Of a stretch of 64,000 bases of DNA, positions 1 to 64,000 are shown piece after piece (the stretch's first letter is position 1; each line of letters starts with the position of its first letter). Below the pieces are notes generated by a model. It worked only from the letters and a program-made list of their open reading frames with translations, did no database searches and was not told the DNA's origin. Source of the stretch: Psychrobium sp. MM17-31 (lineage in GTDB: Bacteria > Pseudomonadota > Gammaproteobacteria > Enterobacterales > Psychrobiaceae); the NCBI RefSeq assembly GCF_022347785.1, contig NZ_JAKRGA010000003.1:558001-622000 (forward strand), read 5' to 3'. A program made the position numbers and the translations under genes.

Positions 1-21
1 CACATTGCCATGAGCAATCAT
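1..21 (-). CDS. possible 5' end of a divergent gene, cut by the window edge
   Basis: An ATG on the minus strand at 21-19 is preceded by a purine-rich stretch (GAGAGA, about 5 nt upstream of the start) and opens a frame reading M-I-A-H-G-N-V before the window ends. It would be divergent from fur. Seven codons are too few to identify a product. The call rests only on the start codon and the ribosome-binding-like sequence. Confidence 0.3.
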
Positions 22-120
22 TGTTATCTCTCTTCATACATTTAGGCTTGTCAGTTTTATCGGCAAATGTGGTAAAAAATTTAACCATTTGCTATAAATA
101 ATTTAACAGTGAGGATCTTT

Positions 121-126
121 TATAAT
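121..126 (+). promoter_or_regulatory. probable -10 element of the fur promoter
   Basis: A perfect TATAAT lies 61 nt upstream of the fur start codon, in a very AT-rich stretch. No good -35 element stands at the expected 17 nt spacing, and no convincing Fur box was seen nearby, so autoregulation cannot be read from the sequence. Confidence 0.4.
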
Positions 127-186
127 GAAATCTTAGATTTACACTGTTATTATTAATTTCAATTCAACTTCTGAAAAGAGACAACA

Positions 187-609
187 ATGGCTGACGAAAA
201 TTTAGCATTAAAAAAAGCGGGTCTAAAAGTTACCCTTCCGCGTATTAAAATTTTAGAAATCCTGCAATTGCCTGCTAATCAACACATCAGTGCAGAAGAT
301 CTCTACAAAATCTTGTTAGAGCAAGGTGAAGAAATTGGTTTAGCGACGGTTTACCGCGTATTAAACCAATTCGACGATGCAGGTATCGTGACTCGTCATC
401 ACTTCGACAGTGGTAAGTCAGTGTTCGAGCTAAGCAGTAAAGAGCACCACGATCACCTAGTTTGTTTAACATCTGGCCGCGTTATTGAGTTCCACGACGA
501 AGTGATTGAACAACGTCAGCGTGATATTGCAAAAGAGCACGGCATTAAGCTTACTAACCACAGCTTATACCTATATGGTGTGCCAATCGACGAAGACGGC
601 GAAAGCTAA
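187..609 (+). CDS. fur: ferric uptake regulator Fur
   Basis: Iron-responsive repressor: Fe2+-loaded dimers bind 19-bp Fur boxes and shut off iron-uptake genes. The 140-residue protein has an N-terminal winged helix (about 1-82, recognition helix near 51-62, GLATVYRVLNQF) and a C-terminal metal-binding and dimerisation half with HHDH at 87-90 and LTNHSLYLYG at 122-131. The family is usually 135-150 residues. Oddity: only one cysteine (C93) exists. The second Cys of the E. coli CxxC pair is Ser96 and the C-terminal Cys pair is absent, so the Cys4 structural zinc site cannot form; Pseudomonas Fur shows a similar reduction. A purine-rich AAAAGAGACAAC precedes the ATG. A Fur-like site sits in the same window at 61199-61217. 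Confidence 0.95.
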   Translation: MADENLALKKAGLKVTLPRIKILEILQLPANQHISAEDLYKILLEQGEEIGLATVYRVLNQFDDAGIVTRHHFDSGKSVFELSSKEHHDHLVCLTSGRVIEFHDEVIEQRQRDIAKEHGIKLTNHSLYLYGVPIDEDGES

Positions 610-640
610 TATAAATTGCAGATAACTAATCTGTTAATAG

Positions 641-669
641 AAAAAAGAGCTCTTGGAAGCTCTTTTTTT
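641..669 (+). terminator. intrinsic terminator after fur
   Basis: The stem AAAAAAGAGCT / AGCTCTTTTTTT with a short loop is followed by a T tract, 32 nt after the fur stop codon. Confidence 0.8.
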
Positions 670-713
670 ATGCCTGCTCTAATTCCACAAGCAACATCAC
701 ACAAAAACGCCAG

Positions 714-748
714 ACAAAAAAATGCCGCTCATATCAATGCGCGGCATT
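714..748 (-). terminator. intrinsic terminator of seqA
   Basis: AATGCCGC at 721-728 pairs with GCGGCATT at 741-748. The A tract on the plus strand just before the stem gives a U tract in the minus-strand transcript, about 25 nt after the seqA stop. Confidence 0.75.
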
Positions 749-772
749 TTCATTTTTGGAATTTAGGAATCG

Positions 773-1345
773 TTAAATTTGCTCGGCAATCTGTTTTGCC
801 ATTGCCTTATCACATCCCATCACCACTAAAGCTTGCGTTAACATAGAGCGCTTCTTGCCAGTATTTGAATTGGTAATTACCCAATATGGCGTTTGACCAA
901 TTTGCTTCGGTTTAGTGCTGGCATTTGACGCTAATAATGTTGCTTCATCTTTGGCAAAATAAACACGATCGCGACCGCTAATTGATAACACAGCATCAAA
1001 ACTTGAAGGCATCACGTGATAGCTTTGCTCAAGTAGAAACAGGAAACGACCTACTGCAGCTTTGTGCTCACTAATATCAGTTAACGCTAATAGTGAAGAA
1101 AAATCACCAGAGACACTGCTTGCTTCCATTGTCTTCGCAGGCTCACTTTGCTCAGGTACACTTGCCGTCACTTTTGCGGCAGCTTTTACCTGTGCAGGAT
1201 CTTTTAATGGGCCATCTACGACAATTTCACCTACTGCAGGTAAACCAAGCAAACGACGGAGGATGCTAGACGCATCTTCGCCAATAGACTCTGTTTGGCT
1301 TGCAATGTAACGGTATAGGTCGTTTTCTACCTCGATGGATTTCAT
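773..1345 (-). CDS. seqA: replication initiation negative modulator SeqA
   Basis: SeqA binds hemimethylated GATC sites, sequesters oriC after initiation and organises newly replicated DNA. The 190-residue protein (E. coli 181) starts MKSIEVENDLYRYIASQTES, the N-terminal oligomerisation domain, followed by a low-complexity linker rich in Ala, Pro, Ser and Lys (about 45-85). The C-terminal DNA-binding domain carries the family segments SGRDRVYFA and TPYWVITNSNTGKKR. In E. coli seqA sits between ybfF and pgm. Here ybfF is nearby but divergent, with maeA between, and pgm is absent. Presence of SeqA implies Dam methylation in this organism. Confidence 0.95.
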   Translation of the reverse strand: MKSIEVENDLYRYIASQTESIGEDASSILRRLLGLPAVGEIVVDGPLKDPAQVKAAAKVTASVPEQSEPAKTMEASSVSGDFSSLLALTDISEHKAAVGRFLFLLEQSYHVMPSSFDAVLSISGRDRVYFAKDEATLLASNASTKPKQIGQTPYWVITNSNTGKKRSMLTQALVVMGCDKAMAKQIAEQI

Positions 1346-1377
1346 TTTAACCCCTTATAAATCAAAATAATTTCTTC

Positions 1378-1413
1378 AAAATCGCAGGATGATTTTTATA
1401 ACAGTCCTGCGAT
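1378..1413 (-). terminator. probable terminator of maeA
   Basis: A perfect 9-bp inverted repeat (ATCGCAGGA at 1381-1389, TCCTGCGAT at 1405-1413) with a 15-nt loop lies 55 nt after the maeA stop on the minus strand. It is followed there by TTTT, a short U tract. It also lies just upstream of seqA, so read-through control is possible. Confidence 0.55.
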
Positions 1414-1467
1414 TATACATAACGAGCGACAAAGCTCCATTACTTTTGAAAATTGCTTATTTTGAGA

Positions 1468-3159
1468 CTATTTTGACACGCGGCGATAATCGCGATATTG
1501 CGGCATCCAGAAGTTTTTCTCGATTTTAGCGCGCAGCATATCGTCATCGATAGCTAATGCATGACCTTGTTCAATAGCGACTTTAGCCACGTCAAATGCC
1601 ATCTGTTTACTGATGTTGGCAATTTCAGTGAGTGGCGGTAATAAACTGCCCTCACCTGATTGCACCATCGGTGATACCTTGGCTAAACACAGACTAGTTG
1701 CCATTAGCATTTCATCCGTTACGCGTTTTGCACCACAGGCAATAACGCCAAGGCCTAAACCAGGGAAGATATAGCTATTGTTACATTGCGGAATTTCATA
1801 AGTATCACCATTGTATTCAAATGGTGCAAACGGACTACCAGTGGCAACAATCGCCTTACCATCAGTCCATTCAATAACTTGCATCGGCGTCGCTTCAACT
1901 TGCTTCGAAGGATTACTCAACGGAAAAATAATCGGACGCTGACAGTGCTCAGCCATTGTTTTAATAACCGCGTGGGTAAATAAGCCCGGCTGGCCAGATA
2001 CACCAATGAGAATCGTCGGTTTAGCATGTTGCATCACTTCGAGTAAGCTTGGGTAATCACCAGTAATTTGCCAATCGTTAGTCATCGCTGGGTTAACTGC
2101 TAAACGCTCTTGGAAATCACGTAAATCAGCCATGCCTTGAGTAACAAGACCAAAGCGATCTACCATTAATACGCGTTTACGGGCTTCTTCATCGCTAATG
2201 CCTTCGGCGACCATTTGCATAATAATAGCTTCGGCAATACCACAACCCGCCGAGCCAGCGCCTAAGAAACTTACAGTTTGCTGTGATAGCTTCTCGCCTT
2301 TGGCTTTACACGCAGCAAGGAGTGAACCAACAGTAACCGCTGCAGTGCCTTGAATATCATCGTTAAAACAACAAAGTTCATCGCGGTAACGCTCAAGTAA
2401 TGGCATCGCTTTTGGCTGCGCAAAATCTTCAAATTGCAGTAATACTTTTGGCCAGCGACGTTTAACCGCTTGAATAAACATATCAACAAACTCGAAATAT
2501 TCTTCATCATTGATACGCGGCTTTTTAACACCCATGTACATTGGGTTGTCGATTAGTGATTGGTTGTTAGTACCAACATCCAGCATTACTGGCAATGTAT
2601 AAGCAGGGCTAATACCACCACACGCGGTGTAGAGCGATAACTTACCAATTGGAATACCCATGCCGCCCATACCTTGGTCGCCAAGACCCAAGATTCGCTC
2701 ACCGTCAGTGACTACGATAACTTTTACGTTCGGCTTGATAGCATTGCGCAAAATATCATCCATGTCGTGGCGTTGATCGTAAGAAATAAATAAGCCACGC
2801 GCACAGCGATAGATATCAGAGAATTTTTCACAAGCTTCACCAACTGTCGGCGTGTAGATAATTGGCATCATTTCTTCTAGATGCTCTTGAATCAGCGCAT
2901 AGTAAAGCGTTTCGTTCATATCTTGAATGCGGCGCAAGTAAACGTGTTTATCAAGACTGTTGTTAAATGAGCTAAATTGACCGTAGGCACGCTCAACTTG
3001 CTCTTCGATAGTTTCAATCAGTGGTGGCAGTAATCCACTTAAATTGAATGCTTCGCGCTCTTTTTCACTAAACGCACTGCCTTTATTTAGCAATGAAGTA
3101 TCAAGTAGAGCATGTCCCGAATATGGAATATAAAGCGGGGATTTTTTGGCGGTTGGCAT
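1468..3159 (-). CDS. maeA: NAD-dependent malic enzyme (oxaloacetate-decarboxylating)
   Basis: Oxidatively decarboxylates malate to pyruvate with NAD+ in the cytosol. The 563-residue length matches E. coli MaeA (565), with strong similarity throughout: [23 protein letters not shown], the metal-binding segment [20 protein letters not shown], and the nucleotide-binding [11 protein letters not shown]. The C-terminus [15 protein letters not shown] is typical. I chose the ATG at 3159 because the protein then begins [15 protein letters not shown] like its homologue; an AAGG lies about 10 nt upstream. A longer frame starting at 3195 adds 12 residues with no family support. Divergent from ybfF across about 290 bp. 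Confidence 0.95.
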
Positions 3160-3284
3160 AATGGTGTAAACCTTATTATTGTAATTTTTTATCACTCAAA
3201 ACAATGCAAGTTACTGCGATCATTTCGGCTGTTTTAACTATGGTAACAAGACTAAGACTTTAGTCCATATTTTAGGCGTAAAAT

Positions 3285-3300
3285 GTTGAACTAATTCAAC
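3285..3300. promoter_or_regulatory. palindrome in the maeA-ybfF divergent promoter region
   Basis: GTTGAA and TTCAAC flank CTAA as a perfect 6-bp inverted repeat between the two divergent starts. It could be an operator or a small hairpin. No specific regulator is recognised. Confidence 0.3.
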
Positions 3301-3449
3301 GTTTGCCGTTTAAATCAGCGATATTTTCGCCTGTGGTAACGCATATAGAATTAAACATGCGTTTAAATTCAGATGTAAAGCAGTTAAATTTGCTTTTGCT
3401 AACCTGCAACGTCAAAATAGCGCCAAATATTTTTTGACGATGTTTAACA

Positions 3450-4241
3450 ATGACAATTAACGATAAACGTATTGGTGAAGGCGAAGCTGTTGTATTGATC
3501 CACGGCTTATTTGGTAACCTTGATAATTTAGGTCGCTTGGCTCGCCACCTCAGCGAAGACTATGAAGTCATCAGTCTCGATTTACCTAACCACGGGCTCT
3601 CTAGCCATGTTGCATCATTCGACTATCCTGTATTGGCAACAATGATTGCAGCGCACATTGAATCACTCAATATCGCGCCTTGTCATTTTGTCGGTCATTC
3701 AATGGGTGGAAAAGTTGCTATGCAATTGGCATTAGATTATCCGCATCTCATCAAATCATTGGTTGTCGCTGATATTGCACCAGTGACTTACACACATCGC
3801 CACACTCATATTTTTGATGCCCTTAATGCCATCGACCTAGCCTCTTTAACCAATAGAGCACAAGCAACGAAAGTTGTAACAGAACACGGCATCGACGCAG
3901 GCACAGCGCAGTTCTTACTTAAAAATCTTGCCAAAGGAGATGAGGGATTTTTCTGGCGTTGTAACATCGATAATTTAGCCAATAATTATGAGCGTATTAT
4001 TAGTGGCTTAACCGACGAAAGCGGTGATGCGTGCTTTAATGGCGCTACCTTATTTATTAAAGGTGAAAATTCAGATTACATTACCAGTGATCATCGCCCA
4101 GCTATTATGCAGTATTTCCCAACGGCGCAAGCGAAAATTATTCAAGGCACAGGCCATTGGTTACACGCTGAAAAACCTGCGAGTTTTAACAAAATCGTCA
4201 GTGACTTTATTGCTAAAAACAGTGACGCGAATAGCGTTTAA
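3450..4241 (+). CDS. ybfF: alpha/beta hydrolase, YbfF-family esterase
   Basis: Serine esterase with acyl-thioester and short ester activity in E. coli; the physiological substrate is unsettled. The 263-residue protein shows an alpha/beta hydrolase core: oxyanion segment HGLFGNLDNLG at about 18-28, nucleophile elbow GHSMGGK with Ser84, a C-terminal GTGHWLHAEKP holding the catalytic His, and a likely acid in between. It starts MTINDKRIGEGEAVVLIHG, lining up with E. coli YbfF. It begins a plus-strand run with the DUF2788 gene, ybfE and fldA, the arrangement seen in Shewanella and Vibrio relatives. Confidence 0.9.
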   Translation: MTINDKRIGEGEAVVLIHGLFGNLDNLGRLARHLSEDYEVISLDLPNHGLSSHVASFDYPVLATMIAAHIESLNIAPCHFVGHSMGGKVAMQLALDYPHLIKSLVVADIAPVTYTHRHTHIFDALNAIDLASLTNRAQATKVVTEHGIDAGTAQFLLKNLAKGDEGFFWRCNIDNLANNYERIISGLTDESGDACFNGATLFIKGENSDYITSDHRPAIMQYFPTAQAKIIQGTGHWLHAEKPASFNKIVSDFIAKNSDANSV

Positions 4242-4347
4242 ACAAGAGTATTAAAAGTCTTCAAATATAGTGATGTAAGCCATAGCAGTGACAAAATGAT
4301 TGTGCTATATTGCGCGTCACTATTTTCATGGTCAAGTTAGACAAGCG

Positions 4348-4569
4348 ATGACACCTCAACAATATCAACAATTTGAAGCCCTAGGCTTAAACCTCATGTT
4401 TGCCCTAATCTTCTTCCTAATTGGTATGGCAATTCACGATGTTCTAAAGAAAGGAGAAGTTCCTTTCGCTGGAAAATTAGTTGTTTGGGGCGTTCTGACC
4501 TTCGGCTGTCTCGGTTTTATTGCCAAGGGTATTATTCAAGCATTTTGGAATACTCAGGGCCTAGGTTAG
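4348..4569 (+). CDS. DUF2788 small membrane protein
   Basis: A 73-residue protein starting MTPQQYQQFEALGLNLMF with two hydrophobic helices (about residues 13-30 and 43-67) separated by a charged turn DVLKKGEV, so a small inner-membrane protein with unknown function. The family is characteristically found between ybfF and ybfE in Shewanella-type genomes, which supports the name. The ATG at 4348 fits the family; an upstream in-frame ATG at 4300 would add 16 residues without similarity. Confidence 0.8.
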   Translation: MTPQQYQQFEALGLNLMFALIFFLIGMAIHDVLKKGEVPFAGKLVVWGVLTFGCLGFIAKGIIQAFWNTQGLG

Positions 4570-4629
4570 TTTAGTCTTTAGTGAGCGACTAGTAACTAGC
4601 TGTTTGTAGTAAGAAATAATAATTAAGTT

Positions 4630-4956
4630 ATGGCAAAAGCATCTAACGATAGAACAACCATTGATCTTTTTGCTAACGAAAAAAGTCGTGGACGTCCTAA
4701 AACCAATCCCTTATCTCGCAAAGATCAATTGCTGGTTAACAAGCGCAACCAGATCAAACGCGATAAGGCTAAAGGACTCAAGCGTGTTGAGCTTAAAGTC
4801 GATGAGCAATTGTTCGACACATTAAACGCATTGGCCCTCTCTCACAACGTGAGTCGCGGTCAATTAATAGAATCAATGTTAATGACACAAATCAACAATT
4901 TATCATCGCTGGATGATAAAATGGCATTAACAACCAACGAATTAGAAAATACATAG
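4630..4956 (+). CDS. ybfE: YbfE family (LexA-regulated protein)
   Basis: Small basic protein of unknown role, 108 residues. The N-terminal half is rich in Arg and Lys with GRPKTNPLSRKDQLLVNKR; the central VELKVDEQLFDTLNALA followed by SRGQLIESML looks like a ribbon-helix-helix fold, so DNA binding is plausible. In E. coli the homologue lies just before fldA and belongs to the LexA regulon. Here the 60 bp upstream show no CTGT-N8-ACAG site, so SOS control is not supported by this sequence. The stop codon is only 8 nt from the fldA start, so the two are probably co-transcribed. Confidence 0.85.
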   Translation: MAKASNDRTTIDLFANEKSRGRPKTNPLSRKDQLLVNKRNQIKRDKAKGLKRVELKVDEQLFDTLNALALSHNVSRGQLIESMLMTQINNLSSLDDKMALTTNELENT

Positions 4957-4964
4957 GAAACGTT

Positions 4965-5489
4965 ATGGCTAGTGTAGGCATGTTTTTTGGTAGCGACACC
5001 GGTAATACTGAAGCGGTTGCTAAAATGATCCAAAAACAACTAGGTAAAAACTTAGTTGAAGTTCACGACATCGCAAAATCAACTCCAGAGCAAATTGCTG
5101 CATTTGATTTACTGCTATTAGGCATCCCAACTTGGTACTACGGTGAAGCACAATGTGACTGGGACGACTTCTTCCCTGAGCTAGAAAACATTGATTTCAA
5201 CGACAAGTTAGTAGCTATCTTTGGTTGTGGTGACCAAGAAGACTACGCTGAGTACTTCCTAGACGCCATGGGTACGTTAAAAGACATTATCGAACCACGT
5301 GGTGCAATCATCGTTGGTCACACATCGACTGACGGTTACGAGTTTGAAGCATCTCAAGCACTAACTGAAGATGGCCAGTTCGTTGGTTTAGGTATCGACG
5401 AAGATCGCCAACCAGAATTAACTGAAGAACGCGTTACAGCTTGGGTTGCCCAAATCCAAGAAGAAATGTGTTTAGCAGAGCTTGCTTAA
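4965..5489 (+). CDS. fldA: flavodoxin FldA
   Basis: Long-chain FMN flavodoxin, a low-potential electron carrier for radical SAM enzymes, anaerobic reductases and methionine synthase. The 174 residues include the FMN phosphate loop GSDTGNTEAVAKMI (about 9-22), the isoalloxazine loop around PTWYYGEAQCDWDDF (about 55-70) and FGCGDQEDYAEYFLDAMG with the second flavin-stacking region. E. coli FldA is 176 residues. A Shine-Dalgarno AGGAAA precedes the ATG. The neighbour queE and other radical SAM enzymes would be clients, which is inference from the E. coli system. Confidence 0.95.
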   Translation: MASVGMFFGSDTGNTEAVAKMIQKQLGKNLVEVHDIAKSTPEQIAAFDLLLLGIPTWYYGEAQCDWDDFFPELENIDFNDKLVAIFGCGDQEDYAEYFLDAMGTLKDIIEPRGAIIVGHTSTDGYEFEASQALTEDGQFVGLGIDEDRQPELTEERVTAWVAQIQEEMCLAELA

Positions 5490-5539
5490 GTCATCGTCAG
5501 CTAAGGCGCAAACGCGCTAATTTAGTTCGAAATACACTA

Positions 5540-5567
5540 AAAACCTCGCCTAGCGAGGTTTTTTTTA
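5540..5567 (+). terminator. intrinsic terminator after fldA
   Basis: AACCTCGC and GCGAGGTT form an 8-bp stem with a 3-nt loop, followed by seven or more T residues. Confidence 0.85.
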
Positions 5568-5653
5568 TCCATTAGTCCTATTACACTTTTTTGTATGCCA
5601 GCAATAGGTTATGTTGTGGCTCAAAGCTCTCTATAGATAATGGAAATAAAGTC

Positions 5654-6859
5654 GTGTTTCAAAAATCAAATAAACTACACAATGTCTGTTATGACATTCG
5701 CGGGCCAGTGCACGATGAAGCACAGCGCCTTGAAGAAGATGGTCACCGGATCTTAAAACTCAACATTGGTAACCCTGCCCCATTTGGTTTTGAAGCGCCT
5801 GATGAAATCGTTCGCGATGTCATTCACAACCTGCCACAGGCGCAAGGATATTGTGATTCAAAAGGATTGTTCTCAGCGAGAAAAGCGGTATTCCATCATT
5901 ATCAAGAAATCATTCCCAACATCGATGTTGAAGACATTTACATTGGTAACGGCGTATCTGAATTGATTCAAATGGCCACGATGGCGCTACTAAACAATGG
6001 CGATGAAGTATTAGTCCCTGCGCCTGATTATCCACTGTGGACGGCGTCGGTGAACTTAGCCGGTGGTAAAGCTGTCCACTATCGTTGTGATGAAGAAGCT
6101 GATTGGTTTCCTGATATCGATGACATTCGCGCTAAGGTTAACAAAAATACCAAAGCCATAGTGCTTATCAACCCGAACAACCCGACCGGTGCGGTTTATT
6201 CAAAAGAAATCATCTTAGCGCTGTTGCAAGTCGCGCGTGAAAATAACCTGATGGTCTTTTCCGATGAAATCTACGACAAAATTCTATTTGATGAAGCGCA
6301 GCACATTCACACGGCGTCTTTGGCTGAAGACTTAGTCATAGTCACTTTTAACGGTTTATCAAAAGCCTACCGCATTGCAGGATTCCGCGCTGGCTGGATG
6401 GTAATTTCCGGCAACAAAGAGCTAGCAGCTGGTTACATCACTGGTCTAAACATGTTAGCGTCAATGCGTTTATGTGCCAATGTTCCCTGTCAACACGCCA
6501 TTCAAACAGCGCTTGGTGGCTATCAGAGTATTAATGAGCTTATCTTGCCAGGCGGTCGTTTGTTAGAGCAGCGCGATGCATGTTACGAAATTCTCAATAA
6601 TATTGATGGCGTGAGCTGTGTTAAACCCAAAGGCGCTATGTACATGTTCCCGAAACTCGATGTTAAGAAGTTTAATTTGCAAGACGATCAACAATTGGTA
6701 TTTGATTTGTTGCGAAAAGAAAAAATCTTATTAGTTCACGGCACAGCGTTTAACTGGCCAGAGCCAGATCACATTCGCATTGTGACCCTACCCTATGTAC
6801 AAGACCTCACCGCCGCAATGCTGCGCTTTGGTAATTTCTTAGAAAATTATCGTCAATAA
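5654..6859 (+). CDS. alaA: alanine aminotransferase AlaA (glutamate-pyruvate)
   Basis: PLP-dependent class I aminotransferase making L-alanine from pyruvate and glutamate. It is collinear with E. coli AlaA: VCYDIRGPV near the start, LNIGNPAPFGF, VPAPDYPLWTA, the INPNNPTGAVYS motif, DEIYDKILFD, and TFNGLSKAYR with Schiff-base Lys237. I favour the GTG at 5654 (401 residues) because the protein then starts like its homologue, with GGAA about 10 nt upstream; the ATG at 5591 adds 21 residues without similarity. The adjacent HD-domain hydrolase begins 13 nt later, suggesting an operon. Confidence 0.92.
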   Translation: MFQKSNKLHNVCYDIRGPVHDEAQRLEEDGHRILKLNIGNPAPFGFEAPDEIVRDVIHNLPQAQGYCDSKGLFSARKAVFHHYQEIIPNIDVEDIYIGNGVSELIQMATMALLNNGDEVLVPAPDYPLWTASVNLAGGKAVHYRCDEEADWFPDIDDIRAKVNKNTKAIVLINPNNPTGAVYSKEIILALLQVARENNLMVFSDEIYDKILFDEAQHIHTASLAEDLVIVTFNGLSKAYRIAGFRAGWMVISGNKELAAGYITGLNMLASMRLCANVPCQHAIQTALGGYQSINELILPGGRLLEQRDACYEILNNIDGVSCVKPKGAMYMFPKLDVKKFNLQDDQQLVFDLLRKEKILLVHGTAFNWPEPDHIRIVTLPYVQDLTAAMLRFGNFLENYRQ

Positions 6860-6872
6860 CAAGGAATAAGCG

Positions 6873-8201
6873 ATGAACAAACACGATCCCGCGTTGTGGT
6901 TAACACGCAAAGGTCCAAGCCATATTGCAAGACCACCAGATCATCGCTCGCTCCACCAGCGAGATCGCGCCCGTTTATTTCACAGTGCTGCGTTTCGTCG
7001 CCTGCAAGCTAAAACTCAGGTGGTTGGCATTGGCCAAAGTGATTTTTATCGCACGCGCTTAACGCATTCACTTGAAGTTGCGCAAATTGGCTCGGGGATC
7101 ATTAGTCAGCTCAAAAGCCAATATCCTGATTTTAGCCACTTTGAGTTCGACGAAACGCTTATTGAAACGCTTGGTCTTGCTCATGATATCGGCCATCCGC
7201 CTTTTGGACACGGCGGTGAAATTGCCCTTAATTATATGATGCGCGATCACGGCGGATTTGAAGGCAATGGTCAAACCTTTCGTATTTTGACCCGTCTAGA
7301 GCCTTACACCAAAGACTTTGGCATGAACCTATCACGTCGCAGTTTACTCGGCACCTTAAAATATCCGGTTACCTTTAGTGAAGTGGTTGGTGACTATCCA
7401 GATAAACCAACTGACAGCTTTAGACAACTAAAAGCGCATAATTGGTTGCCACCAAAGGCGATATTTGATGTTGATTCTAGCGCACTTGACTGGGTATTAG
7501 AGCCATTGACGGACAACGATAAAGCGCTTATTCGCATGGCTAAACACACCGAGCATAACGGCATCACTAGTATCCACAAGCGCAGCTTACACAAGTCATT
7601 TGATTGTTCGGTAATGGAGCTTGCCGATGATATCGCATACTCTGTTCATGATTTAGAAGATGCTATCGTGATGGGCACCGTCAACTACAATCTATGGATG
7701 CGCGATGTGGTGACGCCGGTAAAATCGCTAAACCCCAACGCCCTTAACTTCGACATCGATCAGCTAACCTTGTTCTTATTTAGCGATGAAGCCTATTTAC
7801 GCAAAGATGCGATCGGTGAAATGGTTAATAGCTTTGTTACCGCGATAAAGATTGAACACAATCCAGCGTTTGATGAACCACTCTTAGCTTATAACGCCAA
7901 ACTAAATAGTGAATATTCACAACTGTTAGAAATTCTTAAAGGTTTTGTCTTTAAGCGAGTCATTCGCAAGCCTGAATTTCAAGCGATGGAATATAAGGGC
8001 CAACAAATCGTGATGGAGTTATTTGAAGCCTTTGCATCTGATCCTTACCGTTTATTACCTGAAAACACCAAGGAGCGCTGGCGCTTAGCGCAAGACAAAA
8101 AAGACGATGTGCAAATGCGTATTATCTGTGACTATATCTCGGGCATGACAGATGAATTTGCCGGTAAGTTATATCATTCATTATTCACCCCTAAAATGTA
8201 G
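6873..8201 (+). CDS. dgt: HD-domain dGTP triphosphohydrolase, 'anti-phage dGTPase' family
   Basis: Hydrolyses dGTP (possibly other dNTPs) to the nucleoside and triphosphate. The 442 residues carry the HD metal site: His65 in RTRLTHSLEVAQIG, HD at 104-105 in LAHDIGHPPFGHGGE, and a later Asp in MELADDIAYSVHDLEDA. The sequence resembles Shewanella homologues named anti-phage deoxyguanosine triphosphatase, some of which were shown to starve phages of dGTP; defence here is inference. AAGGAA precedes the ATG. In E. coli the gene following alaA is yfbR, another HD-domain nucleotidase, so this slot holds an unrelated enzyme of the same superfamily. A housekeeping role in dNTP balance is the alternative. 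Confidence 0.88.
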   Translation: MNKHDPALWLTRKGPSHIARPPDHRSLHQRDRARLFHSAAFRRLQAKTQVVGIGQSDFYRTRLTHSLEVAQIGSGIISQLKSQYPDFSHFEFDETLIETLGLAHDIGHPPFGHGGEIALNYMMRDHGGFEGNGQTFRILTRLEPYTKDFGMNLSRRSLLGTLKYPVTFSEVVGDYPDKPTDSFRQLKAHNWLPPKAIFDVDSSALDWVLEPLTDNDKALIRMAKHTEHNGITSIHKRSLHKSFDCSVMELADDIAYSVHDLEDAIVMGTVNYNLWMRDVVTPVKSLNPNALNFDIDQLTLFLFSDEAYLRKDAIGEMVNSFVTAIKIEHNPAFDEPLLAYNAKLNSEYSQLLEILKGFVFKRVIRKPEFQAMEYKGQQIVMELFEAFASDPYRLLPENTKERWRLAQDKKDDVQMRIICDYISGMTDEFAGKLYHSLFTPKM

Positions 8202-8263
8202 CTTGTGTTGATACAGTAGATTGAGATAGTATTTAGCGTACACTTGTTCGCTGAAATATATTC

Positions 8264-8923
8264 ATGTCTCAATCTACGACTCAACAACCAACTTCTTCAT
8301 TGCCTTACAGTCAGGCAGAAGAGCGTCTAAATACGCTGACACACGGTATTGGCGCTCTATTCGGCGGCTGTGCAACCATTGCCTTTATTATTGGCTATTT
8401 CGAGCACAAACAACTCTCTCAATTAGTAACAACAAGCATCTACAGCTTGAGCCTTACTGTATTAATGTTGGCATCGACGCTTTATCACGCCGCGACAAAT
8501 CCTGTGAAAAAACAGGCTTATAAACTTTTTGATCACTGCGCGATTTATTTGCTTATCGCAGGCACATACACCCCATTGGTGATCCATAAAGTTCCAAGCA
8601 GCCTAGGTTATGGTGTGCTTGGTTTAGTATGGCTGTGCGCCATTATTGGCATTGGCATAAAGCTCAAGTTTGGCAGTCAATACAAAAAATTCTCTGTGAT
8701 GACATATTTAGTGATGGGCTGGCTGTCATTGTTTGTTATTTATGAGCTTATTCAAGCGCTGCCAACTATGGCGTTAGCACTATTGGCGGGCGGCGGGTTA
8801 GTTTATTCGTCTGGCGTCTATTTCTATCTCAACCACAAGATTCCATATAATCACGCCATTTGGCACATTTTTGTACTATTGGCAGCAATTTGTCACTTCT
8901 TATTGATTTATCTTTATATTTAA
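8264..8923 (+). CDS. trhA: hemolysin III / TrhA family membrane protein (PAQR)
   Basis: A 219-residue integral membrane protein with seven predicted helices. Conserved PAQR metal-site motifs are visible: STLYHAA in the first part, FDHCAIYLLIAGTYTP in the middle, and the C-terminal HAIWHIFVLLAAICHF. Together these His and Asp residues form the zinc site in this superfamily. Bacterial members have been linked to fatty-acid and membrane-fluidity homeostasis; the haemolysin name is historical. Cytosolic N-terminus of about 25 residues rich in Gln and Thr. No obvious operon partner. Confidence 0.87.
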   Translation: MSQSTTQQPTSSLPYSQAEERLNTLTHGIGALFGGCATIAFIIGYFEHKQLSQLVTTSIYSLSLTVLMLASTLYHAATNPVKKQAYKLFDHCAIYLLIAGTYTPLVIHKVPSSLGYGVLGLVWLCAIIGIGIKLKFGSQYKKFSVMTYLVMGWLSLFVIYELIQALPTMALALLAGGGLVYSSGVYFYLNHKIPYNHAIWHIFVLLAAICHFLLIYLYI

Positions 8924-9036
8924 ACAGCCATTTGATGTATGATGCGCGCTGAAACATTTTGTGGCAAAAGTTCGCTGTTAATTGACATAGCCTTGCCGCA
9001 AAATAGTCAGTGTTTTCTCAAGTAAAGTAAATAGTT

Positions 9037-9612
9037 ATGCTTCGTCGATTAATTTTCTCAAGTTGTTTAGTTCTTATGGCCTGTCACGGCTATGCGCAAT
9101 CTGATGCGCCAAAAGCTCAAACAAAGAAAGACAATGTTAACGAATGCTATCAATCATTGACTCAAGCTTATACCTCGCTTGATCCGCAAAAGATGACCAA
9201 TGTCTATGCCCCCAACGGCATTTACATTTCAACAGGTGGCTCGGCGCCTATCATCAGCGGCCATGAAAGTCTCAATAAGCTTTACGGCAAATACTTCTCT
9301 CGCGTTAAGAAACATAACTCATCGTTAGACTTACAATTTCGTGTTACCGATCGCATTGTTGATACTAAAACAATCCACGATGTCGGCTATTACGTAGTTA
9401 CTGTTATTCCACCGCAAGAGAGTAAACAACCGCCAAAACAACACGCCGGCAAGTTCACTATCACATTCAGTAAACAAGAAGACGGCACTTGGGGCATCTG
9501 GTCGGAAGCCAATTCAAAATCGAAGATCAAAAACTACATCAAAGCTAAAAAGGTCGAAGGACTGCACTTTGATGAATACTACCCTATTGAAAACTACGTC
9601 GCTCAGCGATAA
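9037..9612 (+). CDS. exported SnoaL/DUF4440-like protein (NTF2 fold)
   Basis: A 191-residue protein with an N-terminal signal peptide (MLRRLIFSSCLVLMACHGYAQ); cleavage after GYA by signal peptidase I is likely, although LMAC could act as a lipobox. The mature part, NECYQSLTQAYTSLDPQKM, followed by YAPNGIYISTGGSAPIISGHESL, matches the cone-shaped NTF2-like fold of the SgcJ/DUF4440 group. Function unknown. It ends 11 nt before ychJ, so the pair may be co-transcribed. Confidence 0.7.
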   Translation: MLRRLIFSSCLVLMACHGYAQSDAPKAQTKKDNVNECYQSLTQAYTSLDPQKMTNVYAPNGIYISTGGSAPIISGHESLNKLYGKYFSRVKKHNSSLDLQFRVTDRIVDTKTIHDVGYYVVTVIPPQESKQPPKQHAGKFTITFSKQEDGTWGIWSEANSKSKIKNYIKAKKVEGLHFDEYYPIENYVAQR

Positions 9613-9623
9613 TTCGCAAAGCA

Positions 9624-10157
9624 ATGAATTCTTCGCAATGTCCATGTGGCAGTAATCAACCATACTCAGATTGCTGCCAGCCATTTCACAAAGGCCATAG
9701 CCTGCCTAAAACTGCTCAGCAATTGATGCGGAGCCGTTATTGCGCTTTTGTCATAAATGATTGTGATTATATTTATGCAACTCATAGCCCGCAGACCCGT
9801 CACACTGTATCGCTAGCAGCTATCAAAGATTGGAATCAGCAATGTGATTGGTTAGGACTGCAAATTATTGAGGGGCCTCAAGATAACCAAGTCCAAAATA
9901 ACCAATTCCGAGAAAACAAAGTCGAGTTTGTCGCGTGGTATAAACAAGATAATGCGCTGCAACATCATCATGAAGTATCGCGATTTGCGACAGAATTCAT
10001 CGATGATGAACTAGCGAAACGCATCACTGCCGAAACAGAAAAGTGTTGGTATTATCTAGATGCAACTTATCCCGATAGCGCAATTAAAATGCCATCTCGC
10101 AACGATAAATGTATTTGCAATAGTGGAAAGAAGTTTAAAAAGTGCTGTGGGAGCTAG
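9624..10157 (+). CDS. ychJ: YchJ family protein with two SEC-C zinc motifs
   Basis: The 177 residues begin with a SEC-C motif (CPCGSNQPYSDCC, about 6-18), contain a central NTF2-like domain and end with a second one (CICNSGKKFKKCCGS). YchJ is widespread in proteobacteria; its function is not established, and the SEC-C motif binds zinc and in SecA mediates SecB and ribosome contacts. The start ATG at 9624 places the first Cys motif right at the N-terminus, as in E. coli YchJ. The protein before it also carries an NTF2-like fold. Confidence 0.85.
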   Translation: MNSSQCPCGSNQPYSDCCQPFHKGHSLPKTAQQLMRSRYCAFVINDCDYIYATHSPQTRHTVSLAAIKDWNQQCDWLGLQIIEGPQDNQVQNNQFRENKVEFVAWYKQDNALQHHHEVSRFATEFIDDELAKRITAETEKCWYYLDATYPDSAIKMPSRNDKCICNSGKKFKKCCGS

Positions 10158-10182
10158 CGCTCTGCGCTAAACCACAAACAAG

Positions 10183-10683
10183 CTAAGCGACAAATAATTG
10201 CGCTTCATAGCTTTGTTGCGCGGCTATCGCTTTATTAATGTCGACTGGAGGCTTAGGCGCACTAATAGTTCTACCTTCAAGTCTTGCTGCAATCGTCGGT
10301 GATAAGTTATCAACGATTTCGTCAGAAAAGCCCTCAACGCGATCTAAATCAAAACTCAAGGCATCTGGTTTTAAGCAGTGCTGTAAACGACCTGCGGTTA
10401 ATCCTTGCTCACGAGAGATATCAGCTAAAGCGATAGAGTAATGTTGATCGGCCATCGCTCTGGTTTTTAGCGTCTGTGTTGTCGGAATTTCGAATTGCTC
10501 AGCAAGCGTAATATCACTCTTCTCATTAGTCGTCTGTTCTAACGCAAACTGGTCTTGATCACGAACATCTTGTGACAACATTGAAAGCAATAAAGCAAAT
10601 TCGCTTTTATTGCCCTGCTGTACACACTCGTTAAGGCGCTGACCAAGTTGTAATTCACCAATAAGTAAATCGCCGATTTGCAT
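10183..10683 (-). CDS. VC2046/SO_2500 family conserved protein
   Basis: A 166-residue soluble protein convergent with ychJ. Its N-terminus, LIGELQLGQRLNECVQQG followed by KSEFALLLSMLSQDV, matches a family of unknown function found in Vibrio and Shewanella (VC2046/SO_2500). It is acidic with no membrane segment and no recognised catalytic motif. The C-terminal part contains several Pro-rich stretches. The family name comes from recall of these segments, not from a search. Confidence 0.65.
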   Translation of the reverse strand: MQIGDLLIGELQLGQRLNECVQQGNKSEFALLLSMLSQDVRDQDQFALEQTTNEKSDITLAEQFEIPTTQTLKTRAMADQHYSIALADISREQGLTAGRLQHCLKPDALSFDLDRVEGFSDEIVDNLSPTIAARLEGRTISAPKPPVDINKAIAAQQSYEAQLFVA

Positions 10684-10762
10684 TTAATTTCACCACTTTG
10701 AACACTATGTATGCTATCGGCTAAAAATATGAAAACTTTAGCGATTTTTTTGAAAAAATCCC

Positions 10763-10791
10763 TTTACCTCCCGCAATAAAATCTCTATTAT
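10763..10791 (+). promoter_or_regulatory. promoter of tRNA-Tyr
   Basis: A -35-like TTTACC (10763-10768) and a -10 TATTAT (10786-10791) are separated by exactly 17 nt, ending 15 nt before the mature tRNA. A G/C-containing discriminator (TCGCACC) follows. Confidence 0.55.
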
Positions 10792-10806
10792 TCGCACCAC
10801 TTGATT

Positions 10807-10891
<85 letters not shown>

Positions 10892-11061
10892 TCAAGCCTC
10901 TTCTTTTTATATCTAAATATCTTCTTAATTCATAAATCTATTTTTACAACATAAATCCGTTTAAAGTCCTATTGTTTTATCACTCAAGTCTTTATTTTTC
11001 CCTATCACTTCTTATATGATAGTGAAAATAACAATAACGCTTAAAGTTATAGGATAAGTCT

Positions 11062-12702
11062 TTGTCGACGTTGCAAAAAATACCTTACAACAAGTTAAAA
11101 GTACTTTTAGTCGATCCCCAGCGCCCCTTCCAAATTATGATGAAAGGGATTTTGACCAATTTCGGCGTAAAAAATGTCGATTTCGCTGAGAGTGGCGAAG
11201 CCGCTTTGCGTTCGTGTCGCGCTAAAGACTATCAATTGCTAATGGTTGAATATAACCTTGGCAACAAAAATGGTACTCAGTTATTAGAAGAGCTAAGAAC
11301 GCTGCGTTTAATCAAACCAACGGCGCTCTTCGTTATTGTATCTGCCGAAACCGATCGCGCAGTGGTCTTAGGTACCATGGAAATGGCACCGGATGATTAC
11401 ATCATTAAACCCTTTTCCCAGCGTCTGTTAGATAGCCGATTACAAAAAGCGTGGAATAAACGCCAAGCTTTATCATCGGTGTATCAATGTCTAGATAAAC
11501 ACGATCTTCCCCGCGCTATCCTCGCTTGCCAAAATCTAATAAAAGAAAAAAGTCGCTACAGCGCTGTTGTGCTGCAAATGATGACTGGCTTTATGTGCGA
11601 TGTCGGCCAGCATGAGGACGCAATCAAGTATCTAGAACCGCTATTAAAAGAACGAGATCTGCCATGGGCTAACCTCAATCTCGCTCGTGCTAAGTTAGGA
11701 TTGGGTGAGCTAGAAGAAGCTGAAATTATTCTCAAGAAGTTAATTAAAGCGCAATCGACCAACGTTGAGGCCATCGACTTATTGGCCAAGGTGCAATTGG
11801 CCAACCAACACAACGAAGCTGCACGAACAACACTTGAGCGTAGCGTGGAACTATCGCCTTATTCGATGAAGCGCCATCAATTCATGGTTGAGGTGGCACA
11901 AGCCAATGACGATTACTCGTTAGTGAAAGACAGCTACGGTCATTTGCTTAATTTATCGCGCCGCTCAGTCCATGCAGGCACCAATCATTTGTTTAATTAC
12001 ACTCGCGCCATTATCGACAATGTTGCAAACAGTGAAGAACAAAAAGAAGTTTTTAAACTGCAAAATGAGTTATCGTCTACGCTCCATCGCGCCAAAGCGG
12101 AAGAAGGAAGAAACTTAAATTTCGCTTTCAGCGCCCTTGAAGGGGTGGTTCAAGCCCAGCTCCAGTCGGCAAAAGGTGAAAGCCTTGCATCAAAGAAAAC
12201 ATTGATGGAGGCGATTTATCAGTTTTGTGGCGAGGACGATGAATGGGACTTGCCGGATGAATTGGCACCGGATGCTTGCATTACGCTGATCAATCTTCAC
12301 GATTTTGAATTGGCGTCTGAATTTGCCAAGCAACTAGACGAAAACAGTGATATCGCGGCAGAGCTCAATGCTCGCTTAAACGATGACAGCGTTACCATGG
12401 TGAAGGCTGAGTTTAGCAAAATCACTCGCCAAGGTATTGAGGCCTATAGCGCTAATGACGATCTAGAAGCACTACAGTTGTTTAAACAAGCGCTAAAATT
12501 GTCACCGGTTAATTCAGGCGCAGTGCTTAATGTGGCGCAATCGCAAATCAAATTAATGCAAGAGAAACGCAAGTACGTCAAGCTGCTTGCAGCAGAGTGT
12601 AAAGAGTCTTTCCGCGTGCTTGGCGGAATGAAACTGTCAAAATCTCACCAAAAGCGTTATGACAAGTTGCGTCATGAGTACGACGCCCTCATTAAGAAGT
12701 AG
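11062..12702 (+). CDS. response regulator receiver domain fused to TPR repeats
   Basis: A 546-residue cytosolic protein with a CheY-like receiver domain (about 12-125) followed by tetratricopeptide repeats (about 140-540) and no output DNA-binding domain. The receiver keeps acidic Asp18, Ser94 and Lys116 (YIIKPF). The position of the phosphoacceptor Asp is Glu63 (LMVEYNLG), so normal phosphorylation is unlikely. It may be a constitutively active or phosphorylation-independent scaffold. The start is a TTG preceded by AGGA about 8 nt upstream; no ATG fits the domain start. Related receiver-TPR proteins occur in Shewanella and Vibrio; partners are unknown. Confidence 0.85.
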   Translation: MSTLQKIPYNKLKVLLVDPQRPFQIMMKGILTNFGVKNVDFAESGEAALRSCRAKDYQLLMVEYNLGNKNGTQLLEELRTLRLIKPTALFVIVSAETDRAVVLGTMEMAPDDYIIKPFSQRLLDSRLQKAWNKRQALSSVYQCLDKHDLPRAILACQNLIKEKSRYSAVVLQMMTGFMCDVGQHEDAIKYLEPLLKERDLPWANLNLARAKLGLGELEEAEIILKKLIKAQSTNVEAIDLLAKVQLANQHNEAARTTLERSVELSPYSMKRHQFMVEVAQANDDYSLVKDSYGHLLNLSRRSVHAGTNHLFNYTRAIIDNVANSEEQKEVFKLQNELSSTLHRAKAEEGRNLNFAFSALEGVVQAQLQSAKGESLASKKTLMEAIYQFCGEDDEWDLPDELAPDACITLINLHDFELASEFAKQLDENSDIAAELNARLNDDSVTMVKAEFSKITRQGIEAYSANDDLEALQLFKQALKLSPVNSGAVLNVAQSQIKLMQEKRKYVKLLAAECKESFRVLGGMKLSKSHQKRYDKLRHEYDALIKK

Positions 12703-12749
12703 CCGAATCATATTCATCATTACTTGATGAAAATCATGGAGATAACATC

Positions 12750-13820
12750 ATGCCTAGACATTGGGTCAACCAAGCGATCGCCAAGATTGAAGCAGACTTT
12801 CAACGCAGTGCCGACACACATCTACTGCAAGTACCAATGCCCCAATTTCCAACGATTTCCCTTTATCTCAAAGACGAATCAACGCACCCGACAGGTAGTT
12901 TAAAACACAGACTTGCACGCTCGTTATTTCTTTACGGGCTTTGTAACGGCTGGATTAAAGAGCACACGACCATTGTTGAAGCATCTTCAGGCAGCACTGC
13001 CGTGTCAGAAGCATATTTTGCAAGGCTGCTTGGTTTACCTTTTATCGCCGTGATGCCCCGCTCCACTTCTTGTGAGAAAATTAAACTTATTGAGTTTTAC
13101 GGCGGACAGTGTCACTTAGTTGATGACCCAGGAAAGATTCACGAAGCGTCAATTGCATTGGCTAAAGAAACTAATGGTCATTTTATGGATCAGTTTAAAT
13201 ACGCTGAGCGCGCAACAGACTGGCGTGGTAACAACAATATTGCAGAAAGCGTATTTAATCAGTTGGCCAAAGAGCCTTACCCAGAGCCCGCCCACGTTGT
13301 CGTTGGCGGTGGTACGGGCGGCACCAGTGCCACCATAGGTCGCTACATTCGTTATAATCAACTAAATACTCAACTTCATGTTGTTGACCCAGAAAACTCG
13401 GTGTTTTACGACTACTATCATCAACGTGACGAACAGCTAAAAAGTGCTAAAGGCTCACGTATCGAAGGTATTGGTCGCCCCTGCGTTGAGCTGTCGTTTA
13501 TTCCCGATATTATCGACTCGATGCAAAAAGTGCCTGATGCTGCATCTATCGCAAGTATGCTGTTTTTAGAAAAACTCCTTGGCAGACGCTGCGGCGGCTC
13601 AACTGGCACTAATTTTTACGGCGTGATTACGTTAATGCGCCAAATGATCGAAGAGCGCCAAAGCGGCGCGATTGTGACTTTAATTTGCGACGATGGGAAT
13701 CGCTATACCAATACATACTACAGCGAGCAATGGCGCATAGATAACGGCATTGATGTAGCGCCATATCTAAAACAGATCGAGCAGTTTTGGGCAACAGGTC
13801 AATGGCAAACTACTGAATAG
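12750..13820 (+). CDS. PLP-dependent cysteine lyase/synthase family, Cds1-like
   Basis: A 356-residue fold-type II PLP enzyme of the cysteine synthase superfamily. KDESTHPTGSLKHR places the PLP lysine at Lys52. ASSGSTAVS is the substrate loop, and VVGGGTGGTSATIG is the phosphate-binding glycine loop. It is closer in length and sequence to the Cds1 group (L-cysteine desulfhydrase, cysteine to pyruvate, H2S and ammonia) than to CysK. The exact substrate is inference. The last 11 nt overlap the convergent 3' end of queE. Confidence 0.75.
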   Translation: MPRHWVNQAIAKIEADFQRSADTHLLQVPMPQFPTISLYLKDESTHPTGSLKHRLARSLFLYGLCNGWIKEHTTIVEASSGSTAVSEAYFARLLGLPFIAVMPRSTSCEKIKLIEFYGGQCHLVDDPGKIHEASIALAKETNGHFMDQFKYAERATDWRGNNNIAESVFNQLAKEPYPEPAHVVVGGGTGGTSATIGRYIRYNQLNTQLHVVDPENSVFYDYYHQRDEQLKSAKGSRIEGIGRPCVELSFIPDIIDSMQKVPDAASIASMLFLEKLLGRRCGGSTGTNFYGVITLMRQMIEERQSGAIVTLICDDGNRYTNTYYSEQWRIDNGIDVAPYLKQIEQFWATGQWQTTE

Positions 13821-14484
13821 CTAAATACTTATGGGTTTGAATCGAGAGCCACCAATTGCGTTCGATACAGGTATCGATAGCCAATTGAGTGGCTCTTTTT
13901 TGTTGACTGATTGGCTGTAGGTAAATCTTCTTTGCAGCAACTTGCTGTGGTGTTAAACGTGCCAATAACGCATCAAGCTCTTCAATATGACGAGTCATGG
14001 CCACTGGATGTTTAATTTCATCGGCGCGAATAAGGGCGCTATCTAAAATTTCATAACCGCCTTTCATCGCAACTTTAGGCGATACAGTAACATGGGTGTT
14101 GTCACTGACCTTCACTTCAAAGGTACCTGATGTTTCAAGTTGTACTGTAAAACCATTAGCTTCTAACGCAGCGCAAAAATCACGAAGGTCATACAAGCAA
14201 GGCTCACCACCGCTAATTACCACGTGACGCGCTTTATAACCGAGTAAATGCTCAACCATTTCATCAACGGTTGTGTTACACCAACTTTCACCATCACCGC
14301 CTTTGGCAACAACCTCATTGAACGTTGTTTGATACTTTTCGTCTAGATACCAACTGTGCTTGGTATCGCACCATGCACATCCGACAGGACAACCTTGCAG
14401 CCGTACAAAAATAGATGGCGCGCCAGTGAAGGATCCTTCACCCTGAATCGACTCAAAAATTTCATTAAGTGGCAGCTGGCTCAT
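13810..14484 (-). CDS. queE: 7-carboxy-7-deazaguanine synthase QueE
   Basis: Radical SAM enzyme converting 6-carboxytetrahydropterin to 7-carboxy-7-deazaguanine in queuosine biosynthesis. The 224 residues include the [4Fe-4S] motif GCPVGCAWC (Cys32, Cys36, Cys39) preceded by [22 protein letters not shown] is the glycine-rich SAM-binding motif. Length equals E. coli QueE (223). Divergent from queC, the next enzyme of the pathway, over 67 bp. Flavodoxin, encoded by fldA in this window, is the usual reductant. Confidence 0.95.
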
Positions 14485-14551
14485 TTTTATTTACTTCAAG
14501 GTTGGTATACTGGGCGCGTATTATACGTATAACCCCAACGGACAAGCAACA
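14485..14551. promoter_or_regulatory. shared divergent promoter region of queE and queC
   Basis: The 67 bp between the two starts hold TATACT on the plus strand. On the minus strand a TATAAT has a TTGCTT about 18 nt before it. Both elements lie in the short palindromic stretch TATTATACGTATA, so the two promoters overlap. No preQ1 riboswitch was found. Confidence 0.4.
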
Positions 14552-15211
14552 ATGAAAGAAAAAGTCGTCGTTATCTACTCTGGTGGTATGGACTCTTACA
14601 CCGTACTGCACAAAGCGATAGAAGAAGGCAAAGACGTGTATCCACTGACGTTTAACTACGGTCAGCGCCACAGTAAAGAAATTGAATACGCTGCAGCGGT
14701 GTGTGAAAAACTTAATGTACCTCACAAAATTGTTGATATATCAGCAATTAATCAGCTGATGGCAGGTAGCTCCCTCACTAGTAGTGACATCGAGATCCCT
14801 GAAGGTCATTACGAAGAAGAAAGCATGAAATCTACTGTAGTGCCCAATCGTAATATGGTGCTGCTGTCTATGGCAATTGCCTACGCAGTGTCTCTCGATG
14901 CGCGTGCTGTGTATTACGGCGCTCATAGTGGCGATCACGCCATCTATCCAGATTGTCGCCCCGAGTTTGTTGAGAAGATGAATGATGTATCACAAATCGC
15001 CAACTACGAACCAGTGGATATCGTATCACCGTATATCGACGTCGATAAAATCGGCATCTTAACTGACGGATTACGTATGGGATTGGACTACGGCGAAACT
15101 TGGACCTGTTACAACGGCCGCGAAAACGCCTGTGGTAAATGTGGTTCATGTGAAGAGCGTTTAGAAGCCTTTGAAAAGAATGGCGTTCAGGATCCGCTCA
15201 GCTACGAATAA
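14552..15211 (+). CDS. queC: 7-cyano-7-deazaguanine synthase QueC
   Basis: Converts 7-carboxy-7-deazaguanine to preQ0 using ATP and ammonia. The 219 residues hold the PP-loop SGGMDS at 10-15. The C-terminal zinc site is Cys186, Cys194, Cys197 and Cys200 ([15 protein letters not shown]). YGQRHSKE and [10 protein letters not shown] are also typical. It is divergent from queE. The modified base ends up in tRNAs with G34, including tRNA-Tyr in this window. Confidence 0.95.
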
Positions 15212-15220
15212 GTACTCTCC

Positions 15221-15244
15221 GTCAGCCGAATTTCCTCGGCTGAC
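15221..15244 (+). terminator. strong hairpin after queC
   Basis: GTCAGCCGA (15221-15229) and TCGGCTGAC (15236-15244) form a perfect 9-bp stem with a 6-nt loop. Only a short pyrimidine run follows, so termination may be weak or factor-assisted; the next gene starts 20 nt later. Confidence 0.45.
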
Positions 15245-15264
15245 ATCGTTAAAAAGGAATTACC

Positions 15265-15663
15265 ATGAAATCTCTCGTTTTACCATCGCTGCTGCTAATG
15301 ACAGCATCAGTTACCGCTCAAGAGACCGCATTAACTATTGATCGAGCAGTAACTAAAAACCTGCAACTGTCATTTCCAAATGATAATAATATTAAACCCA
15401 AAGCCAGTGATTTTGACGTCGTCAATTATGTGCTAATGAGTAATGAAGAAGGCGAACGCTGGGCGGTAGTAACACTTCATAATACCGCTTCTGGCAGTCG
15501 TAGTTTTGAGCAAGAGCATCTGATGGCGTTATTTGCCGATGGGAGCCGTCGCTCGCCATTGGAATACAAACTCAATTTTTCTGGCGACGAAGTTCAATCG
15601 ATGACACTTAACTTTGGTGAAAATAATTTTCCGATTTTAGCTATTTACGCTAGCGAAAAATAA
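15265..15663 (+). CDS. hypothetical exported protein
   Basis: A 132-residue protein with a clear signal peptide (MKSLVLPSLLLMTASVTAQ, cleavage after TAQ or nearby) and a mature part that appears beta-rich, for example ERWAVVTLHNTASGSRSF and ALFADGSRRSPLEYKLNF. No family recognised. AAAAAGGA gives a good ribosome-binding site. It follows queC after a hairpin and is probably a separate short transcript. Confidence 0.65.
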   Translation: MKSLVLPSLLLMTASVTAQETALTIDRAVTKNLQLSFPNDNNIKPKASDFDVVNYVLMSNEEGERWAVVTLHNTASGSRSFEQEHLMALFADGSRRSPLEYKLNFSGDEVQSMTLNFGENNFPILAIYASEK

Positions 15664-15773
15664 GACTTAACAGTTAAAAATTCATTTACGATAGTAATTT
15701 AGTTTGATCGTGGAGAAAAATAAGTTCATATTATGGACAAGGAATAGGCTGTACATTTAATTAAGTCACCAAA

Positions 15774-16652
15774 ATGAATTTTATGAAAGCATTAGCGGTT
15801 AGCCTACTAATCGCCATTAGCCCAGCAAGCCAAGCGAATCAGGACGACTATCAAACCTCCAAAATTTCGTGGTTTGAGTTCGATGCCCCGCCCTATTATA
15901 TTTTCCAAGGAGTAAAAGCCAACAAAGGAACAGCGCAACTATTCCAAGCCGAAATAATGCGTCAACTTCCTCAGCACAAGCATCAAACTCAACGCGGTAA
16001 CTTTATTCGCGGCCTTAAAGAAATCGAAAATAAAAATAATGTTTGCGCAACATCTTTGCTTAAAACACCAGCTTATGAAAAATTCATGCATTTTTCGGAG
16101 CCATGGTTTGAAGTACTTGCGATAGGATTAAACATTCGTTACAGCGAGTTAAATCGTTTTTTACCAGCGATTGAAAATGGCAAGATAAATTTAAAAAAGC
16201 TGTTAGCAGATACCGACATTAAGCTTGGGATCCTCAACGGGCGCCCTTACGGTCAACCAATTGACGAAACGCTAGGTGACTATCGCCATACTGATCGTAT
16301 CTTTACACTAACCGGATCAACGAAAATGCACAACTTGCTGCATTTATTTATCAAACGCAAACGATTTGACGCCGTATTAGGTTACGCTGCTGAGACCCAT
16401 TATTATTCAAATCAATTTGAACGCGACGCCGATGAGCTATTGTACATTCCAATCAAAGATACCCAATTAATGTACAAAGCTTACGTTGGTTGTTCTAAGT
16501 CACCAATGGGTAAATCGGTAATTGCTCAGGTTAACAAACTAATTGAAAATACCTCACCAAAAGTCTATGAGAAGCGTTATTTGAGCTTCTTAAGTCCACA
16601 AAGCCAAGAAACTTATAAGTTATTAAAACAGCAACTGGCAATGAATAATTAG
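15774..16652 (+). CDS. periplasmic solute-binding-like protein (SBP_bac_3 type)
   Basis: A 292-residue protein with a signal peptide (MKALAVSLLIAISPASQA, after a short MNF extension) and a fold resembling amino-acid-binding periplasmic proteins: WFEFDAPPYYIFQG at the start, LKEIENKNNVCATSLLKTP, and FSEPWFEVLAIGLNIR. No ABC permease genes are adjacent, so it is more likely an orphan sensor or scavenging protein of the TIGR02285 kind than a transporter component. A distant relative lies at 29978-30817. Confidence 0.6.
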   Translation: MNFMKALAVSLLIAISPASQANQDDYQTSKISWFEFDAPPYYIFQGVKANKGTAQLFQAEIMRQLPQHKHQTQRGNFIRGLKEIENKNNVCATSLLKTPAYEKFMHFSEPWFEVLAIGLNIRYSELNRFLPAIENGKINLKKLLADTDIKLGILNGRPYGQPIDETLGDYRHTDRIFTLTGSTKMHNLLHLFIKRKRFDAVLGYAAETHYYSNQFERDADELLYIPIKDTQLMYKAYVGCSKSPMGKSVIAQVNKLIENTSPKVYEKRYLSFLSPQSQETYKLLKQQLAMNN

Positions 16653-16679
16653 CTTAATTCGACGTAGAAATTTGCAATC

Positions 16680-16706
16680 AAAAAAGGCGCTCAATGAGCG
16701 CCTTTT
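16680..16706. terminator. bidirectional terminator between the SBP-like gene and eno
   Basis: AAAAGGCGCT and AGCGCCTTTT surround CAATG, with A and T runs on both sides. It serves the plus-strand gene ending at 16652 and eno ending at 16737 on the minus strand. Confidence 0.85.
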
Positions 16707-16736
16707 AACTATCAGAAATACCGCTTTAGATGCGAA

Positions 16737-18041
<1,305 letters not shown>

Positions 18042-18166
18042 TTAAAGATATAAAAATAAAGTGTTTTTTGTTGCCTTTATTAGAGGCGAAAGTCCGTTGA
18101 AATACAAGCTGAAAAAGTTACTTTACACCTTTCATTAATTGTCATTTCTCCGGCTTAAATTCCAAA

Positions 18167-18195
18167 GAAAAAGCCGCTCAAACGGCGGCTTTTAC
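18167..18195 (-). terminator. intrinsic terminator of pyrG
   Basis: AAAAGCCGC and GCGGCTTTT pair around a short loop, starting within 8 nt of the pyrG stop. The plus-strand A run gives the U tract of the minus-strand transcript. Confidence 0.8.
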
Positions 18196-18202
18196 AAATT
18201 GC

Positions 18203-19846
<1,644 letters not shown>

Positions 19847-20001
19847 TTAATGGAATTGAAATTTTAACAACGCCAAAGGCTTACCTTATTTGAAAAATAA
19901 CGTAAGAAAAACCAAGCTGGGGTTGTTAACTGGACGGGACGGTAGTCTATCAAAATAAGCATTACGTCACAATTTAAATCTGCCCTTGAGGCGCAAATTT
20001 T

Positions 20002-20442
20002 TTAGTGAGCTTTATTTTGCTTAGGATTACTAATGGCTTTTAATTTGGCGCGCTGTTTTGCATATTGCCAACCCGCTTCCATTTGTTCATCACTAGCCGC
20101 TTCCATAGTTAAACCAATTGATGTGATATACGCCTCGACATCACTATAACGACCTTCAAATTTATCCGTGGCCGCTTTAAGTAGTTCATTAGGGCAAGCT
20201 CCTTGATGCCGCACCACATTAATCACAGCAAATAACAAATCGCCGAGCTCTTCATTAATCTTGTCCGGCTCATGCACGCATTTGGCTAACTCTTGCTCTA
20301 CCTCATCGACTTCTTCCCGCACCTTTTCTAACGCGCCGTGCCAGCTAGGCCAATCAAAACCAGCTTGAGCCACTTTCTTTTGAATGGCTAATGCACGAAG
20401 TAACTCATTGATGTCAATAGTCGAGTTTTGTTTATCACTCAT
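20002..20442 (-). CDS. mazG: half-length MazG nucleotide pyrophosphohydrolase
   Basis: Hydrolyses NTPs to NMPs and PPi. The 146-residue protein corresponds only to the C-terminal half of E. coli MazG (263): ALAIQKKVAQAGFDWP, then the metal ligands EEVDEVEQE and NEELGDLLFAVINVVRH, then KFEGRYSDVEAYI. The N-terminal domain is absent, and the upstream 117 bp lead straight to a divergent gene. The retained half is the catalytically important one in E. coli, so activity is plausible. Start at the ATG 20442 (MSDKQ); an upstream in-frame start at 20496 adds 18 residues with no similarity. Position before pyrG and eno confirms orthology. Confidence 0.85.
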   Translation of the reverse strand: MSDKQNSTIDINELLRALAIQKKVAQAGFDWPSWHGALEKVREEVDEVEQELAKCVHEPDKINEELGDLLFAVINVVRHQGACPNELLKAATDKFEGRYSDVEAYITSIGLTMEAASDEQMEAGWQYAKQRAKLKAISNPKQNKAH

Positions 20443-20559
20443 TGATTTATTGTCGAGATTAGTTAATCTATGGGCTGATTTTACCCAATTAATCAAAGCC
20501 TCGACAACGATTTAAGTACTATTTAAAACGGATTAATAAAATTAAAAGAAGAAAATCGC

Positions 20560-21459
20560 ATGAAAACAACAATCAAAAAACACATGCTCACTACCAGCCT
20601 GCTATGCAGTGCATTACTAGCAGCACCGACATTCGCTAAAGACAATGGAAAAAGCCTTAGCCCTGGCGAAATTGTAAAACAAGCGCCAGCAAACCACTGG
20701 CAAGAAATCGATCCAAATAACACCCTTTATATCGAATTAGAAAGCGGACGTGTAATAGTTGAGCTTAACCCACTTTTAGCACCAAACCATAGCGAACAGT
20801 TTCGTAAACTCGCCAAGGAAGACTTTTATAAAGGATTGAATTTTTACCGCTTTGTCGAAAACTTTGTTGCCCAAGGTGGCGATATGCTAGAAAAGCGCAA
20901 AGTGAAAAAGGCTCAAGCCACTATAAAATCCGAGCGAATTCATCAGGCCAGTAAAGCGCTTGATGTTACTTACCTCGTATCAGGTGATGGTTACGCAAAA
21001 GACGTTGGTTTTATTAATGGCTTTGCCATTGGCGCTGATAAAGCCAGTAATCAATATTGGCAAACGCATTGTCCCGGTGCTTTTGCCATGGCGCGTAGTA
21101 ACGATCCCCACAGCGGCGGCACCGAATTTTATATTGTCATCGGCCAAGCCCCGCGCTATCTCGATAAAAACTTAACTGTTTTTGGTCAAGTACGCAAAGG
21201 CATTGAACACATCAATACGCTAAAACGTCGCCCAGTCACCGACACCAAAACAGGCCAGCTTGATAACCCAATAAAAACCATCACGCTTGCGAGCGAGCTA
21301 CCCGCTGATAAGCGTACACCGTTACTAAAAATGGATACCGCTTCGCAAAGCTTTAAGGACTTAATCGCATCACGCATGAACCGCCCCAATGAATTTTTCA
21401 TCGAGCGCCCGAATTATGTAGATATTTGTGGTGTGACTGTGCCGGTGAAAGAAAAGTAA
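20560..21459 (+). CDS. exported cyclophilin-type peptidyl-prolyl isomerase
   Basis: Catalyses proline isomerisation, probably in the periplasm. The 299-residue protein has a signal peptide (MLTTSLLCSALLAAPTFAKD region) and a cyclophilin domain (about 45-235): GRVIVELNPLLAPNHSEQFRK, FYKGLNFYRFVENFVAQGGD, AFAMARSNDPHSGGTEFYIV and NLTVFGQVRKGIEHI. The first long motif is given here only in part of its context. About 60 C-terminal residues after the domain end in VDICGVTVPVKEK and are not typical of PpiA. It stands divergent from mazG where relA would be expected in E. coli. Confidence 0.85.
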   Translation: MKTTIKKHMLTTSLLCSALLAAPTFAKDNGKSLSPGEIVKQAPANHWQEIDPNNTLYIELESGRVIVELNPLLAPNHSEQFRKLAKEDFYKGLNFYRFVENFVAQGGDMLEKRKVKKAQATIKSERIHQASKALDVTYLVSGDGYAKDVGFINGFAIGADKASNQYWQTHCPGAFAMARSNDPHSGGTEFYIVIGQAPRYLDKNLTVFGQVRKGIEHINTLKRRPVTDTKTGQLDNPIKTITLASELPADKRTPLLKMDTASQSFKDLIASRMNRPNEFFIERPNYVDICGVTVPVKEK

Positions 21460-21471
21460 TGAAATTGATAA

Positions 21472-21513
21472 AACCAAACGATAAAGGATTGTGTCATCCT
21501 TTGTCGCTTGGTT
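21472..21513 (+). terminator. long imperfect hairpin after the cyclophilin gene
   Basis: AACCAA-CGA-AAAGGAT pairs with ATCCTTT-TCG-TTGGTT around TGTGTC, with two single mismatches. No T tract follows, so it may be a transcript-stabilising or weak terminator hairpin. Confidence 0.4.
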
Positions 21514-21542
21514 GTGTGTCGGAATTCATCAAAATCTCTGTT

Positions 21543-22805
21543 CTAGATACAAGCTTCAGTTTGCATTTTTAAACAATAAACGTCTTCAGCTCTGTAAATA
21601 GGGCTACCATCGTAAGGATGAGCATACAATGTGTCGTCAAACTCTTCATCGTTAGTTTCTGCTATCAATTTATCGATACGATGCCTTAACAAAGCGTATT
21701 TCACATCCAAATCCATAGTCGTCCCTAAGTTGGCAGTATATTCAAGCTCCGCTTTATTAATCGTACTGAATCCATGAAGGTTTCTAACATTTTTTAATAG
21801 ACTTACCCAATAGTTTTCTGTTGGGTTCGAATGCCAAAACTCTCTTGTTTCTTCTGCAAAAGCGGCATATTCCTTTTTACTTATACCTGCTGGCACCATC
21901 CGGTCACTGTAAACCTGATAAATCCTATTAAGTGTTTCATTTTGTTTGTACATAAAATGAGTACTGTAATTTGTTAGGGGGGAGGAATTTACTGGTTCAC
22001 CAACGTAATACTCCAAGTTTTTAACGTGATCCTCAAAGCTGCGTCGATAATGGTGATTTTGATTTAACTCACTTGCATTTAGAAAAGAAAATAAGGCCCT
22101 AACTTTCGGCAATTCTTGATGTTCATGAACTGCGAGATACTTGATTAGGGGCAAATAGATTTCATGGATATTATCCTCACTTCGCCTTCGCCATAGAATG
22201 AATTGACTTTGTGTAATAATCTTTCTGTCAAGCTTCACTAGCATGGCTAATTTGTAATGAGCATCCTGTACTTTTCCCTCCATGAAATCATAAAGAATTT
22301 CATAACCAATTAACCGATTGAGAACGCGTAAGGGCTCAGACTCTATATTGACAAAAGTTGAAATTGGCGTGTAAAAATTTGTTCTTTCAGCCATATCTAG
22401 GTAGTCAAATGTCAGATATTGTAACTGTCTTAGCTGATAGGTAAATTTTTTATGTACGGTCTGATAAAACTCCATACAGCGTTCGACATCTAACGAGCAA
22501 ATCCACTTTTTATCAACGTAGTTATCTAGTTCATCAATCCTTGGCCAATCGATAATATGGAATCTAAGCATGGGTGCTTTTTCTGCATCATTTACCAATT
22601 CAAGCACAGCCTTATCTCGCTCTTCCACTCCCTCAGCCGTCATCGCCATCAAATCAGGCAATACACTTTGTTGCATATCAAGTTGCGGTAAGGGGTTGTC
22701 TAACCAGACTTTTACAGCGGGGTTTAATGGTTCATCTCGAAGGGCAAAGTGACCGCCAATAGCGATAATCAACGCCGAACCAATACCTAAATATACTAAT
22801 TTCAA
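21543..22805 (-). CDS. hypothetical membrane-anchored protein
   Basis: A 420-residue protein with one N-terminal hydrophobic helix (about 2-21, LVYLGIGSALIIAIGGHFAL) and a long, mainly helical exported part rich in aromatic and charged residues. Four cysteines occur as two nearby pairs: CSLDVERC near residues 104-111 and CLKMQTEAC at the very C-terminus, which could form disulfides. No family recognised. The ATG at 22805 follows AAAAGGGAG, a strong ribosome-binding site. It lies alone between the cyclophilin gene (convergent) and the PhzF gene (upstream, same strand). Confidence 0.65.
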   Translation of the reverse strand: MKLVYLGIGSALIIAIGGHFALRDEPLNPAVKVWLDNPLPQLDMQQSVLPDLMAMTAEGVEERDKAVLELVNDAEKAPMLRFHIIDWPRIDELDNYVDKKWICSLDVERCMEFYQTVHKKFTYQLRQLQYLTFDYLDMAERTNFYTPISTFVNIESEPLRVLNRLIGYEILYDFMEGKVQDAHYKLAMLVKLDRKIITQSQFILWRRRSEDNIHEIYLPLIKYLAVHEHQELPKVRALFSFLNASELNQNHHYRRSFEDHVKNLEYYVGEPVNSSPLTNYSTHFMYKQNETLNRIYQVYSDRMVPAGISKKEYAAFAEETREFWHSNPTENYWVSLLKNVRNLHGFSTINKAELEYTANLGTTMDLDVKYALLRHRIDKLIAETNDEEFDDTLYAHPYDGSPIYRAEDVYCLKMQTEACI

Positions 22806-22870
22806 CTAAAACTCCCTTTTACTAAATATGTGCTTCAACCTTTGCGCTCCATACAAACTATAATGGTTGG

Positions 22871-23740
22871 CTATAGTGAGATTTCTTGCAACTTTATTAA
22901 TTGCGCATATCCACCAACCAACACTTTTGTAATGTTTTGTTCATTAGATTCAATTGATGCGGTTATGCGTGAAGTGCAGCCCATAGCTCTGCCCTGCTCG
23001 AATACAAAATCGCCGGCGCGATTATTGTGAATGTGCTTCGTTAAGTAACAGGCTAATGCACCGCTAGCACTACCGGTTGCCGATTCTTCAGCAATACCAA
23101 ATAACGGTGCGAAGTTGCGACAATTCGCGGTGACTTCACCTGATTGTTGTGGCAATTCGAAAGCATGAATACCAACCACGTTGTGTTGTCTACAAAACTC
23201 TCTGGTTAAGGATTCATTGAGTACTAATTTATCTAGCGTACCATTTGGCACGGCGACGATAATATCCGGCAATCCGGTAGATATAATCTCGATGGATAAT
23301 TGTGTTGATTCCAGCCGTGCTGCATCCACACCGATTAATGGTGCCACTGATTGATAGCTTAGTTCACCAAGATACTGTGGCAGCGCCTGCTCCATAGTTA
23401 TTTTACCATCCACTGCGATGGTCACAGCTAATAAGCCAGCTTTGGTCCGTTGGGTATATTGTCCCGCTTGCACTATGCCTTCATTGTATAAAGTAGCAAA
23501 TGCGGCTAAGGTTGCATGACCACAAAAGTCTACTTCGTCTGTCATCGTGAAAAAGGATACGGCAAAGTCAACCTCCTCATCTTGCGAAACAAAAGCGGTT
23601 TCAGAAAAACCGACGATTTTTGCAATAGCTAACTTTTCATCATTTGACAGGTTATCAGCATTTAACACCACACCAGCGGGATTGCCACCAGCACCATTTT
23701 TGGTAAATGAATTAACTAAATGGGCTGTAATATTTCTCAT
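22871..23740 (-). CDS. PhzF family isomerase
   Basis: A 289-residue member of the PhzF / diaminopimelate epimerase-fold superfamily. Key features are NSFTKNGAGGNPAGVV near the start, catalytic Glu47 in VGFSETAFV, DFCGHATLAAFATLY, and GIAEESATGSASGALACYL in the second half. Most members have unknown substrates; phenazine synthesis is not implied because no phz genes are present. It is followed upstream by a GST-like gene with a 35-nt gap, suggesting a two-gene unit, possibly in detoxification. Confidence 0.82.
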   Translation of the reverse strand: MRNITAHLVNSFTKNGAGGNPAGVVLNADNLSNDEKLAIAKIVGFSETAFVSQDEEVDFAVSFFTMTDEVDFCGHATLAAFATLYNEGIVQAGQYTQRTKAGLLAVTIAVDGKITMEQALPQYLGELSYQSVAPLIGVDAARLESTQLSIEIISTGLPDIIVAVPNGTLDKLVLNESLTREFCRQHNVVGIHAFELPQQSGEVTANCRNFAPLFGIAEESATGSASGALACYLTKHIHNNRAGDFVFEQGRAMGCTSRITASIESNEQNITKVLVGGYAQLIKLQEISL

Positions 23741-23775
23741 TATTGTTTTATCTCTTGCGCGTCGTTCATAGGTAA

Positions 23776-24414
23776 TTACTCGTAATCTGCGAGGCTCAGT
23801 CCTTCTTTCTCACAAACTCGAATCACAGACTCACGTTTTGCTAATCGCTTTAGATAACGCGCTAAATTGTCAAATGCCAGTGGTGGCTGTTTAAACTCAT
23901 CTGCCCATACCGCTAACATAAACAAGAAGAAATCACAGGCAGTCACTGAGTCACCAACCAAGTAGTCTCTGTCGGTCAATTCTTTATCAAGCAGTGCAAA
24001 CATCTCAGTGATTCGAACTTCTTGCGCATCAACGATACTCTTTTTATCCCCTTCTGCCGATGTGTGCCTATCAGGATAAAAATAGATCATCAATTCCGCT
24101 TGAATGGTATTAGTAAGATACATCAGCCACTGGAAAAATAACGCTCTGTCAGGCGAACCGATTGCGGGAATTAGATTGGCAGTTTGGTTACTTTCCGCCA
24201 AATGAATACAAATAGCAGGGCTTTCAAAAATAGCAGCGCCATTATCAACTAACGTTGGAATTCTCCCTACAGGGTTTAAGGCTAAGTACTCTTTTGACTT
24301 TTGCGCATTTTCTTTGCGATCAACTTTTATCAATTCGAATTCGACGTTTAATTCTTCAAGGATAAAATGCGGTGCCATACTGGCGTTAAGGGGGTAGTAA
24401 TAGAGTTGATACAA
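23776..24414 (-). CDS. glutathione S-transferase family protein
   Basis: The 212 residues form an N-terminal thioredoxin-like domain (about 1-78) with YYYPLNASMAPHFILEEL, cis-proline segment NPVGRIPTL and glutathione-binding ESPAICIHLAE, then a helical C-terminal domain (about 88-205) with SVTACDFFLFMLAVWADE. It is a typical beta- or nu-class cytosolic GST; the electrophile is unknown. The PhzF gene follows 35 nt downstream on the same strand. Confidence 0.82.
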   Translation of the reverse strand: MYQLYYYPLNASMAPHFILEELNVEFELIKVDRKENAQKSKEYLALNPVGRIPTLVDNGAAIFESPAICIHLAESNQTANLIPAIGSPDRALFFQWLMYLTNTIQAELMIYFYPDRHTSAEGDKKSIVDAQEVRITEMFALLDKELTDRDYLVGDSVTACDFFLFMLAVWADEFKQPPLAFDNLARYLKRLAKRESVIRVCEKEGLSLADYE

Positions 24415-24592
24415 GGTGCAGTCCTTTTATTTCACACGCTTTAAAAAACTGACACATAATGCCGAAGTTTAGCCTAAATATCCACCAAAGGAAGCTCTCC
24501 TAAACTACTCGAAAATAATGAAATACGTCATACACCACAAAGCGATGTGATGTATAACATAAGAAACGAAAAAGAAGTGATTTAAGGTGAGA

Positions 24593-25231
24593 TTACAACG
24601 AACTAAACGCCACCTTCACCGCCAGACCAATCAATATCACACCCATTAACCAATCAAAGTAATGGCCCATGGTTAAGAATTTATTGCGTACTTTCTCTTT
24701 ACTGAGCACCAAAGACACGAAACAAAACCAAGTCATTGTAGCGAGTGATAAGTAAATCGCATAAGTACCAAGCCATAAGTTTGGTGTTTCGTGGGACACG
24801 ATTACTGAGAAAATCGACAGAAAAAACAACGTTGCTTTAGGGTTAAGTACGTTGGTGATAAAACCTAAGCGAAATGCTGCTGCGCCAGTTTGAATATCTT
24901 CCCGCTCTTTTTGATTAAACTGCTCCGGCGCGCTCGGTTTTACGCGCAATGATTTATAACCAATATAGGCTAGATAAGCGGCACAGGCGTACTTGAGAAT
25001 ATCGAATAACAGCGGTGAGTTTTTAATAAGAATCCCAATACCGACTGCGCTGTAGCCAACGTGAACTAAGATTGCGCTGCCGATGCCAATACTGGTGATA
25101 ATGGCATTGCGTTTACCGTAGCGAATACTTTGTTTAACCACAATGGCCAAGTCAGGGCCTGGGCTGGCAACGGCAAAAAAGTGGGCGGCAGCCAGAATGA
25201 AAAACTGGCTGAAAAATACTGCATCAAACAT
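24593..25231 (-). CDS. LysE/RhtB family amino-acid exporter
   Basis: A 212-residue inner-membrane protein with six predicted helices. The family signature AVASPGPDLAIVVKQSIRYG lies near residues 20-40, then GIGSAILVHVGYSAVGIG and the TNVLNPKATLFFLSIF motif. RhtB-type proteins export homoserine, threonine or related amino acids; substrate unknown here. Its start is only 5 nt after the nlpI stop, so it is likely translated from the nlpI transcript. Confidence 0.82.
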   Translation of the reverse strand: MFDAVFFSQFFILAAAHFFAVASPGPDLAIVVKQSIRYGKRNAIITSIGIGSAILVHVGYSAVGIGILIKNSPLLFDILKYACAAYLAYIGYKSLRVKPSAPEQFNQKEREDIQTGAAAFRLGFITNVLNPKATLFFLSIFSVIVSHETPNLWLGTYAIYLSLATMTWFCFVSLVLSKEKVRNKFLTMGHYFDWLMGVILIGLAVKVAFSSL

Positions 25232-25236
25232 AAAGC

Positions 25237-26187
25237 TTACTTACTACCTGCTGCTAATTTTTGCTCGTGAGCAACTTGTTTTTGTTTGTGAATTTGTAAA
25301 CGCGTTTCCAACAATTCACGACGGGCGTAACGGTGCTCGACAAATTCATAAACGTTAGTTGCCAGTGCTAGCTTAAAGTAATTCAGTGCGAGCTCTGGTT
25401 GATTGTACATTCGGGCAAAAATCCCCAAATAGAAATAGGCTTCACATAGACGCTCTGCCATGTGATTTGGACTCTCAATATTTTGCGTTAAGCCATTGAT
25501 GAATTGAGCTTGCGACATGTTCATTAGAAATAAATCTACGATTTGTCGTCCCCATGCATCAGCTGCTATTTTTTCACGGTTTTGACGCAAGTTTTTTAAC
25601 GCCTGCGCCTTATCGATTTTATGCTCTGCAAGGTAGCGCCAAATGGCACGATAAGGATCGGTAACATCAAAATTATGGAACTTGGTTAAATCTCTCACTG
25701 CCAATTTCTCGCGGCCACCGTAATATTGTGAAATACCACGATTTAAATAAACGTATTGATGCTCTGGTGCTAACTCAATGGTGGCATCAAAAGCTTCATA
25801 CGCCTTATCAAACTGCCCTACCAAGGTAAAATGAATGCCAACGTGATTATAGGCCTCAGCCATTTGTGGATTCACACGCAGAGCGCGGTTGTAATCAATA
25901 CGCGCTAAACTCGGCAGGCCAAAGCTATCGTAGAGTAATCCCCGATCATAAAACGCCTTTGCACGTTGTTCGTTTGAGATGTCTTCTTTGGTTAGAAAAT
26001 CAGAAATACGTGCGAGTGCAACTTCCTTTTTAAAATCAACAGCCAGTGGTTCGCTAATAATGAGTTGCCCGAATGGACTATTAGTTTGCGGTGAGGCAGT
26101 TGTAGGCTTTGATGACGATGTCGACTGACAACCAGCCAGCCCAAATAAGGCAATGACGATAATGGATTTAGAAAAACGAGAAAACAT
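25237..26187 (-). CDS. nlpI: lipoprotein NlpI (TPR)
   Basis: Outer-membrane lipoprotein adaptor that in E. coli brings the protease Prc to the peptidoglycan hydrolase MepS. The 316 residues start with a lipoprotein signal ending in the lipobox LAGC (Cys20). TPR repeats follow (about 70-290): RAKAFYDRGLLYDSFGLPSLA, then DYNRALRVNPQMAEAYNHVG, with the canonical spacing. The first of those motifs extends the repeat by one residue only. In E. coli nlpI follows pnp directly; here several unrelated genes intervene. Start ATG at 26187. Confidence 0.9.
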   Translation of the reverse strand: MFSRFSKSIIVIALFGLAGCQSTSSSKPTTASPQTNSPFGQLIISEPLAVDFKKEVALARISDFLTKEDISNEQRAKAFYDRGLLYDSFGLPSLARIDYNRALRVNPQMAEAYNHVGIHFTLVGQFDKAYEAFDATIELAPEHQYVYLNRGISQYYGGREKLAVRDLTKFHNFDVTDPYRAIWRYLAEHKIDKAQALKNLRQNREKIAADAWGRQIVDLFLMNMSQAQFINGLTQNIESPNHMAERLCEAYFYLGIFARMYNQPELALNYFKLALATNVYEFVEHRYARRELLETRLQIHKQKQVAHEQKLAAGSK

Positions 26188-26321
26188 GGTGAAAAATCCC
26201 AGAACAAAATATCGCTCTACTATGCCATAGCCCTCTGGGTAAGGCTAATGGAGAATTGTCAGATAGTGTAAAAACTCACGATATTTCAATGGATTTATGA
26301 CTAACTTTCTTCATCAGCTGA

Positions 26322-26738
26322 CTAGCGCTTGGCCATTGGGTGATCGTCATTAAGCTCTAATAAGTCCCACAAGTTGCCGTACAAATCTTCGAAAACGGCA
26401 ACTGTTCCATAGTCTTGCTCTTTTGGTTCGCGTACAAAATTGATGCCTAATGCAATCATACGGTTGTAATCTCGCCAGAAATCATCAGTGCTCAAAAATA
26501 AAAAGACTCGTCCGCCGCTTTGGTTGCCAATAAAGTTCTCTTGCTCTTGATTTGAAGCACGCGCTAGTAATAAGGTCACTCCATTTGAATTCGGTGGCGA
26601 TACTACAACCCAACGTTTGTCTTGCTCTGGCTGATAGGAATCTTCAATTAACTCAAATTTAAGTTTGTTGACGTAAAAGTCTATTGCTTCATCGTAATCT
26701 TTGACCACTAACGCAATATGAACAATGCTTTGTTTCAT
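26322..26738 (-). CDS. VOC family (glyoxalase-like) protein
   Basis: A 138-residue single VOC module: HIALVVKDYDEAIDFYVNKL opens the beta-alpha-beta-beta-beta unit, followed by WVVVSPPNSNGVTLLLA and VAVFEDLYGNLWDLLEL, which carry potential metal ligands His7, Glu and Glu. The group includes glyoxalases, dioxygenases and antibiotic-binding proteins, and the substrate cannot be told. It is 25 nt downstream of a small membrane-anchored protein gene on the same strand. Confidence 0.75.
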   Translation of the reverse strand: MKQSIVHIALVVKDYDEAIDFYVNKLKFELIEDSYQPEQDKRWVVVSPPNSNGVTLLLARASNQEQENFIGNQSGGRVFLFLSTDDFWRDYNRMIALGINFVREPKEQDYGTVAVFEDLYGNLWDLLELNDDHPMAKR

Positions 26739-26762
26739 CTGTTCTCTTTTGGTATAAGGGCT

Positions 26763-27365
26763 CTACTTAACTGGACAACTTTTAACTGATGTTGCGATGC
26801 CATTTCCCGTCGAAACAAAACAGTCATCTAACAAGGTGCAATAACAAAATTCAACATCTAGCTTCCAGCGCTCGTTATTGATTTTTTTCCATAACGCCTG
26901 ACTATTGGGATGTTCAAATAAGGTAAAGAAATTACGATCCGATTGTGCTGGTAGCACAACGCCATTTATTTCTTTAGTTACAAAACCGCCATCCTCTAGG
27001 GTCAATTTCTTATCTTTCGCAAAGAACTCTCGATATTGTTTATATTCAGAAGAACAACATGCATTTAGAAAGTCACCAATATTGTTATAGCGATTATCTT
27101 GATACATCAAGCTAGTATTGTGAATGATTGCTGCTCCTGAGCCGGAGTTGCCCATTGAAAAATTTATTACTTTGGTTTTTGTATTCGAGTTGTAATTACC
27201 ATGCTCAAATACCATAAGCGGAAGCGTCATGGCCTTTACCTGCTTTTCAGCTGCACTAGCTTGTAAATATGTGGCATAAAACGAAGCGAGAGAGATAAAA
27301 ATCGCACACAAGGCGATGATTAAATTTAGTCTATCTGCGCTAAAAACTGCTTTTTTCTCAGTCAC
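26763..27365 (-). CDS. hypothetical membrane-anchored protein
   Basis: A 200-residue protein with one N-terminal transmembrane helix (LNLIIALCAIFISLASFYAT) and a soluble remainder with immunoglobulin-like character, for example VINFSMGNSGSGAAIIHNTS. Six or more cysteines, several in pairs (ACCSSE, FCYCTLLDDC), suggest an oxidising location. I chose the GTG at 27365 because AAAGGGA lies 7 nt upstream; the longer frame would begin with an unsupported TTG at 27428. No family name can be given with certainty. Confidence 0.6.
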   Translation of the reverse strand: MTEKKAVFSADRLNLIIALCAIFISLASFYATYLQASAAEKQVKAMTLPLMVFEHGNYNSNTKTKVINFSMGNSGSGAAIIHNTSLMYQDNRYNNIGDFLNACCSSEYKQYREFFAKDKKLTLEDGGFVTKEINGVVLPAQSDRNFFTLFEHPNSQALWKKINNERWKLDVEFCYCTLLDDCFVSTGNGIATSVKSCPVK

Positions 27366-27479
27366 AATACAATCCCTTTTTATTTTAATTGTTGATTGCT
27401 GTTGCGAGTTAATGATAACTCCGCTCAAAAAGTGACGTTAAATTAATAGTTAATAGATATATATGCAAGCAACTTGACG

Positions 27480-27632
27480 TAAAAAAGCCCGCGCAACTTT
27501 CATTGTGCGGGCTTTTATTTTAAGTATTAACTTGCGTTAACGTACTTAATTACTCAGCAGCTGGTGCTTCGGCAGCAGGCTTAGCATCTTTCATGCCTTG
27601 GCTTTAAACGCAGTCGTACACGGCCTTGGCGA
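27480..27632 (-). repeat. duplicated 3' end of pnp with terminator (degenerate copy)
   Basis: This segment repeats the last part of pnp and its downstream region (genuine copy 27672-27806). It preserves the terminator hairpin at 27481-27517 (AAAAGCCCGCGCAA / TTGTGCGGGCTTTT), the spacer TTTTAAGTATTAACTT, the stop codon and 14 C-terminal codons reading MKDAKPAAEAPAAE. Beyond this point it carries small insertions and frame changes, so it is not translated as pnp. A second terminator thus stands 190 nt after the first. Confidence 0.9.
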
Positions 27633-27671
27633 TTGCGAGTACATGAATAGATCCTTCTTATTCACAAGATC

Positions 27672-27709
27672 AAAAAAGCCCGCGCAACTTTCATTGCGCG
27701 GGCTTTTTA
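27672..27709 (-). terminator. intrinsic terminator of pnp
   Basis: AAAAAGCCCGCGCAA and TTGCGCGGGCTTTTT form a 15-bp stem with a CTTTCA loop, about 25 nt after the pnp stop. Confidence 0.9.
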
Positions 27710-27732
27710 TTTTAAGTATTAACTTACGTTAA

Positions 27733-29838
27733 TTATTCAGCAGCTGGAGCTTCTTCAGCTGGCTTAGCATCTTTCATGCTTAAACGTACACGGCCTTGAC
27801 GGTCGATTTCTAGAACCTTCACGTCTACCATTTGACCTTCTTTTAGGAAGTCAGTTACTTTCTCAACACGCTCTTCAGTGATTTGAGAAATGTGTACTAG
27901 GCCATCTTTACCTGGTAATACTTCAACGAAAGCACCAAAGTCTACGATGCGCTTAACTGCGCCGTGGTAGATTTTGCCCACTTCAACTTCAGCAGTGATT
28001 GCTTCGATGCGTGAGATAGCGTCTTTAGACTTAGCGCTGTCTGTAGAAGCAATCTTAACTGTACCGTCGTCTTCAATTTCGATAACACAGCCAGTTTCTT
28101 CAGTAAGTTGACGGATAGTTGCGCCGCCTTTACCGATGATGTCACGGATCTTGTCAGTTGGAACCTTCATCGTAGTGATGCGTGGTGCAAACTCAGATAC
28201 GTCTTCACGTGCGCCAGAAATCGCTTCGTCCATCACGTTTAGAATGTGTAAACGCGCAGCTTTCGCTTGGTTTAACGCGATATCCATGATGTTCTTAGTG
28301 ATACCTTCGATTTTGATATCCATTTGTAGTGCAGTAATACCTTCGGTAGAACCCGCTACTTTAAAGTCCATGTCACCTAGGTGATCTTCGTCGCCTAAAA
28401 TGTCAGAAAGAACAACAAAGTCGTCGCCTTCTTTTACAAGACCCATTGCGATACCAGCAACAGACGCTTTAATTGGAACACCAGCATCCATAAGTGCTAG
28501 AGACGTACCACATACAGAAGCCATCGAGCTTGAACCGTTAGATTCAGTGATTTCAGATACAACACGTACTGCGTATGGGAATTCTTCTTTAGTTGGCATA
28601 ACTGCTAGAACACCACGCTTAGCTAAACGGCCGTGACCGATTTCGCGACGCTTAGGTGAACCAACCATACCTGTCTCACCAACACATGATGGTGGGAAGT
28701 TGTAGTGCATCATGAACGTATCAGTGATTTCACCAGTTAGGCTGTCGATGCGTTGTGCGTCGCGCTCTGTACCTAGTGTCGCTGTTACTAATGCTTGAGT
28801 CTCACCACGTGTAAATACGGCTGAACCGTGAGTACGTGGAAGAACACCAGTCATTACGTCTAGTGCGCGAATCATTTCTGGATCGCGACCATCGATACGT
28901 GGCTGGCCAGAGATAATGCGTGAACGTACAACTTCTTTTTCTACGTCGTGCGCCATTTCAGCAACAAGCTTAGTGTTTACTTCAGCGTTTTCAGCAACTA
29001 GTGCGTCAATAACGTCAGCGGTGATCACATCGATTTGCGCTTTACGCTCCATCTTGTCTGATACTTGGTACGCAGCAACGTAACGCTCTTCAGATAATGC
29101 TTTAATTTTACCTAGTAACTCTTCGTCAGTTACTGGTGCTGTCCAATCCCATGCAGGCTTGCCAGCTTCAGCTTTTAATTCTTTGATTGCTTCGATAACA
29201 ACTTGTTGTGCGTCGTGACCGAAAGTAACAGCGCCTAGCATGACTTCTTCAGATAGCATTTCAGCTTCTGATTCAACCATTAGTACAGCGTTGTCTGTAC
29301 CAGAAACAACAAGGTCTAACTGACTCGTTGTTAGTTCAGTTGTTGTTGGGTTAAGTACGTATTGACCGTCGATGTAACCAACGCGCGCACAACCGATTGG
29401 ACCGTTGAACGGACAACCAGCTAGTGAGATAGCAGCAGAAGTACCGATCATCGCAACGATGTCTGGGTTAACTTCTGGGTTTACAGAAACTACAGTAGCA
29501 ATAATTTGCACTTCGTTAACGAAACCTTCAGGGAAAAGTGGGCGGATTGGACGATCGATTAAACGTGCTGTTAATGTTTCGTTTTCGCTTGGACGGCCTT
29601 CGCGCTTGAAGAAACCACCAGGGATTTTACCAGCAGCGTAAGTACGCTCTTGGTAGTTAACTGTAAGCGGGAAAAAGTCACGGCCTTCTTCAGCTTTTTT
29701 CTTCGCAACACAGGTAACCATAACGACAGTGTCGTCCATGTTTACTAATACTGCACCGTCCGCTTGACGCGCGATAGCGCCAGTTTCAATGGTCACATTG
29801 TGTTGACCATATTTAAAAGTTTTAATTGTAGGATTCAC
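27733..29838 (-). CDS. pnp: polynucleotide phosphorylase
   Basis: 3'-5' phosphorolytic exoribonuclease of the degradosome. The 701 residues contain two RNase PH domains: the first with [21 protein letters not shown] in part, the second with [14 protein letters not shown] and [19 protein letters not shown], holding the catalytic aspartates. Then come a KH domain with [20 protein letters not shown] and an S1 domain with [20 protein letters not shown], then a short acidic tail. It lies downstream of rpsO as in E. coli, but two extra genes intervene. A degenerate copy of its 3' end lies just downstream. Confidence 0.98.
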
Positions 29839-29977
29839 TGATTGAATTTCCTTTATCTTTTAGTCGTCTTTAAATTTCTGGGCATAGTATACGGGGCTTG
29901 ATTGGGAAAGCAAAGCAGCGATTAGCTTTGTTGCAAAAAATTCATAATCTCCGCGTGTAAGCAGCAAGGACTCACGG

Positions 29978-30817
29978 CTATAAATTAATATCTAGCTTAA
30001 TAATGTGGCGCTGCTTGTTATCGTTATCTAAGCGATATTCTGCGGTTGCGGGGTGATTATTAAAGAAGGTTTGAAATACTCCCGTCTGCTCTGCTTTTTG
30101 CAAGCCAAGCGTAATTCGGTCTCGTAAACGTTGATTATCAGGATGGACAAAAAAGTACTTGGTTTGCGACCACTGCCATGCCAGATGCTCAACCACCATT
30201 AATTCAGGATTTGACTGCGTAACTTCCTTGGCTGCACTGACAGGAATAGAGAAATAATCAAACCTGTTGTGTTTAAGCATTTTTCGTAAATGTTGCGTCG
30301 ACTGCGCCGTATTTACTACGGTGTAGTCTAACTTTTTCAACTCTTTCCCAAGTGGACTATGACGAGTAGTTCCAAGCCGCATCGCCTTTAGTTGCTTTTC
30401 CGTACTAATTTTCGCGAACTTAGAGACATCAGCCTTACGAATCACAAACAAACGATAATTAGCAGACTTGCGATAAATGGGTATTTTTATCGCCACCAAT
30501 TTAGTCTTTGAAAAGCCGCTCTCTTTTCCCCACATCACATCGATTTTTTGCCCCTTGTCCATAAAATTCATGGCTCGAAATCGTTGATATCCAGCAACCG
30601 AGGGAACCAGCTTATAATCACCAAACTCTTGCTCGGTTTGCTGCAATGCAATTTCAAGTAATCGGAGCGGATAGCGACTCTCAATTAGTTTATCTGCGGT
30701 TTGATTTTTGGTATTAGTTCCTTTATTGAAACGCACCACATCTTTAGCCAATACCGACTGTAGCGAAGCAAGCAGAAAAATAATCAATACTAGGCGAGAA
30801 GAACTGGAGATATCCAT
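29978..30817 (-). CDS. periplasmic solute-binding-like protein
   Basis: A 279-residue protein with a signal peptide (SRLVLIIFLLASLQSVLAKD) and a periplasmic binding protein type II appearance: LIESRYPLRLLEIALQQTEQ, then YQRFRAMNFMDKGQKIDVMW, then MRLGTTRHSPLGKELKKLDY and FKRFDYFSIPVSAA-like FDYFSIPVSAAKEVTQ. No transporter genes are adjacent. An alternative ATG at 30853 would lengthen the N-terminus by 12 residues; neither has a strong ribosome-binding site. It sits between rpsO and pnp, which are adjacent in E. coli. Confidence 0.6.
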   Translation of the reverse strand: MDISSSSRLVLIIFLLASLQSVLAKDVVRFNKGTNTKNQTADKLIESRYPLRLLEIALQQTEQEFGDYKLVPSVAGYQRFRAMNFMDKGQKIDVMWGKESGFSKTKLVAIKIPIYRKSANYRLFVIRKADVSKFAKISTEKQLKAMRLGTTRHSPLGKELKKLDYTVVNTAQSTQHLRKMLKHNRFDYFSIPVSAAKEVTQSNPELMVVEHLAWQWSQTKYFFVHPDNQRLRDRITLGLQKAEQTGVFQTFFNNHPATAEYRLDNDNKQRHIIKLDINL

Positions 30818-30944
30818 ATCATTGAAAAGTAGGTGATTCGATAAAATTATCATATCACAGCGTTAATAACTTAAAAGTGACCTTAGGTATTAATTCAACA
30901 ATTCATAAAACTGAATTCTAAAAGCATTATTCAATGTGTTGAGT

Positions 30945-31742
30945 TTAGCGATTAAATAGTCGACTTAAAAATCCTTTTTTTAGTGAGGGTCGTTGTTGTG
31001 GTTCAAGCGCTATTTGACCAATAAGGCCGAAGGTTCCAGATATTATATTGCCAACCTCAATATCTCTTGAAATGAGCTCTTCATCAGCAACCACATCAAA
31101 AATACCGCCGAGTGTATCAACTAAAATCCATTGGAATGATTTGCCAGATAATTCGTTAGTGATCACCTGATGCTCGATGACTTCTCCCGAAAATGTAGCG
31201 ACAGCAAGCGGTGGTATGCCCTGATCTTCCCCCATAAACAAACCGGATGGTATAAATGATTTAGCAGCAAAGGGAATATTTTGAATTTGACTTTGCTCGA
31301 AATCTCGCTCGTCCTGATACACTTCAATATGGTGAGCAAACGCAGATATCGTTGCGGTAGTGAAAAACGGGAACTCGAGATTGCGATACTGTGCTTTGTT
31401 AACGAGTTCGAAGATGAAAGGATAAGCACCATGATCGGCATTTGAATTTGGTTCGGCCCAGCAATGTAGCGATACTTCAAACTCACTATTACTATCACCA
31501 GCAACCAAGCCAGTAATTCCGACATCGACTTTGGACTTACCAAAAAAAGACGGCGTCATTCCTTTTATTTCACCGTTATCACCTATGTGTAACCAAACTT
31601 CTGCGCCATTAGCGTGCCATTTACGGTAACTGACTTTATTACATTCAATGGTTTGAGCTTGCTGATAGACACTTTCCATTAAAGCATCAATTTCTTCACT
31701 CGATTCTGCTGACAAACCAATGGTTGAATAGTTACAAGGCAT
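30945..31742 (-). CDS. hypothetical protein
   Basis: A 265-residue soluble protein without signal peptide. No family recognised. Visible features: an acidic N-terminal helix region (SSEEIDALMESVYQQAQ), a beta-rich middle, and a C-terminal basic tail RPSLKKGFLSRLFNR that could touch membranes or nucleic acid. Together with the neighbouring solute-binding-like gene it interrupts the rpsO-pnp pair on the same strand. An AT-rich stretch precedes it. Confidence 0.6.
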   Translation of the reverse strand: MPCNYSTIGLSAESSEEIDALMESVYQQAQTIECNKVSYRKWHANGAEVWLHIGDNGEIKGMTPSFFGKSKVDVGITGLVAGDSNSEFEVSLHCWAEPNSNADHGAYPFIFELVNKAQYRNLEFPFFTTATISAFAHHIEVYQDERDFEQSQIQNIPFAAKSFIPSGLFMGEDQGIPPLAVATFSGEVIEHQVITNELSGKSFQWILVDTLGGIFDVVADEELISRDIEVGNIISGTFGLIGQIALEPQQRPSLKKGFLSRLFNR

Positions 31743-31839
31743 CCCTAAATCCTACACGTGCTAAAAAGTAGACTAAGTGTAGACGGGAATTTTCAATGTA
31801 CTTCACCAATTTGTAACTAAATACTGATGCTCAGACATA

Positions 31840-31940
31840 CATCGGCTCATTGCGATCCAAGAATCGCCCGATACCGTTCATCCTGAACATCGGCTCAACG
31901 CCATCCTTGGCTCCGCTCGATACCGTTCGTCCTGAACATA
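31840..31940 (-). repeat. tandem 48-49 nt repeat behind the rpsO terminator
   Basis: On the plus strand two units begin with CATCGGCTCA at 31840 and 31888 and end with ACCGTTCGTCCTGA or ACCGTTCATCCTGA; a third start (CAT at 31937) runs directly into the terminator A tract. Periods are 48 and 49 nt. The same unit occurs at 44292-44394 behind the ftsH terminator. Confidence 0.85.
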
Positions 31941-31967
31941 AAAAAAGGAGCCTTGCGGCTCCTTTTT
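31938..31967 (-). terminator. intrinsic terminator of rpsO
   Basis: AAAAAGGAGCC and GGCTCCTTTTT form an 11-bp stem with loop TTGC, 20 nt after the rpsO stop on the minus strand. Confidence 0.88.
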
Positions 31968-31987
31968 AAAAAATAGATGGCGGTCGA

Positions 31988-32257
31988 TTAACGACGTAGA
32001 CCTAATTTTTCGATAGTTGCTTGGTACTTAGTAACGTCTTTACGCTTTAAGTAGTCAAGTAATTTACGACGGCTAGAAACCATGCGTAATAGACCACGAC
32101 GTGAGTGGTGATCGTGGATGTGCTTCTTGAAGTGACCTTGTAGGTGATTGATTTGTGCTGTTAACAAAGCAATTTGTACTTCAGAAGAACCAGTATCGTT
32201 TTCAGTGCGGCCGAATTCTTTGATGATTTCAGCTGTTTGCGCTGCGCTTAGTGACAT
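31988..32257 (-). CDS. rpsO: 30S ribosomal protein S15
   Basis: Primary 16S rRNA-binding protein of the small-subunit platform. The 89 residues equal E. coli S15; [20 protein letters not shown], then [20 protein letters not shown] and the C-terminal IEKLGLRR are typical. The ATG at 32257 is preceded by GGAG about 8 nt upstream; a frame starting four codons earlier lacks that support. In E. coli S15 represses its own translation through a leader pseudoknot; I could not confirm such a structure here. Confidence 0.97.
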
Positions 32258-32396
32258 AATAAACTCCAAATGTTTATAAGGTTTAACTTCATGTAGCCGA
32301 TCACTAATTCAGCTACACATCGAGCGCGGTATAATACCAGTATCGCTAAGATATACAAGTGATTATTACCGCAAGGTTTTTATCGCGTGGTTTAAA

Positions 32397-33338
32397 TCAC
32401 GCTTGTGATTCAACGACCATGCGTTTGGGCTGTACGCGTCCCTGACTATCGATAATTCCTACACCGATAAAACGCTGCTCAGTACCGACTTTAATGCGCA
32501 CTAATTCGCCTTCATTAAAACCATCGACTTTCACCGGATTACCGTGTGACGCTAAGCGATAGTCATCTTCGGTGATGGTGGCAACAGGGAAATTATCCAC
32601 TGGACTATCCATCTCAAGTAATAGCTCGTCGAGATATACCGACGGCATCACCTCTTCTGCGATAGCTTTGTCATGTAGCGCTTGTAAGTCATCAAGACTA
32701 ATCATCTTATCCGTTGGATAAGTGGCCACCTCAAGACGGCGCAACATAGTAATGTGCGCGCCACAACCGAGCATTTCACCTAAATCATCGATAATGGTGC
32801 GAATGTACGTCCCTTTAGAAACGTGCAGCTCAAGCTCTAACTCATCACCTTCGTGACGAATAAACAGCAGCTCAAATACCTCGATATCACGGGCTTCACG
32901 CTCAACGGTAATACCCTGACGCGCGTAATGATACAACGGCTTGCCTTGATGTTTTAAAGCTGAAAACATCGACGGTACTTGCTTGGTTTTACCGCGAAAG
33001 AAATCGATTTTCTCAAGCAAGGTGTCATGAGAAAACTCAATCGGACGCGTTTCCACTACTTCGCCATCGCTATCTGACGTGTCAGTGCGTTCGCCAAGCT
33101 TGGCAATCACGCGATAACGCTTGTCTGAATCGAGTAAGTATTGTGAAAACTTAGTCGCTTCCCCCAAACAAATTGGCAGCATACCAGTGGCCAAAGGATC
33201 AAGCGCGCCAGTATGACCCGCTTTTTGCGCGCCAAACAAACGCTTAACCTTTTGCACCATATCGTTAGAGCTATGGCCAGTGGCTTTATCTAGTAATAAC
33301 ACGCCATTAATCGGGCGTCCCTTACGTTTGCGCGCCAT
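32397..33338 (-). CDS. truB: tRNA pseudouridine-55 synthase TruB
   Basis: Makes pseudouridine 55 in the T loop of tRNAs. The 313 residues (E. coli 314) contain [20 protein letters not shown], the catalytic motif [15 protein letters not shown] with Asp47, [19 protein letters not shown] and a C-terminal PUA-like region. Its start codon overlaps the rbfA stop by 1 nt, indicating translational coupling in the nusA-infB operon. Confidence 0.97.
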
Positions 33339-33730
33339 TAGCCTTCCTCAGAATCGATATCTGGATTGTTTTGGCGATCTTTACGTACCGCTTGGTTTAC
33401 TAGGCTTGTCATGCGAATACCTTCGCTTAATGACTTGTCGTAGTAGAATTTTAAATCAGGAACAATACGTAAACGCATCGCACTGCCCATCATGCTGCGC
33501 AGTAATGGTGCTTGTTCATTTAACTTAGCAACGGCATTTTTAATGTTGTCGCCTTCGTCATTTAAAATTGTGAAATACACCTTGGCGTATGATAAGTCAG
33601 ATGACAAATCAACTTCGTTTAGGGTGATCATGCCAAGCTCGTTAGCTTTAACTTCACGCGATACGATTTGTGCTAATTCTTTTTGAATTTGCTGCGCCAC
33701 TCGGCGCGCACGACTAAATTCTTTAGCCAT
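33338..33730 (-). CDS. rbfA: ribosome-binding factor A
   Basis: KH-fold 30S maturation factor acting on the 5' end of 16S rRNA, needed at low temperature. The 130 residues start [20 protein letters not shown] and include [11 protein letters not shown] and [20 protein letters not shown]. It overlaps truB by one nucleotide and follows infB by 81 nt with a good AGGAGAAAT ribosome-binding site. Confidence 0.96.
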
Positions 33731-33811
33731 AATTTCTCCTCCAGTGTCTCTTTACAAGAAACACAGATGGGGGCATACGCCCCCATCTCAATTATTTAGT
33801 TTAATTAACGC

Positions 33812-36478
33812 TTATAGTGAACGTTTAACTTCAACTACTTCAAATACTTCGATTTGGTCGCCAACTTTAACATCGTTGTAGTTCTTAACGCCGATACCAC
33901 ATTCCATGTTGTTGCGAACTTCTTGTACGTCATCTTTAAAGCGACGTAGTGATTCTAACTCACCTTCGAAGATTACAACGTTGTCACGTAGAACGCGGAT
34001 TGGGTTAGTACGTTTAACCGTACCTTCAGTAACCATACAACCAGCGATAGCGCCAAACTTAGGTGAACGGAACACGTCACGAACTTCTGCAAGACCAATG
34101 ATTTCTTGCTTGAATTCTGGTGCTAATAGACCGCTCATCGCCGCCTTGATTTCGTTAATCAAGTCGTAAATTACGCTGTAGTAGCGCATGTCTAAGTTTT
34201 CGTTAGAGATAACTTTACGAGCAGTTGCATCGGCACGTACGTTAAAGCCAAGCATGATAGCGTTAGACGCTGCAGCAAGTGTTGCATCAGTTTCTGTGAT
34301 ACCACCTACGCCGCGACTGATGATGTTAACTTTAACTTCGTCAGTCGATAGCTTCTCTAGTGAATCAGCGATGGCCGCTAGTGAACCTTCAACGTCAGTC
34401 TTAAGAATAACGTTAAGTTCTGAGAACTCACCCGCTGTCATGTTAGAGAACATGTTTTCTAACTTAGCTTTTTGCTGACGCGCTAGTTTCAGATCGCGGA
34501 ACTTACCTTGACGGTAAAGTGCAACTTCACGCGCTTTACGCTCGTCAGATACTACAGTTGCTTCATCACCGGCTTTAGGCACAGCTGATAGACCTAGGAT
34601 CTCTACTGGGATAGATGGACCAGCAGATTTGATTTCTTTACCGTTTTCATCACGCATTGCACGAACACGGCCATATTCAAGACCACAAAGAATGATGTCA
34701 CCGTGGTTTAGCATACCTTCTTGTACAAGAACGGTAGCAACAGGACCGCGACCTTTATCTAGGCGAGACTCGATTACAACACCAGCAGCGTGACCTTGAT
34801 CAGTTGCTTTAAGCTCTAAGATCTCAGCTTGCATTAAGATAGCTTCTAGAAGCTCGTCGATACCTGTACCTGCTTTTGCAGACACGTGACAGAATTGAAC
34901 GTCACCGCCCCACTCTTCTGGAATAACGTCTAATGCAGATAGTTCGTTCTTAACGCGATCTGGATCTGCGCCTTCTTTATCCATCTTGTTTACAGCGATG
35001 ATAATAGGAGCGCCAGCAGCTTTAGCATGCTCAATCGCTTCTTTAGTTTGTGGCATCACACCATCATCAGCCGCAACTACGATGATTACAACGTCGGTTG
35101 CTTTAGCACCACGTGAACGCATCGCGGTAAACGCGGCGTGTCCCGGAGTATCTAAGAAGGTGATCATTGAACCATCAACATCTACGTGGTATGCACCGAT
35201 GTGCTGCGTAATACCACCGGCTTCGCCAGCAGCAACTTTCGCTTTACGGATGTAATCAAGTAGTGACGTTTTACCGTGGTCAACGTGACCCATGATGGTA
35301 ACAACAGGAGCACGTGTTTTCTGCTCACCTTGCTCACCGCGCTCAGATAGTACTGAGTGCTCTAATTCGTTTTCGCGAACTAGTACTACTTTGTAGCCCA
35401 TTTCTTCACAAACAAGCTCAGCCGTTTCTTGATCAAGTACTTGGTTAATGGTCGCCATAACGCCCATTTTCATTAAGTTTTTGATAACTTCAGTCGCTTT
35501 AACTGACATCTTAGACGCCAGCTCAGAAACGGCAATAGTTTCGCCTAGACGGATATCAGATTTAGCAACAACCGCTGATTTATCAAAACCTTGTTTGATA
35601 GACGTTGGTGCGCTAAGCGTGCCTTTCTTACCACGGTTTTTGTTAGCAAATGGGTTAGAAGATTCCTTCTTACCTTTCTTCGCTTTCTTCTTACGACCAC
35701 GAGTTTCTTCTTGACGATCTTGCTTGTCTTCCGCTTCACGAGCGTACTCAGAAGAAGTTGTGTGGTAATCAGCGTTCTTTTCAGCTTCTTTACGCGCTTT
35801 TTCTTCTGCTGCCCAACGCGCTGCGTTTTCTTCAGCAAGTTTTTTCGCTGCCGCAGCTTCTTGCTCGGCCGCTGCTTTAACGTTTGCCGCAAGTAATTCA
35901 GCTTGACGTTGTTTCAGCGCTTCTTCTTCTTTAGCGATTTCTTCAGCCTTAGCTGCTTCTTCAGGATCAAGTTCAGCTTTCGCAGCTTCAGCTTTAGCAA
36001 GTGCTTCTGCTTTCGCTTTTTCTGCCGCTTCTTTTTCAAGACGCTTAGCTTCTTCTAACTTCGCTTTTTCTTCAGCAGCTTTTTGTTGAGCCGCTTCACG
36101 AGCAATACGCGCTTCTTCTTCAGCTTTAGCCGCTTCTGCCGCTGCCGCTTCTTCTTCCGCTTTCGCCGCTGCGGCTAATTCAGCTGGATCGCGTTTAACG
36201 TAAGTGCGTTTTTTACGCGTTTCAACGTTAACGGTACGACCTTTTTCACCTGAACCAACTTTTAGCGTTGATTTAGTTTTGCGTTGTAGCGTCATTTTCT
36301 TTGGTGTCGCTTCGCCGCCGTGCTGCTGTGCAAGCATTTCAAGTAAGGCTTGTTTTTCTTGTAATGACACATTGTCATTTTGGCTTTTCTTAAAGCCAGC
36401 TTGAGCTAATTGTTCGATAACACGCTCAACCGGTGCATCGATCTCTTTAGCCAAGCTTTTGACTGTTAATTCTGACAT
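33812..36478 (-). CDS. infB: translation initiation factor IF-2
   Basis: GTPase that places initiator tRNA on the 30S subunit. The 888 residues (E. coli 890) contain an N-terminal IF2N domain (about 1-50), a long Ala/Glu/Lys-rich coiled region (about 95-245), a second IF2N-like segment near 310-360, and a G domain with [12 protein letters not shown] (P loop), DTPGHAAF and NKMD. Domains II to IV end [12 protein letters not shown]. The repetitive coiled region creates spurious long antisense frames. It is 23 nt after nusA. Confidence 0.98.
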
Positions 36479-36501
36479 AGTAATAATTCCCCTTGCCTTA
36501 C

Positions 36502-37998
36502 TTATTCTTGCTCGTCGCTAAACCAACAAATGTTACGCGCAGCCATGATAAGCTCGCCTGCGTGCTCAGCGCTTAACTCTTCGATTGACTCTAAATCGTC
36601 AACGCCTTGCTCCGCTAAATCTTCTAATGTCACAACACCTTTGCTCGCTAATACGAACGCTAGGTGACGCTCCATACCTTCAAGTGCAAGTAGGTCTTCT
36701 GCTGGTTCAGCACCTTCTAGTGACTCTTCAACTTTTAACGCTTGAGTTGTTAATGCGTTCTTAGCACGGTCACGTAGCTCGTTTACTAGATCTTCGTCGA
36801 AACCGTCGATTTCTAGTAATTCGCTAACAGGCACGTAAGCAATTTCTTCTAGTGAAGTGAAACCTTCTTCAACCAGTACTTGCGCGAAATCTTCGTCGAT
36901 ATCTAAATCTTTAGTGAAAACGCTAACAATCTTGTTGTCTTCAGCTGAGTGCTTCTCTTTTAGCTCGCTCACTGTCATTACGTTTAAGTTCCAACCTGTT
37001 AGTTGGCTTGCTAAACGAATGTTTTGACCGTTACGGCCAATCGCTTGTGCTAGGTTGTCATCTTCAACAGCTAAGTCCATTGAGTTTTCGTCTTCGTCAA
37101 CGATAACGCTAACAACTTCAGCTGGCGCCATTGCATTGATAACGAACTGAGCTACGTTTTCGTCCCACAGTACGATGTCAACACGCTCGCCGCCTAACTC
37201 GCCAGATACGGCTTGTACACGAGAACCACGCATACCAACACAAGCACCAACAGGGTCAATACGCTTGTCATTACTCTTCACCGCAATCTTAGCGCGTGAA
37301 CCTGGATCACGAGCTGCGCCCATGATGTCTAACATTTGCTCGCCAATTTCCGGTACTTCGATGCGGAATAGTTCAACTAGCATGTCAGGGTGAGTACGGC
37401 TTACACATAGTGATGGGCCACGGTTGTCTTCTTTGATGGTGTAAAGAAGACCGCGTACGCGATCGCCTGGACGGAAAGATTCACGTGGAAGACGGTCATC
37501 TTTAAAGATGATTGCTTCAGCGTTGTTACCTAGGTCGATGATTACGCTGTCACGAGTGCTCTTCTTAACAACACCAGTTACTAACTCACCAACTTGGTCA
37601 CGGTATTCGTCAACAACCATTGCGCGCTCAGCTTCACGTACTTTTTGTACGATAACTTGCTTAGCAGTTTGGGTAGTAATACGGTCAAATTCGATTGAAT
37701 CGATTTGCTCTTCGATGTAATCACCTAGTTGTAGGTTCTCGTCATCAAACTGTGCCGCAGATAAAGTGATTTCCGCCAATGGGTTTTCCATTTCTTCGTC
37801 AGCAACAACTAACCAACGACGGAACGTATCGAATTCACCGGTTTTGCGGTCAATATCGATGCGTACTTCAATTTCTTTTTCAGCTTTCTTTTTAGTCGCA
37901 CTCGCTAGTGCAATCTCTAATGCTTCAAAAATCTTCTCGCGAGGTACGCCTTTCTCGTTAGACACGGCCTCTGCAACTAACAATATCTCTTTGCTCAT
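36502..37998 (-). CDS. nusA: transcription termination/antitermination factor NusA
   Basis: RNA polymerase-associated pausing, termination and antitermination factor. The 498 residues (E. coli 495) show an N-terminal polymerase-binding domain with [20 protein letters not shown], an S1 domain, KH1 and KH2 ([20 protein letters not shown] and [20 protein letters not shown]) and two acidic C-terminal repeats ending [14 protein letters not shown]. It is located between rimP and infB as in E. coli. The leader upstream of rimP contains two terminators, through which NusA could control its own operon; this is inference. Confidence 0.98.
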
Positions 37999-38024
37999 TT
38001 CTGCAGTCCTTCTATTTTTAATTT

Positions 38025-38480
38025 TTAAAATTGCGGAACGATGTTAGCTTTTTTAACGTTAGCTAATGCAATCGTATATTCTTGTCCGTCAACGTTTACG
38101 ATAACCATTTCACCGTCAACGCTTACGATTTCACCTTTAAATTTACGGCGACCATCAGTTGGCATTACAGTTTGCACGGTAACGATTTCACCGATGCGCT
38201 CGCTGTAGTGCTTTGCTTTAAATAATGGACGGTCTAAACCTGGTGAAGAAACTTCTAGGTTGTATTCTGTGCTAATTGGATCTTCAACATCTAATACCGC
38301 GCTAACCTGATGGCTAACTTCGGCACAGGCATCAACGTCGATACCATTTTCGTGATCGATGAATAAACGCAATGTCGAATGTTTACCAGCGCGAATAAAT
38401 TCAATACCAATGAGTTCATAACCCGCAGCTTCTACTGCAGGCTCAAGCATTTCTGTTAAGCGATTATCAATAGTAGACAA
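38025..38480 (-). CDS. rimP: ribosome maturation factor RimP
   Basis: 30S assembly factor. The 151 residues (E. coli 150) include [40 protein letters not shown] and [20 protein letters not shown] favour the TTG at 38480 as start, giving M-S-T-I-D like E. coli, with AGGAG 6 nt upstream; a GTG one codon earlier (38483) sits too close to that site. First gene of rimP-nusA-infB-rbfA-truB-rpsO. TTG initiation may limit its expression. Confidence 0.95.
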
Positions 38481-38509
38481 CACTCACTCCTAAAATAAAT
38501 CTCTAAAAA

Positions 38510-38531
38510 ACAAAAAAGGGCCAATTGGCCC
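38510..38531 (-). terminator. second terminator in the rimP leader
   Basis: GGGCCAATTGGCCC is a perfect 14-nt palindrome. The plus-strand run AAAAAA gives a U tract in the minus-strand transcript. It lies only 30 nt before the rimP start, so read-through must be regulated or partial. Confidence 0.7.
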
Positions 38532-38539
38532 AGTTTAAT

Positions 38540-38573
38540 AACAAGTAGTGTTCTCATCAGAACCATACTTGTT
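38540..38573 (-). ncRNA. extended hairpin between the two leader terminators
   Basis: AACAAGTA pairs with TACTTGTT (8 bp), and inside it GTTCT pairs with AGAAC around CATC, separated by a symmetric 2x2 internal loop. This is a regular elongated stem of the kind found in regulatory leaders. Confidence 0.55.
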
Positions 38574-38591
38574 TGATGTCGTTACAGGTAA

Positions 38592-38620
38592 TAAAAAACC
38601 CCGACTAAATAGCGGGGCTT
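38592..38620 (-). terminator. first terminator in the rimP leader
   Basis: In the minus-strand transcript AAGCCCCG pairs with CGGGGTT (one bulged G) and is followed by six U residues. It ends the upstream structured segment at 38629-38760. Confidence 0.65.
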
Positions 38621-38628
38621 AAAACTGG

Positions 38629-38760
38629 ACCCTGTATACCAAGTTGCCTTGGTAGCCACTGTCAAATGTTCACCATTTGATAGCGGACTTTGGGTTATGC
38701 AGTGATTTTAATTGTTGCCGTTACCTTCGAGCAGCCGCTCCAGAAAATAACTAAAATCTA
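38629..38760 (-). ncRNA. candidate structured leader RNA upstream of rimP-nusA
   Basis: Several hairpins follow one another in the minus-strand transcript: GAGC-GGCT-GCTC (38729-38740), TCAAATG-GTGAA-CATTTGA (38662-38680), and ACCAAG-GCAA-CTTGGT with a GNRA loop (38638-38653). Terminators follow. It does not fold as a tRNA; in E. coli this position holds metY (tRNA-fMet). I do not recognise a known riboswitch class. A cis-regulatory leader or a short independent RNA are both possible. Confidence 0.45.
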
Positions 38761-38863
38761 TACATAAAGTAGATGGCGGTGATTATACGCTTGATGAGTA
38801 AAATATCAACCCGAAATCACCTGCCATCAGTGAGTTATTTCACTAAAATTGCACATAGGTACG

Positions 38864-40543
38864 TTATTTAATTTTAATCAAATTACCAAGCTTAGATGAA
38901 ATCTCACTTAAATGTTGCGACTGTTGTACCGTGGTTTGCGCCCCTTCTAAAATCGCATGGCTCTTACCGGTAATTTCATCAATATTCTCGCGCAGTTGTC
39001 CGATAGTTGACGACTGTTGGGTAGCCGCTGTCGCATTGTCTGAGTTAAGACCATTGATGGTTTCAACTTGGTCAGTCACATTATTAAGCAGCTCCGACGC
39101 ACTCGCCGCATTATCTACCGTCAGCATTGCTTGTTCACGACTTTCGTTCATCACTTCACTGGCTTGAGTTGCACCTTTTTGCAGCCCTTGCACTAAATCG
39201 TTAATTTCACTTGTGGCTTCTTGCGTGCGCTGCGCCAGTGTGCGAACTTCATCGGCAACAACCGCAAAACCACGACCCTGTTCACCTGCGCGTGCCGCTT
39301 CAATCGCCGCATTTAACGCCAACAAGTTTGTTTGCTCAGCGATGCCGTCGATGGTGCTAATAATACCGCCGATACTATCACTTTGTGCAGACAGCTGATT
39401 AACAACGTCATTGGCGCGAGTAATATTTTCCGCAAGCGCATTAATTTGTTGTAGTGTTTGCTGCATGTTTGCACCGCTATCAGTAATGCCTTGGGTAACT
39501 TCGCTGGTGATTGTCGCGGTGTGGTTTGCCCGTTGTGATACATCTTCGCTAACGTTCATCAGCTCCGTTACCGCTTGAGAAATGCCGTCTAGGTTCGCTT
39601 GCTGACTAAAAATATTGGATTCCGCTTCTTTCGCAATGGTCGATGTTGACGCCGAATGTTGCTCAACAATTGCCGCCTGATTACGCACATCATTCAACAG
39701 CGACTCTAACGCAGAATGCAGCGTAGAAATTCCACTTGATAATTGATTAATTTCATATTTTTCCGTTTTAGTCTGCCAACTGCTCAGTGTTCCACCTTGT
39801 AAATCGGACGCCAAAGAGGTGGTACTACGGGTTAAACGACTAATAGGGTTCGATACATTTTTGTAAAGAAAGAAATAAATAAAGGCGCTAACTAACACAA
39901 ACACCACAAAAGTAGCTAAACTCAGTTTCACAGCCAACTCATTTGACGCCGCCATTTTAGCAGCAATAGGTGTAATGACAGACAGGCCACCAAGCACCTT
40001 GGCACCAGACACAGGAATACTATGACAGTTAGCACAGCCCGGATGCATATTACTCATTAGCGGTACGGCTATTTTGTAAAATTCACTATCTTGGATAACG
40101 ATTGGATTGAGATTACCCTTGGCGAAAGTAGTAATAGCATTCGCCTCAAACGGCGTTTTAGTTGCCGTAATGTCTTTGCCAAATGACGTAAGATTTAATT
40201 TTTGCTCATCGGTAAATAATCTAATTTGCGCGACATCACTGCCAAAGTCGTGAGTTACGGCGAGATCAACCGCCTCTATGGTTTTTATCCAATCTTGATG
40301 GATTTCAGCTTTCTTAACCGGATCAGTTTCTTGGGTAAATTCATCATTAAAACGAATGGTCGATACCATAAACATCTGCGCGGCACGCTGGATATTCTCG
40401 TTACTGAGTTGTTCAACTTGTTTAATGGTATCGCTGCGAAAACTGGTAATAAGAATCGCAGCTAAACCAACACAGGCGACTACTGCAACGGCTGCCAGAC
40501 GGGTTAAAATATTGAAATTGAGGGTCGATGATTTAGACGTCAT
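38864..40543 (-). CDS. methyl-accepting chemotaxis protein with c-type haem sensor domain
   Basis: A 559-residue chemoreceptor. Transmembrane helix 1 (about 15-35) precedes a periplasmic DUF3365/Tll0287-like domain (about 36-203) with a haem c-binding CANCH motif (Cys170, Cys173, His174). Transmembrane helix 2 is about 205-227, followed by HAMP and a signalling domain whose tip reads [20 protein letters not shown]. Haem sensing of oxygen, NO or redox state is inference from the motif. A perfect FNR-like palindrome lies 36 nt upstream. No che genes are nearby. It sits between tRNA-Leu and rimP. Confidence 0.9.
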
Positions 40544-40578
40544 TACGTAATTCCCTTTATCTTGTACTATTGCTTAAG

Positions 40579-40592
40579 TTGATTTAGATCAA
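40579..40592 (-). promoter_or_regulatory. FNR-type binding site upstream of the haem chemoreceptor
   Basis: TTGAT-TTAG-ATCAA is a perfect match to the symmetric FNR consensus. It lies 36 nt before the start codon. A -35-like TTGATC in the box and TAGTAC 17 nt later suggest overlap with the promoter, which fits repression better than class II activation. Confidence 0.6.
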
Positions 40593-40675
40593 TCTATATT
40601 CCTAATGTGCATTACGATATAAGATGAAATTATGAAAGGCAACTGGAATAGTAAATTGCTAGTAAATTTTAGACA

Positions 40676-40706
40676 TAAAAAAACGGGAAACCGCTAAGGT
40701 TTCCCG
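40676..40706 (-). terminator. terminator after tRNA-Leu
   Basis: CGGGAAACC and GGTTTCCCG form a perfect 9-bp stem around GCTAA; the plus-strand A run gives the U tract. It ends the secG-tRNA-Leu transcript 12 nt after the tRNA. Confidence 0.85.
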
Positions 40707-40717
40707 CTCTTCGTATT

Positions 40718-40802
40718 TGGTGCGGATGGCGGGACTTGAACCCGCACGCTGTTAGGCACCACCCCCTCAAGATGGCGTGTCTACCAATTCCACCACATCC
40801 GC
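40718..40802 (-). tRNA. leuU: tRNA-Leu (anticodon GAG)
   Basis: An 85-nt class II tRNA on the minus strand. Acceptor GCGGATG pairs with CATCCGC, the anticodon loop TTGAGGG gives GAG (plus-strand 40766-40768), there is a long variable arm, a T loop TTCAAGT, and CCA is encoded at 40718-40720. It lies 16 nt after secG, the same arrangement as leuU in E. coli. Confidence 0.97.
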
Positions 40803-40818
40803 AAATTTTTACTAAATG

Positions 40819-41160
40819 CTACTTAGGTACTGAACCATTTTCTGATGCAGGATCTTTCTCAGCAACAGGTGGTTTAGCAGCATCTACTTGCTCAGTAGCA
40901 AGATTTTCAAACTCACTTGTTTTGTTAGAACGTTCTGAAGTCAAAGTACCTAATAGTAGGCTAATGATGAAGAATAACGTTGCTAATACACCAGTACTAC
41001 GCGTTAAAAAGCTGCCAGCACCTGATGAACCGAATACTGAGCCTGATGCACCACTTCCGAATGATGCGCCCATATCGGCACCTTTACCTTGTTGAATCAA
41101 TACTAAACCAATGATTGCTAAGGCAACGATTAAATAAATTACAATAAGTACTTCGTACAT
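40819..41160 (-). CDS. secG: preprotein translocase subunit SecG
   Basis: Small inner-membrane subunit of SecYEG that assists protein export. The 113 residues have two helices (about 2-23 and 53-72), with LIQQGKGADMGASFGSGAS in the loop, which is the SecG signature, and an acidic polar C-terminal tail. Its start overlaps the tpiA stop by 1 nt, and tRNA-Leu follows immediately, so tpiA, secG and the tRNA are probably one transcript. Confidence 0.95.
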   Translation of the reverse strand: MYEVLIVIYLIVALAIIGLVLIQQGKGADMGASFGSGASGSVFGSSGAGSFLTRSTGVLATLFFIISLLLGTLTSERSNKTSEFENLATEQVDAAKPPVAEKDPASENGSVPK

Positions 41161-41927
41161 TACTTGCTACTCTGTGCGTTGTTGCAAATTGTCATAAACT
41201 TGTCGCTAACTAAACTAGCTCCGCCGACTAAGGCACCGTTTATATCGTTTTGCTTAAATAGTTCAGCAGCATTGTTTTCATTGACACTGCCGCCATATAA
41301 AATTCTTACACCTTGAGCAACTTCTGCATCATATTTCGCTAAATGACCGCGAATGAAACGATGAACAGCTTGTGCTTGCTCAGGGGTTGCGCTTTTACCC
41401 GTGCCTATTGCCCATACTGGTTCATAAGCAATAACACCATTCTTAAATGATTCGATACCAGCAAGCTCTACAACTGCATTGATATCTTTTGCGATAACAT
41501 CAAAGGTTTTATCATCTTCGCGCTCTTGCTCGGTTTCACCAGTACAAAGAATTGGCGTAATATCGTTCACCAGAGCTTGTTTGTACTTTTGTGCGACCAA
41601 CTGCGGTGATTCACCGAAAATTGCACGTCGCTCAGAGTGACCAACAATAGCAAATGAAGCCTTTACTTCTTTAAGCATATCAACGGATATTTCACCAGTG
41701 AATGCACCAGAAGCTTGTTCGCTAACATTCTGTGCACCTACATTGAGCACACTTTCGTGAGCGTCAACCTGCTTTGCAAGTTCGTCAACGTAAATACTCG
41801 GTGGACAAATTAATACGTCAATCTCATTAATCGCTTGCGAATTAAATTCCTGGGCAAATTCACTAATTAGTGATTTGTTGCCGTTCATTTTCCAGTTGCC
41901 AGCAATTAGCGGTTTTAATTGACTCAT
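41160..41927 (-). CDS. tpiA: triose-phosphate isomerase
   Basis: Interconverts dihydroxyacetone phosphate and glyceraldehyde 3-phosphate. The 255 residues have the N-terminal AGNWKMNG with the active-site Lys, GHSERR with the electrophilic His, AYEPVWAIGTGKSATP with catalytic Glu and flexible loop 6, and YGGSVNENNA. Placement between glmM and secG is common in Shewanella and Pseudomonas but not in E. coli. Confidence 0.98.
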   Translation of the reverse strand: MSQLKPLIAGNWKMNGNKSLISEFAQEFNSQAINEIDVLICPPSIYVDELAKQVDAHESVLNVGAQNVSEQASGAFTGEISVDMLKEVKASFAIVGHSERRAIFGESPQLVAQKYKQALVNDITPILCTGETEQEREDDKTFDVIAKDINAVVELAGIESFKNGVIAYEPVWAIGTGKSATPEQAQAVHRFIRGHLAKYDAEVAQGVRILYGGSVNENNAAELFKQNDINGALVGGASLVSDKFMTICNNAQSSK

Positions 41928-42070
41928 TTAGTCCCCCTTAAAAAGCGGAGGAGATAGTAACTATTCTTTCACGGCGTTACAAGTCTGATTGTCAAAAAAC
42001 TTAACTTTTGTCGTCGTTCGCTTTATTTTTAACCCAAACGCCGTGATTAGTCATTGTTTAGCTTAGAAAA

Positions 42071-43411
42071 TTAAGCGCAAACACGCTTGACGACATCGCT
42101 GATATCATTGGCGTGTTTTAGCACGTCTTCTTCTACTACGCCTTCAACCATAACGCGAATAAGCGGCTCGGTACCGGACTTCCTCAGCAGTACGCGACCT
42201 TGATCGGCCAATGCGGTTTCTGCATTTTCAACCGCCGACATCACTTCACTATTCGTTAATGGATCTTCACTGCCACCAAAACGCACATTAATGAGTTTTT
42301 GTGGTAGCAACTTCATGCCGTTACGTAGTTCTTTAACCGATAGGCCCGACTGACATACCGCTTGTAATATTAGTAAGGCTGCAACGACGCCGTCACCAGT
42401 GGTGTTGTGATCGAGTGAAATAATATGGCCAGAGTTCTCACCACCAATTTTCCAGCCGTTGCTAGTAAGCCCTTCAAGCACATGACGATCACCAACATCA
42501 GCACGAACAAAAGGAACGCCTAAATCACGTAATGCCAACTCTAGACCTAGGTTACTCATCTTGGTGCCAACAACACCGCCTCCAAGTTCACCGTTTTTCA
42601 ATGCTTCACGCACGATAATAAATAGTGTTTCATCACCGTCTAATGCACTACCGTCGCTATCAACCATCATCAGGCGATCACCGTCGCCATCAAGGGCAAT
42701 CCCCATATCGGCTTGATGCTCAACTACTGCTTTTTGCAGGTTGGCTAAATCTGTTGCGCCGTAACCATCATTGATATTTAAGCCATCTGGCTTACAACCA
42801 ATAGAAACGACTTCAGCCCCTAACTCGCTAAATACCGCAGGTGCAATGTGGTAAGTCGCGCCGTGAGCACAGTCAACTACAATTTTCTTACCTTCAAGAG
42901 ATAGGTGATTTGGGAAGTTACTCTTACAAAACTCGATATAACGACCAGCAGCATCGTTAATACGACTCGCTTTACCTAATTGTTCAGAAGGTACACAGCC
43001 CATACCATTGTCAATTTCCGCTTCGATGGCTAATTCCAAATCATCATCTAACTTAGTACCGTTTGCCGAGAAAAACTTAATGCCATTGTCATAATATGGA
43101 TTGTGAGAGGCACTAATAACAATGCCCGCTTCGGCGCGGAAGGTGCGGGTTAGATAGGCAATTGCCGGTGTTGGCATTGGGCCAAGTAATGCTACATTAA
43201 TACCTGCTGCTGACAAACCTGCTTCTAGTGCCGATTCGAGCATGTAACCCGAGATACGAGTATCCTTGCCAATAATGACTTTTTTGGTACCTACCTGCGA
43301 AAAAACCTTACCGGCAGCGTAACCGAGTTTCATTGCAAATTCTGGTGTGATTTTTCCTTCACCTACTTTGCCGCGAATGCCGTCGGTACCAAAATATTTA
43401 CGTTGTGACAT
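42071..43411 (-). CDS. glmM: phosphoglucosamine mutase GlmM
   Basis: Converts glucosamine-6-phosphate to glucosamine-1-phosphate for cell-wall precursors. The 446 residues start [19 protein letters not shown]. The active-site phosphoserine lies in [15 protein letters not shown], the metal loop is DGDGDR, and the sugar loop is GGENSGH. The ATG at 43411 has AAGGA 5-6 nt upstream; another ATG two codons earlier is too close to it. It follows folP, as in E. coli. Confidence 0.97.
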
Positions 43412-43451
43412 AGTCATCCTTATCTTTTTATTAATTCTTATATATTGTCAT

Positions 43452-44279
43452 TTAATAGGTATTAGCCGCTTGCATGACTTGGAGCATATGCGATGTTTCT
43501 TTGACATCATGCACCCGAAGTATGTGCGCACCTTGTTGTGCGCATAATAACGCACCCGTGAGACTTGATGCTAGACGTTCATCAACTTTTAAGCCCAAAA
43601 GATGATCAAACATACTCTTTCGCGACAGCCCTGCTAATAATGGCAGTTCAAATTTTAAAAACTGTGAAAATTTGTTAACAAGCCGAAAGTTATGCTCCAT
43701 GGTTTTACCAAAACCAAAGCCCGGATCTAAAATGATATTTTCCCGTTTAATACCAGCATTGATACATTCAGTGATGCGAGTATCGAGAAACTCGCATACT
43801 TCATCAATCACATCGACATAGTTTGGATTATCTTGCATGTTTTTAGGCTGTCCCTGCATATGCATAATACACACGGGAACATCGGCTTTAACCGCAACCT
43901 CTAGTGCGCCTTCTTCACTCAATGCCCGAACGTCATTAATTAAGTCTGCCCCTGCAGCAACCGCTTGTTTCATCACTTCGGCTTTACTGGTGTCGATAGA
44001 AATCCACACATTTGACACTTGACGAATAGCTTTGATAACAGGAATCACGCGCTTGAGTTCTTCATCAAGCGATACTAACGCGGCCCCTGGACGAGTTGAC
44101 TCGCCGCCGATATCAATAATGGTTGCGCCATCATCAATCAATTGCAGCGCTTGCTTAACTGCAGCGTCTTGCTGGTTAAACTTACCGCCATCTGAGAAAG
44201 AATCGGGAGTAACATTTAATATCCCCATGATTTGCGGCTCGCTCAAATCTAGCGTCTTATCGTTATTACTAATTTTCAT
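43452..44279 (-). CDS. folP: dihydropteroate synthase
   Basis: Joins p-aminobenzoate to dihydropterin pyrophosphate in folate synthesis; target of sulfonamides. The 275 residues show MGILNVTPDSFSDGGKF, IDIGGESTRPGA, the central DLINDV and IILDPGFGFGKTMEHNF, plus LAGLSRKSM. The start at 44279 (MKISNNDKTLDLSEP) aligns with E. coli FolP. The open frame continues upstream through a 48-51 nt repeat and the ftsH terminator, but that extension is not protein-like. No strong ribosome-binding site is visible at the chosen start. Confidence 0.95.
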   Translation of the reverse strand: MKISNNDKTLDLSEPQIMGILNVTPDSFSDGGKFNQQDAAVKQALQLIDDGATIIDIGGESTRPGAALVSLDEELKRVIPVIKAIRQVSNVWISIDTSKAEVMKQAVAAGADLINDVRALSEEGALEVAVKADVPVCIMHMQGQPKNMQDNPNYVDVIDEVCEFLDTRITECINAGIKRENIILDPGFGFGKTMEHNFRLVNKFSQFLKFELPLLAGLSRKSMFDHLLGLKVDERLASSLTGALLCAQQGAHILRVHDVKETSHMLQVMQAANTY

Positions 44280-44291
44280 ACTTTTACACAC

Positions 44292-44394
44292 TCGTCGGCT
44301 CCACGCCGTCCCTGACTTGCTCGATAACATTTGTCCTGAACATCGCAGCTCCTTGCCGTCCATGGCATCACTGCATACCGTTCGTCCTGAACAT
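44292..44394 (-). repeat. tandem 48-51 nt repeat between ftsH terminator and folP
   Basis: On the plus strand two units share GCT-CC--GCCGTCC and end TTTGTCCTGA or CGTTCGTCCTGA, each followed by ACAT; the last ACAT runs into the ftsH terminator A tract, exactly as at 31840-31940 behind rpsO. The copies are more diverged than those behind rpsO. Confidence 0.8.
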
Positions 44395-44421
44395 AAAAAA
44401 AGCCCCGCTTGGGGCTTTTTA
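44394..44421 (-). terminator. intrinsic terminator of ftsH
   Basis: AAGCCCC and GGGGCTT surround GCTT; A and T runs flank both sides. It lies 15 nt after the ftsH stop, separating ftsH from folP. Confidence 0.85.
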
Positions 44422-44435
44422 ACAACCGTCATTAA

Positions 44436-46364
44436 TTAAGACGGCGTATCTGTTGATGGGTTGCTAGGTTCAACACTAGGCTCTTTATCTGATTTCTCTT
44501 CAGACTTTTCACCTTTGTCGCCAGTGCTGCCCGTTGGCTTGTCAGAATCGTTGTTCGACCAATCAGCTGGTTCACGTACCGCTACGCGATCCATCAAGTC
44601 ATCGATTTGACCAGCGTCGATAGTTTCGTACTTCATTAACGCGTCTTTCATGGCATGTAGAATATCCATGTTGTCGCGAAGAATTTGCTCTGCTCGTTCG
44701 TAATTACGATTGATTAGTTCACGAACTTCTGCATCGATTTCAACACGTGTTTGCGCAGAAATCTTTTGCTCACGCTGATACGGATCGCTCTCTTCTTCGG
44801 CGTAAAGTAATGGACCCATTTTTTCAGATAGACCCCATTGCGTTACCATGCGACGTGCAATCGCCGACGCACGCTCGATATCATTTGACGCACCAGTTGA
44901 TACCTTATCGCTGCCGTAAATAATTTCTTCAGCAATACGACCACCGTATAGCGATGAAATGTTACTTTCAAGATGCTGTTTCGACTGACTAAATCTGTCT
45001 TGCTCAGGTAAATACATAGTCACACCTAGCGCGCGGCCACGTGGAATGATACTTACTTTATAAACAGGATCGTGATCTGGCACCATGCGACCAACAATAG
45101 CGTGACCCGCTTCGTGATACGCCGTCATTTCTTTCTCGGCGTCATCCATTACCATTGAGCGGCGCTCTGCACCCATAAGGATTTTATCTTTGGCTTTTTC
45201 AAACTCTTCCATGTTAACGATACGTTTAGTGCCACGTGCAGCAAATAGTGCCGCTTCGTTAACAAGGTTGGCTAAATCTGCGCCAGAGAAACCTGGCGTA
45301 CCACGCGCGATAACGCTTGCCTTAACATCATCACCTAAAGGTACTTTGCGCATGTGAACGTTTAAGATTTGTTCGCGACCGCGAATGTCAGGTAAACCTA
45401 CAGTTACTTGACGGTCAAAACGACCCGGACGTAATAATGCATCATCTAATACGTCAGGGCGGTTAGTCGCTGCGATAACGATAATGCCTTCGTTACCCTC
45501 AAAACCATCCATCTCAACTAGCATTTGGTTAAGTGTTTGTTCGCGCTCATCGTTACCGCCGCCCATGCCAGCGCCACGTTTACGACCTACCGCATCGATC
45601 TCATCGATAAAGATAATACAAGGGGCTGATTTCTTCGCCTGCTCGAACATGTCGCGTACACGAGATGCACCGACCCCCACAAACATTTCAACAAAATCTG
45701 AACCTGAAATCGTAAAGAATGGTACTTTAGCTTCACCAGCAATGGCTTTAGCAAGCAAGGTTTTACCAGTACCTGGAGGACCTACCATCAAGACGCCTGT
45801 TGGGATACGGCCACCAAGTTTTTGGAATTTTGTCGGTTCACGCAAGTAATCAACAAGCTCTGTAACTTCTTCTTTGGCTTCATCACAACCAGCAACATCA
45901 GCAAAAGTGGTGTTAACTTGATCTTCGCCCATTAATTTAGCTTTAGACTTACCAAACGACATCGCGCCCTTGCCACCAGCGCCGCCTTGCATTTGACGCA
46001 TGAAGAAAATCCATACACCAATCAATAAGATCATTGGGAACCAAGAGATAAAGATCGAAGTTAGCATGCTCGATTCTTCAGGTGCTTGACCTTGTACCTT
46101 AACGTCTTTGGTAATAAGTTGGTTCATTAAATCTTTGTCGTACATAGGTACAACAGTAGTAAACTGCGAGCCATCGCGACGTTTACCGGTAATCACCTTA
46201 CTGTTTTGGTCAACAGTGACTTGACTAATACTGCCGCGATCAACTTCTTTGACAAACGCTGAATAATCAAGCTTGTTAGCGCTGCTACTATCGGGACTAA
46301 ACCCGTTAAAAACAGACATTAAAACTACAGCAATAACAAGCCACAGTATTAGATTTTTAGCCAT
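44436..46364 (-). CDS. ftsH: ATP-dependent zinc metalloprotease FtsH
   Basis: Membrane-anchored AAA+ protease degrading LpxC, sigma-32 and misassembled membrane proteins. The 642 residues have two transmembrane helices (about 5-23 and 98-118), Walker [23 protein letters not shown] (Walker B), SRH region [17 protein letters not shown], and the zinc motif HEAGH. Start at the ATG 46364 ([10 protein letters not shown]) matches E. coli. A TTG three codons upstream has a better-spaced AGGGG and could be used instead. RlmE lies 58 nt upstream, as in E. coli. Confidence 0.96.
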
Positions 46365-46422
46365 ATCACTCAATGTAATGACCCCTTTAAAAAATTAAAA
46401 AATAAGAACTGATAACAGGTTA

Positions 46423-47058
46423 CTATACTTTATAGCCTGTCGCTACTATATAGACTTCACGAGAGCGATCTCGAGATGAGTCCGGTTTACGCGTTTTAAC
46501 CACTTTAAACATAGACCGAATTTCTTTTAAATACGCTTCATAGCCCTCGCCCATAAATACCTTCACTGCGAAGCTGCCATTAGGGGCTAACACCTCGCGA
46601 CACATATCTAGCGCTAATTCGACTAAATACATAGAGCTTGGTTGGTCGATAGCAGCGTTGCCGCTAAAGTTAGGCGCCATATCGGACAGCACAACATCGA
46701 CCTTTTCATCACCCACGCGCTCTAATAATGCTTCGAGCACTTTCTCTTCGCGAAAATCACCTTGCAAAAAGGCAACACCTGGCAATGCGTCCATCGGCAA
46801 AATATCACAAGCGATAACTTGCCCTGCGTCACCGACCACCTTAGCGGCATATTGTGACCAACCGCCAGGCGCAGCGCCTAAATCCACCACCGTCATTCCG
46901 GGTTTCATTAGTTTGTCTTTGGTTTGAATTTCTTCGAGTTTAAATACAGCACGTGAGCGAAGGCCCATTTTCTGTGCTTTTTGAACATAGTGATCGTTAA
47001 AATGTTCTTCCATCCAACGATTACTACTCTTAGTGCGATTTTTCTTTTCGTGCTTCAA
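46423..47058 (-). CDS. rlmE: 23S rRNA 2'-O-ribose U2552 methyltransferase RlmE
   Basis: Methylates U2552 of 23S rRNA in the 50S subunit. The 211 residues (E. coli 209) include [11 protein letters not shown], the SAM-binding [15 protein letters not shown] and [14 protein letters not shown] with the catalytic Asp; the K-D-K-E tetrad residues appear present. It is divergent from yhbY and upstream of ftsH, the E. coli order. Confidence 0.96.
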
Positions 47059-47153
47059 TTTAACTTATCCAAATTAGATCTAGCTAATAGTATTAAGACG
47101 TTTATGGGGGTAAAATACACCTTTTCAACCCTAATAAAGTGAAATATCTACTA

Positions 47154-47447
47154 ATGAATTTAACCAACAAGCAAAAACAACATCTAAAAGGCCTAGCCCA
47201 TAGCCTAAAACCTATTGTTCAATTAGGTGCTAACGGTCTAACTGAAGGTGTTTTAGCGGAAATTGATAACGCACTTGCGCATCATGAGCTAATTAAAGTT
47301 AAAGTTGCTACCAGTGATCGCGAAATGAAAAAACTGATTATTGAAGCAATTGTTCGTGAGACTGAGTCTGTTAAAGTTCAAACCATTGGCCATGTATTAG
47401 TAATTTACAAGCCAAGCGAAGAGCCAAGTATCGTTTTACCGCGTTAA
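47154..47447 (+). CDS. yhbY: ribosome assembly RNA-binding protein YhbY
   Basis: CRM-domain protein associated with pre-50S particles. The 97 residues match E. coli YhbY in length: KQKQHLKGLAHSLKPIVQLG with the GxxG-like GANGLTEGVLAEID, and VRETESVKVQTIGHVLVIYK. I chose the ATG at 47154 (MNLTNK), identical in layout to E. coli; a start five codons earlier is not supported. It is the only plus-strand gene between 21.5 and 61 kb. Confidence 0.95.
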   Translation: MNLTNKQKQHLKGLAHSLKPIVQLGANGLTEGVLAEIDNALAHHELIKVKVATSDREMKKLIIEAIVRETESVKVQTIGHVLVIYKPSEEPSIVLPR

Positions 47448-47470
47448 TTAACGACGTGAATAAGACTAAA

Positions 47471-47500
47471 AGAGAGGCGATTTAATCGCCTCTCTTTTTA
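47471..47500. terminator. terminator after yhbY
   Basis: AGAGAGGCGATT and AATCGCCTCTCT are perfectly complementary and followed by TTTTT on the plus strand. The last codons of the convergent transglutaminase-like gene abut it. Confidence 0.85.
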
Positions 47501-48130
47501 TTTGTCGATTAGATTTGGATATAGGGTTTGATAGGTATCTAAAATGCTAGCGAGTGGCAAATCTGAATATTCACCGCGAAAGTTCAAATACTCCATGTGT
47601 TTATCCCCTGCCTTGTTAAACGGCAAAAATATCGAATCATCAACACCATTAAACTCCGCCGCATAAATGCCAAATTTATTACATAACCGCTGATTAAAGG
47701 CTGGTGTTGCTTTTACCCAGTGCCCTTTTAAATAAACCATGGCATAACTGTGCCAGTAAAAGATATCGCTACCCATTTTCGCCTGCAGCTTAGGTGTGGT
47801 GATATGATTCTTGACATCGGCATAACCAAGCACTGCAGGCACGCCAATAGCGCGGCAACAAGCGGTATAAACAACGGCTTTGTTAACGCACCAACCACGG
47901 CGTGATTCAATACACCTGCTAGCGCACAAGCCAGCAACTGATAAATCGATATGATGGGGGTTATAAGAAATCTTATCCCGCACCGCATAATACAAATTGA
48001 GCGCTTGCTCGAACACATCGCCTTCGCCGCGATATTTAGCGACAAAATCGACAACGCCTTGCGCGTCGTAATTTAGAAACTCGGTCGGTGCGAGGAAACT
48101 ATTAGGATCGGATAAATCAAGGTTATTCAT
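47498..48130 (-). CDS. transglutaminase-like cysteine protease-fold protein
   Basis: A 210-residue cytosolic protein with a transglutaminase-like core: the Cys in SRRGWCVNKAVVYTACCRAI, His in FYWHSYAMVYLKGHWVKATP and probably Asp later, consistent with the Cys-His-Asp triad of the superfamily. Such enzymes act as peptidases or amidases; the substrate is unknown. It is on the minus strand between yhbY and greA, convergent to yhbY with only 50 nt between the stops. Confidence 0.75.
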   Translation of the reverse strand: MNNLDLSDPNSFLAPTEFLNYDAQGVVDFVAKYRGEGDVFEQALNLYYAVRDKISYNPHHIDLSVAGLCASRCIESRRGWCVNKAVVYTACCRAIGVPAVLGYADVKNHITTPKLQAKMGSDIFYWHSYAMVYLKGHWVKATPAFNQRLCNKFGIYAAEFNGVDDSIFLPFNKAGDKHMEYLNFRGEYSDLPLASILDTYQTLYPNLIDK

Positions 48131-48152
48131 AAATACGGTTACATGTTGCGGA

Positions 48153-48182
48153 TAAAAAAAATGCCAGCGATGCTGGCATTTT
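48153..48182 (-). terminator. intrinsic terminator of greA
   Basis: AATGCCAGC and GCTGGCATT surround GAT; the plus-strand run of seven A residues gives the minus-strand U tract, 18 nt after the greA stop. Confidence 0.85.
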
Positions 48183-48199
48183 AACTCAGTAAAATGAAA

Positions 48200-48676
48200 T
48201 TAGATGTATTCTACTTGAGTAATTTCAAATTCTTTCAGGCCACCTGGCGTTTCGACTTGAACTTCATCATCAAGCGATTTACCAATGAAAGCGCGAGCAA
48301 TTGGCGAGCTAACTGAAATACGGTTGTTTTTAATATCGGCTTCATCATCACCAACGATGTGATAAGTCACTTCAGCATCAGTATCTAAATCAAGTGCCGT
48401 TACCGTTGAGCCGAAAATAACCTTGCCATTATTTGTCATCTTAGTTACATCAATGACTTGAGCATTTGATAATTTACCTTCAATCTCTTGAATTCGGCCT
48501 TCACAGAAACCCTGCTCTTCACGAGCTGCGTGATATTCCGCGTTTTCTTTTAAATCGCCGTGCTCACGAGCTTCCGCTATATCGTTTACAATTCGCGGAC
48601 GCTCTACCGTTTTTAAATGCTCTAATTCTTCGCGAAGTGCCGCAGCGCCGCGCTCAGTCATTGGTACTAAACTCAT
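48200..48676 (-). CDS. greA: transcription elongation factor GreA
   Basis: Rescues backtracked RNA polymerase by stimulating transcript cleavage. The 158 residues equal E. coli: the coiled-coil N-terminal hairpin with the acidic tip [20 protein letters not shown] (about 41-60) and a C-terminal FKBP-like domain with [19 protein letters not shown]. In E. coli carAB lies near greA; here carB is 14 kb away. Start [19 protein letters not shown] is typical. Confidence 0.97.
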
Positions 48677-48756
48677 AATATCTCTTACTTAACTCTTTGA
48701 AAGGCGTTATTTCACGCCACAAAATAATGAAGGCAATTGTAGAGGACACAAATGAC

Positions 48757-48782
48757 AAAGGCAACCGCGAAGGGTTGCCTTT
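48757..48782 (-). terminator. hairpin after phhB
   Basis: AAAGGCAACC and GGTTGCCTTT form a perfect 10-bp stem with a 6-nt loop, 24 nt after the phhB stop. The U tract is poor, so termination efficiency is uncertain. Confidence 0.55.
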
Positions 48783-48805
48783 GATATTTACACTGTCAGC
48801 AGTGA

Positions 48806-49144
48806 TTAGTCGGCTAACAACTCATCGGTTTTAGCCGCCATAATAAAGTCGTTCTTATGCAGACCTTTAATTGAATGGCTCCACCAAGTCACTGTCACTT
48901 TACCCCACTCTGTTAAAATACCAGGGTGATGACCTTCTTCCTCTGAAATAGCGCCAAGCTTATTGGTAAAAGCTAGTGCGTCTTTAAAGTTCTTAAACTT
49001 ATAAACGCGCTCTAGTTGCATGATGTCATCGACGACAATCGGCGTCCAATCAGGGATCATTTTAATCAGTTGCGCTAATTCTTCATCGCTTACTTTCGGC
49101 GCATCTGCACGACAAGCTTCACAGTTTGATTCACTTAATTTCAT
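48806..49144 (-). CDS. phhB: 4a-hydroxytetrahydrobiopterin dehydratase
   Basis: Recycles the pterin cofactor of phenylalanine hydroxylase. The 112 residues contain the GHHP motif at 71-74 ([20 protein letters not shown]) and [14 protein letters not shown], both diagnostic. It lies 27 nt after phhA, forming the classical phhAB operon of Pseudomonas. The N-terminal CEACRAD segment with two cysteines is common in this family. Confidence 0.95.
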
Positions 49145-49171
49145 AATCTTTCCTTAAAACAATTGTGCCGC

Positions 49172-49966
49172 TTAAGCGGTATTTTTCTTAGGTTCAAATT
49201 TAGGTGGCAATAAGCCCATTTCCATCGCTTGTTTAACTAATCCCATCAAATCTAGGTTAGTTAACTCAGTAAGATGCGCCAGATCTTCAATTACGAAATA
49301 CTGCGGCTGCATAATATCAATGCGATAAGGTGTTCTAAATACTGTTAGCGGATCAAGCGGCGTAATTTCTGCCTCTTTGCGATACGCATATTGCGTTTCG
49401 CCCGGTGATGATAAAATGCCGCCACCAATAATTCGTAAACCATCATGGCTGCGCACTAGACCAAACTCAACAGTAAACCAGTAAAGTCTCGCTAAATATA
49501 CACGCTCTTCTTTACTCGCCGCCAAACCCAGTTTGCCATAATGCTCAGTAAAGTTAGCAAAATGAGGATTGGTTAGCATGGCGCAATGACCGAATATTTC
49601 GTGGAAAATATCAGGCTCTTGCAAGTAATCAAGCTCTTCTTGGGTGCGAATGAAAGTCGCTACTGGAAATTTCTTTTCTGATAACAGACGGAAAAATTGC
49701 TCAAAACCAATTAACGCCGGAACCGGCTCTGTCGACCAGCCCGTAGCTTTTTGTAGAACTTGGTTAATTTCACTCAGTTGTGGAACGCGATCGAGCGGTA
49801 AATCTAACAGCTTGAGACCGTCTAAAAATTCTTGACACGCCGTATCATCAATCCACTTTAATTGACGGGTAATGAGTTGACGCCAGATATCGTTTTCACT
49901 CTCTGTATAGTCAATCACTCCGTGTTCATTGGGCAGCTTTGCTTTATATTTTGTTGTTTTACCCAT
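49172..49966 (-). CDS. phhA: phenylalanine 4-monooxygenase
   Basis: Non-haem iron, pterin-dependent hydroxylase converting phenylalanine to tyrosine. The 264 residues match bacterial PAH: iron ligands His122 and His127 in DIFHEIFGHCAML and Glu167 in LYWFTVEFGL, and IGGGILSSPGETQYA near 178-192. No N-terminal ACT regulatory domain, as expected in bacteria. Two TGTAAA half-sites (50015-50020 and 50052-50057) upstream resemble TyrR/PhhR half-sites but no complete box is present. Confidence 0.96.
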   Translation of the reverse strand: MGKTTKYKAKLPNEHGVIDYTESENDIWRQLITRQLKWIDDTACQEFLDGLKLLDLPLDRVPQLSEINQVLQKATGWSTEPVPALIGFEQFFRLLSEKKFPVATFIRTQEELDYLQEPDIFHEIFGHCAMLTNPHFANFTEHYGKLGLAASKEERVYLARLYWFTVEFGLVRSHDGLRIIGGGILSSPGETQYAYRKEAEITPLDPLTVFRTPYRIDIMQPQYFVIEDLAHLTELTNLDLMGLVKQAMEMGLLPPKFEPKKNTA

Positions 49967-50126
49967 TGGACAACCTATCGTTATTGAATCGGTAAATTCA
50001 ATTAATCACAAAGTTGTAAACAGAGTCCAATATCAGAGGATGATATCAAGGTGTAAAGATGTAATGACAGGCGTACACTGAATGTATACGCCTTAAAACT
50101 AGGCCGTTTTTGCTAATTAAAGAAGA

Positions 50127-50267
50127 TTACTTGGCGTCTGGATCTGCATTGACGATATTGCTAATAAAGTAGTATGCCATGTAGCCAGCAATACCGAATA
50201 AAATTAACAAACCGATGATAGAACCAACTGCTGCGTCGTTATTCATGATGAACTCATACCAATCCAT
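50127..50267 (-). CDS. DUF3149 small membrane protein
   Basis: A 46-residue protein with an acidic N-terminus (MDWYEFIMNND), one transmembrane helix (about 15-35, GSIIGLLILFGIAGYMAYYF) and a short hydrophilic tail NADPDAK. This matches the DUF3149 family of tiny inner-membrane proteins of unknown function. AGGAG lies 7 nt upstream of the ATG. A near-perfect FNR site upstream, with a -10 element at the right distance, suggests induction at low oxygen. It lies between methionine gamma-lyase and phhA on the same strand. Confidence 0.75.
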   Translation of the reverse strand: MDWYEFIMNNDAAVGSIIGLLILFGIAGYMAYYFISNIVNADPDAK

Positions 50268-50326
50268 AATTACTCTCCTGAAGTTTTCTTATTGACTTCA
50301 TTTTATGGATTTAACGACAGCAAAAG

Positions 50327-50340
50327 CTGATTAAGATCAA
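50327..50340 (-). promoter_or_regulatory. FNR-type site of the DUF3149 gene
   Basis: CTGAT-TAAG-ATCAA matches the FNR consensus at 9 of 10 positions. In the minus-strand direction TAAAAT (a -10 with one mismatch) follows so that the site would be centred at about -41.5 from the predicted transcription start, the classical class II activator position. A leader of about 25 nt and an AGGAG follow. Confidence 0.6.
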
Positions 50341-50352
50341 TATTAGTTTCTA

Positions 50353-51540
50353 CTAATCCATTGTTCGAATCATAGCCTGATCTAGATCATTTATTAGATC
50401 TTCTACCTGCTCTAATCCCACTGAAATACGCAGTAGATTGTCAGAAATTCCTGCATCATTTCGCGCTTCAGGTGAATAAGTAGAATGAGTCATAGACGCA
50501 GGGTGTTGAATTAATGATTCTGCATCGCCCAAGCTCACTGCTACTTTGAACAATTTAAGGGAATCTGCAAATGATTTAGCAGTGTCTAAGTCACCGTTTA
50601 GCTCAAATGCAATCACGCCACCCGCACCGCGCATCTGAGAGCCGATAAACCGATGTCCCGCATGAGACACTAGCCCCGGATAATAAACGGTTTTTACGCC
50701 TTCATGAGCCTCTAACCATTGCGCGACTTGCTCAGCATTGTCACAGTGACGCTCCATGCGCACTGCTAGTGTCTTTAAGCCTCGTAAAATAAGCCATGCG
50801 TCGAACGGCGACATAGTGCCACCGATATCTTTTAACGTGGTGTGCTTAATTTGCGTGATGTGTTCTTCACTGCCACAAATAATACCAGCAACAACATCAC
50901 CGTGACCGTTGAGATATTTTGTCGCACTATGGAGCACGATATCGATACCAAACTCCTGTGGCTGCTGTAAGTATGGCGTCAGGAAAGTATTGTCAACAAT
51001 GGATAAAATTGCATGTTGCTTGGCAAAGTTTCCGATAAAGGTAAGGTCGTAAACCGCTAGGTTAGGATTAACTGGCGTCTCTAAAAATATCGCCTTGGTG
51101 TTATCGCGTTTGGCCGCTTCAATTTCATCGTGATTTGCCATATCGACAAAGGTCACTTCAATTCCATAGCGGGGAAACTGCTCGCTAAGTAATGCGAACG
51201 TACAGCCGTAAACAGCGTTAGATGCAATTAAATGATCGCCTTGCGACAACATAGCCATCAATACACCAGAAACTGCCGCCATGCCAGTGGATGTTGCTGC
51301 CGCCGCTTCCATTTTCTCTAATGCCGCCATTCGCTGCTCTAATTGAGTGACGGTAGGATTTGCCAAGCGAGTATAAATGTACCCTTGTTCTTCGCCTGCA
51401 AAGCGGCGACCGCCCTGCTCGCAATTGTCAAAGGCAAAGGTTGATGTTTGATATAAAGGCGTTGAAAGTGCGCCGTATTCATTGTCAGGATTTGCGCCAG
51501 CATGCACTAGCTGGGTATTAAAGTGTAAAGACTTGTCCAT
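50353..51540 (-). CDS. mdeA: methionine gamma-lyase
   Basis: PLP enzyme of the Cys/Met metabolism family degrading methionine to methanethiol, 2-oxobutyrate and ammonia. The 395 residues keep Tyr111 and Cys113 in VYGCTFALL, the cysteine that distinguishes methionine gamma-lyase from cystathionine enzymes. PLP Lys208 is in LHSATKYLNGHGD. SLGDAESLIQHPASMTHSTY also matches the P. putida enzyme. ATG 51540 is the start; a TTG one codon earlier is unlikely. Methanethiol production could feed marine sulfur cycling. Confidence 0.9.
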   Translation of the reverse strand: MDKSLHFNTQLVHAGANPDNEYGALSTPLYQTSTFAFDNCEQGGRRFAGEEQGYIYTRLANPTVTQLEQRMAALEKMEAAAATSTGMAAVSGVLMAMLSQGDHLIASNAVYGCTFALLSEQFPRYGIEVTFVDMANHDEIEAAKRDNTKAIFLETPVNPNLAVYDLTFIGNFAKQHAILSIVDNTFLTPYLQQPQEFGIDIVLHSATKYLNGHGDVVAGIICGSEEHITQIKHTTLKDIGGTMSPFDAWLILRGLKTLAVRMERHCDNAEQVAQWLEAHEGVKTVYYPGLVSHAGHRFIGSQMRGAGGVIAFELNGDLDTAKSFADSLKLFKVAVSLGDAESLIQHPASMTHSTYSPEARNDAGISDNLLRISVGLEQVEDLINDLDQAMIRTMD

Positions 51541-51745
51541 CAAGATTTCTCTTTCTTTATTGTTATTATTTAGCAGGCTTAATTTAAAGAGCCTAAGTCA
51601 GGTTAGATAGAATTGAAATAAAGCACAATCAATCAATAACTTTACAAGGCTATTTTCTTGTAATTTTTTATTTACATTAGCGCATAATCTCCCGTAAACA
51701 ATAAACGTAAATTACCACGGTAATGACAGCTCTGGTAAATCAAGC

Positions 51746-51786
51746 AACTGAGAATGTATAACTTGATGCTCTTATACACTTCCTAA
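51746..51786 (-). repeat. degraded fragment of the rplS 3'-end repeat
   Basis: A diverged stretch (AACTGAGAATGTATAACTTG followed by ATGCTCTTATACACTTCC) matches the distal end of the next repeat unit at 51928-51974. It is the remnant of a further copy. Confidence 0.65.
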
Positions 51787-51970
51787 TGCCCTAAACGCAA
51801 AAAGCCCGTCGTAATGACGGGCAATTCAAATGCTTTTCTAATCTGAGGGAAAAATTGGTGCTTATCGATTGGCCAATTTCTCTTTGCCATGTCTTTTTTC
51901 TAGCTGCTGCATGACCTGATAGCTCGCGTAACTGAGAGTGCAAAGCCTGGTGCTCTTACACATTTCCTAA
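51787..51970 (-). repeat. rplS 3'-end duplicate, outer copy, with terminator
   Basis: This 184-nt unit repeats the terminator of rplS (AAAAAGCCCGTC / GACGGGC at 51799-51822), the 3' untranslated stretch CAAATGCTTTTCTAATCTGA and the last codons of rplS. The reading frame is shifted by one base relative to rplS, so it no longer encodes the L19 tail. Confidence 0.9.
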
Positions 51971-52135
51971 TGCCCAAAACGCAAAAAGCCCGTCGTAATG
52001 ACGGGCTCTTCAAATGCTTTTCTAATCTGAGGGAAAAATTGGTGCTTATCGCTTGGCCAATTTCTCTTTGCCATACTTATGACTAGATGCTGCACGACTT
52101 GATAGCTCGCGTAACTGAGAGTGTAAAGCTTGGTT
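51971..52135 (-). repeat. rplS 3'-end duplicate, inner copy, with terminator
   Basis: Same unit as the outer copy, period 184 nt. The terminator is intact at 51983-52008. The L19 tail is still in frame: LRELS-SRAA, an insert SSHKYG in place of two residues, then KEKLAKR and a stop at the genuine position. Both extra copies share this insert and the distal segment CTCTTACACATTTCC, which the genuine gene lacks. Confidence 0.9.
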
Positions 52136-52172
52136 ATTCCCTTAAACACGTAACAAGAATTAAATCCCAAAT

Positions 52173-52200
52173 GCAAAAAGCCCGTCTTATCGACGGGCCT
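52173..52200 (-). terminator. intrinsic terminator of rplS (genuine copy)
   Basis: AAAAAGCCCGTC and GACGGGC form a stem with loop TTATC, 38 nt after the rplS stop. Equivalent terminators follow in the two duplicate units, so three stand in series. Confidence 0.88.
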
Positions 52201-52237
52201 TTCAAATGCTTTTCTAATCTGAGGAAAAAATTGGTGC

Positions 52238-52594
52238 TTATCGCTTGGCCAATTTCTCTTTGATACGTGCTGCACGACCTGATAGCTCGCGTAAGTAGTA
52301 AAGCTTGGCTTGACGAACAAGACCGCGACGCTTAACTTCGATGCTATCAACTAATGGGCTGTGAGTTTGGAAAACACGCTCAACACCTTCACCGTTAGAG
52401 ATCTTACGAACTGTGAATGCTGAGTGTAAACCGCGGTTACGAACTGCGATTACAACACCTTCATAGGCTTGTAGACGGGTACGGTTACCTTCTACAACAC
52501 GAACCTGAACAACTACAGTGTCGCCAGGTGCAAAGCTTGGAAGATCAGTTTTTAACTGTGCATCTTCGATTGCTTGAATAATTGGATTTTTCAT
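52238..52594 (-). CDS. rplS: 50S ribosomal protein L19
   Basis: Protein at the 30S-50S interface. The 118 residues (E. coli 115) include [60 protein letters not shown] and [20 protein letters not shown]. Last gene of rpsP-rimM-trmD-rplS, 33 nt after trmD. Its final 20 codons and terminator are repeated downstream two to three times. Confidence 0.98.
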
Positions 52595-52627
52595 ATCTTT
52601 CTCATTCCTAGAATAAACTGTACTCTT

Positions 52628-53368
52628 CTAACCTTTGTTTTTTTCAACAAAGCTTGCAAGGATATTCTCTTGCTGGTCAGTCAGAGCTAGGTTTTCAATT
52701 AAATCGGGTCGACGTTGCCAAGTGCGAATTAACGACTGCTCGGCGCGCCAACGTTTTATCTTTTCATGATTACCGCTAAGTAGTACTGAAGGTACTGACT
52801 CGCCATCTAAACATTCCGGCCTGGTGTAATGCGGACAATCTAACAAGCCATCGCTAAAGGAGTCTTGCTCGGCCGAAGCCTGCTTGCCCAATACACCGGG
52901 AACTAAGCGTGACACTGCATCAATCAATGTCATTGCTGGTAGTTCACCGCCGCTTAATACGTAATCGCCAATCGACCATTCTTCATCAACAAGTGATGTA
53001 ATGATGCGTTCGTCAATGCCTTCATAGCGACCACAAATCAGAATAATCTTCTCATTTATGCTTAATTCGCTAGCCCCAGTTTGGTCTAAACGACGTCCCT
53101 GCGGTGACATATAAATGACTTTAGCGTCGCCACCAGCTGCTTCTTTTGCAGCTAAAATGGCATCGCGCAATGGTTGAACCATCATTAACATGCCCGGGCC
53201 ACCACCATAAGGTCGGTCATCCACGGTGCGATGTTTATCATGGGTGAAATCACGAGGATTCCAACATTGCACTTGTATTAAGCCGTTTTTAACAGCGCGT
53301 CCTGAAACTCCTTGCTCGGTAATGGCTTTAAACATGTCGGGAAATAACGTAACAACGCCTATCCACAT
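52628..53368 (-). CDS. trmD: tRNA (guanine-37-N1)-methyltransferase TrmD
   Basis: SPOUT methyltransferase making m1G37, which prevents +1 frameshifting. The 246 residues have the deep trefoil knot segments [27 protein letters not shown] and [13 protein letters not shown]. It starts [13 protein letters not shown], 17 nt after rimM, in the conserved operon. Confidence 0.97.
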
Positions 53369-53385
53369 ATTATTGTCCCACCGTC

Positions 53386-53916
53386 TTAGAAATCAGGATC
53401 CCAGTCCACTTCAATAAGGCGATTTTCTCGATCAATATTCTTGATCACATCACCGTCTACTAAAGGGATTAATCTTTCTTTTTTACCAAATCCATCACGT
53501 GCGTTCGCTTTAACTTGTAGCACGTCGTTCGAACCAGTTTCCATTAAGGCATCTACATGCCCAAAGTGGTAACCTTTAATGTTCTTCACTTCCATGCCAA
53601 TCAGCTCACGCCAGTAGAAGTCATCGTCACCAAGTTCAGCAAGCTGATCTTCGTTAACGTAAATTTCCTGACCGGTTAAACGCGCTGCGTCATCGCGGTC
53701 TTCGACATGTTTAAAGCGTGCAATTACGCCTTTACCATGTAAGCGCCATTGCGCTACTTCTACTTCTTGTGACTTGCCATTGACAACAAGTTGCCAAGGC
53801 GAATAGTCGAAAATACTCTCGACCGATTCAGTATAGGTAGTAATTTTCACCCAACCTTTAATACCATAAGGTGCACCAACGCAACCCAATAATACTTTGT
53901 CGGTTTGACTACTCAC
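53386..53916 (-). CDS. rimM: ribosome maturation factor RimM
   Basis: Assists 30S head assembly by binding S19. The 176 residues show [15 protein letters not shown] at the start of the barrel domain, [14 protein letters not shown] and the C-terminal PRC-barrel with [12 protein letters not shown] and [11 protein letters not shown]. It is 9 nt after rpsP, tightly coupled in the operon. Confidence 0.96.
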
Positions 53917-53925
53917 TAGTTACCC

Positions 53926-54174
53926 TTACGCAGCTTTACGCGCGTCTTTAATTAATTTTGCTACGCGATCAGTAGTTTGAGCGCCTTGACCTACCCAGTG
54001 CTCTACACGGTCTAGATCTAAACGTAAAGTCTCTTCTTGGCCACGAGCCATTGGGTTGAAGAAACCTACTTTCTCAATGTAACGGCCGTCACGTGAACAA
54101 CGACTGTCAGCTACTACTACCTGGTAGAAAGGACGCTTCTTAGCGCCACCACGTGCTAAACGAATGGTTACCAT
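53926..54174 (-). CDS. rpsP: 30S ribosomal protein S16
   Basis: Early 30S assembly protein. The 82 residues equal E. coli S16 in length: [20 protein letters not shown] and [14 protein letters not shown]. Start at the ATG 54174; the upstream in-frame extension to 54234 is not part of the family. First gene of the rpsP-rimM-trmD-rplS operon, so a promoter must lie in 54175-54390. Confidence 0.97.
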
Positions 54175-54393
54175 AGGTAAATATTCCTCTAAAGTGTTTG
54201 ATATTAAACCGTTAATAAGTTGATTTAACATCAAAAGTGTTAATCTGAATGTTTTCTCAACCTCACTCTCAAAGCGCTACGCAAAAGCGTTTTGCATAAA
54301 AATAAGGCTAAATAGAACGCACCCCAGATTAGAAAGCTCGCAAATTATACGCGAATGAAGCGTTAGCGCAAGTTGTATTGATCACATAAAGAC

Positions 54394-54424
54394 ATAAAAA
54401 AGCCGCTTAAATCAGCGGCTTTTA
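54394..54424 (-). terminator. intrinsic terminator of ffh
   Basis: AAAAGCCGCT and AGCGGCTTTT form a 10-bp stem with a 6-nt loop flanked by A and T runs, 22 nt after the ffh stop. It isolates ffh from the rpsP operon. Confidence 0.88.
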
Positions 54425-54445
54425 TAATTAATAACGCATTTTTAG

Positions 54446-55831
54446 CTATCTTGGTGGCATACCGCCAAAACCACCACCCATACCAGGTGGTAACATGCCC
54501 TTCATGCCGCGCATCATTTTCTGCATACCGCCTTTACCAGACATCTTCTTCATCATTTTCTGCATTTGCGTGAACTGTTTTAATAGTTTGTTCACGTCTT
54601 GAATCTGCGTACCAGAGCCTGCAGCAATACGACGCTTGCGAGAACCCTTGATGATATCGGGACGCGCGCGCTCTTTAGGTGTCATTGACGAGATAATGGC
54701 TTCCATTTGATCCGTCATCTTGTCGTTCATTTGGTTCTTAACAGCATCTGGCACATTACCCATACCCGGTAATTTATCCATCATGCCCATCATGCCGCCC
54801 ATGTTCTTCATTTGCACTAGCTGATCGCGGAAGTCTTCTAAATCAAAGCCCTTACCTTTCTTGATTTTCTTCTCAAGTTTCTTGGCTTTATCAACGTCAA
54901 CTTTGTGCTGAATGTCTTCAATAAGTGATAGAACATCACCCATACCCAAGATACGCGATGCAACGCGATCAGGGTGGAATGGCTCTAGCGCGTCAGTTTT
55001 CTCACCAACACCTAAGAATTTAATTGGCTTGCCAGTAATGTGACGAATAGATAGTGCCGCACCACCGCGTGCATCACCATCGGTCTTAGTTAAGATAACA
55101 CCCGTTAATGGCAACGCATCATTGAAAGCCTTTGCAGTATTGGCAGCATCTTGACCCGTCATAGCATCAACCACGAATAGCGTTTCTACAGGATTGATAG
55201 CGCCGTGTAGGTCGATGATTTCATCCATCATCTCACTATCAACATGCAGGCGACCCGCAGTATCGACAATGACTACATCGATAAATTTCTTTTTCGCATG
55301 CGCAATCGCTGCATTGGCAATATCAACTGGCTTTTGTGAAATATCCGATGGGAAGAATTCAACTTCCACTTCGCCCGCTAGCGTTTCTAGCTGCTTGATT
55401 GCCGCTGGACGATAAACGTCAGCACTCACTACCAATACAGATTTCTTTTCGCGCTCGCGAAGGAATTTAGACAGTTTACCAACAGAGGTGGTTTTACCCG
55501 CACCTTGTAAACCTGCCATCATAATAACCGCAGGTGGCTGCGCCGCTAAATTAAGGGCTTCGTTAACTTCACCCATTGCCGCTTCAAGTTCTGTTTGTAC
55601 AATTTTAACAAACATCTGACCCGGGCTAAGGCTCTTAGAGACTTCAACACCAACAGCACGCTCTTTAACTTTCTTGATAAATTCGCGAACAACAGGTAAT
55701 GCAACGTCAGCTTCTAATAACGCCATGCGCACTTCGCGCAGCGTTTCTTTAATATTGTCTTCGGTCAAACGGCCACGGCCACTGATATTTTTCAGCGTGG
55801 CGGAGAGGCGATCGGTGAGGTTTTCAAACAT
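54446..55831 (-). CDS. ffh: signal recognition particle protein Ffh
   Basis: GTPase that with 4.5S RNA targets nascent membrane proteins to FtsY. The 461 residues show the N domain, G domain with GLQGAGKTTSVGKL, DTAGRLHVD and TKTDGDARGGAAL, and the methionine-rich M domain (from about 325) with GSGTQIQDVNKLLKQF and the glycine/methionine-rich tail GMLPPGMGGGFGGMPPR. Upstream on the minus strand is a phosphatase gene; it is probably transcribed alone. Confidence 0.98.
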   Translation of the reverse strand: MFENLTDRLSATLKNISGRGRLTEDNIKETLREVRMALLEADVALPVVREFIKKVKERAVGVEVSKSLSPGQMFVKIVQTELEAAMGEVNEALNLAAQPPAVIMMAGLQGAGKTTSVGKLSKFLREREKKSVLVVSADVYRPAAIKQLETLAGEVEVEFFPSDISQKPVDIANAAIAHAKKKFIDVVIVDTAGRLHVDSEMMDEIIDLHGAINPVETLFVVDAMTGQDAANTAKAFNDALPLTGVILTKTDGDARGGAALSIRHITGKPIKFLGVGEKTDALEPFHPDRVASRILGMGDVLSLIEDIQHKVDVDKAKKLEKKIKKGKGFDLEDFRDQLVQMKNMGGMMGMMDKLPGMGNVPDAVKNQMNDKMTDQMEAIISSMTPKERARPDIIKGSRKRRIAAGSGTQIQDVNKLLKQFTQMQKMMKKMSGKGGMQKMMRGMKGMLPPGMGGGFGGMPPR

Positions 55832-55968
55832 AGGAAAATAAACCGTATAAATAGCATTTCAAAAAATTGCCGCCATTATAGCCTGCACTAACCAAAAACA
55901 GCTAGTGCTAGAGTGAGATAACTGACGACAAATCAAATTAGCTAAGTAGCGATTGGTAAATAAATACC

Positions 55969-57036
55969 CTAGTCCATCAACTTATATTGCTTTCCCTTCA
56001 TGTCGCCACGGGTGTATGACGGAGCAGACTGTTGAAAATCAATTAAGAGTATTTCGCCTTGCTTGCCCTTTTTAATCGAGGTATCAATGGCGATGACTTT
56101 GTCATTATGGTGTGTTTCGACTTTATCCATAGAGGTATGCCCCACCACAATGCGCGTCGCTTGAAGTTTATTCAGGACTTTGTCGACATCATCTTGGCTT
56201 AATAAAGGATCGAGAAAATAGCCGCGATACCAAATCGGTCCAGTGCGACCAAAAAGTGTTTTGGTTAATGGCTGCTCTTTTAACGAATTACGTGATTGAC
56301 CAATGGCTTGGCGAAATATTTTATTTGCCTGCTCTAACGAAATATCTAAATCGGTAAAATCGCTGTGGATACCGCCATGTAAAAACACATGCCCATTAAT
56401 ATTAATGACCGTCGATTTACTGCGTAGCCAACGACCCAATACCGTATTCTCGTTAAACAGAGTTTTTAAATCAACATTCATGGCGTTAAGCGTGTGCTTA
56501 TATTTGTCGTGGATATAACGCTCATCACCACGCAACACCATATATTCATGATTGCCCAATAAATAATGAACCTTACCACCAGCAGCACTAGCCTGTTGCT
56601 CAAGGTTATAAACAAGCCATAACGCCTCAGTGACCGTATCACCACGGTCGAAAATATCGCCAGTGATCACTAGATGTCCTTGACCAAAGGACCAATTGAG
56701 CTTGTCGTCAATAACACCGTTTTGATTTAGCAATTGCTTAAAGATATCAAATTGACCGTGAATGTCGCTAATAGCAGCGATTTTACTCACGTTGTAAAAC
56801 GTGTCATTTCGATTAACTGGATACATTGAATCAGGGGCAATTGAACCCTGATAGCTCGCTTTAACATGAGTTCCTTCAACAATATTATGTTGTATTAATG
56901 ACTTTTTCTTATGATCGTCAATCAAATAGGGTCCATCAGAATATTTGGAAATATCCTCAGTAGACACTTTCGTTAACCCATACGCCAACGTGCATAAAGC
57001 CAATACACAAACGCCTGCAACTATTCGTAGCAACAT
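55969..57036 (-). CDS. Shewanella-like protein phosphatase (metallophosphoesterase)
   Basis: A 355-residue PPP-type phosphatase with an N-terminal membrane anchor or signal peptide (about 2-20), so probably periplasmic. Metal motifs: DIHGQ (91-95), GDIFDRG (126-132), GNHE (161-164) and the later HGGIHSDF and VVGHTSM. This motif set and domain length match the Shewanella-like phosphatase group, first found in psychrophilic Shewanella and known to act on phosphotyrosine in some members. The substrate here is unknown. Confidence 0.82.
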   Translation of the reverse strand: MLLRIVAGVCVLALCTLAYGLTKVSTEDISKYSDGPYLIDDHKKKSLIQHNIVEGTHVKASYQGSIAPDSMYPVNRNDTFYNVSKIAAISDIHGQFDIFKQLLNQNGVIDDKLNWSFGQGHLVITGDIFDRGDTVTEALWLVYNLEQQASAAGGKVHYLLGNHEYMVLRGDERYIHDKYKHTLNAMNVDLKTLFNENTVLGRWLRSKSTVININGHVFLHGGIHSDFTDLDISLEQANKIFRQAIGQSRNSLKEQPLTKTLFGRTGPIWYRGYFLDPLLSQDDVDKVLNKLQATRIVVGHTSMDKVETHHNDKVIAIDTSIKKGKQGEILLIDFQQSAPSYTRGDMKGKQYKLMD

Positions 57037-57143
57037 AAAACAACCTAAATCAAATTTGTATAAATATAGATAATAGCCTGAATATTAAAGTAAAACTTGA
57101 ATTCAACAAGGGAAATTATGTAAGTAAAAATAATTTTAGATAT

Positions 57144-57174
57144 AAAAAAGTGATCAACCGAAGTTGATCACTTT
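57144..57174 (-). terminator. intrinsic terminator of the M4 protease gene
   Basis: AAAGTGATCAAC and GTTGATCACTTT form a perfect 12-bp stem around CGAA; the plus-strand A run gives the minus-strand U tract, 29 nt after the stop. Confidence 0.88.
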
Positions 57175-57202
57175 ATTGAGAGATAATATTTACATCAAGA
57201 TA

Positions 57203-59443
57203 TTACGGCGTCCCGGTTAAACGCAATGTAATACCTGACGAACTCGAATAACCATAAATATCTAGGTACCAAACGCCTGATTGAGGAGCATCAAAAGTAC
57301 ATACCTCAATATTGTTACTTCCATTTGAACGACACCCATAGCTTGCTCGAGTTGATTCTTTGCCATGCGTAACATAGAGATCAGCATCACCAGAACCACC
57401 ATCGATCGTTACCGTAATTTTCGAATAACCAGATGGCAATGTACGCGTGTACCGTGCCCAACCACCACGAGAAACTGAAATATTACTAGCCGATTCATTA
57501 ATTGGTTCTAATGATGGCGTACCTCCACCACTCAAGTCGTAGTTACCCGTTAAACTTAGGTTACTAAATGTGGAGTAGGCACTCACTAGGACATAGTAAG
57601 TTCCTGCGCCTCCAGTCATATCACAAGACTCGTTTGAGCTAGAAGACTCAGAACGACAGTCGTAAGTAGTTGTGGTTGGAACAGAACCGCGAGATACATA
57701 AAGATCCGCATCACCGTTTGAGCCAGCGATAGAGAAATTAATGTTTGAAGCGCCGCTTGGAACTTCCATCTTATACGTTAACGTATTGCGCGTTGATGCA
57801 GATAAACCTGTGACAGACTGACCTTTAGTTATGGTTGGAATTTCAGATGGCGAAGTTGGACAGCTACCCACACCTACTGCACACCACGCTTTTTCTACTG
57901 CGACTTTCGCATCTTCACCATAGAGGTCTTGCGCAGCTTGCGCACTTCCCACTCGTGCTTGTGCGAAGTTAGTCGATTCATTAAAATACGTCGTTAATGC
58001 TCGATAGAAAATCTTTTGAGATTTGTCTAAACCAAGTTTAGGCACGACAACAGCAGTTTTATTACGAGGGTGAGTCCCACCATCAACCAATAATACAAAT
58101 GCAAGATTGCCTATACCCGAATTCAAGTGAACCCCGCCACGATCACCGGTACCTGTATAACGTTCAGGATAGTAATCGCGAGATTGATTATCTAGCGTTG
58201 GGTTATTCATATAACGCATTGCATCACCATCAATATTTGGGGTGTAAGCTTCTTGCGCTAGCAACCACGAAGGCTGTGAAGAACCACGATGCCATGCATC
58301 AGCAGCGACACCAAAAATATCAGCCATTGCTTCATTAAGTGCACCAGATTCATTCAAATAGGTTAAATTTGCTGTGAATTGAACAACACCATGAGTTAGC
58401 TCGTGACCGACGATGTCCAATGACTGAGTCAAATCACCAAATTGATTTCCGTCACCATCACCGTAAAACATTTGGTTTTTATACCAAGCAGCGTTGTTCC
58501 AGTTATGATTGGCGTGCACACTAGAAACCATAGTCATATCATTATTATTAATACCATTGCGATTGTGGACAGCTTTAAAATAATCATACACTGTTGACGC
58601 ACCATCATGAGCACGTTGCGCTGAAGCGTCACCACATTGTTGGTTGGTAGTACACAACAAACGTCCAGAGGTATTAGTGCGCTCAGGATCGCGATTTTCC
58701 ATGTCATAAGTATGAATAGTTTTAACATGCATCACCTGCGGGTGACGAATCAATTCACGACCATTCTTCACGTTATAGAAGATCCAATCATGCTCAAAGT
58801 GATCGTCTTGTGTGTATGTCACTTCAACTTTCCATGCCAGCTTTGTTTTTCCACGTTCAGGTAAATAAACATAGGCAAGCTCTGGCTCACCGACGATATC
58901 ACCTACGAGCTCAGCGCGTTTTAACGCACGCTTTAATCCACGAGGCTTTACTTTCTTAGCTTGTTTTTGAGTCAGCGTTTTAAATTCAGACTCTTCTTCA
59001 ATATATGACTCATCATCAAACTCAGTTTGAGTCGCGAGGTTTCCGCTTACAGCGTAAATTGTGCCCTCGTCATTTTCACCAGTTAGTCTGACACCTGAGA
59101 AATCATCCTCAGAATGAATTGTCATACTCGCACCATAAACAGGAAGATTATTTAACTGTTGTGATAGTTGCGTGTGAGTTTTACCGAGCGCATCTTTCCA
59201 GTGACGTCGAACGACAAACTCTTCGTTCCCCTGCGCTTGATAGGCGGTCTGCTGTTTGATAAAGCGTTTGAGTGCTTGTTTTGCTGTTTTTTTATCAACT
59301 TTGCCAAAGTTACCCTGTGCAAATTGCACGATGCCAGTTTCACTTTCAGTGATAATGGTTTCAGTTGCGAAAGTTGTCGTTGACATGGCTGCAAATAATG
59401 CCCCCGCAATCGCAGTTTTTACCATAAATTTATCTTTATTCAT
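57203..59443 (-). CDS. secreted M4-family zinc metalloprotease (vibriolysin-like) with two PPC domains
   Basis: Extracellular endopeptidase of the thermolysin/vibriolysin group. The 746 residues have a signal peptide (MVKTAIAGALFAAMSTTTFA region), an FTP/PepSY propeptide (about 30-200), and a catalytic domain with HELTH (347-351), Glu371 in GALNEAMAD as third zinc ligand, and a later GGVHLNSGIGN with the active-site His region. Two C-terminal PPC domains with GDADLYVSRG and GDADLYVTHG aid secretion and substrate binding. Start ATG 59443 has AAAGGA 6 nt upstream. An AT-rich 565-bp upstream region suggests separate regulation. Confidence 0.93.
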   Translation of the reverse strand: MNKDKFMVKTAIAGALFAAMSTTTFATETIITESETGIVQFAQGNFGKVDKKTAKQALKRFIKQQTAYQAQGNEEFVVRRHWKDALGKTHTQLSQQLNNLPVYGASMTIHSEDDFSGVRLTGENDEGTIYAVSGNLATQTEFDDESYIEEESEFKTLTQKQAKKVKPRGLKRALKRAELVGDIVGEPELAYVYLPERGKTKLAWKVEVTYTQDDHFEHDWIFYNVKNGRELIRHPQVMHVKTIHTYDMENRDPERTNTSGRLLCTTNQQCGDASAQRAHDGASTVYDYFKAVHNRNGINNNDMTMVSSVHANHNWNNAAWYKNQMFYGDGDGNQFGDLTQSLDIVGHELTHGVVQFTANLTYLNESGALNEAMADIFGVAADAWHRGSSQPSWLLAQEAYTPNIDGDAMRYMNNPTLDNQSRDYYPERYTGTGDRGGVHLNSGIGNLAFVLLVDGGTHPRNKTAVVVPKLGLDKSQKIFYRALTTYFNESTNFAQARVGSAQAAQDLYGEDAKVAVEKAWCAVGVGSCPTSPSEIPTITKGQSVTGLSASTRNTLTYKMEVPSGASNINFSIAGSNGDADLYVSRGSVPTTTTYDCRSESSSSNESCDMTGGAGTYYVLVSAYSTFSNLSLTGNYDLSGGGTPSLEPINESASNISVSRGGWARYTRTLPSGYSKITVTIDGGSGDADLYVTHGKESTRASYGCRSNGSNNIEVCTFDAPQSGVWYLDIYGYSSSSGITLRLTGTP

Positions 59444-60008
59444 TAGATGTCCTTTAAAAGATAGTAAATGTAGTTTGTCGCTATAATTGTTATTACCCTT
59501 GGCGACGGCCACAAATTATCACCTTTTCAAGTACACACAAGTTATTATGTAACAAAATGATACATTTATTACATGAATTAAACATTGATATAACCTTTTG
59601 ATATTAAATATATAAATAGCACAACATCATAAATAAACTAGATGAACATACGTAGTTGCTCCGATTAACACAAGCACAAACCAGCACTTAAGTACCAATA
59701 AATCTAAAATTTAGTTATAAAATACTATTTATTAAGTTCAATTTATTATATTTCAGATGGTTAAAATCCATCACACACAATATTGTATACAAAATGCACA
59801 ACAATAAAAAAGCGCTGTAGTCGGGATTAACAGTAGTATTAAAGAGAATGCGATTTATTTTCAAAAATATTTAAGAAAATGTAAAAAAAGTGAGCTGTTT
59901 GATATTTTGGCAAATATAAGATAAGGAGACTTAAGGAAGTCTTTTGGTAGGCGCTTAAATAAATCAAAGAATGATAATAGCCACCCTTAAAAAGAGTGGC
60001 TAAATCAA
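59444..60008. other. AT-rich intergenic region upstream of the protease gene
   Basis: About 565 bp of very AT-rich DNA without a supported gene. It must hold the protease promoter. Near the far end AGCCAC and GTGGCT (59981-60002) can pair around an A-rich loop, but without a U tract on the minus strand; no other structure was recognised. Confidence 0.6.
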
Positions 60009-60338
60009 TTATTTTAGAAAAGTAAGCTGTACTTTAGGGGCTAAATCATCGTTGAGATCCATATAGGATACTATAACAAGTTTACTAGTTACTGGAGCGT
60101 TGCTCGAATTAGAACTGACCATTACGTTTACTAATACCCGACTTTCACAGCCAGCAAATCCACACAAACTATCGAGCGGCATTTGATGAAATATCACTTG
60201 ATTAGTTGGAGTTTCAAGAGCCCGTTTAATATATGAAGCTACATCAGGTTGGGTCTTAACAGCATTTATCACCTTATTGTCTTTTGCATTACAAACGCCT
60301 GACATCATTAGTGCGGCGAGCAACATAATTCTCTTCAA
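60009..60338 (-). CDS. small hypothetical exported protein
   Basis: A 109-residue protein with signal peptide (KRIMLLAALMMSGVCNA) and a mature domain containing two cysteines in LCGFAGCESRVLVNVMVSS, probably disulfide-bonded. No family recognised. I chose the TTG at 60338 because GGGGGA lies 6 nt upstream and the signal peptide then starts with Lys-Arg; an ATG at 60377 would add 13 residues that do not fit a signal peptide. AT content is higher than in neighbouring housekeeping genes. Confidence 0.55.
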   Translation of the reverse strand: MKRIMLLAALMMSGVCNAKDNKVINAVKTQPDVASYIKRALETPTNQVIFHQMPLDSLCGFAGCESRVLVNVMVSSNSSNAPVTSKLVIVSYMDLNDDLAPKVQLTFLK

Positions 60339-60427
60339 ATCAATTCCCCCGTTCAAAAAGCTATAAGAAAAATCCAATAACCTATTAATTTTTATAATTA
60401 TTTCAACGTAACACTTTCCTTAGATTA

Positions 60428-61111
60428 TTACAACTTTGGCCAGTTCCACTGTTTTATAAACGCCATTTCTTTCAACCAGTTCGAAACTCCATCATTTGCC
60501 CAACTCGGCTCAACCGTAAAATGATAAAATTTGTCATCTAACTTAAACGATAATTGCCACGCATGCAGCATGCCTATTGGTTGTTGATTATTAGGATAAT
60601 AACGCTCGTCACCAATAATGGGCGCGCCGATGCTTTTCATAGCAACGCGCAATTGATGGGTTTTTCCAGTATGAGGTTTAAGCAAATAACCTCGAATACC
60701 CGGCGCAATGCTGTAACTAAAAAACTGCGTCACTGCTGGGTTGTCATTCGACTTTAATAATAAGTAGCTGCCATTACGTCCTTTTTTCATATCTCCTTTA
60801 ATAAGACCCTGCTTCTTTTTCGGTTTTTTATCAGACACCGCGAGATAGTATTTTTCTATTTGGCGCGTTGCAAAGAGTTCACCAAACTGCGCTGCTACTT
60901 CGCTCGATTTCGCCAAAATCAATAAGCCACTGGTCATTTTATCTAATCGATGCACGGGAAATAATGATTCACCTCCTCGATCATGACTAACCTGCGCGAC
61001 AATTCCAGCCTGATTGTCACTACTGTGAAAATCGACATTAGCCGCTTTATTGATCACTAAAAATGACGCTAAATCTGCGACAACTGAATAACTTTTCGAT
61101 TCTTGATTCAC
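60428..61111 (-). CDS. RluA-family RNA pseudouridine synthase (TIGR01621-like)
   Basis: The 227 residues include the catalytic motif VHRLDKMTSGLLILAKS with the essential Asp, YLAVSDKKPKKKQGLIKGD and the TGKTHQLRVAMKSIGAPIIG segment of the RluA family. It lacks the N-terminal S4 domain. Shorter than RluC or RluD and most similar to the TIGR01621 subgroup, whose RNA target I cannot name. It is the last minus-strand gene before the divergent metal exporter. Confidence 0.85.
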   Translation of the reverse strand: MNQESKSYSVVADLASFLVINKAANVDFHSSDNQAGIVAQVSHDRGGESLFPVHRLDKMTSGLLILAKSSEVAAQFGELFATRQIEKYYLAVSDKKPKKKQGLIKGDMKKGRNGSYLLLKSNDNPAVTQFFSYSIAPGIRGYLLKPHTGKTHQLRVAMKSIGAPIIGDERYYPNNQQPIGMLHAWQLSFKLDDKFYHFTVEPSWANDGVSNWLKEMAFIKQWNWPKL

Positions 61112-61171
61112 TACGATTCCCTAATGACTTAAAAAATATGGGGGATTTAACGCGATCTAGCGTAATTACTA

Positions 61172-61200
61172 TTGCACTTTTACAAAACAGCAAATAACAT
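61172..61200 (+). promoter_or_regulatory. predicted promoter of the metal exporter gene
   Basis: A -35-like TTGCAC (61172-61177) and a -10-like TAACAT (61195-61200) are separated by 17 nt. The downstream edge runs into the Fur-like box. Confidence 0.5.
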
Positions 61201-61217
61201 TAATGATAATTATTTTT
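61199..61217 (+). promoter_or_regulatory. Fur-like box
   Basis: The 19 bp starting ATTAATGATAATTATTTTT match the consensus GATAATGATAATCATTATC at 14 positions, all in the core. The site overlaps the predicted -10 and start point, a repressing position. It could also be read by another Fur-family regulator. Confidence 0.6.
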
Positions 61218-61221
61218 ATTT

Positions 61222-61246
61222 GCATAATCTTGATTGCAGATTATGC
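61222..61246. promoter_or_regulatory. perfect inverted repeat in the exporter leader
   Basis: GCATAATC (61222-61229) and GATTATGC (61239-61246) are perfectly complementary around 9 nt. It lies just after the Fur-like box, about 25 nt before the start codon. It may be an operator for a dimeric regulator or a leader hairpin; the yybP-ykoY manganese riboswitch signature was not seen. Confidence 0.5.
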
Positions 61247-61272
61247 GCGGATCGTAAAAGGGTCATCGCACA

Positions 61273-62436
61273 ATGGAAAACTCTACTCAATTACACACAG
61301 CGATGTACTCCGCCAGTGTCAAATATAAACGCCTTTTTCTGCCAGCAATTATCTGCGCCTTACTTACGGTACCTTCATTACGCGATATCATTCTTGGTTC
61401 ATTGGCGGATGCGTTTTTGCAAGTGACTATTTTCGTTGCCGCAACCCTTTGTGTCTACTATTTTCTACTAGAGCGCTTCCCACAGTTAGAACTTAGTTAC
61501 GTTCGGCAGCACTACCCCACGCTAGAAACACCACTAGCCGCATTACTTGGTGCATTACCCGGCTGTGGCGGCGCTATTATCGTTGTCACTCAATTTACAA
61601 AAGGCCAAGCGAGCTTTGGCAGCGTAGTTGCTGTGCTTACGGCAACAATGGGGGATGCAGCATTCTTATTACTAGCCACTAAACCACTAGAAGGCCTTGT
61701 TATTTTATCGATGGGTTTGGTGATAGGTACAATAAGCGGTTATATCGTCAATGCCATTCACGATGTCAATTATTTAAAACCTGATGTGTCATCACAAGCG
61801 CAATGTTGCCACCAGCAAGCACCTCAAATTACTCAGCGTATCGGTCGACGTTTTTGGTTAGTTGCCTTTGTTCCATGTTTAATTGTCAGCTTATTATTAG
61901 CAGGACAATTCGATTTTGAAGCTGCGGTTGCCGGCAGCGAAACCGTCATTACCTATGTAGGTGCTGTAGGTGCTTTAGTTGTGTTAGTGCTATGGGCACT
62001 ATCGTCGTCTGGTAAAAGCTATCAAGACGTAACCAGTGAAGATGAACCGAACAAGCCCTACTCTAAAATCTACAAAGTCATGCAAGATACTCACTTTGTA
62101 ACGGCTTGGGTTATTGCCGCCTTCGTGCTTTATGAGGTATTAGTGGCGCAATTTGGACTGGACTTAAAAACTTGGTTTGCTCATTACGCGGTATTAGCGC
62201 CATTGGTTGGTGTAGTAATTGGTTTGTTACCGGGCTGTGGCCCACAAATTCTTGTGACGACTCTGTATATTAACGGCATTGTGCCCTTTAGCGCCTTGGC
62301 CGCCAATGCGATATCAAATGATGGCGATGCCCTTTTCCCTGCTATTGCATTAGCACCAAAAGCGGCGATGGTAGCAACGCTGTACTCAGCTATTCCAGCA
62401 CTGCTTGTGGGATATGGGATTTACTGGTTGATGTAA
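61273..62436 (+). CDS. putative 10-TM heavy-metal (manganese) exporter
   Basis: The 387-residue inner-membrane protein has about ten helices and an internal repeat. PGCGG at 96-100 (GALPGCGGAIIVVTQF) returns in the second half as GLLPGCGPQILVTTLY, and GDAAFLLLATKP returns as GDALFPAIALAP. This matches the ArsP_2-like 10TM exporter family, some members annotated as manganese exporters. A central loop with CCHQQ may bind metal. The Fur-like box and inverted repeat upstream support metal control. The ion is inference. Divergent from the RluA gene. Confidence 0.78.
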   Translation: MENSTQLHTAMYSASVKYKRLFLPAIICALLTVPSLRDIILGSLADAFLQVTIFVAATLCVYYFLLERFPQLELSYVRQHYPTLETPLAALLGALPGCGGAIIVVTQFTKGQASFGSVVAVLTATMGDAAFLLLATKPLEGLVILSMGLVIGTISGYIVNAIHDVNYLKPDVSSQAQCCHQQAPQITQRIGRRFWLVAFVPCLIVSLLLAGQFDFEAAVAGSETVITYVGAVGALVVLVLWALSSSGKSYQDVTSEDEPNKPYSKIYKVMQDTHFVTAWVIAAFVLYEVLVAQFGLDLKTWFAHYAVLAPLVGVVIGLLPGCGPQILVTTLYINGIVPFSALAANAISNDGDALFPAIALAPKAAMVATLYSAIPALLVGYGIYWLM

Positions 62437-62557
62437 GACAAGCTCTATAATGCTGTCCTACACGAAGCTTCCATTCATCATCATGGTGGCGAGGAGCAGC
62501 ACATTTAGTATAGCGATAAGATATAAAATCTTTGAGTTTTTAACGCTATAAAATGAA

Positions 62558-62593
62558 TAAAAAAATCCAGCCAAGTTACCTTGGCTGGATTTT
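62558..62593. terminator. bidirectional terminator between exporter and carB
   Basis: AAAATCCAGCCAAG and CTTGGCTGGATTTT form a 14-bp stem around TTAC, with A and T runs on both sides. It serves carB on the minus strand and possibly the exporter. Confidence 0.88.
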
Positions 62594-62621
62594 TATTTAA
62601 GCACTTAATCGTTTAGTAAAA

Positions 62622-64000
62622 CTAAACCTTAGCGTGCAGTTCTTGTACCGAGCTTACCGACGCGCGATCGTCGGCTAGGATAGAGTCACAAGTTGCCAGT
62701 GCTGCATTCATGGTTGTGGTGTAAGCCACTTTGTAACGCAGTGCGCCAGCACGTAATTTTCGTGAATCTTCAATCGCTTGACGACCTTCGGTAGTGTTTA
62801 CGATGTACTCGTATTCACCGTTGGTAATGCGGTCTAGGATGTGCGGACGACCTTCGCTTACTTTATTCACTAAGCGAGGGTTAATGCCTGCTTCACCGAG
62901 TACCACACAAGTACCGTGAGTAGCGTCTAACTCGTAGCCTAAATCTAACAGTTTTTGTGCTAGCTGAGCTACGCGGCCTTTGTCGCTTTGACGTACAGAG
63001 ATAAGCGCGCGGCCTTTCTTAGGTACATTAGACTTAGCGCCAAGCTGTGCTTTCGCGTAAGCTTCAGCGAAAGTTTCGCCAACACCCATAACCTCACCCG
63101 TTGAACGCATTTCTGGGCCTAAAATTGGGTCAGCACCGTGGAACTTGTTAAACGGCAATACTACTTCTTTTACTGAGTAGTATGGCGGTACAACTTCTTT
63201 AGTAAAGCCAAGTTCTTTCAGTGTTTTACCAGCCATAACCTTAGCGGCAATCTTAGCCAGTGGTACACCTGTCGCTTTAGATACGAAAGGTACAGTACGT
63301 GCAGCGCGTGGGTTAACTTCAATCATGTAGATAACGCCATCTTTAACCGCAAACTGAGTGTTCATTAGACCGATAACGCCTAATTCAAGGGCTAGGCTGC
63401 GAACGTATTCACGTAGCTTGTCTTGAATGTCTTGCGACAGCGTGTATGGCGGCAGAGAACAACCTGAGTCACCAGAGTGAACACCTGCTTCTTCGATGTG
63501 CTCCATGATGCCACCAACAACAACGTCAGTGCCGTCACAAACTGCGTCAACGTCAACTTCTGTTGCGTTATCTAGGAAACGGTCAAGTAAGATTGGTGAG
63601 TCGTTAGAAACACTTACTGCGGCGCTCATGTAGCGACGTAAATCTTGCTCGTCATAAACGATTTCCATTGCGCGGCCACCAAGAACGTAAGATGGACGAA
63701 CAACCAATGGGAAGCCGATGTTAGCTGATTCAGCAATCGCTTCTTCGGTGCTGCTTACCGTGTTATTAGTCGGTTGCTGAATGCCTAAACGCTCAATCAT
63801 TTGCTGGAAACGCTCGCGATCTTCAGCGCGGTCAATCGCATCTGGTGAAGTACCGATGATTGGTACACCAGCCGCTTCCAAAGCACGTGCCAATTTCAGT
63901 GGCGTTTGACCACCGTACTGCACGATAACGCCTTTAGGCTTTTCGATGCGTACAATTTCGATAACATCTTCAAAGGTAATAGATTCGAAGTACAGACGAT
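62622..64000 (-). CDS. carB: carbamoyl-phosphate synthase large chain, C-terminal part
   Basis: Makes carbamoyl phosphate for arginine and pyrimidine synthesis. The window holds about 458 C-terminal residues; the gene runs past 64000. It covers the second synthetase half: [18 protein letters not shown], then [39 protein letters not shown] and [19 protein letters not shown], then the MGS-like allosteric domain with [19 protein letters not shown], and [15 protein letters not shown]. The frame continues without interruption to the window edge. carA and a pyrimidine- or arginine-responsive promoter would lie beyond the window. Confidence 0.97.

Follow-up and report, generated by a model that had tools for sequence, protein, structure and literature searches.

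The intact ribosomal protein gene rplS is followed, on the minus strand of the analyzed stretch of DNA (64 kb, G000:C3:558001-622000, hereafter the window), by three tandem units starting at 52294, 52114, and 51931, each of which carries the 3ʹ end of the gene, the 3ʹ untranslated region (UTR), a terminator, and a spacer. The source genome, G000, comprises 4.17 Mb in 9 contigs. This array is clade-specific and represents the tyrT type of gene-tail array at a protein-coding gene, and its closest known case is E. coli tyrT with its RtT units. It probably arose as a duplication through slippage or unequal crossing-over that has been tolerated beyond the terminator, supplying back-up terminators at most.

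Anatomy of the rplS array

The rplS gene is the last gene of rpsP-rimM-trmD-rplS (rpsP, rimM, and trmD were named by reading). The sequence-only reading had described a tandem duplication of the rplS 3ʹ end together with its terminator, and this was confirmed. Tandem Repeats Finder (TRF) reported a single array in the window, at 51746-52262, with a period of 184, 2.8 copies, and 85% matches, and blastn of the window against itself recovered the array over 398 columns at 82% (E 6e-111), indicating that it is not a product of chance. The spacings of 184 and 192 given in that reading were found again by the repeat search, whereas unit lengths of 180, 183, and 184 nt were obtained when the units were cut at the common TTACGCGAGC. 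A search of the G000 genome returned this locus and one 22-nt match (E 0.59). The genuine unit opens 57 nt (18 codons plus stop) before the gene end, and the array has the defining layout of a gene-tail tandem, namely at least two units behind an intact gene, each with a part of its 3ʹ end.

Pieces of all three units folded into a hairpin, GCCCGTC/GACGGGC, with U5 behind it, so that each unit has a predicted terminator, as had been claimed, and the array has the layout of stacked putative terminators; a simple terminator scan picked up the unit 3 hairpin only. The coding parts differ as described, the inner copy (unit 2, net +12 nt) being in the frame of the gene and the outer one (unit 3, net +13 nt) frameshifted, both states being determined by reading the sequence. 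Units 2 and 3 have a left junction and an insert in common that are absent from the genuine rplS end, indicating an older origin common to the extra copies and supporting the proposal that one copy arose first and was then amplified. The supposed fourth remnant (51748-51771) resembles the spacer ends before units 2 and 3 (none of 2000 shuffles was as good), and it can be read as the end of the unit 3 spacer, requiring no fourth copy.

A second array of the same kind, 24 kb apart, was found behind pnp (27481-27801) by comparing the window with itself; TRF missed this pair. The coordinates of all features are collected in Table 1.

Table 1. Features of the rplS and pnp arrays in the window and tail arrays at other loci
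Feature	Position	Strand	Remark
rplS (ribosomal protein L19), intact, 118 aa	52238..52594	-	TIGR01024, PF01245
Unit 1: genuine end of rplS (last 18 codons and stop) with 3ʹ UTR, terminator, and spacer	52115..52294	-	
Unit 2: in-frame copy of the rplS tail (net +12 nt) with UTR, terminator, and spacer	51932..52114	-	
Unit 3: frameshifted copy of the rplS tail (net +13 nt) with UTR, terminator, and spacer	51748..51931	-	
Unit 3 spacer end (fourth remnant of the sequence-only reading)	51748..51771	-	0/2000 shuffles as good
Unit 1 terminator hairpin and U-run (predicted)	52175..52198	-	
Unit 2 terminator hairpin and U-run (predicted)	51983..52006	-	
Unit 3 terminator hairpin and U-run (predicted)	51799..51822	-	also in simple terminator scan
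Methionine gamma-lyase, next gene downstream of rplS	50353..51543	-	same strand as rplS
Genuine pnp 3ʹ end, UTR, terminator	27672..27801	-	window self-comparison
Copy of pnp 3ʹ end, UTR, terminator	27481..27631	-	spacing 191
G013 5S rRNA tail and terminator arrays	L238, L237, L239, L242, L243		
tRNA-Trp tail copies with T-loop insert	L157 14045-14332		one of three unrelated arrays
tRNA-Pro tail copies with T-loop insert	L229 9380-10010		one of three unrelated arrays
tRNA-Tyr tail copies with T-loop insert	L236 1411-1985		one of three unrelated arrays

Distribution and history of the copies

The rplS gene is present in all nine family genomes compared, which belong to one genus, and the number of tail units varies among them (one genome per species), as would be expected of gene-tail repeats of the tyrT type. 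Three units were found in G000 and two in G001, whose second copy of its own tail and terminator is 98.5% alike to the first over 132 nt. G006 has two units, the second being a decayed tail (59 nt, 88%) in which reading revealed no terminator, and G007 has a 39-nt tail remnant (79%) without a second terminator. The same comparison found no second rplS tail in G002, G003, G004, G005, and G008. In a tree built from most of rplS and as much as 2.3 kb of sequence upstream of it, G000, G001, G006, and G007 form one clade with a support of 1.0, and these are exactly the four genomes with copies or a remnant. No conserved gene of another family turned up at the array site, and an assembly artefact is less likely because the copies differ from each other and the copy of G001 lies in a separate assembly. 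Behind rplS of G008, a different 75-nt repeat in 2.7 copies was observed (L008 1263-1461).

In a wider survey of 110 rplS loci, of which 107 had enough downstream sequence and 3 had less than 100 nt, copies were found in 5 loci corresponding to four genomes, all of this clade (L005 and L033 agree in length and coordinates and were counted as one genome); many of the loci hold only about 1.5 kb downstream, and the named and unnamed sets may overlap. A 36-nt match in L008 was discarded as part of another repeat rather than an rplS tail, and 15–16-nt matches in L045 and L100 were trivial. When 247 genomes of the order were scanned at the peptide level, 239 matched and 8 gave at least two matches, although the scan is blind to broken copies and G000 itself gave one match. 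Upon rechecking seven of these eight, a second tail close by was found in G001 only; the eighth, G040, has its two matches at the ends of two contigs. Among the matches listed by a literature search, whose coverage misses most subscription papers, no tail array of a ribosomal protein gene was found.

The bodies of the units, from the tail to the U-run, were compared by identity and by tree, with one genome per species. Among themselves, the three G000 bodies are 91.7–94.2% alike; set against the copy of G001 and the G001, G006, and G007 gene ends, they reach 82.9–90.8%. The two G001 bodies are 98.4% alike to each other, and 82.9–91.0% when set against the G000 copies and the G006 and G007 gene ends. 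The G000 copies were grouped in the body tree with a support of 0.970 and the G001 pair with 0.881. The second copy of G006 is 73–79% alike to all others except the G000 copies (82–85%), was placed with a support of only 0.251, and is too decayed to show concerted evolution. Among four outgroup species (G008 was left out of the table), gene ends reach 93.1% to the G001 copies, indicating that part of the likeness is plain conservation. As for the left junction, the 24-nt stretches flanking the extra tails on the left resemble each other in G000 and G001 (1 of 2000 shuffles as good) and in G000 and G006 (17 of 2000), whereas the likeness of G006 to G001 is not clear (162 of 2000). None of the three junctions is clearly alike to the stretch upstream of the tail in the gene itself (153, 468, and 232 of 2000 for G000, G006, and G001, respectively).

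As the copies group by species and yet have a junction in common between species, the simplest history is one ancestral duplication followed by homogenization and by amplification in G000. It is unlikely that each species instead duplicated its tail independently by a recurrent process at transcript ends, such as terminator hairpins stalling replication. Such a process would fit the near identity of the G001 copy with its own gene end and the recurrence of tail arrays at unrelated genes and in other families, and the unclear likeness of the G006 and G001 junctions leaves room for it. It is opposed by the junction that G000 has in common with both G001 and G006 and by the confinement of all carriers of extra rplS tails to one clade.

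Origin and possible use of the rplS array

Ordinary recombination is the likeliest cause of the rplS array. On the simplest account, a segment comprising the last 18 codons of rplS, the 3ʹ UTR, the intrinsic terminator, and a spacer of about 50 nt would have undergone a single head-to-tail duplication in the common ancestor of four of the nine family genomes. Later unequal crossing-over or slippage between units may have added the third unit in G000, and the same recombination could have let the array decay elsewhere in the clade. Through concerted evolution, the copies would have retained a UTR and terminator resembling those at the genuine rplS end, while their coding parts gained small insertions. 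Since the duplicated segment begins within rplS and extends past it, the gene stays whole and the copies come to lie behind the terminator, where they should do little harm; we infer that they are nearly neutral. At most, the array might provide back-up terminators that separate the rpsP-rimM-trmD-rplS operon from the methionine gamma-lyase gene. Such back-up termination, which presupposes that the putative terminators act in vivo, is the likeliest use of the array, if it has any.

Whether the terminators have been selected, rather than tolerated, is a related question. Strongly expressed genes may keep serial terminators against read-through into the next gene, a use also suggested by the sequence-only reading; this is possible in general and weak for rplS, and we regard selection of the stack as a tentative explanation only. 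In its favor, a hairpin and U-run are kept in all three rplS units and both pnp units, and the UTR and terminator parts are better kept than the gene-derived ones in the rplS, pnp, tRNA-Trp, and tRNA-Pro tails. By reading, the hairpin of the tRNA-Trp tail differs from the gene's own on both arms and still pairs, and one stem pair appears as A-U, G-C, and G-U among 10 picked 5S terminators of G013 (nine behind tail copies and one behind a 5S gene). The covariation of these 5S terminators is weak, however, as its score is equalled in 35 of 500 shuffles and its number of doubly changed pairs in 246 of 500, and reading of the E. coli RtT units revealed no obvious U-run terminator in each. Since G006 and G007, two of the four clade members, lack a second rplS terminator, the stack is not strictly needed for rplS; moreover, five of the nine genus members have a single unit.

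It is very unlikely that the units were made and kept as a source of short 3ʹ-derived RNAs, in the way that RtT derives from the tyrT transcript. RtT itself is described as released from a tRNA operon transcript, and RtTs are reported to give Northern signals in A. pleuropneumoniae (PMC4986893). Pieces of units 1 and 2 also fold more stably than shuffles (z −2.2 and −2.3, with −1.6 for unit 3), but this stability resides largely in the terminator hairpin. Furthermore, units 2 and 3 lie behind a terminator, no promoter signal rose above chance (one promoter-like match against a shuffle mean of 2.5), and the RtT covariance model (Rfam RF00391) gave no match in the 64-kb window.

The remaining suggestion of the sequence-only reading, that the units are scars left by an integrative element whose attachment site is the 3ʹ end of rplS and which restores this end, is highly improbable and was rejected. 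The copies do begin inside the gene end, as restored ends do, and in G007 an integron integrase gene lies directly downstream of pnp, the other gene whose tail is duplicated in the window. However, none of the 65 tyrosine-integrase matches in the nine genomes lies on a contig with rplS, in a search directed at tyrosine integrases in which some rplS contigs were short (5.6 kb for G001). The units adjoin each other, with only short spacers between a terminator and the next tail, and neither an element nor a remnant of one was found between the rplS gene ends. A phage search returned three records, all of Salmonella or E. coli origin, of which two are annotated as L19 and one carries no annotation, and a strict 38-nt pattern gave no match in viral contigs. 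A site-specific element at rplS is therefore not supported.

The case for a site-specific element is more open at pnp. The G007 integrase gene is convergent with pnp (L233 4455-5381, G007:C181) and matches TIGR02249 with 443.6 bits, the model cut-off being 265. Between pnp and an NlpI-like lipoprotein gene (named by reading), G000 has two additional ORFs (window 26322-27428), one of them glyoxalase-like by reading and the other, of 221 aa, without a Pfam or NCBIfam match. The NlpI-like gene comes next after pnp in G001, G002, G003, G004, G005, and G008, and no pnp match was found in G006.

Tail arrays at other genes and known systems

Repeats of this kind behind tyrT have been a curiosity for decades. 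Like the rplS array, E. coli tyrT/tyrV (RtT RNA, Rfam RF00391, rttR/tpr) has tandem units behind a gene, each with a piece of its 3ʹ end, and reading of the tail copies revealed an insert in the gene-derived part; unlike rplS, the gene is a tRNA gene rather than the source of a ribosomal-protein mRNA, and there is no clear terminator in each unit. Four RtT matches were found within 2.9 kb of the E. coli tyrTV reference (L236), and the RtT unit was present in 4680 of 5426 E. coli genomes, at 1 to 9 places per genome (median 2), a count that takes in the whole genome and is not confined to the tyrT locus. The tRNA-Pro/tRNA-His cluster of Photobacterium phosphoreum, also a gammaproteobacterium, is repetitive and resembles the rplS array in its tandem tRNA-derived repeats. 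BIME/REP elements are likewise intergenic repeats with hairpins, but they are dispersed over a genome, whereas the rplS array occupies a single place in its own. Candidate rtT-like attenuators are said to belong to BIMEs (PMC2965389).

Further tail arrays were found in 1.264 Mb of G000 (the window plus 60 stretches of 20 kb) and in three control samples of 400 kb from G013, G005, and G017. In G000, tail-only duplications were found at tRNA-Val, tRNA-Asn, and tRNA-Trp (the last with a terminator), and the 3ʹ part of a REP-type transposase gene is duplicated with a spacing of 482 (its NCBIfam match of 45.4 bits is below the model cut-off of 80). The G013 sample contained 5S rRNA tail and terminator arrays at three places, the G005 sample a tRNA-Leu tail duplication, and the G017 sample a tRNA-Pro tail array of five copies together with a duplicated 5ʹ part of the same gene. 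At this last locus (L229 9211-9410), the 5ʹ part is repeated twice upstream and the 3ʹ end five times downstream. Two further tandem duplications in G000, of 163 and 155 nt (L139 5237-5562 and L256 17403-17706), span gene junctions, comprising the tail of one gene and the start of the next; they involve an MnmC-like end (by reading) and a GGDEF-EAL protein.

Across the four sampled genomes, tail-only duplications outnumbered head-only ones by 11 to 1, or by 9 to 1 with the 5S places taken as one (two-sided sign tests by hand, about 0.006 and 0.02, respectively). This count, for which ORFs were called by length, depends on our own classification. It excludes repeats of entire tRNA or 5S genes, arrays within ORFs, the two junction cases, and repeats overlapping no clear gene end (L145, L155, L173, L180, L193, L210, L224, and L227); 79 loci around rplS (628 kb) gave three further matches, L036, L045, and L055, which stand outside the classification. 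The excess of tails could be explained solely by the fact that a tail duplication leaves the gene whole and its copies hardly transcribed.

The 5S arrays of G013 resemble the rplS array in that the unit consists of gene tail, trailer, terminator, and spacer, with one to six units at seven rrn places; unlike rplS, the gene encodes an rRNA, the period is about 125, and the change in the tail copies is an altered loop, not an insert in a coding part. Across the whole genome of G013, eight full 5S matches were found at seven rrn places; tail copies occur at five of these places, 2 to 5 at each and 17 in total, and the hairpin loop is altered in all 17. The arrays that were read are built from a single repeating unit made up of gene tail, trailer, terminator (where there is one), and spacer. 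In five of seven aligned arrays (rplS, pnp, tRNA-Trp, tRNA-Pro, and E. coli tyrV, for which the insert was taken from reading because the alignment placed it poorly), the gene-derived part of the tail copy contains an insert, and the trailer and terminator are better kept. The sixth, G013 5S, has the altered loop, and the seventh, tRNA-Leu, has neither feature; nor, by reading, has the tRNA-Asn tail copy. In the tail copies of tRNA-Trp (G000), tRNA-Pro (G017), and tRNA-Tyr (E. coli), the insert lies right after GTTCG of the T-loop.

It is conceivable that such arrays are the general product of one process linked to transcript ends at strongly transcribed gammaproteobacterial genes (5S rRNA, tRNAs, rplS, and pnp), with units of 100–190 nt, terminators kept, and a gene part often broken by a small insert, located in the T-loop in three tRNA tails; we give this generalization rather little credence at present. 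The wider pattern is nevertheless the part most worth a census, as an anatomy like that of tyrT is found downstream of two protein-coding genes within a single 64-kb window, of several tRNA genes, and of 5S genes from another family, and the rplS clade displays the amplification, evening-out, and decay of such an array. With these arrays and this clade, counting and 3ʹ-end sequencing can now be used to ask whether selection maintains serial terminators behind strongly expressed genes or simply tolerates them.

Two minor observations were made alongside. In G000, a hairpin-bearing stretch without a gene tail occurs twice, with a spacing of 142, behind a chemoreceptor-like gene named by reading (L145 1386-1599). 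In the window, an S15 leader and a rimP leader RNA, both Rfam matches above the gathering score, lie at 32201-32320 and 38511-38651, respectively.
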